From positions 1 through 36,790 of the IMG/VR virus record IMGVR_UViG_3300049846_001307: a stretch of 36,790 nt of DNA. One strand, 5' to 3'. This document shows positions 1 to 36,790 of the stretch, piece by piece. The DNA is from a virus. The position numbers and the translations under genes are program-made. The notes below the pieces were generated by a model. That model saw nothing but the letters and a program-made list of their open reading frames with translations, ran no database searches and was not told the origin of the DNA. Positions within the stretch are counted from its first letter, which is position 1; each line of letters starts with the position of its first letter.

Positions 1-180
1 ACATTGCATGCTTTGTATTTTCTATAGCTTTTAAAATGTCTTTTTCTTTGATTCCAGACGCTTTAGCTTGCACTGTTTTAACCTCTTTAATCACCTCTTT
101 TTCAACCTCTCTCACTTCGAGATTAGATCCTAGTATGCGACCGTCTTCAGTCATTATATAGACATTGCCATATGTATTAA
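1..180. repeat. Terminal direct repeat, left copy
   Basis: These 180 bases recur at the right end of the window (36611-36790) with one difference: T at 53 here, C at 36663. It lies inside a coding region and the change is synonymous (Gly GGA/GGG). The simplest reading is overlap from a circular or circularly permuted assembly. A real terminal redundancy or a sequence-variant join is possible. Confidence 0.95.
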
Positions 181-505
181 CTAATTCGGGTAAGCTGGAT
201 CTGGTGTCTAGTGGATTTACACCTAGTTTTTTTGCCAAAGATTTATTAGTAGTGCCTGAAAACTGTAATACATCAAGATCTATCTTGTCTATATCGCAAT
301 ATGGTAAAACTAAACTCAACCCTACACCTTGCTTAGCTAAGATTATAGCTTGATGCAATACGCTTGCCATGTGCTTTAGATCCTCTTCTGATTGATCAAA
401 CTTCCAGTCATAATTTGGTACTTGTTTAGCTCGCTGGATCTTAGACCACGGTGTGGTTTTTTTGTTGCGTTTAATTTGTGATTTGATTTGTTTGATTTGG
501 TTCAT
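1..505 (-). CDS. Hypothetical phage protein, N-terminal part of a gene crossing the contig junction
   Basis: The ATG is at 505-503 and the frame is open to base 1 (168 codons plus one base). Joining to 36610-36543 across the terminal repeat gives a 190-residue protein. Seen: a basic N-terminus rich in Lys and Gln (about residues 1-30), a mixed middle with a hydrophobic stretch near residues 50-70, a Val/Glu/Lys-rich probable helix near 125-145, and a C-terminus ending LKEIKL. The start overlaps the end of the upstream gene (471..689) by 35 bases, indicating coupled translation in the leftward operon. I do not recognise a family. The fragment 36543..36764 is the same gene read from an internal Met and should not be counted twice. 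Confidence 0.8.
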   Translation of the reverse strand, partial: MNQIKQIKSQIKRNKKTTPWSKIQRAKQVPNYDWKFDQSEEDLKHMASVLHQAIILAKQGVGLSLVLPYCDIDKIDLDVLQFSGTTNKSLAKKLGVNPLDTRSSLPELVNTYGNVYIMTEDGRILGSNLEVREVEKEVIKEVKTVQAKASGIKEKDILKAIENTKHAM

Positions 506-689
506 AGCTCGTTGTTTTTTTAATTTCTTTAAGTGAATACCATAATTCACCAAATATCTGGATTGGGTTTGGTAAATTTTCGTCAATATCTGTAATTTCA
601 ACCTCAACCCAGTATTTTTGGTATAAGCTTTTTAAAAAAGCTTTAACTAAAATTTTTTCACCTATTTTAAAGTCTGTTGCTTGACTCAT
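471..689 (-). CDS. Small hypothetical protein (72 aa)
   Basis: The first half (IGEKILVKAFLKS...YWVEVEITDI) looks like a small beta-barrel, followed by a polar tail rich in Asn, Gln and Thr. It lies 3 bases after the upstream secreted-protein gene and overlaps the next gene by 35 bases, so it belongs to the leftward operon. The start is an ATG in the context aattATGAG with no Shine-Dalgarno. No family is recognised; the beta-barrel remark is inference. Confidence 0.7.
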   Translation of the reverse strand: MSQATDFKIGEKILVKAFLKSLYQKYWVEVEITDIDENLPNPIQIFGELWYSLKEIKKTTSYEPNQTNQITN

Positions 690-692
690 AAT

Positions 693-1511
693 TTAATTGT
701 TTTTAATTTTTAAAATAATTTCTGAAATGTTTTGACTGTATTGCTTGTAGCTTGAAGTGCCGACATAGGTTTTGGCAAATTGATCAAGCTCTGATTTGTT
801 TAGATCGTCGCTGTGGATACTGGGGTAACCAACATCAAGCAACCATGTAAGATTGTCTAAATATTCACAATAGCTAGTGTATCCAGCAATAGATCCACGG
901 AAGTTGAGTGTATATTCAAGATTCTTAGAGCTGTATGATTGATCAGACCAATCTTTAGATCTGCCCATTATACCGCCACCGTTGTAATATATTTTGTGAT
1001 CACGATATTTTTTGACTCCAATTTGTTTTATGTCGTCAAAATTGTCGTTGCCACGTTTATAATCCACCCACTTACCGTCCATTTGCTGGATCTTGTAATG
1101 ACTCCAAGTGTTTGACTCCTTTTCTGTAATTGCAAGCGGTAAATAGGCGTTTATTTTGCGTTCTGTAGTATATCTATAGCTACACTCTGCAATTTCTTTG
1201 GCTGGTAGATCAGGGTTTTGAGATTTGATCCAATTCTTCAAAGTCTGCACCGTAGCATTCTCGGTATTAGCTAGGATGTCTAAAGGCTTGTCGGTATTGC
1301 CGACTAGGCTAGTTTTATCACTTACAGCCTCCGCCGTGATTGTTCCGCTTATGTGTGGTGTTGCTTGTTTAAGCTCGTCTTGAGCGGTTGCATACCCACC
1401 CATCCCGATACTGGTGATAACCATAAGTGTGATAAATCCATTCATGGATTTGCGGTGTAGTTTTGATTTGTAGCTTGGATCTGGTTCGAGGTTTATTTTT
1501 GGTATAGTCAT
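693..1511 (-). CDS. Secreted protein, possible peptidoglycan-hydrolase relative
   Basis: This 272-residue protein has a basic N-region (KSKLHRKS), a hydrophobic stretch near residues 25-42 and a plausible signal-peptidase site after YATA, so it is probably exported. The mature part has a helix around LPLAITEKESNTW that resembles the catalytic-Glu helix of lysozyme/glucosaminidase-type enzymes, then an aromatic- and Gly-rich region and two Cys (ECSY, SYCEY). I chose the ATG at 1511 (context aatATGAC, like most genes here) over the upstream in-frame ATG at 1556, which overlaps the preceding gene and would add 15 residues. The hydrolase idea is weak. It could be any exported phage protein acting in or on the envelope. 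Confidence 0.72.
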   Translation of the reverse strand: MTIPKINLEPDPSYKSKLHRKSMNGFITLMVITSIGMGGYATAQDELKQATPHISGTITAEAVSDKTSLVGNTDKPLDILANTENATVQTLKNWIKSQNPDLPAKEIAECSYRYTTERKINAYLPLAITEKESNTWSHYKIQQMDGKWVDYKRGNDNFDDIKQIGVKKYRDHKIYYNGGGIMGRSKDWSDQSYSSKNLEYTLNFRGSIAGYTSYCEYLDNLTWLLDVGYPSIHSDDLNKSELDQFAKTYVGTSSYKQYSQNISEIILKIKNN

Positions 1512-1548
1512 ATATTTGTGTTTGTTTTTTGGTTTAAAAAAATATTGA

Positions 1549-2133
1549 TCAATCAATTAGCTTGTACTTTCTACCGTTAAGTTCAATAATTTCTTGAGTT
1601 TCAGTTGGTTGAGTAACTGTTTCAGGTTCTACACCTGTAATTTTGGTGAATATATCCCAATCAAAATGCGAAATATCAAAGAATTGTTGTTTAAGTTCTT
1701 GAGTTGCTTCGCTCCATGCTTTTTTAAATGCTGTCTGATAGCGAGTTGCATAGGATTCATTTTTATCAAATTCTAGTTTTAATTTCGGAATACTTATTTT
1801 AGAATATTCCTCTTCTGTAAGTTGTGTATTAAACACCCTGTAAGGCTTTTGCTGGCATGAATCAGGGTAATCACGACCATGACTGTCTGAGTAGCAAAAT
1901 AGCTGGTATTCAGACATTTTTAGGTTTTTAGAATAATAGCAAGAGTTGCAATAGTTGCAATAATCGCAAGAGTAGCAATAGTTGCAATAGTTACAACTCT
2001 TGCAACTCTTGCAAGAGTTGCAATAGTCGCAAGAGTTGCAATAGTTACAAGAGTAGCAAGAGTCGCAAGAGTCGCAAGAGTTGCAATAGTTGCAGTAATC
2101 GCAAGAGTTGCAATAGTTGTTGGTATCAGACAT
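1549..2133 (-). CDS. Cysteine triplet-repeat protein
   Basis: This 194-residue protein begins with five residues and then 20 consecutive tripeptides x-[Y/S]-C (x = N, D, K or Y; about residues 6-65), placing a Cys every third residue. A conserved-looking C-terminal domain follows (from about residue 73) with two more Cys (LFCYS, DSCQQ), acidic helices and an FDISHFDWDIF segment, ending ELNGRKYKLID. An internal ATG at 1917 would give the C-terminal domain alone (122 aa). The family and function are unknown. A regular Cys ladder suggests metal binding or a disulfide or beta-solenoid rod, which is inference. It lies between the SSB gene and the secreted-protein gene in the leftward operon. Confidence 0.85.
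   Translation of the reverse strand: MSDTNNYCNSCDYCNYCNSCDSCDSCYSCNYCNSCDYCNSCKSCKSCNYCNYCYSCDYCNYCNSCYYSKNLKMSEYQLFCYSDSHGRDYPDSCQQKPYRVFNTQLTEEEYSKISIPKLKLEFDKNESYATRYQTAFKKAWSEATQELKQQFFDISHFDWDIFTKITGVEPETVTQPTETQEIIELNGRKYKLID
1939..2118 (-). repeat. 9-base tandem repeat encoding x-[Y/S]-C (20 units)
   Basis: There are twenty in-frame 9-mers of the form NAN-TMT-TGY on the minus strand. Variation is concentrated at the first base of codon 1 (A/G/T), giving N/D/Y/K, and the middle base of codon 2 (A/C), giving Y/S. The last codon is almost always TGC, sometimes TGT. Confidence 0.9.
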
Positions 2134-2203
2134 ATAAATAAATTATTTGATTAGTTGGTGTTTTTTGCCGTTTATCTCAGTGATTTTTTAAGTTTAATAA
2201 TAA

Positions 2204-2220
2204 GCCAGTTAGGCACTGGC
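2204..2220 (-). terminator. Hairpin after the SSB gene, possible weak terminator
   Basis: A perfect GCCAGT/ACTGGC stem has a 5-base loop and lies 14 bases after the SSB stop. On the minus strand it is followed by TTATTATT, not a clean T-run, so it may attenuate transcription or protect a 3' end. Confidence 0.45.
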
Positions 2221-2233
2221 AAGCCGTAAAAGT

Positions 2234-2929
2234 TTAAAATGGTGTTTGAATCTCATTCAAATCAATATCAGGTAGCTCACTTACTGTAGATTCGCTAGTT
2301 GTTGGATCTGCATAGTTGTCGGTATTTGGAAACTCATCAGCACGATTAGTTTTAGACCAGTCAAGATCTTCGACACTTACTGAATCCTCAAACGGATCTC
2401 CACCGTTTGTAAAAATTCTGTTTAGATCAGGATTTAAAGCACTTAAAAGCTCTTTAATGTTCTCAGGGAACGCACGGCTGGTACTTGGAGGCAAGTTAGT
2501 AACTTTGTACTTTGTGTCCATTTTTTCACCTTCTTTTGATAGTTTAAGATCTGTGTTTAAAAGATCCCAGTCTTTATCAATCGCAATTATATCATCCATA
2601 ATTCCACTTTTATCCAATTCCCAGTATTGGATAGCTTTATCGTTGTAATTATAGATTAAGCAACCCCAGAAATGCTTTGGACGGCGTGGTTTGCCATTTA
2701 GATCTAAAACATCTAGTCGCTCTAGAATTTGTGGTTTTGGAGCTGTTGGCTCGTATTTCCAGTATGATTCAGTAACTTTTTCTGATTTGCCTTCTGCGTT
2801 TTTTACAAAAGCAATATCTTTCCAGCCAAATACTGGAGCTTCTAAAAATCTTATAACTGTACCATTTTCAATCTTTTGTAGGTAACGGTTTTGGTTGGTT
2901 GGTTTGGAATATCCATCTAATAGTGACAT
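2234..2929 (-). CDS. Single-stranded DNA-binding protein (gp32-like)
   Basis: This 231-residue protein has an N-terminal domain rich in aromatic and basic residues (GWKDIAF, SYWKYEP, KPRRPKHFWGCLIYNYND, YWELDKSG, DWDLLNTD), the pattern of phage OB-fold ssDNA-binding proteins. It ends in a long acidic, low-complexity tail (from about residue 170) closing with a Phe, the tip by which SSBs recruit replication partners. It should coat ssDNA during phage replication and recombination. The first residues (MSLL..Y) resemble those of the gene just upstream. It lies second in the leftward operon from the promoter at 3301-3329. The family call rests on pattern only; a recombination mediator is the alternative. 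Confidence 0.72.
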   Translation of the reverse strand: MSLLDGYSKPTNQNRYLQKIENGTVIRFLEAPVFGWKDIAFVKNAEGKSEKVTESYWKYEPTAPKPQILERLDVLDLNGKPRRPKHFWGCLIYNYNDKAIQYWELDKSGIMDDIIAIDKDWDLLNTDLKLSKEGEKMDTKYKVTNLPPSTSRAFPENIKELLSALNPDLNRIFTNGGDPFEDSVSVEDLDWSKTNRADEFPNTDNYADPTTSESTVSELPDIDLNEIQTPF

Positions 2930-2941
2930 AATATATATAGT

Positions 2942-3220
2942 TTAATTATTGTAAAATTTGGGTTTGTAATTTGGTTGTACCATATAAATATAGGCTTTAA
3001 GTAGTTGTATGGTTTGTTGAAATTGTAGACTTGTAATGTCTTTTGAGGTTGTATAGCCTATTTTAGCTTTGATCTTGTCTTTAACTCGTTCGCAAGCTGT
3101 ATAAGTTGGTAGATTTGGAAAGTAGATGTGAGCTACTTCGCTAATCCAGAACTCATACAAACCACGTTGTTTTTGAGTCAATATAATTGGTGGTGGTTGG
3201 TAATTGGTTAATAGTGACAT
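2942..3220 (-). CDS. Small hypothetical protein (92 aa), weak ORF6C-like helical region
   Basis: This is the first gene after the leftward promoter at 3301-3329. The N-terminus MSLLTNYQPPP parallels the start of the SSB gene. Residues about 18-85 are helical with a KAKIGYTTSKDITSLQFQQ stretch that loosely resembles the ORF6C module of phage regulators. It ends in an aromatic-rich tail (YNPKFYNN-like). Its pairing with the SSB suggests a role in DNA metabolism or an accessory DNA-binding protein. This is inference from neighbours; no firm family. Confidence 0.7.
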   Translation of the reverse strand: MSLLTNYQPPPIILTQKQRGLYEFWISEVAHIYFPNLPTYTACERVKDKIKAKIGYTTSKDITSLQFQQTIQLLKAYIYMVQPNYKPKFYNN

Positions 3221-3246
3221 ATGTTACAGAATTTTAATATCCTGAT

Positions 3247-3274
3247 CTTGGCTCACCCTTCACAATAAGCCAAG
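3247..3274 (-). other. Leader hairpin upstream of the 3220 gene
   Basis: CTTGGCT and AGCCAAG form a perfect 7-bp stem with a 14-base loop in the 75-base leader between the promoter at 3301-3329 and the ATG at 3220. There is no T-run after it, so it is more likely an mRNA-stability or translational element than a terminator. Confidence 0.5.
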
Positions 3275-3300
3275 TCAAAACACTTCATTTTCTAAAAACA

Positions 3301-3329
3301 AGTATAAATTTTTATTTAAAAGTTGTCAA
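3301..3329 (-). promoter_or_regulatory. Leftward early promoter
   Basis: On the minus strand, TTGACA (3329-3324), a 17-base spacer containing AAATAAA, and TATACT (3306-3301). It belongs to the early class sharing TTGACA-N6-AAATAAA. Just downstream is TTTTTAGAAAA, close to the start of the transcripts from 5864 and 6913. Confidence 0.85.
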
Positions 3330-3353
3330 ATATGTTTTTGATTTATGTGTGTT

Positions 3354-3605
3354 TTATCTTTTATTTTTGACAATTTGAGCTTTTAGATTTTCAATTTTTT
3401 TGTGTAAAACAATTTGAGCTTTCAAATTTTCAATTTTCCAATACAAATACTCTGATTGTTCTGGATCTAAAACATTGTAATATTTGTTGTGGAAGTCAAC
3501 CAATTTTTGTAGTTTTTGCTCTTTAGATCTCTTTATTTTTTGATACAAAACTTTTATACAAACGATAAAAGCCAAAATGAAAAGTATTAAATATAGTGCG
3601 GACAT
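3354..3605 (-). CDS. Small membrane-anchored coiled-coil protein (83 aa)
   Basis: An N-terminal transmembrane helix (about residues 3-20, LYLILFILAFIVCIKVLY) is followed by a basic stop-transfer segment (KIKRSKEQK) and a cytoplasmic helix. The C-terminus carries a short duplication: KIENLKAQIV occurs twice, about 13 residues apart, mirrored in the DNA at about 3365-3440. It may be an Rz-like, spanin-like or superinfection-related membrane protein, but its early-operon position argues against lysis. Function unknown. Confidence 0.65.
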   Translation of the reverse strand: MSALYLILFILAFIVCIKVLYQKIKRSKEQKLQKLVDFHNKYYNVLDPEQSEYLYWKIENLKAQIVLHKKIENLKAQIVKNKR

Positions 3606-3608
3606 AGG

Positions 3609-3968
3609 TTATAAATCGTAGATATTATATGGATCGTTAAAAACTGGATCGGAGTTATAAGATACGGTGGTTTCGTAGTTGGCACGAGTAATCCAGTCCT
3701 TACCGTTTTTTCTCCTGTTTTGCTCGTTTCTAGCATACGCAAAAACGATACAATTAAACTGGCTGTATTCTCCCCGATAATCACCACCCCACAAAGTCTC
3801 AAATCCTGATCTAATAGCTTGTAATTGCCAATCATCAAGAGTTTGGAGGCACTCTCTAAGTTGTGGGAGCGGGTAGCTCATCAATAGCTCATAAGTGTCT
3901 TTTTTGTCTTTGATTGAGTTGCTAATACAAGCAAACAACAAAGTTTTGATTATTTTATTTGGGTTCAT
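3609..3968 (-). CDS. Hypothetical protein (119 aa)
   Basis: A soluble-looking protein with helices in the first half (SYPLPQLRECLQTLDDWQLQAIRSGFETL) and a polar, Asn- and Tyr-rich second half. Its start overlaps the end of the 48-residue membrane peptide gene by 14 bases, and it ends 3 bases before the next gene. An overlapping 83-codon frame at 3587-3838 on the same strand is poorer and I treat it as a shadow. No family recognised. Confidence 0.7.
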   Translation of the reverse strand: MNPNKIIKTLLFACISNSIKDKKDTYELLMSYPLPQLRECLQTLDDWQLQAIRSGFETLWGGDYRGEYSQFNCIVFAYARNEQNRRKNGKDWITRANYETTVSYNSDPVFNDPYNIYDL

Positions 3969-4101
3969 GGATTATCTCGTTTACTCCGCCAGCCAATCGA
4001 CCTTGACGGTTAGGTATTTGGTTATTGACAAAATTGACTAATAACCCAGCCAAAACAGCTAAAACTAAGATAAAAATTACTGTTTTATTTTCTTGAATCA
4101 T
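3955..4101 (-). CDS. Small single-helix membrane protein (48 aa)
   Basis: This short frame encodes a protein beginning MIQENK, then one strong transmembrane helix (VIFILVLAVLAGLLVNFV, about residues 8-25), then a polar basic tail ending HEPK. The tail end overlaps the start of the 119-residue gene by 14 bases, typical of tight phage operons. It is probably an inner-membrane peptide of the early region. The role is unknown; superinfection exclusion or host-envelope modulation are possibilities only. Confidence 0.6.
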   Translation of the reverse strand: MIQENKTVIFILVLAVLAGLLVNFVNNQIPNRQGRLAGGVNEIIHEPK

Positions 4102-4141
4102 AGGCAATAACTAATAAGCTTAGAATTATCAAAACAAACAT
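4085..4141 (-). CDS. Possible hydrophobic leader peptide (18 aa)
   Basis: An ATG at 4141 opens an 18-codon frame (MFVLIILSLLVIAYDSRK) that overlaps the next membrane peptide by 17 bases. It is the first ATG after the leader from the promoter at 4268-4296. It could be a true micro-protein or a coupling leader. Support is limited to position and the overlap. Confidence 0.3.
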   Translation of the reverse strand: MFVLIILSLLVIAYDSRK

Positions 4142-4261
4142 TGTAGGGTTATACAAATATAAAATGATATTATTGATCATACAAAGTTTTTTTAGATTGA
4201 AGTATCAGATCTAATCCGAAGAGTGTCAGATACTGTTATCTCTTTTAGATCTTTTAACTTC
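4142..4261 (-). promoter_or_regulatory. Structured 5' leader with interleaved complementary segments
   Basis: In the minus-strand RNA, AGATCTAA (4252-4245) can pair with TTAGATCT (4214-4207), and AGTATC with GATACT. The four segments occur in the order A-B-A'-B', so they form either a pseudoknot or two alternative folds. Three other leaders of this phage have the same topology. Confidence 0.5.
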
Positions 4262-4267
4262 TCAATA

Positions 4268-4296
4268 ATTATAATATTTTATTTGAAACTTGTCAA
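4268..4296 (-). promoter_or_regulatory. Strong leftward early promoter
   Basis: On the minus strand: TTGACA (4296-4291), a 17-base spacer with AAATAAA at the class-specific place, and a consensus TATAAT (4273-4268). It drives the small membrane-protein cluster at 4141-3354. Confidence 0.9.
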
Positions 4297-4337
4297 GTAA
4301 TTTTATGTAAATAATGCTTTTTGATTGATTTTTAAAA

Positions 4338-4374
4338 CAAAAAAAAAGACTAAATACTCTAAAATAAATAGTCT
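4338..4374 (-). terminator. Rho-independent terminator after the HNH gene
   Basis: Read on the minus strand, AGACTA/TAGTCT form a stem with an AT-rich loop, followed by a run of eight or more T. It lies 23 bases after the HNH stop. It separates that gene from the promoter at 4268-4296. Confidence 0.75.
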
Positions 4375-4396
4375 ATAAATCAAAAAACAGTAAAAG

Positions 4397-4606
4397 TTAA
4401 GTTGTGGCTTGACCCATGATAGAGTGTATTGTACAATGGCAGTTAGGGCACAAAGCAACTAAATTGTCAATCGTGTCAGCACCGCCTTTAGATCTGGGTA
4501 CAATGTGGTGGATTTGCAAAGTCAAGTATTTGGTTTCTTTGATCTGGCAAAATGCACAAATGTAATCCTGATCTTTTTTTACAAGGTCTTTGATCTCACG
4601 TTTCAT
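4397..4606 (-). CDS. Small HNH endonuclease
   Basis: This 69-residue protein is little more than an HNH core: CAFC (about residues 18-21), the catalytic-type LQIHHIVPRSKGG, then N-L-V-x-L-CPNCH. The two CxxC pairs form the structural zinc site, and the second His of IHH with the downstream Asn and His form the metal-dependent nuclease site. In many phages an HNH gene sits beside terminase and assists cos cleavage. Here it is about 10 kb away at the divergence point of the two arms, so a homing or early DNA-processing role is equally likely. It has its own terminator at 4338-4374. Confidence 0.92.
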   Translation of the reverse strand: MKREIKDLVKKDQDYICAFCQIKETKYLTLQIHHIVPRSKGGADTIDNLVALCPNCHCTIHSIMGQATT

Positions 4607-4649
4607 TAGTTTTACCTAAGTTTTTTGATCACTTTCACAAAATATTAAA

Positions 4650-4679
4650 TTGACAATTTAGTCAAACTATATCTATAAT
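4650..4679 (+). promoter_or_regulatory. Rightward promoter with palindromic operator over -35
   Basis: TTGACA (4650-4655), an 18-base spacer and TATAAT (4674-4679) lie 23 bases before the HTH gene start. The -35 box is one arm of the perfect palindrome TTGAC-AATTTA-GTCAA (4650-4665). A dimeric regulator, perhaps the HTH protein itself, could bind there and control the divergent HNH gene too. Confidence 0.7.
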
Positions 4680-4702
4680 ATACACACATAAAAAATACAT
4701 AT

Positions 4703-4912
4703 ATGAAAATGAATAATTATAGTACACACACTATCCAAAAAGTTGTTGACATGCTTCAAACCATGTCGGTTAAAGATGTTGCAAATAAAACCAAAATCAA
4801 ACAACAGACTATCTACACATGGTGCAGAAAACTCGGAATAAAACCTAAAGCTAAAATGGGAAGACCAAGCAAGATGGTTTCCATCAAAGTTGACAAAGTT
4901 CAATCTAAATAG
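4703..4912 (+). CDS. Small helix-turn-helix DNA-binding regulator (69 aa)
   Basis: Residues about 8-45 form a transposase/MerR-like HTH (TIQKVVDMLQTMSVKDVANKT then KQQTIYTWCRKLGI). It is followed by an AT-hook-like MGRPSK and a basic tail. It is the first plus-strand gene, behind a promoter carrying a palindrome over the -35 box, so autoregulation or control of the divergent arms is likely (inference). The start could be this ATG or the next Met two codons on. A terminator follows at 4980. Confidence 0.8.
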   Translation: MKMNNYSTHTIQKVVDMLQTMSVKDVANKTKIKQQTIYTWCRKLGIKPKAKMGRPSKMVSIKVDKVQSK

Positions 4913-4979
4913 TTTATTTTTTTTGTAAATTTTTGATTTACAGTTTTTAGAAAACGAAGGGTTTTTTTAAAAAACATTT

Positions 4980-5002
4980 TACCGCCTTTATGGCGGTATT
5001 TT
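4980..5002 (+). terminator. Rho-independent terminator after the HTH gene
   Basis: A perfect 7-bp stem TACCGCC/GGCGGTA with loop TTTAT is followed by TTTTG. It lies 68 bases after the HTH gene stop. Confidence 0.8.
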
Positions 5003-5072
5003 GTTTGACAACATTTTACTTTTAATTTTTTTTGGTTCTACCAATTCAAGTTTTGTAACTTGACACACATCT

Positions 5073-5570
5073 GTGACCCTATCACTAATACTAGCAGTTA
5101 GTACGTCTGTACCAAAACCTAGACTAGAGTACACTCCGAGATATAGCTATTACTATAGCATATCAAAAAACAAAGACTTAAAAAATCAAATCAAAGAAGT
5201 AAAAAGCCGACCGCCTTTGGAAATTGCCAATACAGTCACTGTAGAGCAACCAGAGGCGTTTTTGATTGATACCGATCAAACACTATCTAAAGAGCAAATA
5301 GTGGGCTTGATTCGTGATTACAGTGTCAAGTATGGAGTCGACCCTGAAAGGTCGATAAGAATTGCAAAATGTGAGAGTGGATTTAACCCGAATGCCAAAT
5401 CTAAAAATGGCTTATACTTTGGATTATTCCAGTTCTTACCCTCGACGTTTCGAGCCAATGCAAAAAGACTGGGTTTACAAAATCCAAATATTCTAAATCC
5501 TGATCATAATATTGAAGTTGCGACTTACATGTTTAATTTGAACCAATACCACCAATGGTCGTGCAAATGA
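5073..5570 (+). CDS. Secreted lytic transglycosylase (SLT/Rpf-like fold)
   Basis: This 165-residue protein has a short hydrophobic N-terminus (TLSLILAVSTS), a Tyr- and Lys-rich linker (about 18-70), and a catalytic domain from about residue 78. That domain carries IAKCESGFNP (catalytic-type Glu 101), GLFQF (117-121), and a terminal QWSCK. Cys 100 and Cys 164 could form a disulfide. It should cleave peptidoglycan glycan strands, at the envelope or in the virion during entry. The start is a GTG at 5073, the first usable codon after an in-frame stop at 5061; the signal peptide is unusually short and lacks a basic N-region, so the start is uncertain. It is separated from the lysis genes by 28 kb. 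Confidence 0.85.
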   Translation: MTLSLILAVSTSVPKPRLEYTPRYSYYYSISKNKDLKNQIKEVKSRPPLEIANTVTVEQPEAFLIDTDQTLSKEQIVGLIRDYSVKYGVDPERSIRIAKCESGFNPNAKSKNGLYFGLFQFLPSTFRANAKRLGLQNPNILNPDHNIEVATYMFNLNQYHQWSCK

Positions 5571-5603
5571 TTACCATTTTAGGTGGGTGCCGAATATGGT
5601 TGT

Positions 5604-5632
5604 TTGACAATTTTTAAATAAACTTTTATAAA
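5604..5632 (+). promoter_or_regulatory. Rightward early promoter
   Basis: TTGACA (5604-5609), a 17-base spacer with AAATAAA, and TATAAA (5627-5632). It is an early-class promoter for a short transcript that ends at the terminator at 5820-5853. Confidence 0.8.
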
Positions 5633-5674
5633 AAAAATACACAAACAAAATGTCATTTTTGGAGATTAAACACT

Positions 5675-5791
5675 ATGTGTTTCAAACCCGATTGTAAGTG
5701 TTACGATAAAAACATTCATTTTACCATTTTTGGTATCTCATTTGCTTCATATCGTTGCGAATCTGGAAATTTGAGATTTAAATTTATCTGA
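5675..5791 (+). CDS. Possible small cysteine-containing protein (38 aa)
   Basis: An ATG in the context cactATGTG opens a frame beginning MCFKPDCKCYDK, with four Cys in the protein counting one near residue 28. It occupies most of the roughly 200-base transcript between the promoter at 5604 and the terminator at 5820. The Cys spacing (C-x4-C-x-C) hints at metal binding. It could instead be a non-coding RNA: no close Shine-Dalgarno is present, as for most genes here. Confidence 0.4.
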   Translation: MCFKPDCKCYDKNIHFTIFGISFASYRCESGNLRFKFI

Positions 5792-5819
5792 TCATTTTTG
5801 ATCTTGTTTGTTTTGTGTG

Positions 5820-5853
5820 AGGCGATTATTATTTTGATAGTTGCCTTTTTTTT
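5820..5853 (+). terminator. Rho-independent terminator
   Basis: AGGCGA pairs with TTGCCT (one G-T pair) around a 15-base loop and is followed by a run of T. The next promoter (5864) starts 11 bases later, insulating the two transcripts. Confidence 0.75.
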
Positions 5854-5863
5854 GTGGAAAAGT

Positions 5864-5892
5864 TTGACAAAATATAAATAAAGTTTTATAAT
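5864..5892 (+). promoter_or_regulatory. Strong rightward early promoter
   Basis: TTGACA (5864-5869), a 17-base spacer AAATAT-AAATAAA-GTTT, and consensus TATAAT (5887-5892). The first 13 spacer bases are identical to those at 6919. Confidence 0.92.
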
Positions 5893-5899
5893 ATTTTTT

Positions 5900-6031
5900 A
5901 GTAGATTTTTCAAGGGATTTTGTACCCCCTGTATTGACAAGCGAGTTGCGAGACTCCTTGAAAGATCTATCTCAATACGAAGGTACAAACTTTATGATTT
6001 AGATCCCGCCCAGAAAGGCACGGGTTTTTTT
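5900..6031 (+). ncRNA. Structured leader RNA with terminator/antiterminator arrangement
   Basis: The predicted transcript starts near 5900. Nested stems are TTTGTACC/GGTACAAA (5919-5926 with 5982-5989), GTATTGA/TCAATAC (5931-5937 with 5972-5978), CAAG/CTTG (5938-5941 with 5957-5960) and GAGT/ACTC (5943-5946 with 5953-5956). A terminator follows: CCCG/CGGG (6005-6008 with 6021-6024), strengthened by CC/GG, and seven T. GGGAT (5914-5918) can pair with ATCCC (6003-6007), which would break the terminator. This is either a riboswitch-like attenuator for the gene at 6056 or a free small RNA of about 130 nt. It matches no family I recognise. Confidence 0.7.
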
Positions 6032-6055
6032 GTGTCTAAAAATATTTTTTGTATT

Positions 6056-6850
6056 ATGTCTGTCAATCCAACCTTTATAGATTTTTGCAATAAATTGGCT
6101 CGGGTAGAGTCAATAAATTCTACTGCTTTTCACGATGAAGCAGAAAAAATTATGGGTTACCCAGTTGATTTGTCCCTATCTCTATATAAACTTAAAACTC
6201 AAGCAATTACCACTGGTATTCCACAGTGGAAAGAAGAAGGAAGGGAGGTTTTTGTCACCAGATACAGATATGGTGGAGAAGGTCATGATTTTATTTTTGT
6301 TGTTGAGGTCAAGAGTCTCGACCTCAAAAGAACTTTTAAATTTCATTTTTTTGATTACTCTGGGGAGTATGTTGAGAGTGGTGATGTCCACCACTCAAAA
6401 AGTGATAAAAACAAAGCTAATAGCCAGTTGCCATTTGAAGACCTAAAATGGCTAAGACCCCTGATTGATCAGGCTAACTCTGATATCACAGAGTATTTGT
6501 GGTTGTTTAGACTCCTAGATACTGATATAGATGCTGAGACACTTTCAGACGCAAAGAACTATTTAGGTGATAGCTACGGTATCGACTACGATTACATCCG
6601 AAAAGGCATATCGTGTAGTACTGTCACACTTCATGAATGGTATGATAACTCAATGCAGTTATCAGTTTTTATAAATAAGAACGAAATAATTTACCAAGAG
6701 ACCCAAACAAAAGGGGATTTCCAACAAGAAATAACAGGAAGTGAAAACATACTTAACTTTTTAGTTGATTTGTTTCGCGATGAAACAACTAAAAGTTTTG
6801 TGGCAAAAACTTTAAAAAAGTTATTTAAAGAAATGAAAATTAAAAATTAA
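6056..6850 (+). CDS. Hypothetical early protein (264 aa) behind a structured leader
   Basis: A soluble protein with no clear motif. Seen: an N-terminal helical part (FIDFCNKLARVES, FHDEAEKIMGYP), a beta-rich middle (REVFVTRYRYGGEGHDFIFVVEVKSLDLKRTFKFHFFDYSGEY), an acidic helical section (DTDIDAETLSDAKNY), and a basic amphipathic C-terminus (SFVAKTLKKLFKEMKIKN). I chose the ATG at 6056 (context attATGTC, as in most genes) over an in-frame GTG at 6032 that touches the T-run of the upstream terminator. It is expressed alone, between a leader terminator and its own terminator at 6873. An early host-takeover or counter-defence role is possible but unsupported. Confidence 0.78.
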   Translation: MSVNPTFIDFCNKLARVESINSTAFHDEAEKIMGYPVDLSLSLYKLKTQAITTGIPQWKEEGREVFVTRYRYGGEGHDFIFVVEVKSLDLKRTFKFHFFDYSGEYVESGDVHHSKSDKNKANSQLPFEDLKWLRPLIDQANSDITEYLWLFRLLDTDIDAETLSDAKNYLGDSYGIDYDYIRKGISCSTVTLHEWYDNSMQLSVFINKNEIIYQETQTKGDFQQEITGSENILNFLVDLFRDETTKSFVAKTLKKLFKEMKIKN

Positions 6851-6872
6851 AAAGTTTGTGCCTAAAACATTT

Positions 6873-6900
6873 AACAATCACCTTTAGGAGGTTGTTTTTA
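6873..6900 (+). terminator. Rho-independent terminator
   Basis: AACAATCACC pairs with GGAGGTTGTT (one mismatch, one G-T) around loop TTTA and is followed by TTTA. It ends the transcript of the 264-residue gene. Confidence 0.8.
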
Positions 6901-6912
6901 GTTAAGGCATAT

Positions 6913-6941
6913 TTGACAAAATATAAATAAAATTATATACT
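6913..6941 (+). promoter_or_regulatory. Promoter of the replication operon
   Basis: TTGACA (6913-6918), a 17-base early-class spacer and TATACT (6936-6941). The transcript start ATTTTTAGTAGA nearly repeats that at 5893. Confidence 0.9.
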
Positions 6942-6947
6942 ATTTTT

Positions 6948-7037
6948 AGTAGAATTTTAGTGGATTTATTGGAGTGTAGGTGTCCTTAAGCAGTGCCTAC
7001 TTTCCGATAAGTCTATTAAAGGACTTAAAACTGCTTT
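6948..7037 (+). promoter_or_regulatory. Replication-operon leader with interleaved stems over the start codon
   Basis: GTCCTT (6982-6987) can pair with AAGGAC (7019-7024), and AAGCAGT (6988-6994) with ACTGCTT (7030-7036), which ends one base before the ATG. The order A-B-A'-B' implies a pseudoknot or alternative folds. GTAGG/CCTAC (6976-6980 with 6996-7000) and AAGTC/GACTT offer further alternatives. Pairing of ACTGCTT would bury the translation start, so the leader may control initiator synthesis. Confidence 0.6.
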
Positions 7038-7892
7038 ATGTCATCGTATTTTAACCACCCATACGCTATGCGTAACACCCCTGAGATTTTAGAACTTAGG
7101 GCTTGCTTAGGTTTTCAATCCTATGCAATTTATTTAATGCTTTTGGAAACAATAGCAGAAAGCGACACTCAATCAGTCAACCAAAAACTGATAAATGGGG
7201 TCGCTATTTCTTTTGGTTGCGATCCAGTTTTTTTAAAATCTGTAATAGAAAAATGTATCGAGCTTGAACTTTTTTATACAGACGAAAATTCAATTTTTTC
7301 TAGCCACTTACAGGAACATTTTGAAAAGAGGGCAGAAATAAGCCAAAAAAGACAAGAGGTTGGTAAGCTTGGAGGTAGGCCAAAAAAAGCAAATGAAAAC
7401 CAATTGGTTACCAAAAGCAAACCAATTGCTAACCAAACAAAAGCAAACCAAAACCAACAAGAACCTAAAGAAAGTAAAGAAAGTAAAGAAAATAAAGAAA
7501 ATATAAAAGAACCTCAAAACAAGTTTGAGGAGTTTTGGAGTTTGTACCCTCGGAAGGAGGTAAAGGTTACAGCTCTCAAAGCATATCTCAAGGCAACACA
7601 AAAAGACTCAGAAGAAAACATAATTTCAGGACTCAAAAAAAGTCTTGACGAATTGGAAAGCAGAGAGTTGAAATATAGACCAATGCCAGCCACATGGTTA
7701 AATCAGGAACGGTGGAGGGTTGACAGTTACACAGAGCCACAAGAAGACACATCTTACCGTATCAATCCAGCTACAGGGAAAGAGTGGGCTGGTGATGAAC
7801 TAGAGGAATACTGGAGAGAAAAACAAAAAAACGACCCACCTAGTGCATTTTCAGACTCAAATATTTTAGCAAATCACTTTTTAGGACTATAG
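7038..7892 (+). CDS. Replication initiator / helicase-loader protein (DUF4373-like)
   Basis: In this 284-residue protein, residues 1-95 match the Lin1244/DUF4373 type found at the N-terminus of phage replication proteins (YFNHPYAMRNTPEILELRACLGFQSYAIYLMLLE). A GGRPKK basic motif and a Lys/Asn/Glu-rich linker (about 115-160) follow. The C-terminal module FEEFWSLYPRKEVKVTALKAY...PATWLNQERW is common in phage initiator and helicase-loader proteins. It probably binds the origin and recruits the helicase encoded 3 bases downstream. It is the first gene of the replication operon, behind a structured leader. The origin may lie in or near this gene, but I see no clear iterons. Confidence 0.85.
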   Translation: MSSYFNHPYAMRNTPEILELRACLGFQSYAIYLMLLETIAESDTQSVNQKLINGVAISFGCDPVFLKSVIEKCIELELFYTDENSIFSSHLQEHFEKRAEISQKRQEVGKLGGRPKKANENQLVTKSKPIANQTKANQNQQEPKESKESKENKENIKEPQNKFEEFWSLYPRKEVKVTALKAYLKATQKDSEENIISGLKKSLDELESRELKYRPMPATWLNQERWRVDSYTEPQEDTSYRINPATGKEWAGDELEEYWREKQKNDPPSAFSDSNILANHFLGL

Positions 7893-7895
7893 CTT

Positions 7896-8771
7896 ATGAC
7901 AGAAACTTTTATCAAAGAGGACGCTAAAATATACCTAGAAAGTCCGATAATACCTCAAGTTTGTGTTGTTGGTGCAGAAGCACTAAGCGAGTCAATAGGA
8001 AACTTCAGAACCCAACAAATAAACTTGATCGTGGCCGAAACTGGTTTTGGAAAATCAGATCTTATGATTGATCTAGCACTCAAAATATCCAAACAATCGA
8101 CCGTTTTGTTTTTTAGTGCCGAAATGTCAAGAGAAAAAACAATGCCACGCTTTATTGCCAACAAATCGCCAAATCTAAACAAAAAAGATGTTGAAAAATT
8201 GCACCTAGAATACAGCGAAGAACAAGATTTAGAAGTCAAAAAAAGCTATATTCAGATAGTACAAGATGCACTACATGGACACAGTTTATACATGGAATAC
8301 ACTAGAGATTTAGCTGAAATAGTCCAGTCGATTGAAAAACACAAAACAGAACACAATATCGAATTTGTTTTCATTGATCACCTTTTAATTTTAAATTCAG
8401 GGTTTGAAGGGTCAGAAAACGAAAACATGAACCAAATTTTAAGTAAATTTGAGACTCTAGGAAAAGACAACAACCTTTGTTTTGTGTTAGCTACTCAATT
8501 CAACAAACAAGGGGAGCGTGGGATCGAACATGGAGACAGAACACTTGGAGAAGTTGCAGGAGGTCGAGCTGTTAGCCACTTAGTCGAAAATGTTATGTAT
8601 CTTCACGAAAGTAAAGACCAAGCTAAAAAGAACGAGCAAAACTGGAAACTAGGTCGAGAAGTCACGATCAAAATTCTTAAGAAAAGAAATGGAACCGGTC
8701 AAACAGTCAAATTTAACTACAAACCAAACAAATCAAACTTTTTTGAATTTCCTAACCAAACCGATAAATAA
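7896..8771 (+). CDS. DnaB-type replicative helicase core (RecA-like ATPase)
   Basis: This 291-residue protein has a Walker A AETGFGKSD (K53, S54), the H1a-like FSAEMSRE (about 74-80), Walker B FVFIDHLLIL (D161), a sensor-like VLATQFNKQGERG and the terminal GGRAVSHLVENVMYLH...KKRNGTGQ typical of the DnaB C-terminal domain. It lacks the N-terminal primase-interaction domain of full DnaB (usually about 450 residues). Initiator and primase-like partners flank it, so it probably works with host primase or polymerase at the phage fork. It follows the initiator by 3 bases. Confidence 0.9.
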   Translation: MTETFIKEDAKIYLESPIIPQVCVVGAEALSESIGNFRTQQINLIVAETGFGKSDLMIDLALKISKQSTVLFFSAEMSREKTMPRFIANKSPNLNKKDVEKLHLEYSEEQDLEVKKSYIQIVQDALHGHSLYMEYTRDLAEIVQSIEKHKTEHNIEFVFIDHLLILNSGFEGSENENMNQILSKFETLGKDNNLCFVLATQFNKQGERGIEHGDRTLGEVAGGRAVSHLVENVMYLHESKDQAKKNEQNWKLGREVTIKILKKRNGTGQTVKFNYKPNKSNFFEFPNQTDK

Positions 8772-8778
8772 CAATTTT

Positions 8779-9303
8779 ATGACACCAGAATTTACAATAG
8801 CCAAAGCTAAACTTATGAATGTGAAGCTTATAGACGCCAAAATCACAAGAACCACCCACTTAAAAGAACGGGGACAAGACTTAAAAAACAGACTTAATAC
8901 AGCAGTAAGTTTGTATTGGTCGGAAACAAGTTTGGTTGGTCAAGAATTGCTTTTAGAGCGTGTAATTTTACCACACTCACAGCAATTACACGAAACCAAA
9001 AAAGAGCTTGAGGCATGGTCAAAATCAGTCAAGACAATTAACATGAAAACCCTTGACTGGGATCGTGCTAGTCAATACCCTTGCACAGATCTACTAGGTC
9101 AACCAGTACGAAAACACGGGGCAGAGTGGATCTACCACAGCCCACACCGTGAAGACAAAAAACCTAGCTTTTCAGTCAATATCCAAAAAAATATATGGCA
9201 CGACTGGGGATCTAACGAGGGTGGTAATGTTTTTGATCTTTACATGCTAATCCACAACACCACAAAAGTTGAAGCGTGTAAGCAAATTCTAGCCATGTTG
9301 TAA
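8779..9303 (+). CDS. Primase-like protein with zinc-less CHC2 domain
   Basis: This 174-residue protein has a helical, Lys-rich N-terminal half and a C-terminal domain following the DnaG CHC2 plan: WIYHSPHREDKKPSFSVNIQ, then NIWHDWGSNEGGNVFDLYMLIHN. Cys ligands of the classic zinc site are replaced (Tyr before HSPH, Asp/Trp and Ser/Asn in the second pair), leaving the template-binding fold without obvious zinc. No TOPRIM catalytic domain is present, so it is a partial primase or a helicase-primase accessory that may use host DnaG. I start it at the ATG at 8779, after the helicase stop. The frame extends up to 8689 only by overlapping the helicase. Confidence 0.78.
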   Translation: MTPEFTIAKAKLMNVKLIDAKITRTTHLKERGQDLKNRLNTAVSLYWSETSLVGQELLLERVILPHSQQLHETKKELEAWSKSVKTINMKTLDWDRASQYPCTDLLGQPVRKHGAEWIYHSPHREDKKPSFSVNIQKNIWHDWGSNEGGNVFDLYMLIHNTTKVEACKQILAML

Positions 9304-9377
9304 CCCCTAGTAGTACCTTTACTTAACTTTTATAAAAAAACCTCCACATTTTTACAAAATCAATCAATAAAATAATT

Positions 9378-9515
9378 ATGATCAAAGACCTAACCCCTAT
9401 ACAACAAATGGCGAACCAGTACGAGCATTCTATACTTGTAATGGTCAATACTTTTATAAACTGGTTTAATTCCAGTTTTGAGTATGGAGAACCACCAGAA
9501 ACACTATACCACTAG
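9378..9515 (+). CDS. Hypothetical 45-aa protein, probable first half of a split gene
   Basis: The ATG at 9378 opens a frame ending at TAG 9513. The protein begins MIKDLTPIQQMANQY and ends FEYGEPPETLYH. The -1 frame becomes open at 9482 and continues with coding-like residues (PLDRFVGSDPSYGVFELIDMYL) into the next small gene. The two may be one protein of about 110 residues broken by a frameshift between 9482 and 9513. No canonical slippery heptamer is visible there. Function unknown. Confidence 0.55.
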   Translation: MIKDLTPIQQMANQYEHSILVMVNTFINWFNSSFEYGEPPETLYH

Positions 9516-9565
9516 ATCGTTTTGTAGGTTCTGATCCCTCCTATGGAGTTTTTGAGCTTATTGAC

Positions 9566-9721
9566 ATGTATCTCTCACCACAAGACGTTTATCTGTGCAT
9601 CAAGCACGAACTAACAGCTGAAGAGTTTATGGATTGGTACTGGAGTGCAGACGATAATTTTTACAGACCAGTCAATATCGCAAATTGGAAATATCGAGAT
9701 CAAATTCTAAAAACCAAATAA
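9566..9721 (+). CDS. Hypothetical 51-aa protein, probable second half of a split gene
   Basis: The first ATG in this frame is 9566. The protein (MYLSPQDVYLCIKHELTAEEF...) is acidic with several Trp and Tyr. Coding-like sequence precedes the ATG back to about 9500 in the same frame, suggesting the true N-terminus lies in the preceding frame. It ends one base before the RusA gene. Function unknown. Confidence 0.5.
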   Translation: MYLSPQDVYLCIKHELTAEEFMDWYWSADDNFYRPVNIANWKYRDQILKTK

Positions 9722-9722
9722 T

Positions 9723-10112
9723 ATGCCAAAAATAACAAAACCAACTACACCAGACTGGATCGAGAACCCAAATCAAACCAAAGGGGTTTTTGTGAACGTC
9801 AAACCTTTATCAGTCAACCAAGCATGGCAGGGTCGCCGATTTAAAACACCAAAATATAAACAATACGAGGCTTTAGTTTTGTCTATGTTGCCTGAACTAA
9901 CAATCAAAAAAGATATGAAATACCAGCTAGATCTTACTGTAGGATATAGTAACAAATTGTCCGATATAGACAACTTCTTAAAGCCTTTTTTAGATATTCT
10001 TCAGAAAAAATACAATTTTAATGATCATCAGATCTACAAAATGATCATCACTAAATCAATAACAACCAAAAACAACGAATTTATAATTTTTAATTTTACA
10101 CCTTTATTATGA
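9723..10112 (+). CDS. rusA: RusA-family Holliday junction resolvase
   Basis: This 129-residue protein has the family's LSVNQAWQGRRFKTPKYKQYE opening and the catalytic signature SDIDNFLKPFLDIL (D81, D83, K87, D91), then FNDHQIYKM (D101). These Asp residues bind the metal, and the Lys is the conserved active-site Lys. RusA cuts four-way junctions and branched DNA made during phage replication and recombination, preparing concatemers for packaging. Its size is normal for the family. It overlaps the next gene as ATGA. Confidence 0.93.
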   Translation: MPKITKPTTPDWIENPNQTKGVFVNVKPLSVNQAWQGRRFKTPKYKQYEALVLSMLPELTIKKDMKYQLDLTVGYSNKLSDIDNFLKPFLDILQKKYNFNDHQIYKMIITKSITTKNNEFIIFNFTPLL

Positions 10113-10270
10113 TTGAAATTTTAAAAAACAATTTAGAATTAGCCATCAAATGGAAAGATCAGTCAGTTATTGCACTGGTCAAAAAGTCGATCCAGAACGA
10201 ACTTAAAAATGGCAATTTATCAGAAGAAGAAAAACAGGAACTATACGCACTTTTAAACCAAAACCAATAA
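10109..10270 (+). CDS. Small helical hypothetical protein (53 aa)
   Basis: The ATG overlaps the RusA stop as ATGA. The protein begins MIEILKNNLELAIKW and is a predicted pair of amphipathic helices rich in Lys, Glu and Leu (KKSIQNELKNGNLSEEEKQELYALLNQNQ). The coupling and the position at the end of the replication operon support it as real. Function unknown. Confidence 0.65.
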   Translation: MIEILKNNLELAIKWKDQSVIALVKKSIQNELKNGNLSEEEKQELYALLNQNQ

Positions 10271-10276
10271 AAACAT

Positions 10277-10305
10277 TTGACAAAATATTATTTATAATTT
10301 ACTTT
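10277..10305 (+). promoter_or_regulatory. Probable promoter
   Basis: TTGACA (10277-10282) with a 17-base spacer to TACTTT (10300-10305). The spacer starts AAATAT but lacks the AAATAAA of the early class, and the -10 is weak. It lies 30 bases before the next gene. Confidence 0.5.
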
Positions 10306-10334
10306 AAAAGCAATGTAATATATTTATTTAATTT

Positions 10335-10688
10335 ATGCCACACCCTAATAAAATAAGCCAAGAAAAAAAAGATCTTCTAATTAAACTCAGAATGGAGAAT
10401 TACAAGGTCTTCGAAATTGCACACATGACTGGAACGCACCCTTCCACTATTGCAAAAATTCACACAGAAGCAAGGAAAAACGGTGTTGTGTTTCCTGACC
10501 AAGTCGGTCAGAGAAAAAAACCTAAAAAAATTAAATTAAAACCGTTTGATGCCAACAACAACGTTTTTAATCCAGCCCACATACTGCCAAAACAAACACC
10601 TCCACCATTTCAATCAGTGAAAACAGTTGAAGTTACACCAAACTTTTATTTTACAAAAAACCACTGGCTTTTCAATCCCGATCTATGA
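10335..10688 (+). CDS. HTH DNA-binding protein (117 aa)
   Basis: Residues about 8-45 form a resolvase/transposase-type HTH (KKDLLIKLRMENYKVFEIAHM, then THPSTIAKIHTEA), followed by a basic KKPKKIKLKP stretch and a Pro-, Asn- and Phe-rich tail. It resembles the small HTH regulator at 4703 in design but not obviously in sequence. It lies at the head of a cluster preceding late genes, so a middle- or late-gene regulator is plausible (inference). It overlaps the next gene as ATGA. Confidence 0.78.
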   Translation: MPHPNKISQEKKDLLIKLRMENYKVFEIAHMTGTHPSTIAKIHTEARKNGVVFPDQVGQRKKPKKIKLKPFDANNNVFNPAHILPKQTPPPFQSVKTVEVTPNFYFTKNHWLFNPDL

Positions 10689-10798
10689 TATTACCATTAC
10701 TAGCTTACTTACTTTTTTTAATTCTGGTTTGGTCGCCATTTATCTTATTTTTTATAAAATCTTTGCGATCAAACAAAGCTAAAAAATATCGCAAATGA
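10685..10798 (+). CDS. Small membrane protein (37 aa)
   Basis: This short frame overlaps both neighbours by 4 bases (ATGA at each end). It encodes one long hydrophobic segment (LLAYLLFLILVWSPFILFFI, about residues 5-24) followed by a basic tail (KSLRSNKAKKYRK). The double coupling is good evidence that it is translated. Role unknown. Confidence 0.7.
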   Translation: MILPLLAYLLFLILVWSPFILFFIKSLRSNKAKKYRK

Positions 10799-11241
10799 CC
10801 ACACAACCAACCACTTTTGATGAACTAAAAACACTGATCAAATTAGGTCGTCTAGGTCTTGATACAAGATCACCATCTGATCAGTTTTTGTATCGTGCCT
10901 ATATTGCCAACGTTCCCGATCACCTAAAAGACGAAATATTAAACAGCCAAATTACTGAAATGCAAGAAAAGCATCAAATTGACACTTCAGGCTTTACTTT
11001 TAACCTTTTTAATTACAGACAAAAACTAGAAAATCTGCCTCTGGTTAAACACTGTAATTTATGGTTTGGCGACTGGAATTTAGACCATTTAGAGATTGAA
11101 AAAGAAATACACAAATGGATCTACAGGATCTACAACCAAAGGCTTGACTTTTGTTTCATGGTAAACCCACCTGAAATAAGATCAATTCCAACCAAACCAC
11201 ACGCCCACGTTTTTATCAATTTTGAAAATTATATAGCATAA
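10795..11241 (+). CDS. Hypothetical protein (148 aa)
   Basis: A soluble alpha/beta-looking protein with no membrane segment. Seen: helical N-terminus (TFDELKTLIKLGRLGLDTRSP), an aromatic-rich centre (LWFGDWNLDHLEIEKEIHKWIYRIYNQR) and a His- and Pro-rich C-terminus (TKPHAHVFINFENY). It overlaps the membrane peptide by 4 bases and precedes the nucleotidyltransferase-fold gene by 1 base, so these three are probably expressed together. No family recognised. Confidence 0.72.
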   Translation: MTTQPTTFDELKTLIKLGRLGLDTRSPSDQFLYRAYIANVPDHLKDEILNSQITEMQEKHQIDTSGFTFNLFNYRQKLENLPLVKHCNLWFGDWNLDHLEIEKEIHKWIYRIYNQRLDFCFMVNPPEIRSIPTKPHAHVFINFENYIA

Positions 11242-11242
11242 T

Positions 11243-11938
11243 ATGTCTGAATTACCGAAAATAATCCACGAAACACCAGCTCAAGCCCCACGGTTTGAAG
11301 TTTACAACAAAATAGTCACACCAGTGCAAGCCATAAAACAAACTAGAGACTGGCAGAGGCAAGGTCTGAAAGTGGCTGTTACTGATGTTGTTTGTGACAT
11401 ACCGCAACACCTCCATAAAGAATATTTGGCAACCATTGCCAGCCTATCTAATAAGCTTGTTGTCCGAGTCGACACAGACAAGCATGCAAAAGAAAAAAAA
11501 GGTCATCCAAAATTACCACCCGAACTAGACAAACCATACAACACACTAGAATACAGACAAAAAGATTTGGCACACTTGCCATACGTTGACCTGATCACAG
11601 AGAAAGCACATGGTAGTCTCAATTGGATCTCGATTTTTAAGCCCGACATAATCATAAAATCCACGACAAGTGGTCAAAAATTGATAGCTGAAATTAAAGA
11701 ATTACAGGAGTTGATCGTGGTTTTAGGTCAACCAACCCAAATCATTATTTTAGATGAGAATTGTGACGTTGTAGATCACTCAGAGGCACTAGACAAAGCC
11801 ATCGAGTACGATAATAACAAATACGATAAAAAACACCATAGTGGCTCTACAATCACCAAAAAGATTGAAGATAGATTTATGGCACTTAACCAAGATAATT
11901 TAAAATGTGATATACCACCAAAATATATTGATTGGTAA
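11243..11938 (+). CDS. Cytidylyltransferase-fold protein with degenerate HxGH motif
   Basis: This 231-residue protein follows the order of the RfaE-C/glycerol-3-phosphate cytidylyltransferase family: DIPQHLHKEYL (52-62) at the HxGH place, LVVRVDTDK (72-80), a KKGHPKLPPE loop, YRQKDLAHLPYVDLITE, FKPDIIIKSTTS (132-143) and a terminal GSTITKKIEDRF like the STT motif. In the first motif the first His is Gln and Gly is Leu; only the last His (58) remains. It may still bind nucleotides but altered or lost catalysis is likely. True relatives join a nucleotide to a phosphorylated sugar or pantetheine. Here the role could be in surface sugar, NAD or base-modification chemistry. It ends before the terminator at 11965. 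Confidence 0.7.
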   Translation: MSELPKIIHETPAQAPRFEVYNKIVTPVQAIKQTRDWQRQGLKVAVTDVVCDIPQHLHKEYLATIASLSNKLVVRVDTDKHAKEKKGHPKLPPELDKPYNTLEYRQKDLAHLPYVDLITEKAHGSLNWISIFKPDIIIKSTTSGQKLIAEIKELQELIVVLGQPTQIIILDENCDVVDHSEALDKAIEYDNNKYDKKHHSGSTITKKIEDRFMALNQDNLKCDIPPKYIDW

Positions 11939-11964
11939 AAAAAAACAAAAAGTATTGCAAATTT

Positions 11965-11991
11965 TAAAACAGTCGTTACAGACTGTTTTTT
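11965..11991 (+). terminator. Rho-independent terminator
   Basis: AAAACAGTC/GACTGTTTT is a 9-bp perfect stem with loop GTTACA running into a T-run. It ends the 10335-11938 cluster. Confidence 0.88.
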
Positions 11992-12034
11992 TGTTTTAAA
12001 AATCAATCAAACAAGATTATTTAAATAAATAAAC

Positions 12035-12063
12035 TTGACAAGATATAAATAAAATATTATAAT
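12035..12063 (+). promoter_or_regulatory. Rightward early-class promoter
   Basis: TTGACA (12035-12040), a 17-base spacer with AAATAAA, and TATAAT (12058-12063). It drives the acidic-protein gene at 12121. Confidence 0.92.
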
Positions 12064-12071
12064 AAATATAC

Positions 12072-12105
12072 AAATCAGAAAACACTTTTTAAAACTCTGA
12101 TTTTT
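12072..12105 (+). promoter_or_regulatory. Leader hairpin, possible attenuator
   Basis: AAATCAGA (12072-12079) pairs with TCTGATTT (12096-12103) around a 16-base loop, just after the predicted transcript start, and is followed by only two more T. It is a weak terminator or a 5'-end stabiliser. Confidence 0.5.
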
Positions 12106-12120
12106 AAAAAACAATCTAAT

Positions 12121-12588
12121 ATGTCCAAAATAACCAAACAAGCATACGAAGCAAAATCACGATATGCTTCACGATCTAACAGCGAAAATGCTGAGATTAT
12201 GGAAGAAGCTGGAGCAAGTCAAGAATTGATTGACTCTATCCTTAGAATAGTATCAATCAGACATGATCTACATTCAGGATCACGATCATCATTATTCAAT
12301 ACTGAATCATCTGATTTTGATTCAAAATGGGAACAAATCAATGAGTTACAAGAATTTGTCTCTGAGACAGTTTTAGATGAATTTAATTCTCCACTAGACA
12401 GTGATTGGTCAATGGGCTTAGTAGATACTGATGAGTTTGAGTCTTTTGACGATTTTTCCCAACGATCAATCGTTGAAATCTCAAACAAAATCGAAAAATT
12501 AAATACTCTTGTAGAAAAAAAACTACAAGAAATTGATAAGGAATTTGGCACTTCTTGGACTCCATCTGGAGCAAGTAGAATTTTTTAA
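12121..12588 (+). CDS. Acidic hypothetical protein (155 aa)
   Basis: A helix-rich protein with roughly twice as many Asp/Glu as Lys/Arg and many Ser. Acidic clusters are at LDSDWSMGLVDTDEFESFDDF (about 91-111) and IEKLNTLVEKKLQEIDKEF near the C-terminus. It has its own strong early-class promoter and leader hairpin. Small, acidic early phage proteins include DNA mimics that block restriction or other defences, but no homology supports that here. It is 6 bases before the zinc-ribbon gene. Confidence 0.7.
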   Translation: MSKITKQAYEAKSRYASRSNSENAEIMEEAGASQELIDSILRIVSIRHDLHSGSRSSLFNTESSDFDSKWEQINELQEFVSETVLDEFNSPLDSDWSMGLVDTDEFESFDDFSQRSIVEISNKIEKLNTLVEKKLQEIDKEFGTSWTPSGASRIF

Positions 12589-12594
12589 TTTTTC

Positions 12595-12828
12595 ATGTGT
12601 ATGTATATATTTTTTTGTAAAAATTGTAAAAAAGAATTTTCCGCAAAAAGAAGCACTGCTCTATATTGCAGTACTAAGTGCTGGAGAAGCGATAACAAAG
12701 ATAAACTAAAAACAGCAAGCAAAAAATACAAAGAAAAAAACAGAGAAAAAGTTTTAGAAAAATTAAAAACAGCGTGGCACAAAATTTATAAAAATACTTC
12801 TAAAACAAAACTGAAGAAATATATTTGA
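12595..12828 (+). CDS. Zinc-ribbon basic protein (77 aa)
   Basis: An N-terminal CxxC (FFCKNCKKEF) and a second pair CSTKC (about residues 25-29) form a small zinc-finger module. The rest is a long Lys-rich helix (KLKTASKKYKEKNREKVLEKLKTAWHK). This is the build of a DNA- or RNA-binding accessory protein. The start is the ATG at 12595 or the one at 12601. The -35 box of the next promoter overlaps its stop codon. Confidence 0.75.
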   Translation: MCMYIFFCKNCKKEFSAKRSTALYCSTKCWRSDNKDKLKTASKKYKEKNREKVLEKLKTAWHKIYKNTSKTKLKKYI

Positions 12829-12853
12829 CAAAATACAAATAAAAACACATATT
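12825..12853 (+). promoter_or_regulatory. Promoter of the modification/packaging genes
   Basis: TTGACA (12825-12830) overlaps the stop of the previous gene. A 17-base spacer with AAATAAA leads to CATATT (12848-12853). The -10 lies in a palindromic stretch (ATTCATA-A-TATGAAT, 12851-12865) that also includes the next start codon, so a repressor could act there. Confidence 0.65.
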
Positions 12854-12859
12854 CATAAT

Positions 12860-13018
12860 ATGAATGATTCGTTGGCGGGCTTATATGTAGTAATATTTCT
12901 AACATCGAGCGTGCCAATGATCACCAACAGGTCTTTTAGGTTGTACCCAGTAATTTATGTGCTGGTCAATCTCTTGACAACTATCATGATGATTTTTTAT
13001 ATATGGCAAAAATTTTAA
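12860..13018 (+). CDS. Small two-helix membrane protein (52 aa)
   Basis: The ATG at 12860 opens a frame through what otherwise looks like a 170-base leader. The protein has two hydrophobic helices (about 6-20, LAGLYVVIFLTSSVP; and 31-48, VIYVLVNLLTTIMMIFYI) joined by a short basic loop (NRSFR), and ends WQKF. It overlaps the ParB-domain gene by 16 bases, so translation is coupled. The size and topology resemble small holins, but the position is before packaging genes. Function unknown. Confidence 0.65.
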   Translation: MNDSLAGLYVVIFLTSSVPMITNRSFRLYPVIYVLVNLLTTIMMIFYIWQKF

Positions 13019-13659
13019 ACAAGGTCAAAAATTGCGAAACAATTAAATGGTCGGAGCTAAAGACTTATGAATTTAACACACTCAAAGACAACAATAATCG
13101 TGATGTAACTAAACTTAAAAACAGTATAATCAATTCGGGTTTTACAAGTCCTTTTTATGTCTGGTCAGATCATAGGTATGTAATCGACGGCACTGGAAGG
13201 CATTTAGCACTATTAGAACTTGAAAAAGAGGGTGTCGACATACCTGATTTACCTTTTGTAGCCATTGAGGCAACCAACAAAAAAGAAGCTTTAAAATTAG
13301 TTTTACAAGTGTCTAGCCAGCACGGTCAAATAACTCAAGCAAGTTTATCTGATTTTACCAGTGTTGATTTTGAAATTGAGGAATTAAAAGAGTTGCAGAT
13401 TGAGGAGTTGAATATCTGGGCTTTAGATTCCTTAACAAATCAATTATCTGATGACTACTCTTTGCTAGACGAAGTGGACGACAAAGAAATTGAGGGTATG
13501 GCAGATGGTGTGAAAAAAGCAATTCAAATTGAATTTACACCTGAAGATTACCAAAGAGCTTATGAACTTTGTCAGCACGCAAGGAGTAAGAAAGTTTATA
13601 TCGGAGAGCATTTAATAGGATTATTACAAAACATAAAAGATGGATATGAAAACGCTTAA
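13003..13659 (+). CDS. ParB/Srx-fold domain protein of the DNA-modification type
   Basis: In this 218-residue protein the N-terminal ParB-like domain (about 15-110) has NNRDVTKLKNSIINSGF, FYVWSDHRYVIDGTGRHLALLEL (D62-G-T-G-R66-H67) and KKEALKLVLQVSSQHGQI. The rest is helical. Phage ParB-fold proteins of this kind bind NTPs and recur beside DNA methylases and TET/JBP oxygenases (Iyer, Aravind and colleagues, base-modification surveys). Here the next gene is such an oxygenase and overlaps by 20 bases. It probably guides or couples modification to replication or packaging (inference). It is not a partition protein: there is no ParA and no HTH. Confidence 0.85.
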   Translation: MAKILNKVKNCETIKWSELKTYEFNTLKDNNNRDVTKLKNSIINSGFTSPFYVWSDHRYVIDGTGRHLALLELEKEGVDIPDLPFVAIEATNKKEALKLVLQVSSQHGQITQASLSDFTSVDFEIEELKELQIEELNIWALDSLTNQLSDDYSLLDEVDDKEIEGMADGVKKAIQIEFTPEDYQRAYELCQHARSKKVYIGEHLIGLLQNIKDGYENA

Positions 13660-14440
13660 TTTGGAACTAAAACAACACAACGTAAAGATGGGTCAGGAGT
13701 GTCCATATTACAAGCCAAATGTAATAGAAGATACTCTGTTTGTGTTTGAAGGGAAAGCAGTAGGCTTTTATATTAAAAAATTAGAGGGGAAAATAGCTAA
13801 ACTTTTAGAAATTGCCAACACAGAACTTTTAAGTGACAGGGTGCCAAAAAGTGAAATGAACAGAAAACAAACTGATGGAGTAGATGAAAAAACAGGGCTT
13901 TATAAATATAAAAATTGTGTGGTGCAATATTCTACAATTATAGGCAGTGTGCCTCCAAAACCACACATGAAAAGAGCTTATCCAACCATTTCATCTGTTC
14001 ACCAAGTTAAAACAGCTCAAAACTTTATTAAAGCTATGTTGTTAGTTTGCAAGGAAGGTGAAAATATTTTAAAAGAAATAATGCCTGAGCAATATGAAAC
14101 ACAAAAACAAATCTTATTACAAATACCTAAGCAATGGCGATTTGGTAATTTGTTTACAAGCTCAATTTCAAATTTCAATATAAATGCTAATTTCCATAGA
14201 GATACTGGCAATTTAAAAAACACAGTTAATTTTATATTTACTAAAAGAAAAGATGCAGAGGGTGGTTGCTTACACGTACCAGATTTTGATTTAACTATAG
14301 AACAATCTGATAATAGTTTATTAGTTTATCCAGCATGGCAAAATGTCCACGGTGTCACACCGATAGTTCAACATAATGCAAAAGGATATAGAAACAGCTT
14401 GATATTTTACCCTTTACAGGCTTTTCAAAATTTAAATTAA
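13640..14440 (+). CDS. TET/JBP-type 2-oxoglutarate/Fe(II) dioxygenase
   Basis: In this 266-residue protein the double-stranded beta-helix core has the iron triad and 2OG-binding Arg in order: NANFHRDTGN (H186, D188), GGCLHVPDF, LLVYPAWQNVHGVTP (H237) and GYRNSLIFY (R251). The upstream FGNLFTSSISNFNIN block is the lead-in seen in phage TET/JBP-like enzymes. These enzymes hydroxylate the methyl group of 5-methylcytosine or thymine in DNA. No methylase or glycosyltransferase is visible in the genome, so the substrate is thymine or a host-made 5-methylcytosine. It is coupled to the ParB-fold gene and lies 4 bases before small terminase. The start is ATG 13640, or 13646 two codons on. Confidence 0.85.
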   Translation: MDMKTLNLELKQHNVKMGQECPYYKPNVIEDTLFVFEGKAVGFYIKKLEGKIAKLLEIANTELLSDRVPKSEMNRKQTDGVDEKTGLYKYKNCVVQYSTIIGSVPPKPHMKRAYPTISSVHQVKTAQNFIKAMLLVCKEGENILKEIMPEQYETQKQILLQIPKQWRFGNLFTSSISNFNINANFHRDTGNLKNTVNFIFTKRKDAEGGCLHVPDFDLTIEQSDNSLLVYPAWQNVHGVTPIVQHNAKGYRNSLIFYPLQAFQNLN

Positions 14441-14444
14441 ACCT

Positions 14445-14894
14445 ATGGCAACAGCAAAATATAATTGGCAAGAAATCAAACAAAAGTACTTAGAGGGTGA
14501 GATTGTTGAGGTGACAGAATTTTTACAGAATTTTTACAGAATTAAGACAAAAGACTATGCAAGGCAGACAAAAGGATGGAGAGATGAAAAAGAACAGATC
14601 TTAAAAACTCAAACTGAAAATGCCAAAAAGGAATTAGAAAACGACCCAACCATAAAACTTAAAAATCAAAACATTTTAAAAGCTATTGATAATGTGGAGA
14701 TTATGGTAGCTCAAATAATCGGGAACAAAGGCAGTTTTAGCATAGAAGATTTGCCAAAAGTAAAGATCGGGTGGGAAATTTTAAGAGTTAGTCAGAACTT
14801 GCCTACTACGTATACTAAGAATGATAACAACAACCTAAACACAGACTTAAAAACCATTTTAAAGGATCTTACAGAAGCGGAAGATGTCAACTAG
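14445..14894 (+). CDS. terS: Terminase small subunit
   Basis: This 149-residue protein has the HTH-like opening of TerS proteins (YNWQEIKQKYLEGEIVEVTEFLQNFYRIKTKDYARQTKGW), then a helical oligomerisation region and a polar Asn-rich tail. It recognises phage DNA for packaging and delivers it to the large subunit, whose gene overlaps by 11 bases. The HTH-coding part contains an 11-base tandem repeat (14514-14543) that might belong to the packaging site. The call rests on HTH plus position. Confidence 0.8.
   Translation: MATAKYNWQEIKQKYLEGEIVEVTEFLQNFYRIKTKDYARQTKGWRDEKEQILKTQTENAKKELENDPTIKLKNQNILKAIDNVEIMVAQIIGNKGSFSIEDLPKVKIGWEILRVSQNLPTTYTKNDNNNLNTDLKTILKDLTEAEDVN
14514..14543 (+). repeat. 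ACAGAATTTTT tandem repeat inside terS
   Basis: Two full copies and 8 bases of a third copy of the 11-mer lie in the TerS HTH codons. Eleven is not a multiple of three, so the repeat is read in different frames and is not protein-driven. Pac sites often lie in terS, which makes this a candidate. Confidence 0.7.
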
Positions 14895-16365
14895 TCTCCT
14901 AAAAAAAGGAATTTACAAGATTAAAGACAAAGACTCAAAGGCAGTCCGATATATTCGCAATACTGCACAAAGGCAATATGTAGCTAAAAAAGAAAATAGC
15001 ACTAAAAAAAAGCACGTTATAGTCAAAGCTAGGCAACTTGGATTCACTACCGAGGGTTGTTTATCAATGCTTGACAAAGCGATGACACAACCCTACTACA
15101 GCGGTTTTATTATAGCTCACACCTTGCCAGACGTTGGTAAGATCTTTCAAGAAAAAATCAAGTTTCCTTTTGAGTCATTGCCGACAAGCTTTAAAAACCT
15201 TTATAAGCTGGTACGAGACAACTCAAACGAGATTCGATTCAACAACCCTGAATGTCTGGATTCATATGTTAGGGTGGGCATGAGTGCCAGATCTAGCACG
15301 GTACAAGATCTGCATGTGACCGAAGCTGGAAAGATCGGAGGCGATGAGAATAGGTGGCGAGAATTAGTCACTGGATCTTTCAACGCCGCACAAAATATTG
15401 TAGTTGAGGGTACAGCCGAGGGGTTAAATCACTTTTATGATTTTGTGACCGATATTCAAAGTGATCGTAATAGTGAGTGGGATTTGCATTTTTATAATTG
15501 GACTTTAGACAAAGGATATACAACCAAAGCCCCCGATGATACAAGTTGGATTCAAGACTATGAATTACTGGCTAAAAGACTTTTTTTGTGTCCAGATCCA
15601 GTCAAGACTCACAACCTAAGCATAGACCAGTTTTACTGGTATTACAACAAAGCTAAAGAGCAAAAAGAACTAATAGTGCAAGAGTTTCCATTTACTATAG
15701 AAGAGGCATTTAAGTCGAGTGGAAACAATATATTTAATCAAATAGATGTGTTGAACGCAATCGAGAAGGCACAAAAAGAATACGAATTGATAAAAGGTGT
15801 TACAGTCTGGCAAAAACCTAAAGGAGGTTGTCAATATGTTGTAGGTGTAGACCCTGCAACTGGTGAGGGTGACGATGATAGTGCAATCAGTGTTTGGCGT
15901 TTTGACACGTGCGAACAGGTGGCTGAGATAGCTGGAAAAATGAATCCGACAGAAACAGCATTGGTTGCGGTCAACCTTGCTAACTGGTACAACGAAGCAC
16001 TATTAGGAATAGAAAATAACGGTAACGGTATTGCTACAGTCAACGAAGCCAGAAAGCTAAATTATCCAAAAATCTTTAGAAAGTTTACAGCTGGTGTATT
16101 AGATCCAAAAGTACCAAAATCTGCCAAATATGGTTGGTCGACCAACTTACAAACACGTCCAGTCATGATTGAAGAGTTTAGACAGATGTTTGAAGATGGC
16201 TTGCTTAAGATCAATTCACTAGAACTTTTGAACCAAATGAAAACCTTTGTGAGACACACAAACGGCAAAGTTGAACATGAAACAGGCAAGCATGATGACC
16301 GATTATTTGCTGGTATGATCGCAATCCAACTAAGAAAATCAAACAAACCAGTCACACTACTTTGA
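14884..16365 (+). CDS. terL: Terminase large subunit
   Basis: This 493-residue protein has an N-terminal packaging ATPase with a Walker A variant KARQLGFTT (48-56) and Walker B LHVTEAG with catalytic E147. The C-terminal RNase H-fold nuclease has GVDPATGEGDDDSA (D323), LLGIENNGNG (E377) and KHDDRLFAG (D471/D472). It pumps DNA into the procapsid through the portal and cuts concatemers. It overlaps terS by 11 bases. Its TGA stop overlaps the -35 box of the first late promoter. Confidence 0.96.
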   Translation: MSTSLLKKGIYKIKDKDSKAVRYIRNTAQRQYVAKKENSTKKKHVIVKARQLGFTTEGCLSMLDKAMTQPYYSGFIIAHTLPDVGKIFQEKIKFPFESLPTSFKNLYKLVRDNSNEIRFNNPECLDSYVRVGMSARSSTVQDLHVTEAGKIGGDENRWRELVTGSFNAAQNIVVEGTAEGLNHFYDFVTDIQSDRNSEWDLHFYNWTLDKGYTTKAPDDTSWIQDYELLAKRLFLCPDPVKTHNLSIDQFYWYYNKAKEQKELIVQEFPFTIEEAFKSSGNNIFNQIDVLNAIEKAQKEYELIKGVTVWQKPKGGCQYVVGVDPATGEGDDDSAISVWRFDTCEQVAEIAGKMNPTETALVAVNLANWYNEALLGIENNGNGIATVNEARKLNYPKIFRKFTAGVLDPKVPKSAKYGWSTNLQTRPVMIEEFRQMFEDGLLKINSLELLNQMKTFVRHTNGKVEHETGKHDDRLFAGMIAIQLRKSNKPVTLL

Positions 16366-16391
16366 CAACTCTATTTCGTATAACGTATATT
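16362..16391 (+). promoter_or_regulatory. Late promoter 1 (portal)
   Basis: TTGACA (16362-16367), an 18-base spacer holding CTATTTCGTATAACG, and TATATT (16386-16391). The spacer motif recurs at 19730 and 28361, always before structural genes, and differs from the early-class spacer. Confidence 0.78.
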
Positions 16392-16417
16392 TTTGACATT
16401 ATTACACACAACCATTT

Positions 16418-17950
16418 ATGGCTACCGATATAAAAAAATTACTGGAAAATTCTAGTGAAAGAATGCAAGATTATGAGATCAATCATGAACTATACGAGGG
16501 TGACGCATACGAGATATTTGGTAAACGAGAATACAAGTATTTTGAGATGTACAATCCTAAAAATGCCAAACTAGGTTATATCAATTTCAATGTGTTTGCG
16601 ATTATTAGCAATGTATTTGCCGATATGACATGGAATGAAGCACCAAAAATCACATTTCAAAACAAGGTGAATCAGGAATGGTTTGACCTATGGAGCGATA
16701 CAGTAGGATTTAACATGAAAATGTACGAGGCAACCACACAGGCAAGCATGATTGGCGAGTCAATCCTAAAATTAAATGTTAGGGAGACAATACCCAAAAC
16801 CAAACAATTTAATGTTGTTTTAGATCAAGTTGACCCTACAATTTGGTATCCAATTTACGATGAAAATAATATCTCCAAACCTGCACAATATCAATGTTTA
16901 ATTTTTGGAAAAGAGGTTACTGAACAAAAGAAAGCGTATCTGGTTGAAAAGTATGGTTATGGTGAGGTAATCTATGAATCATATGAGCTAAGTAATAGCA
17001 ACTACGAGCAAATAGACCCACTCATCTACTTTGCTGACGAAATAGGAGCAGTAGAGGCACGAAAAGACGGCTTGACTTATATATCAGAAACTAAAACCTT
17101 TTTGCCACTTGTCACACAACTTATAAACATATCAGAACCGCAAGACTTTCATGGTGTGAGTGACTACACAACAGACCTAAAAAGCCTTTCTAACGAATTA
17201 AATGACGCTTTAACAAGCCTTTCTAGTATTAGACGGAAACACGCCGACCCTTTGTTAATCGTGCCTGAAAGTGCTATACAGCAAGCTATAGTCAAGACCA
17301 AAGGAAACAGTCAAAACAGTGGAGAATTTGGCGACTTCACAGCCACACTAAACCAAGCTGACCAAGTCAATTATGCAGTAGCTCAAGAAGTTATATCTAG
17401 TACGAAAGTAATGGGTATGCCCGCTGACGGATCGATGGCAAAACCCGAATATGTAACGTGGGACGCCTCACTAAGTGCAACTTTCCAAGAGATCGAAATG
17501 ATCAAAAAAATGATCACACAAAGTGCTTGTCTATCACCTATCATATTTGAACCTGATATAAGCACTGGCAATTTATCTGGAGTCGCAATACAACGACTTT
17601 CAATCACCATGATCAATCGAGCAAAAAGAAAGCAAATTTATCTAAGAAAGGCGATACAAGAGATCGTGTTTACAGCTCAACAATTAGCTATTGCAAACAA
17701 CCTAGGTTTAGCTGGTGAAGCTGAAATACCAAACGTTGAATTTGCTGATGGTTTCCCAAATGATCTAAACGAGTTAGTGGTTGCACATCAAGGTCTTTTG
17801 GACGCTGGTTTAGAGACACCCCAAGACGCCATGATTGAAATATTTGGATACACACAAGAGCAAGCGGACTTAAAAGCTCGAGAGATCCAAGACAATGGTA
17901 TAAACACCAATACCCCCATTTTAAATCAAGATAATCAAGTAACTAGCTAA
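16418..17950 (+). CDS. Portal protein
   Basis: This 510-residue protein is of SPP1-like portal size and begins MATDIKKLLENSSERMQDYEI. Typical features are an early helical and YxEGDAYEIF region, FNVFAIISNVFADMTW near the clip/stem, a long central helical part (SNELNDALTSLSSIRRKHADP), and the SPIIFEPDISTGNLSGVAIQRL stretch seen in many portals. It forms the dodecameric ring at the capsid vertex that binds terminase and later the tail. Position between TerL and the MuF head gene supports the call. The next ATG overlaps its stop (TAATG). Confidence 0.92.
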   Translation: MATDIKKLLENSSERMQDYEINHELYEGDAYEIFGKREYKYFEMYNPKNAKLGYINFNVFAIISNVFADMTWNEAPKITFQNKVNQEWFDLWSDTVGFNMKMYEATTQASMIGESILKLNVRETIPKTKQFNVVLDQVDPTIWYPIYDENNISKPAQYQCLIFGKEVTEQKKAYLVEKYGYGEVIYESYELSNSNYEQIDPLIYFADEIGAVEARKDGLTYISETKTFLPLVTQLINISEPQDFHGVSDYTTDLKSLSNELNDALTSLSSIRRKHADPLLIVPESAIQQAIVKTKGNSQNSGEFGDFTATLNQADQVNYAVAQEVISSTKVMGMPADGSMAKPEYVTWDASLSATFQEIEMIKKMITQSACLSPIIFEPDISTGNLSGVAIQRLSITMINRAKRKQIYLRKAIQEIVFTAQQLAIANNLGLAGEAEIPNVEFADGFPNDLNELVVAHQGLLDAGLETPQDAMIEIFGYTQEQADLKAREIQDNGINTNTPILNQDNQVTS

Positions 17951-18813
17951 TGTTTGACGGCATTACCGAAAAAGACACCCAAAAACTAATAGAACTCTAC
18001 CAAAAAACAGAGGCTAAGATTATTGAGGATCTCAAAACTGTAAATATTGCCAATAGAAACGAGAAACTACAGGCACTTGCCAATGTCCAAAAACAACTTG
18101 AAACGCTCGACGCCCCGACAAAAGAGTTTTTGGATATTCATGTAGAAAAAGAATATAAAGCTGGTGTACAGACCGTCAATGAGACTTTAGGTACTAGTTT
18201 TGCACTGATCAATAAAGAAGCCATAGAGAGCCTTGTATTGACTGCTTATGATGATATTAGAATTGCACTAGGCCAATCCAAAAACAATATCCAGTTATTG
18301 ATGGATCGATTGACTAAAGAAGCACGCCAAAGCGTGTTACAAGCCACGGGTAATGCTTTGATAACTGGACAAGCTAGAAAGGGTTTGAGTACCGAACTGT
18401 ACAAGATCTTAAAAGCTGATGGTATCACAGGATATAAGTACACTGATAAAAACGGCAAGGTCTATAATGTGAAACTGGAAACCTTTGTTGATACAACAGC
18501 ACGCAATGTTTTGAGAGATGCACAGAATGAAGCGGTGGCTAAGTCAAGCCTTGAGGCTGGAGTAGATCTGGTCAAATTTTCCAGTCACTCAAACCCGTCA
18601 CCAATGTGTAGACCTTGGCAAAATAGGGTGGTGTCAATCAGTGGAGCGGTCGATGGTTATCCTACTTTACAGGAAGCTAGAACATGGTACAAAGGGATAG
18701 GTATAACTAATCATAGATACTGCAAACATAGATATGTGCCATACAATAATAGCAATATACCTTTTGTAAAATACAACCCTGAAACAAAAGGGTATGAAAC
18801 AGTAAAGGATTAA
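17950..18813 (+). CDS. Minor head protein (MuF / minor capsid protein 2 type)
   Basis: This 287-residue protein has an N-terminal helical region (about 1-200) and a C-terminal MuF-like module: VKFSSHSNPSPMCRPWQNRVVSISG, then TLQEARTWYKGIGITNHRYCKHRYVPY. The spaced Cys and His residues (C-x3-W, H-R-Y-C-x-H) are typical of this head-morphogenesis family. It follows the portal directly, as in most phages, and is likely a few-copy internal head protein interacting with the portal. The terminator at 18834 follows. Confidence 0.9.
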   Translation: MFDGITEKDTQKLIELYQKTEAKIIEDLKTVNIANRNEKLQALANVQKQLETLDAPTKEFLDIHVEKEYKAGVQTVNETLGTSFALINKEAIESLVLTAYDDIRIALGQSKNNIQLLMDRLTKEARQSVLQATGNALITGQARKGLSTELYKILKADGITGYKYTDKNGKVYNVKLETFVDTTARNVLRDAQNEAVAKSSLEAGVDLVKFSSHSNPSPMCRPWQNRVVSISGAVDGYPTLQEARTWYKGIGITNHRYCKHRYVPYNNSNIPFVKYNPETKGYETVKD

Positions 18814-18833
18814 ATATAGTCTATTTGCAATTT

Positions 18834-18857
18834 TAAAGCCCCCTAGAGGGGTTTTTA
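18834..18857 (+). terminator. Terminator between head gene and opposing KilA-N gene
   Basis: CCCC/GGGG (18840-18843 with 18848-18851) around TAGA, followed by TTTTTATT. It lies between convergent genes. On the minus strand the flank CTTTAAAAT could allow weak termination there too. Confidence 0.7.
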
Positions 18858-19223
18858 TTCTTGATTTGCAAGGTTGACTATCTCTTCCTCCATCTCTCTA
18901 ATTTTGTCGATTATCTCGTCAACAGTAATTTCTTTTTTGGGGAGGCGTTTTAAAATTTCACTGTCAATGTTTTTTTCAACTTCTATGAAGCAACCGTCAC
19001 CGATCCATAGAGAAAGGTGTAGAGCGACAGCTCTTACTCCATAATAATCTCCTCCTAAGAGTCTGGGCATCAGAGCAGAACCGTTTGATTTATAACACGA
19101 CTTTAAAAATTCCTTTGTGCTAGTTAAATTTAACCAGTCGTCAATGTTTCTATCATACTCTTCACAGATACAACTAAGATTTACATATCTTGGATCATCG
19201 TAGTGGGTTTTTATTTGAGGCAT
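18855..19223 (-). CDS. KilA-N domain protein (122 aa), opposite strand to the late genes
   Basis: The KilA-N fold is recognisable: VNLSCICEEYDRNIDDWLNLTSTKEFLKSC (about 14-43) and GGDYYGVRAVALHLSLWIG (about 57-75), followed by an acidic coiled helix (EITVDEIIDKIREMEEEIVNLANQE). KilA-N is a DNA-binding domain of phage antirepressors and morons. It stands alone, inverted, in the structural cluster with a long gene-poor upstream region, so it looks like an inserted moron. The related full antirepressor is at 34574. No clear promoter is seen upstream. Confidence 0.85.
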   Translation of the reverse strand: MPQIKTHYDDPRYVNLSCICEEYDRNIDDWLNLTSTKEFLKSCYKSNGSALMPRLLGGDYYGVRAVALHLSLWIGDGCFIEVEKNIDSEILKRLPKKEITVDEIIDKIREMEEEIVNLANQE

Positions 19224-19499
19224 AGTGTATATTTTTTTTCTTATATAACTTAATTAGTAATGATATTCGGGTAAGAGGGAGGGAGTAATAAGTTGTTCAC
19301 CCCCTACCCCCAACATAATAATGTGAGAGTAAGAGATGACTAACTCAAAAACGATATTCGGTATAATCGGTCGGTCGTTTTTTTATCGCTTATACTGTTT
19401 TCTAATGCCCCTTTACACTTAGAATTGCGAGATGTTATCGTTGTCCCGAACAGTCCATTTTATTTTTAGAATCTTAGCATCTCCAAAACTAAAAACAAA
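19224..19499. other. Gene-poor spacer with repeats and G-rich tracts
   Basis: No convincing gene. It holds two GATATTCGG copies (about 19262 and 19350), a purine stretch with three GGG runs (about 19269-19283), C-runs CCCCC-TA-CCCCC near 19302, and an AAAAACGA/TCGTTTTT hairpin (about 19345-19382) followed by a T-run that could terminate transcription on either strand. Composition differs from neighbouring coding DNA. Confidence 0.55.
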
Positions 19500-19721
19500 A
19501 TGAGTTTTGGCTTTAAAAAACAAAAAACCGCCCCTAGAGGCGATGATTTGAGTACATTAGATATAATCAATTTCTATATTAAGAAACAATTAAACTTTTG
19601 TCAAGGCTTAGTATTATCTACCTTGTTTATCGCCGTTTATCTGGCAGTACAAAAGGTGATTATATCTAATGTACTGACAGACAAAAAGACTATAAAAACT
19701 ATTTTCTATTATGTCAAATAA
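19500..19721 (+). CDS. Possible small membrane protein (73 aa)
   Basis: The frame encodes a basic N-terminus (MSFGFKKQKTAPRGDD) and one hydrophobic helix (LVLSTLFIAVYLAVQKVIIS, about 38-57). It contains most of a 19-bp inverted repeat, which is unusual for a coding gene. The DNA also carries a CGCC/GGCG hairpin near its start. It may be a real moron partner of the KilA-N gene or a chance frame over a structured element. Confidence 0.4.
   Translation: MSFGFKKQKTAPRGDDLSTLDIINFYIKKQLNFCQGLVLSTLFIAVYLAVQKVIISNVLTDKKTIKTIFYYVK
19551..19675. repeat. 19-bp perfect inverted repeat
   Basis: AGTACATTAGATATAATCA (19551-19569) returns inverted at 19657-19675, 87 bases apart. Inside is a smaller CAAGG/CCTTG hairpin. 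It could form a cruciform, a long RNA hairpin, or mark ends of a tiny inserted element. Confidence 0.88.
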
Positions 19722-19729
19722 AGCCCAGT

Positions 19730-19769
19730 TTGACAATTCCATTTCGTATAACGTATAAATTATACGAAA
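19730..19769 (+). promoter_or_regulatory. Late promoter 2 (scaffold/capsid) with palindrome
   Basis: TTGACA (19730-19735), an 18-base spacer with CATTTCGTATAACG, and TATAAA (19754-19759). Here the shared motif is completed to a perfect inverted repeat: TTTCGTATAA, 8 bases, TTATACGAAA (19742-19769). This resembles the layout of a dimer- or recombinase-binding site. The leader to the scaffold ATG is about 60 bases. Confidence 0.8.
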
Positions 19770-19829
19770 CAGTCCAGACCTCGGCACGTCCAGACCGTAA
19801 CCAATAACAAGCCGTAAAACGTTATAAAT

Positions 19830-20426
19830 ATGTCAGATACTACTACTACACCAACAGAAGAACAGGTCATCAACCAGACTTCTACAGTTGACACAACAAC
19901 TGAAACCAAACCAAATGACAAAGAGTTTAATTTTAGAGCTTTAGAAGCTAAAGCCAAGGCACTTGAAAAGGAAAATGCAAAACTTAAAGCCGAACAACAA
20001 AACAAACTTGAAAAAGAGTTGGCAGAACAGGGAAAGCTTAAAGAACTTGCAGAACTTAAAACCCAAGAAGCCGAAAACCTAAAAAAAGAACTCGAAACAA
20101 TGCGGTTTGAGTCACAACTTCAAAATGAGATCACTAAATCAGGAGTCAATCCAAAATATTTAGAGTTTTTACAAGATAAGGTGAAAAAATCAGTCAAAGT
20201 CAACGAAACTGGTGAAATAGAAAATCTTACAGAAACTTTGTCAAAATTCAAAACAGAATATAGTGAGTGGTTTAATCCGCAACCTATAGCAAGTTTTGGG
20301 TCTGACAGAACTACAGGCACTACAAGCGGTATGTCGTCTAGTGAGATCATGCAAATCATGGATTCAGGAGATGCCGATCTTATCGCAAAAAATGCCGACA
20401 AAATTCAACAAGCATTTAAATTATAA
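19830..20426 (+). CDS. Scaffold protein
   Basis: This 198-residue protein has a Thr-rich acidic N-terminus, a long charged coiled coil (about 35-95, ALEAKAKALEKENAKLKAEQ and on) and a C-terminal part with SGVNPKYLEFLQDKVKKSV and a short helix ending IQQAFKL. This is the usual build of phage capsid scaffolds (DUF4355/GP20-like), placed directly before the capsid gene. It guides procapsid assembly and is then removed. No protease is seen in the genome. It is likely transcribed from the promoter at 19730. Confidence 0.88.
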   Translation: MSDTTTTPTEEQVINQTSTVDTTTETKPNDKEFNFRALEAKAKALEKENAKLKAEQQNKLEKELAEQGKLKELAELKTQEAENLKKELETMRFESQLQNEITKSGVNPKYLEFLQDKVKKSVKVNETGEIENLTETLSKFKTEYSEWFNPQPIASFGSDRTTGTTSGMSSSEIMQIMDSGDADLIAKNADKIQQAFKL

Positions 20427-20428
20427 AT

Positions 20429-21454
20429 ATGTCTAATATTACAGGTTTACCATCTACCCAAGTGTCAAGTATCTTGACCACTACCAACTTAGCCACAGCG
20501 ATGACTAAGAGTTTTTTTGAGGCGGAAATGCACTCATTCATGCGAAATCAAAGCGTTGTACGAGAATACCAAACCGCTACAGGTATTGGATCTATCGTAC
20601 AGGTTAAAATCAAACCAAACCACACCGAACCAACCAACATTACAGCCTTGACTCAAGGTACTGAATTGGTAATCGGTGACTACTCACGTGCCAACTATGG
20701 TAAAATCGACGTCAAGCTAGATTATGCACTTCCTAAAAGATTTGTCTTTAACAGTGCTGATTTAGTCTTTACTGATGGCATTACTACAGTAAATGCCGAC
20801 GTTGAACGTGACAACCTAGAATCTGCAATGAAACAGATTTTGAGAGGCATGAAGCGTACAATCAATACAAGACTTAGAACCTCATCAGCTGGTACTAACT
20901 ATGGTACATCTGGTACAGCTCTAAACGCAGCTGTATTTAGAAAAATCAGAACCGCCGCCAATAACCAAGGTTACCAAGGCAAAACCATTGAAGTCAGGCT
21001 ACACCCAGACTTTTATGAAGTTGCAATCACCATTGCTGAATTTCAAACAGCCAGAGGTGCTACAGCAGTAGCGGGTAACACAGCTGGAGATAATACATCA
21101 GTATCACCTACAATGTTCCAAGTTGGCGGATTCTACAACATGGTTCTAGTATCAGATGACACATACGACAGACCAACCCCTGCATCAGATCCAGTTGGTA
21201 CAGCATACGTTGACACCGCCGCAGTAGTGCCAGTTCGAGGCTTACCAGTCGTTGACCGAACTCGTGACTTTCCTATGTCATACCAAGGTATTAACATGCT
21301 ATACCAAAGAGACGACAGAAAACTAAATATTGGTCGATCAGTAGCTGGATCTCTTGAAGTCCTTTATGGTTTTAAAGAGTTGTCAGGTGACATCAATGCG
21401 TCTGGAGTAATCCAAACAACCCCAATTTTTCAAGTTTTAGGAGGTGTGGTATAG
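20429..21454 (+). CDS. Major capsid protein (HK97 fold)
   Basis: This 341-residue protein is of normal size for a scaffold-assisted HK97-fold capsid. Features include the N-arm helix (AMTKSFFEAEMHSFMRNQSVV), the E-loop region (GSIVQVKIKPNHTEPTNITALTQG), the spine helix (VERDNLESAMKQILRGMKRTINTRL), and the A-domain (KTIEVRLHPDFYEVAITIAEFQ). It begins 3 bases after the scaffold stop with no Shine-Dalgarno, suggesting coupled or context-driven initiation. Abundant expression is expected. Confidence 0.9.
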   Translation: MSNITGLPSTQVSSILTTTNLATAMTKSFFEAEMHSFMRNQSVVREYQTATGIGSIVQVKIKPNHTEPTNITALTQGTELVIGDYSRANYGKIDVKLDYALPKRFVFNSADLVFTDGITTVNADVERDNLESAMKQILRGMKRTINTRLRTSSAGTNYGTSGTALNAAVFRKIRTAANNQGYQGKTIEVRLHPDFYEVAITIAEFQTARGATAVAGNTAGDNTSVSPTMFQVGGFYNMVLVSDDTYDRPTPASDPVGTAYVDTAAVVPVRGLPVVDRTRDFPMSYQGINMLYQRDDRKLNIGRSVAGSLEVLYGFKELSGDINASGVIQTTPIFQVLGGVV

Positions 21455-21483
21455 TCCACCCCCTTGTTTATATAATCTATAAA

Positions 21484-21696
21484 ATGACAGAAAACAAAAC
21501 AATTTGGTTAAAAAACACAACTAATAAAATGTTGTACGAAATCGCAGAAGTTGAACTTTCAATCTACCAGACAGACCCAAACAAGGTCGTTATTGCTACA
21601 GAAGCAGAAGTCAAGCGATGGAAAGACGGTACTTACTGGGCTAACGTCAATGACGTAGAAGTCAAACCAATCACCGAACCAACTAAAACAAAATAG
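21484..21696 (+). CDS. Small hypothetical virion-region protein (70 aa)
   Basis: A short beta-rich protein (TIWLKNTTNKMLYEIAEVELSIYQ, then VVIATEAEVKRWKDGTYW) with a Lys/Pro/Thr tail. It lies between capsid and the head-tail connector, 3 bases before the latter. Small proteins here are often head decoration or assembly factors. No family is recognised. Confidence 0.7.
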   Translation: MTENKTIWLKNTTNKMLYEIAEVELSIYQTDPNKVVIATEAEVKRWKDGTYWANVNDVEVKPITEPTKTK

Positions 21697-21698
21697 TT

Positions 21699-22340
21699 AT
21701 GCCAACACTTAGAAACTACATCACACGTCAAGATTATGCGACTATCACAGGCGACACATCGGAAGTCAATGACCAACTGATTGATCAAGCCGAGACTCTT
21801 ATTGATCAGGCGTGTGCAATGTTTCTAGGCTCGACACTACAAAAATCAATGAATTATGAGATCTTAGAAGAGAATAGCACGACCACAGCTACTACAGCTA
21901 CCTTATCCAGCACTTACACCACAAACTATTTAAAGTATTGTACTGTAGAAGTGTTAAATGGCAGTTTGGCAGGCTCTAAGGCGTGTATCACATCTTCAAG
22001 CACCAATACCATCACTTTTGAACAAATCGAGGGTCTAACAGGCACTACAGCGATAAAAATTTATCAAACTGGTAAATTTCCTATGGTAAAAGACGTGACA
22101 ACTGGAAGCAGTGTTTATTATAAGTCTATACCGCAAGAAATCAAACAGGCTGTCGCTTGGCAAGTGAAGTTTATACTTGAAAACGGGGATCTTTTTAATT
22201 CAGATCTTATGGATTCGGAAAACATTGGTGGATCTTATTCGTACAACCGAGCCAACAACTCCACCAAATCGTCAATTATCCAACTATTAGCACCACAAAC
22301 TATTCAACTTATAAAACCTTACACAATCCAGACTATCTAA
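21699..22340 (+). CDS. Head-tail connector/adaptor protein
   Basis: This 213-residue protein has an N-terminal helical gp6-like start (YITRQDYATITGDTSEVNDQLIDQAETLIDQAC), a Thr/Ser-rich beta insertion (about 55-130), and a helical C-terminal part (IPQEIKQAVAWQVKFILENGDLF). This follows the HK97 gp6/SPP1 gp15 connector plan in which the protein forms a ring below the portal. It precedes the head-closure gene by 1 base. Confidence 0.8.
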   Translation: MPTLRNYITRQDYATITGDTSEVNDQLIDQAETLIDQACAMFLGSTLQKSMNYEILEENSTTTATTATLSSTYTTNYLKYCTVEVLNGSLAGSKACITSSSTNTITFEQIEGLTGTTAIKIYQTGKFPMVKDVTTGSSVYYKSIPQEIKQAVAWQVKFILENGDLFNSDLMDSENIGGSYSYNRANNSTKSSIIQLLAPQTIQLIKPYTIQTI

Positions 22341-22341
22341 T

Positions 22342-22659
22342 ATGTCTTTTAAATCCCTACTAAATCAAACTTGCATCTACAGTGCTAACACTAGCACTAA
22401 TAGATATGGAGATCTTGACTACACAGGATCGAGAACGATTAAATGTCGCTTTGTTAAAGGTTTTTCTAAAGATCAGTTCAACCAAGGTGAAATCAATAAT
22501 CGTAGTGCAGTTTTACAAATTGACACAACGGTTGCACCATCGATCGGATCGAAAGTAAAGTTTAATAATTTGGTGTATAATATTGATAATATCGATGAGT
22601 GGAGACTAGGTAACGGTCAACTACTAGGATACAAACTAACTATTTCGGAGTATGTCTAA
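22342..22659 (+). CDS. Head closure protein
   Basis: This 105-residue beta-rich protein has the SPP1 gp16/HK97-type features FKSLLNQTCIYSANTSTNRYGDLDY, then RTIKCRFVKGFSKD and the late KVKFNNLVYNIDNIDEW. It should plug and extend the connector before tail joining. Its stop region overlaps the next start by 8 bases. Family from pattern and position. Confidence 0.8.
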   Translation: MSFKSLLNQTCIYSANTSTNRYGDLDYTGSRTIKCRFVKGFSKDQFNQGEINNRSAVLQIDTTVAPSIGSKVKFNNLVYNIDNIDEWRLGNGQLLGYKLTISEYV

Positions 22660-23017
22660 AATCACAGGGGTCAAAAAAACATTAGCAAATCTTAAAAAAA
22701 TCTCTCAGGAGGTCAAAAAGAGTATTGCAGATGACACCATGTTTGATTTAGGATCTAAAGTTTTGGAGCTATCAATGGCAGAAGTGCCACTTGACGAGGG
22801 GACACTACTTAGATCAGGCACTACTCAAAAAGTTGGAAATAAAACCTATGTAGGGTACAACATGGAGTATGCAAGCCGTTTACATTACCACCCAGAGTAT
22901 AGATTTAAGAATGGTCGAAAAGCCTTTTATCTTACAGATCCAGTCAAAGCAAATTCAAGCAACTTGGTTGCCTTTGCACAACAACAATTCATAAAAAGAC
23001 TAAATAAAACCCTATGA
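22652..23017 (+). CDS. HK97 gp10-like head-tail joining protein
   Basis: This 121-residue protein has a helical N-terminus (GVKKTLANLKKISQEVKKSIADD) and the family pattern VPLDEGTLLRSGTTQKVGNKTYVGYNMEYASRLHYHPEYRF. Such proteins complete the neck or tail terminator complex. It overlaps genes on both sides (8 and 4 bases), consistent with tight translational coupling. Confidence 0.88.
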   Translation: MSKITGVKKTLANLKKISQEVKKSIADDTMFDLGSKVLELSMAEVPLDEGTLLRSGTTQKVGNKTYVGYNMEYASRLHYHPEYRFKNGRKAFYLTDPVKANSSNLVAFAQQQFIKRLNKTL

Positions 23018-23418
23018 ACTACTTTCTTGACGATATAGCGGATTATTTGGAGTCGCAAGGTATAACTGATGTAACAGTCAACTACTACCAAAAAGACCTA
23101 CCAAATCAGGTATGCTTACTATCCACAGGAGGCAATTTAAAGGCAGATCAAAGCCATAGTCAAGTTACTTGGCAGATATTAGTCACAAGCACAAAAACAA
23201 ACAGAAACCTTGCCCAAACTAAATCCAGACAAATATTAGAAATACTACAAAATAAGTATGGGAAACTTGTTGAAAACCCAAATGCGGTGCATTTCTTTAA
23301 AATACTTGCTACAAGCGAACCATCCTTTTTAAGTCTAACTTCTAACGGATTGTCTGAATTTACCACACTCTATAGTGCTAATATTAGAGAACCAGACTTA
23401 ACAACAATTTATATTTAA
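23014..23418 (+). CDS. Tail terminator / minor capsid protein
   Basis: This 134-residue protein has an N-terminal helix (MNYFLDDIADYLESQGI) and alternating strands (QVTWQILVTSTKTNRNLAQTKSRQILEIL), the design of phage minor-capsid/tail-terminator proteins located just before the tube gene. It should cap the tail tube and join it to the head. The overlap with the previous gene is ATGA. Confidence 0.8.
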   Translation: MNYFLDDIADYLESQGITDVTVNYYQKDLPNQVCLLSTGGNLKADQSHSQVTWQILVTSTKTNRNLAQTKSRQILEILQNKYGKLVENPNAVHFFKILATSEPSFLSLTSNGLSEFTTLYSANIREPDLTTIYI

Positions 23419-23422
23419 TTTT

Positions 23423-23992
23423 ATGCCATCTACACCAAACAACATCATACAAGGCGGAGCAAAAGTATATTATGCAGACGCACTTGGCGAAATGATCAAT
23501 ATCGGTATTCTACACGAGGACGGTATTGACTCAACCCTAATGGACAATATCGCTGGCGTTGGATCAGCAACCACAGGAGAAGGAAAAGTGGCTCACTTTA
23601 CAGGTGGGACTACTGGAGAATTCACCATGAAACTCAGAGAATTTGATAAGTATATTTTATCAGAAATTTTCCAACAAACAACATCTACAGGAACTTCCGA
23701 ACTAGACGGAACAGCTGGAACTGTAAACTTTGGTACAGACGCTGGTAAGAGAATTTTAGGTCGAAGACTTGTAATATATCCAATGGGTACAGACGAGGAA
23801 GGTGTACAATTCACAGAGACCGCTACCAACCCATACGCCGTAGAAATCTACAAAGCGGTGTGTACTAGCGATTTTGTGACATCTTTCAAGCCAGACACAC
23901 CAAACGAGATCGAACTAACTTTTGAACCACAGGTGGATCTATCCAAAACTAACGGCTCCAAAATTGGAAAAATTGGAAATGTAACACTTTAA
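23423..23992 (+). CDS. Major tail (tube) protein
   Basis: This 189-residue beta-rich protein begins MPSTPNNIIQGGAKVYYADA and has the Gly/Thr-rich and acidic character of siphovirus tube subunits (GEFTMKLREFDKYILSEIFQ, then VTSFKPDTPNEIELTFEPQVD). It stacks as hexameric rings around the tape measure. Its place before the two chaperone frames and the tape measure makes the call secure, although direct sequence signatures are modest. Confidence 0.87.
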   Translation: MPSTPNNIIQGGAKVYYADALGEMINIGILHEDGIDSTLMDNIAGVGSATTGEGKVAHFTGGTTGEFTMKLREFDKYILSEIFQQTTSTGTSELDGTAGTVNFGTDAGKRILGRRLVIYPMGTDEEGVQFTETATNPYAVEIYKAVCTSDFVTSFKPDTPNEIELTFEPQVDLSKTNGSKIGKIGNVTL

Positions 23993-24004
23993 CCTTTTAT
24001 CACT

Positions 24005-24334
24005 ATGTCATTTTTCAAAAAACTATCAATTACAATCAAGCTAGAACAACGAGATCAAGATATTGAGATCTACCCAATTCCAATCGGCAAAATCGAGATG
24101 GTGCTTGCAACTCAAAAAAAGTTTAGAGAAGCACAAGAGCAAAATGACGAAACACTTATCAAAGTTGCCATAGAGGAAATGTCAAATATTGTTTGTGAAT
24201 TTTCCAACATTCCGACAGTTGAAGACGTAAAAGAACTTGCAATGTTTGAAATTGGTTTTATTTTTGGACAGTTGACAGAATACAGTCAAAACCCAAAAGC
24301 CTCCGCCGTGAATGGACAGACTCAAGTTATCTAA
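24005..24334 (+). CDS. Tail assembly chaperone, short form (gpG-like)
   Basis: This 109-residue protein has a beta start (FKKLSITIKLEQRDQDIEIYPIPIGK) and long helices. Near its 3' end, CCCAAAA (24292-24298) is in the correct register for a -1 shift into the following frame. A fraction of ribosomes would then make a 208-residue fusion, the gpG-gpGT pattern of lambda. The short and long forms load the tape measure and are absent from the virion. Confidence 0.88.
   Translation: MSFFKKLSITIKLEQRDQDIEIYPIPIGKIEMVLATQKKFREAQEQNDETLIKVAIEEMSNIVCEFSNIPTVEDVKELAMFEIGFIFGQLTEYSQNPKASAVNGQTQVI
24292..24298 (+). promoter_or_regulatory. -1 ribosomal frameshift site CCCAAAA
   Basis: In the zero frame the heptamer reads C-CCA-AAA, an exact X-XXY-YYZ slippery site. 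The -1 frame is open from before this point through ATG 24349 to 24630. I did not identify a strong downstream stem. Confidence 0.88.
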
Positions 24335-24348
24335 TATTTGAGGCGACA

Positions 24349-24630
24349 ATGGAGCTTAAAAATCACGGCTGGACACTACACGAAATAGAAGAAATGACGG
24401 TTGCAGATCTTAACGACGCACTGTTATGGATACACAATAACCGTGCTAAAGAGTCTAGCCGTCTTTTAGCAAGTCTCCAATATCACTTACTATCACAACA
24501 CAAAAAAGGGCTTTTAAATGCTACGAAAATTAGCAAAAAACTTACAAAAACAACCCCACTAAATCCAAAAAACAGACCCACAATAATTGATACAATTAAA
24601 CAATGGGCTGAATTAAAAGGCTTTAAATAA
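24349..24630 (+). CDS. Tail assembly chaperone, frameshift extension (gpT-like)
   Basis: A helical 93-residue segment from the ATG (HEIEEMTVADLNDALLWIHNNRAK). Codons from 24298 are open in this frame, adding LRREWTDSSYLIFEATMEL before the Met. It is probably made mainly as the C-terminal part of the fusion with the 24005 gene, not as a separate protein. The basic C-terminus (KISKKLTKTTPLNPKNRPTI) may contact the tape measure. Confidence 0.82.
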   Translation: MELKNHGWTLHEIEEMTVADLNDALLWIHNNRAKESSRLLASLQYHLLSQHKKGLLNATKISKKLTKTTPLNPKNRPTIIDTIKQWAELKGFK

Positions 24631-24648
24631 TTTTAAAAATATTTTTAT

Positions 24649-26460
24649 ATGTCACTCGTTGCTGGATCTATACAGATTGAACTAGACGCTTTTTATCAAG
24701 GTTTTGAGGCTGGACTTAGAAAGGCTGGGAAATCTGTTGAAGATCTTGACGAAAAAGCTCAAAAACTAACCAATAAAGGGCTTGAGAACATGAATAGCAA
24801 GTTTGAGGGGGTGTCAAACACGATTAAAACAGGCTTGTTGGTTGGTATAGGCGGACTGGTGGCTGGTATAGGAGTAATCGGTAAAAAAGCCCTCGATTCT
24901 AGTGCTGAAATGGAAAGTTTTGGCTTACAACTTGAAACAGCTTTTGGAGGTAATGCCGAAATGGCAAAATCCGCACAAGCTCAAATTACAAAGTTTGCAG
25001 CTAAAACACCGTATGATCTAGGTCAGGTGATGGATTCATTTATTAAACTTAAAAACTTGGGTTTAGATCCTAGTGAGAGAGCTTTAACAAGCTACGGAAA
25101 CACTGCCTCAGCAATGGGTAAAGACTTAAATCAGATGATTGAAGCGGTTGCAGATGCTAGCACAGGAGAATTTGAACGACTTAAAGAGTTTGGTATAAGA
25201 TCCCAAAGAGAGGGGGAAAATGTTAAATTTACTTTTCAGGGTGTAACCACAACAGTCAAGAATAATAGTCAAGAAATTCAAGACTATTTGTTGAAAATAG
25301 GAGAAACTAATTTTAGTGGTTCTATGGACAGGCAAGCCACAACCTTTAGTGGTTTAATGTCAACGATGGTTGACAGCGTCAACATTAAATTAGCAGAACT
25401 AGCCAACAACACAGGCTTTTTAGAGTTTTCTAAAAATATTGTTACAGGTGTAACCAACATTGTTAATGCTATCGACTTAAATAAGATCAACGAGTTTGGC
25501 AGTAATTGGCAGACAACAATGCAAAACACACAAACAGCCTTTCAACCAGTTTATGATTTTTTAAAACCGTCACTTGACCAGCTTATACAAGCTTTTAAAG
25601 ATATGTTGCCACCATTGATTGATTTTTGGAATTTAATCAGTCCAATAGTTTTACCACTTTTGATAGATCTGGCTAAATTGTTTGGTGTTGTTGTGGTAGG
25701 GTCGATTAAAATAGTAATTGATGAAATGACTAGAATGATCAATACAGGGGCTTTTTTAATAGAGTCAACAAATAACCTAATCAATCTTTTAAAGGGGTTT
25801 TGGACTTCGTATGGTGGAGCAATAACAAATATTTTTAATGGAGTTACAAGCTTTTTAAAGGGGTGGATTGATTTAATCGTTGGAGTGTTTACAGGAGACA
25901 AAGGAAAGATTGATGGAGCATTTAATACAATGCTAAGTGGTGTAAATGGAATTTTTAAAGGGGTCATGGACGGAGTAGGACGTTTGATATATGATACAAT
26001 AAACTGGATCATCAATTTTGTGACAGAGAAATTTAACTGGCTAAAAGGTAAGGCTGGAGAAATGGCTAATCTTGTAAACAACATTAAAAACAGTGCAAGT
26101 GGAGCAACCAACTCAATATCACAAAACACAGGACTTTCACAGGATCAAGTAAGGGGTGCTATTCGTGGAGCTTTACCAATGGGACTAGGTGGATTTTTTG
26201 CTGATGGTGGAATAGTTGGTGGAAACTCATACACTGGCGATCGTGTACCAATCATGACAAATTCAGGCGAGATGGTTCTTAACGAACGACAACAAGCCAC
26301 TCTATTTGATATAGCTAATGGTGGCCAAAGAGGACAGGCTACAAACAACACCTACAACATCACACTAGGATCTTACCTTGGCACAGAGCGTGATAAACGC
26401 CAACTTGCCAGAGATCTAAAAGACGCCTTTAGTCAAGTAATGCCAACTAAAACAGCTTAA
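24649..26460 (+). CDS. Tape measure protein
   Basis: This 603-residue protein has helical and coiled N-terminal parts, a Gly-rich hydrophobic segment (LLVGIGGLVAGIGVIGKKAL, about 63-82), the conserved AFGGNAEMAKSAQAQITKFAAKTPYDLGQVMDSFIKLKN region of tape measures, further hydrophobic segments (about 325-360) and a C-terminal ADGGIVGGNSYTGDRVPIMTNSGEMVLN motif. It sets tail length and enters the envelope at DNA injection. At the usual roughly 0.15 nm per residue it would suggest a tail near 90 nm (inference). Confidence 0.93.
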   Translation: MSLVAGSIQIELDAFYQGFEAGLRKAGKSVEDLDEKAQKLTNKGLENMNSKFEGVSNTIKTGLLVGIGGLVAGIGVIGKKALDSSAEMESFGLQLETAFGGNAEMAKSAQAQITKFAAKTPYDLGQVMDSFIKLKNLGLDPSERALTSYGNTASAMGKDLNQMIEAVADASTGEFERLKEFGIRSQREGENVKFTFQGVTTTVKNNSQEIQDYLLKIGETNFSGSMDRQATTFSGLMSTMVDSVNIKLAELANNTGFLEFSKNIVTGVTNIVNAIDLNKINEFGSNWQTTMQNTQTAFQPVYDFLKPSLDQLIQAFKDMLPPLIDFWNLISPIVLPLLIDLAKLFGVVVVGSIKIVIDEMTRMINTGAFLIESTNNLINLLKGFWTSYGGAITNIFNGVTSFLKGWIDLIVGVFTGDKGKIDGAFNTMLSGVNGIFKGVMDGVGRLIYDTINWIINFVTEKFNWLKGKAGEMANLVNNIKNSASGATNSISQNTGLSQDQVRGAIRGALPMGLGGFFADGGIVGGNSYTGDRVPIMTNSGEMVLNERQQATLFDIANGGQRGQATNNTYNITLGSYLGTERDKRQLARDLKDAFSQVMPTKTA

Positions 26461-26462
26461 CT

Positions 26463-26819
26463 ATGTCAAATACTTTATATTATGGAGATTATACAGGGTT
26501 TTATATCGACGGGATACCGTTCGTGCCACCTCAAAGGTTTGAGCCTAAATTGATCTATATAGAAGTCGAAAAAAGATCATTAAATAATACTCTAACTGTA
26601 GATCGTTTTGACTTCGAAGAAAAAACAGAGTTTGACTGCGAATGGTCATTGACTCCAGACGAATTTACACAACTTAAAAACTGGCTAAACGGTGATTTTT
26701 ACCCTGTTATTTTTGATATAAATGGCAACTACCAAACTTTAGATCTAAGATTTAAATACGATAGCTACGAGCAAATCGGAGAGCGTATAAACCTAAAAGC
26801 AACCGCAAAACAAAAATAA
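26463..26819 (+). CDS. Distal tail-region protein (118 aa)
   Basis: A beta-rich, aromatic protein (YYGDYTGFYIDGIPFVPPQRFEPK, then FDCEWSLTPDEFTQLKNWLNGDFYPVIFD). It occupies the place of a Dit-type adaptor between tape measure and tail hub. No family signature is certain. It is shorter than typical Dit proteins, so a small hub or tube-cap is the alternative. Spacing to both neighbours is 2-3 bases. Confidence 0.72.
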   Translation: MSNTLYYGDYTGFYIDGIPFVPPQRFEPKLIYIEVEKRSLNNTLTVDRFDFEEKTEFDCEWSLTPDEFTQLKNWLNGDFYPVIFDINGNYQTLDLRFKYDSYEQIGERINLKATAKQK

Positions 26820-26822
26820 TCT

Positions 26823-28358
26823 ATGGCTACAGATATTACAGCGTGGGATCGAGCTTATCGAGCAATTAGGTATAGGGTGGAAATAAACACCACACCCCAA
26901 CCCTATGGGTTAGACTATACCACAGGAACACAAACCAAACTTGGGACTTGGGTAGATTATACTGATTACATAGACAATATCACCCTTTTTTCTTACATTG
27001 AAGACAACAAAAGGGCTGGAATAGTGCAAACAGAAAGTGAAATAATATTAAATCAGGAGGCTTTTAGTTATGATCTCCAAAAAACTGGAATCAGAGTGAA
27101 AATATATATTGAAACCTCAACTGATAACTGGGCGACCTCTAATAGTTGGTGTGTGTATAGGGGGGCAACGACCGAAAAAAGCACGGTCACACCATCAAAA
27201 ATAATCTTAAAATTGGTTGACATAATGGGAAGAGTCAAGAACATGATATTACCCGGTAATGTCTCTGGTCAATCAATTAGTGCGAGCGATCTAATCAGGA
27301 TATTGTTTGGATTATCGAGTGGAAAAGTGTACGGAATCAACACAAACTGGCAAACCTCACCAATCACAATCACAAAATACAATTTCAACGACAAAAATAA
27401 AACAGAAAAAAACTTAAAAGAAATCTGTGAAAACTCCAACTATCTTATCAGAGTTAAAGAGTACGAGGAGGCTGGCGTTGGTGATACTATAGTTGTCGAT
27501 AGTTGTGACTTCTATGACGTCAACCTAAACGACTCAACAGTAATGCCAGTGGACGCAAGGCTACCAGAAGGAATCAATGTTTTTGGATCTAGTACACCAC
27601 TTGATATACACTACAGCCTTGATTCTATCATAGAATATATAGACTTAGGTAGTAACGGGAATTATAACACAGTTATATCCAACAAAAACACAAAAAAATA
27701 TGTCGATGGTGGAGTATTATACAAAAACCTAAACCTTACTAATTATGTGTGCAAATCGGGGGAGACAACAACATTTTTACTTCCTATTCCACAAGACATA
27801 GTAGAGCTTATTAGTTTCGAATCTTTTATTTTTTATGGGGGGAATGAATCAGTTAGTTATTATCAGTTTTTAGATGCTGATGTTGACACAGGTGGGCTTG
27901 TTTTTGTTGGGTACACTTGGGGAGCCTCACTTGTTAGAGATGACCAAAACAACCGTGCAATACTGGTCACGGTCAACAATCCACTAGGTTTTGATATTTA
28001 CCTTAAAAAAATAAACGTCGTCGGAGTTGGATATATAACAACACAAAAAGAACGACTAACAACACAAGACAGCAACTTAATCGCGGCAGATGGTAAGGAG
28101 TCAATACTTGAGTTGCCAGAAACCAAAGTGCAGATTGACTCGATCCAAACAGTCCATGATCTAATACTAGACAAAGAGATAAGCACTAAAAGATCATACC
28201 GATTCATCGCCAAAGGCAAACCTCAAATCAGAGTAGGTGATGTAATAACGATTGAGACAATAGACCAAATAACACGAACGGTGCAAATCTTAGAGATCGA
28301 CAGTGAGATAAGTCGAGATCGTGGTTTTGAACAGACTATTTTAGCTAAAGAAATATAA
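26823..28358 (+). CDS. Tail tip / hub protein (511 aa)
   Basis: A large beta-rich protein with alternating strand patterns throughout, a GKVYGINTNW section, a hub-like ENSNYLIRVKEYEEAG segment and a C-terminal domain (KSILELPETKVQIDSIQTVHDLILDKEISTKRSYRFIAKGKPQIRVGDVITI) like the end of phage baseplate hub and tail-lysin platforms. It should form the tail tip from which fibres hang. No hydrolase motif is seen. A late promoter begins 3 bases after its stop. Confidence 0.78.
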   Translation: MATDITAWDRAYRAIRYRVEINTTPQPYGLDYTTGTQTKLGTWVDYTDYIDNITLFSYIEDNKRAGIVQTESEIILNQEAFSYDLQKTGIRVKIYIETSTDNWATSNSWCVYRGATTEKSTVTPSKIILKLVDIMGRVKNMILPGNVSGQSISASDLIRILFGLSSGKVYGINTNWQTSPITITKYNFNDKNKTEKNLKEICENSNYLIRVKEYEEAGVGDTIVVDSCDFYDVNLNDSTVMPVDARLPEGINVFGSSTPLDIHYSLDSIIEYIDLGSNGNYNTVISNKNTKKYVDGGVLYKNLNLTNYVCKSGETTTFLLPIPQDIVELISFESFIFYGGNESVSYYQFLDADVDTGGLVFVGYTWGASLVRDDQNNRAILVTVNNPLGFDIYLKKINVVGVGYITTQKERLTTQDSNLIAADGKESILELPETKVQIDSIQTVHDLILDKEISTKRSYRFIAKGKPQIRVGDVITIETIDQITRTVQILEIDSEISRDRGFEQTILAKEI

Positions 28359-28360
28359 GT

Positions 28361-28390
28361 TTGACAATTCCATTTCGTATAATGTTAAAT
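28361..28390 (+). promoter_or_regulatory. Late promoter 3 (tail fibre and lysis genes), almost leaderless
   Basis: TTGACA (28361-28366), an 18-base spacer with CATTTCGTATAATG, and TTAAAT (28385-28390). The next ATG is at 28401, only 10 bases past the -10, so transcription would start within a few bases of the start codon. Confidence 0.72.
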
Positions 28391-28400
28391 CAATTTAGTT

Positions 28401-28748
28401 ATGTACACCAAAGCACACACCATTACAGCTTATAATTACAAGGATAACACGGTTTACCTAGACCTTGCTAATTGGTTATCTGATAATGGTTTAAGCTTGA
28501 CTGGATCTACAATAACACTCAAAGTATCAAACTCTATTACAGCTGGATCAGAACTATTTTCAGTCACTCAAACTGATCACACAGGCGAGGGGGCTGGAAT
28601 TACTACCGTATTGATACCTAGTGCAACTATTGACGATCTAACAAGCGGTGCTTATTTCTATGAATTGTCTATCACAACCTCAACCCCCGAAACTTACACT
28701 ATTACACAATCCGATTTTATAGTCGGACAATCAATAAAAACAGCTTAA
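28401..28748 (+). CDS. Baseplate/fibre adaptor with BppU-N-like fold, copy 1
   Basis: A 115-residue beta-sandwich protein: TVYLDLANWLSDNGLSLTGSTITLKV, then a TTVLIPSATIDDLTSGAYFYELSI closing motif. It shares this plan with the genes at 29711 and 30063 (VLIPSATIDDLTSGAYFYELSI versus IIIPKATMDTVSAGEYFYELSL). Such domains are known from the N-terminus of phage upper-baseplate and fibre-anchor proteins. It probably links a fibre to the tail tip. It is the first gene after late promoter 3. Confidence 0.75.
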   Translation: MYTKAHTITAYNYKDNTVYLDLANWLSDNGLSLTGSTITLKVSNSITAGSELFSVTQTDHTGEGAGITTVLIPSATIDDLTSGAYFYELSITTSTPETYTITQSDFIVGQSIKTA

Positions 28749-28750
28749 AT

Positions 28751-29704
28751 ATGCCTCAAGATATAAACATTAGACCAACTGTAGTATTAGATCAGCAGTT
28801 TACTTACACACCTGAAGATGTGGCAAACAAGTCAACCGACGGAACTTTAACAGCTAACAGTGACACACTATATCCAAGCCAAAAGGCGGTCAAAACCTAT
28901 GCAGATACTAAACAGGCAAATATAAACAATTTGACACTTACAGCGGTTACACCCGAAGCCACAGACAAAGTATTGATTCAAGACGTATCCGCAACCAACG
29001 AACTTAGAACAGTCACAGCTCAAAATGTGAGTAGGTTATCCTTACCAAGTGGAACGGTTGCCGAACGTGGGGTGGTGCAAATGACAACCAACCCCTTTGA
29101 GTTTAGTCTGGTTGATGTTATGCTCAACTATGGCGATATTCTAGGCTACCAAAAAGGCTTTCAATCCGCACTTAAAGCCCAGACAATAGGTATACCAATT
29201 CAAACCGCCAACACTTCAACCGCCTTGACCGATAACGTTGCAATTTTCAGTACGATATACAACGCAAGGGAGATCAGTTGTAATGGCGTGATGTTTTTCT
29301 GCAGAACACAGGGTGTATTTACAGGTGATCAGGAAAACAGCCTTGCACTATACTCAATCAATTCAGCCACTGGAGATCTTACAAGAATAGCTATTACAGC
29401 AAATAATCAAAACATATGGAAAGGCACAGCTAATACTTTTGTCTCCACAGCGTGGACAAGCCCAGTTACATTGCTTCCTGGTACTTATATCGTGGCTGGA
29501 GTCTATAATTCATCGGCACAAACAACCGCCCCAGCGATAGCTACAGCTTCAGCTCTTGCAAGTAGTGCAATGGGAAACATAGTTTTTGGAAATGCAAATA
29601 TGAAACTATATGGCACAAGAAACGTAGTCAATGCGTTGCAGTCAAGCTATATTGCCACCGATATTACAGCTGGTACAATACCTTATTGGTTTGGATTATA
29701 CTAA
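28751..29704 (+). CDS. Tail fibre / receptor-binding protein candidate (317 aa)
   Basis: Residues about 15-55 carry the fibre motif YTPEDVANKSTDGTLTANSD and LYPSQKAVKTYADTKQ, a module repeated in many tail fibres. The C-terminal part is a beta-rich globular domain with ISCNGVMFFCR, SLALYSINSATGDLTRIAITANNQN and a final PYWFGLY. It could be the receptor-binding tip or a short fibre. It lies between two copies of the small adaptor. Confidence 0.82.
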   Translation: MPQDINIRPTVVLDQQFTYTPEDVANKSTDGTLTANSDTLYPSQKAVKTYADTKQANINNLTLTAVTPEATDKVLIQDVSATNELRTVTAQNVSRLSLPSGTVAERGVVQMTTNPFEFSLVDVMLNYGDILGYQKGFQSALKAQTIGIPIQTANTSTALTDNVAIFSTIYNAREISCNGVMFFCRTQGVFTGDQENSLALYSINSATGDLTRIAITANNQNIWKGTANTFVSTAWTSPVTLLPGTYIVAGVYNSSAQTTAPAIATASALASSAMGNIVFGNANMKLYGTRNVVNALQSSYIATDITAGTIPYWFGLY

Positions 29705-29710
29705 AAAACT

Positions 29711-30058
29711 ATGTCATCTCAATTATACAACCTAGCTCACACATTATATGCTACCAACAATCAAAAAGTAGTGTATAATTTCAACACCCTAAACAATGAT
29801 ACAGGGGCGGTGATTAGTTTGTATGGTTGCACCCTATACTTCACCGCCAAAGCAAATAAAAGTGACGTTGCAAACGTTGCAGCAGTCAATACAGGCGTGC
29901 TAAATACTACCAATGGCTTAGGTACTATAATAATACCAAAAGCCACCATGGACACTGTTAGTGCCGGTGAGTATTTCTATGAGTTATCACTAGAAAACCA
30001 ACTAGGAGAAATTACAACTTTGACAACTTCAAAATGGATCGTATCACAAAAAATATAA
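29711..30058 (+). CDS. Baseplate/fibre adaptor with BppU-N-like fold, copy 2
   Basis: A 115-residue paralogue of the genes at 28401 and 30063: YNFNTLNNDTGAVISLYGCTLYFTAKAN, then IIIPKATMDTVSAGEYFYELSLENQ and a closing TSKWIVSQKI. It precedes the third copy by 4 bases. Duplication suggests each copy anchors a different fibre or part. Confidence 0.72.
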   Translation: MSSQLYNLAHTLYATNNQKVVYNFNTLNNDTGAVISLYGCTLYFTAKANKSDVANVAAVNTGVLNTTNGLGTIIIPKATMDTVSAGEYFYELSLENQLGEITTLTTSKWIVSQKI

Positions 30059-30062
30059 TATT

Positions 30063-30416
30063 ATGGCTACTCAATCAGACATTTCAGGAATAGTTCGGGG
30101 AGATACATTGACAATCAATATATCAGCTCAAAACGATAATCTAACACCTATAGACCTTACAGGGTATACAATTTTCTTTACTCTAAGAAAATACTATGAT
30201 ACTACAGACACAACCGATACACGAGCAACCATCGAAAAAACGTGGGTAAGTGCTGGATCTAGTACAAGTATAGTGATCACAGCAACTGAAATGAAAATAG
30301 AGCCAACAATTTACAAATATGACGTACAATACAAGGATCTGGGAAATAATATTGTAACTATAGCCTATGGAGATTTTGAAATCATAAACGAGGCTACTAA
30401 TCGAGCAACTATCTAA
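30063..30416 (+). CDS. Baseplate/fibre adaptor with BppU-N-like fold, copy 3
   Basis: A 117-residue protein with the start MATQSDISGIVRGDTLTINIS and LTGYTIFFTLRKYYDTTD, then TYKYDVQYKDLG-like strands and a YGDFEIINEATN end. It is the most diverged of the three. In several phages this fold precedes a fibre gene in just this way. Here it lies 3 bases before the 855-residue fibre. Confidence 0.72.
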   Translation: MATQSDISGIVRGDTLTINISAQNDNLTPIDLTGYTIFFTLRKYYDTTDTTDTRATIEKTWVSAGSSTSIVITATEMKIEPTIYKYDVQYKDLGNNIVTIAYGDFEIINEATNRATI

Positions 30417-30419
30417 TTT

Positions 30420-32987
30420 ATGGCTACTATCAATATTACTTCTACAGGTGCTACAGTGATTGATGTATTGGCAACAATCACAGTTACAAACACAGGACAA
30501 GCCTCAAATATACCGTGGGGAAACATTACTGGGGATATTACAGACCAGACAGATTTGATAGATGAATTGGATCTAAAAGTGCCATACACAGGAGCTACTA
30601 GTGATGTCAATTTAGGGACTTTTGATATTGAAAGCACACAGGCAAGGGTTGACTCTATACAACTTGATACAACCGCCACACCGATAACTAACGCCGAGGG
30701 TTTGATTCAGTGGAATGCGACAGAAAATACAGTTGATGTGGGTTTGGAAGGTGGTCAAGTTACTGGTCAATTATTTGAGGAGATGTATATTCGAGGGGTC
30801 AACAAAACTGGATCACAACTATTAGAAGGTCAGGTTGTTTATAGTGACTCGCGAACTGGAAACAAACCAAATTTTAAACTAGCAAGGGCAGACTCACACA
30901 CAACTGCTGGAGTTCTAGGGGTGCTTACGATGAATATTGATAATAATGGATCTGGTCGTGCAACCACCTTTGGGCTTGTTAGACAAATTAAAACCAATTA
31001 TACAGGCAACGGAGATTGGGGGACTACTTGGCAAGCTGGAGATACACTATGGCTATCAAAAACAGTGGCTGGTCAACTTACCAATGTAGAGCCTACAGTA
31101 CCACACCATAGCGACACAATCGGAACGGTTGCACTTGTAGGGGGGGCTGGTATTGGCGAGATCTTTATCAATATAAACCACCATAAAAGGCTTGACGACT
31201 TGGCAGATGTCAACGGCACAGCACTTACAACCACGGGGCAGATCGCAAGTTATAATGCGACTACAGGCTATCATGATTTTGACAAAAATATCAATGACTA
31301 TTTGGTCAAAAATGCTTCAATCACAGGAGCAACCAAAACTAAAATTACTTACGATTCAAAAGGTTTGGTTACGGCTGGAGCAGACGCAACCACAGCGGAT
31401 ATAGCGGATTCACTAAACAAAAGGTATGTTACCGATTCAGATCTTACCAAATTGTCAAACACAAGTGGTGTAAACACTGGAGATGAGACAAACGGCACTA
31501 TAATATCTAAGATTGGCTACACCCCCGAAAACGTAGCCAACAAGGCTACTACAATGACAGGCAACACAGCCTCAAATATTGTATACCTCACAGCTAAAGC
31601 AGTTTTTGACTGGGCAACTGGATTGTTTGTTGACCTTGTATCAAACCAAACTATTGCTGGTAACAAAACCTTTAGTGGGACTCCAGAAGTCCAAAACTCC
31701 TACCCAGCCGTGCAATTAAATACTACTGGTGATACTGGTATTGGTGGATTTATTTTTAGAAGAAATGGGTTGGCTCGCTGGCTTTTGGGGACACAAGGGT
31801 CGGAAAGCGGAGCAAACGCTGGTAACGATGTGATATTTAATGCTTATACTGATGCAGGGGCTTATTTATGGAATGCCTTTACTTTTGGTCGTGGCAACAA
31901 AAACATAACCTTAAGTGATGGAAGGGTTGCAATCAATGGGACAACTGGGAATATTACAGCTCCAAACTTATCTGGTACAAACACAGGCGATCAAACAAGT
32001 ATTGTAGGTATTACAGGTACTACAGCACAATTTAATACAGCTTTGACAGATAATGATTTTGCCACCCTTGCAGGTAGTGAAACATTAACCAATAAAACAA
32101 TCACAAGTCCAAAAATTAACCAAGTTAATGATACAAATAACAACCCCCTTGTAACATATACTACCATTGCAAGTGCTGTTAATTATTTAGATGTACGAAA
32201 TAATAGGACAGCGTTTTCTCCATCAATAACAGCGACAGGGACAGATACAAGTATCAGCATCAATATTACACCAAAAGGAACAGGACGTATTCTTGACCGC
32301 GGTGTAATTGTACCAAATATATCTAGCTCTGATACACTAACTAATAAACGTATTGTATTAAGTGCAGGAACTACAACAGCTGGTACAGCCCCTCTTAAGC
32401 TTACTACACAAACCTCACCGCTTACAGTAGCCGAGCAAGGTACTTTTGAGCTTGTTGGCAACTCGTTACAATTTACCCAACTTGCCAAAAGGCGGGGGGT
32501 TGCAATGAGTCAAGACGTGAGAATTACAAGCACCACAGTCGGAAACACAACCACCGAAAGTGGAGCTTTAATCACAGCAGAACATGAAGCTAATTATTGG
32601 GAAGTAGGAAAATGTGAAGAAATTGTTTTGCGTGGAATAGTGCAACAAACCACCACAGGTGGTGGAGTTCTCCAGATGAGAATTAAGTATGCTGGCGTGA
32701 CACTTCAAACAACCTCAACAGTTTCAGCCACTATTGCAGCAGGGACACCATTCAAGCTCGAAGTAACAACAACATGTCGCTCAACTGGAGCCACAGGAAC
32801 ACTCCAAGTGAACACACTATTTAGTATTGATGGGGTGACCTACGTCCCAGACGCTTCCACACTAGCCACAATAAACACAACTACCGTACAAGATACCACG
32901 GTGACAGCCCAGTGGACAGTGGCTAATGCTTCTAACACAATTACAGTAGCTCAAGGTCGTGTACTATGTATCGAACCAAGCAGATAA
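30420..32987 (+). CDS. Long tail fibre protein (855 aa)
   Basis: N-terminal and middle parts hold repeated fibre motifs: ITDQTDLIDELDLKVPYTGATSDVNLG, LDDLADVNGTAL, TSGVNTGDETNGTII, GYTPENVANKATTM, NLSGTNTGDQTSI and SETLTNKTITSPKINQVNDTNNN. These short repeats are typical of trimeric fibres. The C-terminal 170 residues are a beta-rich globular domain ending VAQGRVLCIEPSR, probably the receptor-binding tip. Sequence near 440-500 (GGFIFRRNGLARWLLGTQGSESG) resembles fibre knob domains. Confidence 0.88.
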   Translation: MATINITSTGATVIDVLATITVTNTGQASNIPWGNITGDITDQTDLIDELDLKVPYTGATSDVNLGTFDIESTQARVDSIQLDTTATPITNAEGLIQWNATENTVDVGLEGGQVTGQLFEEMYIRGVNKTGSQLLEGQVVYSDSRTGNKPNFKLARADSHTTAGVLGVLTMNIDNNGSGRATTFGLVRQIKTNYTGNGDWGTTWQAGDTLWLSKTVAGQLTNVEPTVPHHSDTIGTVALVGGAGIGEIFININHHKRLDDLADVNGTALTTTGQIASYNATTGYHDFDKNINDYLVKNASITGATKTKITYDSKGLVTAGADATTADIADSLNKRYVTDSDLTKLSNTSGVNTGDETNGTIISKIGYTPENVANKATTMTGNTASNIVYLTAKAVFDWATGLFVDLVSNQTIAGNKTFSGTPEVQNSYPAVQLNTTGDTGIGGFIFRRNGLARWLLGTQGSESGANAGNDVIFNAYTDAGAYLWNAFTFGRGNKNITLSDGRVAINGTTGNITAPNLSGTNTGDQTSIVGITGTTAQFNTALTDNDFATLAGSETLTNKTITSPKINQVNDTNNNPLVTYTTIASAVNYLDVRNNRTAFSPSITATGTDTSISINITPKGTGRILDRGVIVPNISSSDTLTNKRIVLSAGTTTAGTAPLKLTTQTSPLTVAEQGTFELVGNSLQFTQLAKRRGVAMSQDVRITSTTVGNTTTESGALITAEHEANYWEVGKCEEIVLRGIVQQTTTGGGVLQMRIKYAGVTLQTTSTVSATIAAGTPFKLEVTTTCRSTGATGTLQVNTLFSIDGVTYVPDASTLATINTTTVQDTTVTAQWTVANASNTITVAQGRVLCIEPSR

Positions 32988-32998
32988 TTTTTATTTAT

Positions 32999-33688
32999 AT
33001 GACTATCAAAAAAATTCAAATAAACCCAGCCAATTACACAAACCAGTCAAGCCAAAAAGTGGGCTTTGTTATGCACTGGATGGCTGGCACCCTAGCAAGC
33101 ACAGATCGCACTTTTCAAGATAGCAAAAGAAAAGCGTCCGCACATTTTGGGATTGGTGCAGATGGCACTATACACCAATACTTAGATATTGATAAGATAG
33201 CATGGCACGCTGGAGATTGGGAAGCCAACAAAAAATATATTGGGATCGAACATGAGGGCGGTTTTAGGTTAGCAAACAACCAACTAGCTAAACCGTCTAA
33301 AAAATGCCATGAGGCAAGTATCGAGCTAATAACTCAATTATGTCGAGAGCTTAAAATCTTAAAACTAGAATACAAGAAAAACATATTCAAACATAGTGAC
33401 ATAAAAGCTACTCAATGTTGTGGGTCGCTCGATGTTGACTTGATAATTCGAGAGGTCAACAACAATCTAAATCCACCAAAACCAGCCGAGAAGCCTAAAG
33501 CATGGACAAATCCACGAGGTCGAGAAGAACAGTCACGTTTTGCTTATATCAATGATTTAAATGAGATATATAATAGATGGGTAGAATCTGGAAAGTGTGA
33601 CGTGGAGGTGGCTAATGCACTTGCTGATCGAGACAATGAGATCAAAAACCTAAAAGCAACTTATAACGCAGATAACTATGTCAAATAA
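32999..33688 (+). CDS. N-acetylmuramoyl-L-alanine amidase endolysin (amidase_2)
   Basis: This 229-residue protein has zinc ligands matching the T7 lysozyme/PGRP fold: H26 in FVMHWMAG, H132 in FKHSDIKATQ and C140, with KRKASAHFGIGADGTIHQYLD and IGIEHEG (E84) between. It cuts the amide bond between MurNAc and the stem peptide at lysis. Residues after about 155 form a linker and a helical tail (REEQSRFAYINDLNEIYNRW) that may be a wall-binding or multimerising part. I chose ATG 32999 (tatATGAC) over 32966, which overlaps the fibre gene by 22 bases. No signal peptide is present, so a holin is expected. Confidence 0.93.
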   Translation: MTIKKIQINPANYTNQSSQKVGFVMHWMAGTLASTDRTFQDSKRKASAHFGIGADGTIHQYLDIDKIAWHAGDWEANKKYIGIEHEGGFRLANNQLAKPSKKCHEASIELITQLCRELKILKLEYKKNIFKHSDIKATQCCGSLDVDLIIREVNNNLNPPKPAEKPKAWTNPRGREEQSRFAYINDLNEIYNRWVESGKCDVEVANALADRDNEIKNLKATYNADNYVK

Positions 33689-33923
33689 CATACTAAGAAT
33701 AATTTTTAACAAAATTTTACAAAAAGCAAGTATTTTATCGCTTGCTGGATCAATCATATACACGGCATATACAGCTGATATATATAGCTATGATACACAC
33801 ATGTTCTATTATTTTCTATGGTTAAATATTGCCACGGTGTGGGGGTCAATTTCAGTCATTGCCTTTATACTCCAAGAATGGCTAAAAATTAAAACAATCA
33901 AAAAATATGGTCAAGATTTATGA
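33678..33923 (+). CDS. Holin candidate (81 aa, two transmembrane helices)
   Basis: Two hydrophobic helices (about 20-33, LAGSIIYTAYTAD-like; and 43-66, YYFLWLNIATVWGSISVIAFIL) with a basic C-terminus (KIKTIKKYGQDL). It overlaps the amidase gene by 11 bases. The position and topology fit a holin that releases endolysin to the wall. The sequence family is not recognised. Confidence 0.7.
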   Translation: MSNNILRIIFNKILQKASILSLAGSIIYTAYTADIYSYDTHMFYYFLWLNIATVWGSISVIAFILQEWLKIKTIKKYGQDL

Positions 33924-34188
33924 TGTGAAACTATTTTCGGATGGTGTTTATGATGTGGGCTTGTTGTCAATCTTTGTTTTTGTTTTGGTTGGTTTGGCTG
34001 TGTATATGATGGTCACTGGTGGTGATCTTGAGACACAACAAGAAATCAAACAGATCCGAGAAACAAGGGAATTGAAACATATTCTAGTTAAACATGTTGA
34101 GGACGCAAAGGTTACAATTCAAACAATGGTTGACATTAAAGAGTCAAACAGTAAGATTTTAGAATTACTAGAAAATCAAATTAAATAG
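33907..34188 (+). CDS. Membrane protein with cytoplasmic helix (93 aa), lysis region
   Basis: One transmembrane helix (about 18-38, VGLLSIFVFVLVGLAVYMMV) then a charged helical domain (LETQQEIKQIRETRELKHILVKHVEDAKVTIQTM). It overlaps the holin candidate by 17 bases. It could be a second holin, an antiholin or a spanin-like part. Confidence 0.65.
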   Translation: MVKIYDVKLFSDGVYDVGLLSIFVFVLVGLAVYMMVTGGDLETQQEIKQIRETRELKHILVKHVEDAKVTIQTMVDIKESNSKILELLENQIK

Positions 34189-34189
34189 T

Positions 34190-34525
34190 ATGGATCAATC
34201 AATTATAACAGCACTAGGGGGGTCGAGTATCGGAATATTACTAATAGGTGTGATTCAGTTGTCAAATATTGCTTTACAGCTTTATCAAATGTTTTTGGAC
34301 GCTCAAAAAGCCAACAACCACAAACAGGTCAAAGATTTTCAGGAGCAAATAAATTTGCTTACAAAAAAGTTGGAAAAAAATGAATCTAAAATCGAAAGTC
34401 TGGAAAAAGAGATCTATGAACTGCACCAAGAGAACGCCGAACTAAGAGGATTGCTACAAGCACAGGAAAATAAAGAGGAATTGATACAAAAATTTATCAA
34501 AAAACAATCAAAACAAGATAAATAG
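34190..34525 (+). CDS. Membrane-anchored coiled-coil protein (111 aa), lysis region
   Basis: An N-terminal hydrophobic segment (ALGGSSIGILLIGVIQLSNIAL, about 8-29) is followed by a long coiled coil (LTKKLEKNESKIESLEKEIYELHQENAELRGLLQ). The layout matches Rz-like i-spanins or phage XhlA-type lysis proteins. It is the last late gene; the terminator at 34532 follows. Confidence 0.68.
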   Translation: MDQSIITALGGSSIGILLIGVIQLSNIALQLYQMFLDAQKANNHKQVKDFQEQINLLTKKLEKNESKIESLEKEIYELHQENAELRGLLQAQENKEELIQKFIKKQSKQDK

Positions 34526-34531
34526 CAATAT

Positions 34532-34553
34532 AACGCCCATACAGGCGTTTTTT
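34532..34553 (+). terminator. Terminator of the late operon
   Basis: AACGCC/GGCGTT (34532-34537 with 34544-34549) around CATACA, followed by TTTT. It lies between converging genes. Confidence 0.85.
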
Positions 34554-34573
34554 AGTTTGAGTGGGGTATTTGG

Positions 34574-35323
34574 TTAGGTATTTTGTAATTCTTTCCCTTT
34601 GGTTAGCTTATTTAATAAGTATTTTTGACCTTTGGCAGTAACCATTGTTTTTGTGGTCAAAACATTGTCTCCAGTTTTTGGGTGTATAAAACTTGACTCC
34701 AAAACCACAAAATAGCCATTATTGACAAAAATTTGATACGGTCTGTTTTTGCGATCCAAAATGTCAAAATCTCTAAGCTTAGTAAAAAGAGTGTTTCGAC
34801 CAAAAGGCAATTTTAAAACTTTTGCACATGTCGCCATGTCGATGGCGTTGGTTGTGTCTAATAATGCGGTGGCAAACTCAACCTTGTCTTTGTCTTGCTC
34901 AATCTTGGTTTCTAGCTCTAGTATTTTTTCCTGATCTTCAAGGTGGGCTTTTAATGCTTCAATATAATTTTGTGGAATTTGTTTTTGTTGTGATACAATT
35001 TCAGTCTTGCCAGTTTGTAAAAGCTCATCAAGTTTTTCATTTGCAAATAATTCGAACTCAACACTGATCCATTCAGCAAGTTTTAAAGCAATTCTACGAT
35101 CTCCAAAAGTTCCTTGTTCTTTCCCTTTTCCTAAGGTCTGGGATAATCCCAAACCTTGATCCTTTTTTGTGTAAGCAGTTAAAAATCGTTGAGTATTTGG
35201 CAACCGTTTCCACTCATTAATATCTTTACCAAAATGCTTACAAATCTTTGTGAGATTGACCTTTCCATTTACAACTTCAAAAATACTTAAATCAAAGTTT
35301 TCAACTAAAACTAAATCCGACAT
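34574..35323 (-). CDS. KilA-N antirepressor with C-terminal ANT/KilAC-like domain (249 aa)
   Basis: The N-terminal KilA-N domain has VNLTKICKHFGKDINEWKRLPNTQRFL and TFGDRRIALKLAEWISVEFELFANEKL (about 22-102). A coiled linker follows (ILELETKIEQDKDKV), then the antirepressor C-terminal domain: DMATCAKVLKLPFGRNTLFTKLRDFDILD, PYQIFVNNGYFVV and TMVTAKGQKYLLNKL. Such proteins disable or replace repressors, usually in temperate or regulated phages, but no integrase or CI-like repressor is seen here. Transcription comes from 35418-35446 through an unusual leader with a terminator. Confidence 0.92.
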   Translation of the reverse strand: MSDLVLVENFDLSIFEVVNGKVNLTKICKHFGKDINEWKRLPNTQRFLTAYTKKDQGLGLSQTLGKGKEQGTFGDRRIALKLAEWISVEFELFANEKLDELLQTGKTEIVSQQKQIPQNYIEALKAHLEDQEKILELETKIEQDKDKVEFATALLDTTNAIDMATCAKVLKLPFGRNTLFTKLRDFDILDRKNRPYQIFVNNGYFVVLESSFIHPKTGDNVLTTKTMVTAKGQKYLLNKLTKGKELQNT

Positions 35324-35329
35324 AAAATA

Positions 35330-35412
35330 GATATAAAAAGACCCACGCCGTTACCTTCCGAGTTTTGGAGCGTGGGGGTTGTTAGGAAGGTAACCTTAGC
35401 CAAAATCGGATA
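35330..35412 (-). ncRNA. Pseudoknot/attenuator leader of the antirepressor gene
   Basis: On the minus-strand RNA, GTTACCTTCC (35394-35385) can pair perfectly over 10 bp with GGAAGGTAAC (35359-35350). CCCACGC (35376-35370) pairs over 7 bp with GCGTGGG (35348-35342), followed by T5 (35339-35335). The segment order is A-B-A'-B'. B-B' with the T-run is a terminator; A-A' spans part of it and would act as antiterminator, or all form a pseudoknot. No known family is recognised. Confidence 0.75.
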
Positions 35413-35417
35413 CTCTC

Positions 35418-35446
35418 ACCATAACAATAATATTTTATTTTGTCAA
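35418..35446 (-). promoter_or_regulatory. Leftward promoter of the antirepressor gene
   Basis: Minus strand: TTGACA (35446-35441), a 17-base AT-rich spacer and TATGGT (35423-35418). The spacer lacks AAATAAA at the early-class offset; it has that string immediately after the -35. Confidence 0.78.
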
Positions 35447-35491
35447 CTTAAATCCAGTAATACCATTTTAAAAAACTAAAACAATATAATA

Positions 35492-35776
35492 TTATTTATT
35501 GTAATAATTTTGGATAAAATCAATGGCAGTGGCTCTATGATTGCCGTCTCCGATATTTAGTCCATTTTTAGAATATTCTAAGTAAATGATTGGATCTTCT
35601 AACTCTTTATTATCAGTCAATAAATGTACAAAAAACACTATTTTTTTTAAGTGTCTGGCTTTAGGTATGTCTAACCCATACTGACCAGTCATCGCCTCAA
35701 AAACCTCCTTATAGGTTAAAATTTCTGGCAAATCTGACCATATAATCGAATCAAAGGCTGTTTTTATTTGGAGCAT
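35492..35776 (-). CDS. Small ParB-like domain protein (94 aa)
   Basis: The motif GDGNHRAT (residues 76-83) after the strand DPIIYLEYSKNGLNI is the ParB/Srx-fold nucleotide-binding signature. A helical part precedes it (YKEVFEAMTGQYGLDIPKARHLKK). It is smaller than the ParB protein at 13003. It could act in DNA processing or be a small regulatory cousin. It overlaps its upstream gene by 13 bases. Confidence 0.78.
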   Translation of the reverse strand: MLQIKTAFDSIIWSDLPEILTYKEVFEAMTGQYGLDIPKARHLKKIVFFVHLLTDNKELEDPIIYLEYSKNGLNIGDGNHRATAIDFIQNYYNK

Positions 35777-35976
35777 ACAAAATTTGCAATATCGTTATAA
35801 AAGATCAAAGTATTGCCATCTTTATCAATGGCTAATGTTTTACCTTCCAAGGTGTCTAAAAGACTTATAAAATCGTCTTGACTGAGTTTTGATTGGAGAT
35901 CATTAAGTTTTACCACCTGATAACTTTCAAAATCAATAATTAGATTTTGAATCCAGTCGGTGTGTTGGAGTTGCAT
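35764..35976 (-). CDS. Hypothetical protein (70 aa)
   Basis: A compact soluble protein: helix (LNDLQSKLSQDDFISLLDTLEGK) then strands (TLAIDKDGNTLIFYNDI) ending NFVCSK. It overlaps the ParB-like gene by 13 bases. The pair may act together. No family is recognised. Confidence 0.65.
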   Translation of the reverse strand: MQLQHTDWIQNLIIDFESYQVVKLNDLQSKLSQDDFISLLDTLEGKTLAIDKDGNTLIFYNDIANFVCSK

Positions 35977-35979
35977 AAA

Positions 35980-36312
35980 TTAGTTACTAGTAAAGTTTTT
36001 TGTTAAATTATTACTTGCTTCTTCCATAGTTGGCACTGAATCAATAAAATCTTTTAGATCTGAATCTTTAATTGTAAGTCTCGGATCTTTAGCTAGTATC
36101 AAATCAATAAAGTTATTAGATGTTGTCATAGCAACCATTTCCGCTTGTTTTATTTCTTTGATGGGTAAAGTGTCAAGCAAATAATAAAACAGCTCTAATT
36201 TATGGCTTGCTTCAATTAAATCAGTAATTGAATTCCAATTACTAGGGTGGCTCCAAGTTCCTATTGCCAACTTTTTAAACCGAAAAACTAGATCTTTAAA
36301 ATATTGAAACAT
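35980..36312 (-). CDS. Hypothetical protein (110 aa)
   Basis: A helical, soluble protein starting MFQYFKDLVFRFKKLAIG, with a hydrophobic centre (ASHKLELFYYLLDTLPIKE) and a SVPTMEEASNNLT tail. It lies in the leftward operon, 3 bases from its downstream neighbour. Function unknown. Confidence 0.65.
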   Translation of the reverse strand: MFQYFKDLVFRFKKLAIGTWSHPSNWNSITDLIEASHKLELFYYLLDTLPIKEIKQAEMVAMTTSNNFIDLILAKDPRLTIKDSDLKDFIDSVPTMEEASNNLTKNFTSN

Positions 36313-36335
36313 AAAACAAATAATCTTTTTATAGT

Positions 36336-36536
36336 TTATTTTTTGTCAGAAACTTTAAAACCGATTATTAACAACCACCATAACAAAACAAACCTATCTA
36401 TGTTACTCCAAGACGAAATATCATAATTAAACTCCCATTTGATGAATTGTATGAGAATAACCCCCAAAAAGAACAACAGCAAATCGGTTGCGATCAAAAC
36501 CACGGCGAATATTAAAGATTTAGGAAATGAAGACAT
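36336..36536 (-). CDS. Small two-helix membrane protein (66 aa)
   Basis: Two hydrophobic helices (about 8-31, LIFAVVLIATDLLLFFLGVILIQF; and 46-61, FVLLWWLLIIGFKV) separated by an acidic/Trp loop (KWEFNYDISSWSNIDR). It follows the junction-spanning gene by 6 bases in the leftward operon. An early membrane protein of unknown role. Confidence 0.7.
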   Translation of the reverse strand: MSSFPKSLIFAVVLIATDLLLFFLGVILIQFIKWEFNYDISSWSNIDRFVLLWWLLIIGFKVSDKK

Positions 36537-36542
36537 GTTGTA

Positions 36543-36764
36543 TTATAATTTAATTTCTTTTAAAAAATGGTTTAAAATGCTTTCCACTGTGGCTGGTTGC
36601 CAAACTTTAGACATTGCATGCTTTGTATTTTCTATAGCTTTTAAAATGTCTTTTTCTTTGATCCCAGACGCTTTAGCTTGCACTGTTTTAACCTCTTTAA
36701 TCACCTCTTTTTCAACCTCTCTCACTTCGAGATTAGATCCTAGTATGCGACCGTCTTCAGTCAT
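36543..36764 (-). CDS. C-terminal part of the junction-spanning hypothetical protein
   Basis: This frame reads MTEDGRILGSNLEV...ESILNHFLKEIKL, stop at 36543. It is not a complete gene. Upstream of the Met at 36764 the frame stays open to the end of the window and, through the terminal repeat, continues to the ATG at 505. Only 36543-36610 is unique here; the rest duplicates 1-154. Confidence 0.85.
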   Translation of the reverse strand: MTEDGRILGSNLEVREVEKEVIKEVKTVQAKASGIKEKDILKAIENTKHAMSKVWQPATVESILNHFLKEIKL

Positions 36765-36790
36765 TATATAGACATTGCCATATGTATTAA
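36611..36790. repeat. Terminal direct repeat, right copy
   Basis: A second copy of bases 1-180 with one C for T at 36663. The two copies mark where the circular genome was cut in assembly. Confidence 0.95.

Follow-up and report, generated by a model that had tools for sequence, protein, structure and literature searches.

A ParB-fold protein paired with a TET/JBP dioxygenase beside phage terminase genes: a candidate minimal module for hydroxylation of thymine in DNA

The pairing of a ParB-fold protein with an oxygenase of the TET/JBP family is an already known module that aquatic phages carry very frequently. Mycobacteriophages Nigel and KayaCho (gp1-gp2) have the genes in the order ParB-TET-TerS-TerL with nothing between them, and in Prochlorococcus phages MED4-184 / P-HS2 and MED4-117 the ParB gene likewise lies upstream of TET and TerL downstream, an FkbM methyltransferase gene being inserted between ParB and TET. 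A contrasting setting is found in the TETs reached via Methylophilales phage Melnitz-3, where the gene of an M.HhaI-like methylase overlaps the TET gene and the locus is situated near DNA polymerase rather than terminase. Those phage TETs that are best characterized, as Burke et al. reportedly described in 2021, are 5-methylcytosine (5mC) enzymes paired with C5-methylases. The cassettes of actinophages Tonitrus and CaiB begin with ParB and TET, lead towards terminase and add an amino-acid:DNA transferase (ADDT, aGPT-PPlase) and a 5hmU-kinase-type protein; the Tonitrus combination of ParB, TET, aGPT-PPlase and kinase has been interpreted in print as a probable system for hypermodification of thymidine (PMC11955845), and 5hmdU DNA kinases occur in thymidine-modified phages (PMC6449724). 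ParB-CTPase domains serve as versatile modules for NTP binding and in phages are frequently joined to DNA methylases in one protein (PMC12704722). Kinetoplastid JBP1 and JBP2 are eukaryotic proteins that share with the phage enzyme considered here the proposed reaction, that is, conversion of thymine to 5-hydroxymethyluracil (5hmU) in polymeric DNA.

Here, we analysed a ParB-TET pair in a stretch of viral DNA of 36,790 nucleotides (IMG/VR record IMGVR_UViG_3300049846_001307), which as a whole is referred to as the window (Table 1). Its gene order is that of Nigel and KayaCho, and if TET is read from the ATG at 13646, the overlap with ParB has the same length of 14 nt as in Nigel (776-789) and in an Oscillatoria locus (6001-6014); the two mycobacteriophages, however, belong to another phage group, have larger genomes and possess far more distant TETs, those of actinophages being about 25-30% identical to that of the window. 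The closest cultured relatives are the Prochlorococcus phages, with 45% TET identity and a similar genome size. In contrast to Tonitrus and CaiB, the window has neither ADDT nor the kinase, and with the Melnitz type it shares the TET/JBP family and the catalytic set. We consider it probable that this pair represents a ParB-targeted thymine hydroxylase, which would modify phage DNA before packaging and leave 5hmU in it.

Table 1. Position of the ParB-TET pair, the adjacent terminase genes and the terminal repeats in the window
Feature	Position	Strand	Basis or remark
Direct terminal repeat, copy 1	1..180		179/180 identical to 36611-36790
ParB-fold protein, 218 aa	13003..13659	+	ParB/Srx N-domain and conserved C-terminal region (~151-208)
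ParB/TET overlap	13640..13659	+	20 bases from first ATG, 14 from ATG 13646
TET/JBP Fe(II)/2-oxoglutarate dioxygenase, 266 aa	13640..14440	+	Profile, PHROG, fold, conserved residues
Putative small terminase (TerS), 149 aa	14445..14894	+	Position only, as TerS in Nigel, KayaCho
Large terminase (TerL)	14884..16365	+	Terminase_6C E=4e-8; PHROG 2 E=1.8e-23
Direct terminal repeat, copy 2	36611..36790		179/180 identical to 1-180

The oxygenase and its ParB-fold partner

Both open reading frames are present and overlap as originally predicted, and the assignment of the downstream one to TET/JBP-type 2-oxoglutarate/Fe dioxygenases is confirmed by profile search and structure prediction, the two approaches suggested for its verification. 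Pfam family PF12851 (Tet_JBP) matches the frame with E=3.8e-12 and 46.2 bits, the curated cut-off being 34.9 bits, and PHROG 6059 does so with E=1.6e-50; phmmer comparison of the TET sequence alone with solved structures gave nothing useful. The AlphaFold2 model (pLDDT 93.6) has a predicted double-stranded beta-helix of TET type, whose resemblance to TET exceeds that to FTO or AlkB: TET2 and NgTET1 head its structure matches with Z about 19, and FTO (Z 14.5 or lower) and AlkB (Z about 13) rank below them. The HxD...H Fe(II) triad and the distal arginine, noticed at the outset as H186, D188, H237 and R251, are all invariant in an alignment of 50 sequences. Met3 is invariant as well, and because the proteins of 49 relatives begin at the equivalent residue, the true start of TET is probably 13646, which would reduce its overlap with ParB to the shorter of the two lengths given in Table 1.

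Relatives of this enzyme are listed in RefSeq and in PHROG 6059 as queuine tRNA-ribosyltransferase, an assignment ruled out by the TET fold and the Tet_JBP profile. The label recurs in many mycobacteriophage records and is also attached to the TET gene (17129-17914) of NC_020847.1 (locus L002), where the ParB gene (15790-16431) is mislabelled in RefSeq as 'DNA methylase'. The same 'DNA methylase' label of the MED4-184 gene was rejected, its product aligning with ParB along its length; the gene that follows it is of FkbM type and no DNA methylase. One TET relative (L011:6001-6792) has RRD for HRD, i.e., arginine replaces the first metal-binding histidine, and is possibly inactive.

For the upstream frame, a ParB/Noc fold is confirmed by family profiles in combination with a predicted model. 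The frame matches ParB families of PHROGs with E down to 1e-7 and an HMM derived from the ParB proteins of relatives with E=4.4e-30, Pfam itself giving no ParB call, and the fold search with its AlphaFold2 model (pLDDT 76) is led by Noc, pNOB8 ParB and ParB-CDP structures (CTPase domains). G63 and R66 of Box-II/P-motif (GxxR), including its arginine, are retained, and the better conserved part of the protein is its C-terminal region. Of the two proteins, ParB has diverged further, with 22-35% identity to relatives versus 53-62% for TET. By analogy with the described NTP-binding modules the protein is probably a DNA-targeting subunit; a point against such a scheme is that two residue pairs, DN and WD, conserved in about 81 of 88 ParB sequences, are altered here to VS (103-104) and IT (110-111), respectively. 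No convincing coding frame is contained in the ~170 bases 5' of the ParB gene (12829-13002), and a clear ribosome-binding site was not seen at its start.

Gene content of the window and of its relatives

The record is entered in IMG/VR as linear; its ends, however, repeat each other almost exactly, and one open frame of 232 codons runs across them when they are joined. The terminal repeat is probably redundant sequence left by assembly of a genome that is circular or circularly permuted, and the record probably represents this genome in full, with a length of about 36.6 kb. Gene absences can be taken seriously, and a missing methylase located beyond the contig end is made improbable by the 180-base overlap of the ends. 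The absence of methylase, hydroxymethylase and glycosyltransferase genes perceived at first reading withstood profile searches: C5-methylase PF00145, thymidylate synthase/hydroxymethylase PF00303, N6/N4 methylase PF01555, TET-associated glycosyltransferase (TAGT) PF20691 and ADDT PF18724 have no match in the window genome, and a six-frame search with HMMs of relatives' proteins (FkbM, TAGT, kinase, GATase, GNAT, ADDT, and C5-methylase) detected nothing in it either. The tailoring-gene position between ParB and TET, hereafter the slot, is empty. Thus described, the locus carries neither the 5hmU kinase with ADDT/aGPT-PPlase by which a thymidine hypermodification cassette is recognized nor the C5-methylase that distinguishes genomes with a methylase-coupled TET.

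Several other genes of the window deserve mention. A frame approximately 1 kb upstream of ParB (11243-11938, plus strand) is nucleotidyltransferase-like (PHROG 7878, E=1.6e-7, with a weak CTP_transf_like match); its product resembles a sugar-nucleotide adenylyltransferase and could serve a sugar-nucleotide step. The gene at 1549-2133 (minus strand, PHROG 15341) has a long cysteine-rich N-terminal repeat (NYCNSCDYC...), and two related KilA-N genes are found on the minus strand at 18855-19223 and 34574-35323, one of them inside the structural gene block.

TET relatives are present on at least 573 viral contigs according to a single scan, and ParB is situated upstream of TET in 86 of the 93 contigs examined, none being seen in the remaining seven, in agreement with the initial remark that such pairs are already known; the same neighbourhood survey indicated that terminase genes usually come after TET. 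When more TETs were sought in prokaryotic genomes, searches of 395 and of 398 genomes both matched nothing but the seed genome, and GTDB contributed 4 TET loci. Most relatives carry tailoring genes in the slot. TAGT alone is its commonest occupant (32 loci), followed by FkbM (26/86 loci), a kinase alone is encountered in four loci, and other slots contain various GATase/GNAT/ADDT/kinase sets or some unclassified genes. Close relatives, whose TETs are 53-61% identical, have ADDT and P-loop kinase genes there. The slot is empty in four contigs (L063, L067, L069, and L099), and ParB directly precedes TET in the Oscillatoria locus, in a Pedobacter locus, and in Nigel and KayaCho too; the layout of the window is rare among the aquatic relatives sampled, yet it is on record in cultured phages. 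Slot genes of FkbM type are exemplified by L002:16431-17132 and L006:4828-5520, as well as by cultured MED4-184, and in HTVC112P the FkbM gene comes after TET. Such a methyltransferase could O-methylate a hydroxymethyl pyrimidine to give a methoxymethyl base, of which we know of no description.

The original prediction regarded the lack of a methylase as unusual, and this part of it is not supported: in the TET clade of the window such a lack is the norm. PF00145 was detected in 3/14 and 4/50, i.e., 7/64 contigs of relatives, many of which are fragments, and is absent from the other 57; C5-methylase is encoded by one of the eight relatives exceeding 30 kb and by none of the 11 cultured complete genomes with TET of the window type (MED4-184, CaiB, Tonitrus, LilMcDreamy, Prince, Kozie, Ottawa, Prairie, Terij, Nigel, and KayaCho), the last two sharing the exact layout. 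In two of the seven relatives that bear it, the gene is located just downstream of TerL. The Melnitz-type clade, taken as a positive control, has C5-methylase in 20/20 records, and the difference between the two clades gives Fisher p=8e-14, a value that overstates independence because these 20 records form one clade.

Position next to the terminase genes

The ParB-TET pair was initially proposed to lead into terS and terL. For terL this is now corroborated by the Terminase_6C profile, and the assignment of TerS remains positional, no family match having been obtained for its frame in Pfam or PHROGs. TerL of the window shares about 30% identity with lambdoid phage terminases, and an HMM built from the TerLs of relatives does not match it. 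The module thus described adjoins terminases of different families, namely, Terminase_3, Terminase_6 and the lambdoid-like TerL of the window, and because of this diversity its adjacency to them is not merely one inherited block. Synteny with unrelated terminases suggests a packaging link of ParB-TET, and the adjacency itself would be compatible with the pair being co-expressed with late genes or being functionally coupled to packaging. A search by TerL and portal for close relatives of this phage yielded one distant match, the retrieved stretch of which is without ParB-TET.

Substrate of the oxygenase and fate of the modified base

Taken together, ParB and TET would constitute a base-modification module that is minimal and acts after replication. 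The oxygenase is expected to use a 5-methylpyrimidine already present in phage DNA and hydroxylate its methyl group, most likely converting thymine to 5hmU, while its partner encoded in the overlapping frame would act as a DNA-binding, possibly nucleotide-gated subunit bringing the oxygenase to phage DNA. Presumably expressed with the terminase genes, the pair may modify DNA before or during packaging, and the phage would probably benefit from it by resisting restriction by the host. Most relatives would then decorate the hydroxymethyl group by means of enzymes encoded in the slot, and since the slot of the window is empty, bare 5hmU or a product finished by a host enzyme is to be expected.

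Two substrates were originally envisaged, and direct oxidation of thymine in a JBP-like manner is the better supported one, because a methylase is lacking throughout the clade and kinase and ADDT partners are found in close relatives; for host-made 5mC no positive evidence was obtained. Thymine is therefore the most likely substrate, and the annotation of Prince gp2 reads 'thymidine hydroxylase'. A literature search found no biochemical data on the ParB-TET clade. Absence of C5-methylase alone is no proof of a thymine substrate, because TETs of other types (P12024L, HTVC112P, Cr30, DLP6, and C48C1) also occur without one. TAGT glycosyltransferases are known from 5hmC systems, which counts against thymine.

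Whether 5hmU would be the final base is a separate matter. Further tailoring may be performed by an enzyme of the host or by the product of a phage gene not recognized as such, for instance the nucleotidyltransferase-like protein of 11243-11938, a doubtful but conceivable scenario that is compatible with a thymine substrate and overlaps with the preferred explanation. Nearly all relatives possess at least one tailoring gene, the likeness of this product to sugar-nucleotide adenylyltransferases has been noted, and several ORFs of the window have no family match; against it, none of the six frames contains TAGT, FkbM, kinase, ADDT, GATase or GNAT, and a slot gene is also missing from Nigel, KayaCho, the group of four contigs with an empty slot and the Oscillatoria locus. 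With similar reserve we put forward, as a tentative extension of thymine hydroxylation, a free-standing two-gene writer, in which an NTP-gated ParB clamp would load the hydroxylase on packaging-queued DNA and the virion base would be bare 5hmU made in the polymer, without nucleotide-level hydroxymethylase or tailoring.

It seems unlikely that the enzyme instead oxidizes 5mC produced by host methylases, generating 5hmC at host sites and allowing the phage to escape restriction that reads them. Such a possibility is favoured by the asparagine at H+5, shared by the window with its top structural match TET2, by the C5-methylase found in 7/64 relatives and by the fact that those phage TETs which have been studied most thoroughly act on 5mC and work with C5-methylases (PMC12730594). 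C5-methylase, however, is sporadic in the clade of the window if compared to its constant presence in the Melnitz-type records, kinase and ADDT partners of relatives point to hydroxymethyluracil, and at R+8 Leu259 replaces H1904 of TET2, leucine being present in 95/96 sequences. Asparagine at H+5, where Melnitz-3, P12024L, HTVC112P, Cr30 and DLP6 have aspartate, is not diagnostic because it is also characteristic of TET2, a 5mC enzyme; base-pocket residues at these two positions are suggestive rather than decisive as a substrate test. That the oxygenase acts on RNA or protein, as other members of the 2OG/Fe superfamily do, or is inactive, is highly improbable, since FTO and AlkB match it less well (Z of 13-14.5 against about 19 for TET2 and NgTET1), its catalytic residues are all intact and conserved, and DNA is indicated as its target both by the ParB partner and by the DNA-tailoring genes located nearby in relatives.

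To the known ParB-TET module the window adds a clean minimal case. It is among the barest forms of the module, in a genome that appears complete, and comprises the oxygenase and ParB with nothing else recognisable, and as such it makes a clean case for asking what TET does alone, be it on thymine or 5mC, what ParB adds to it, and why the terminase adjoins.
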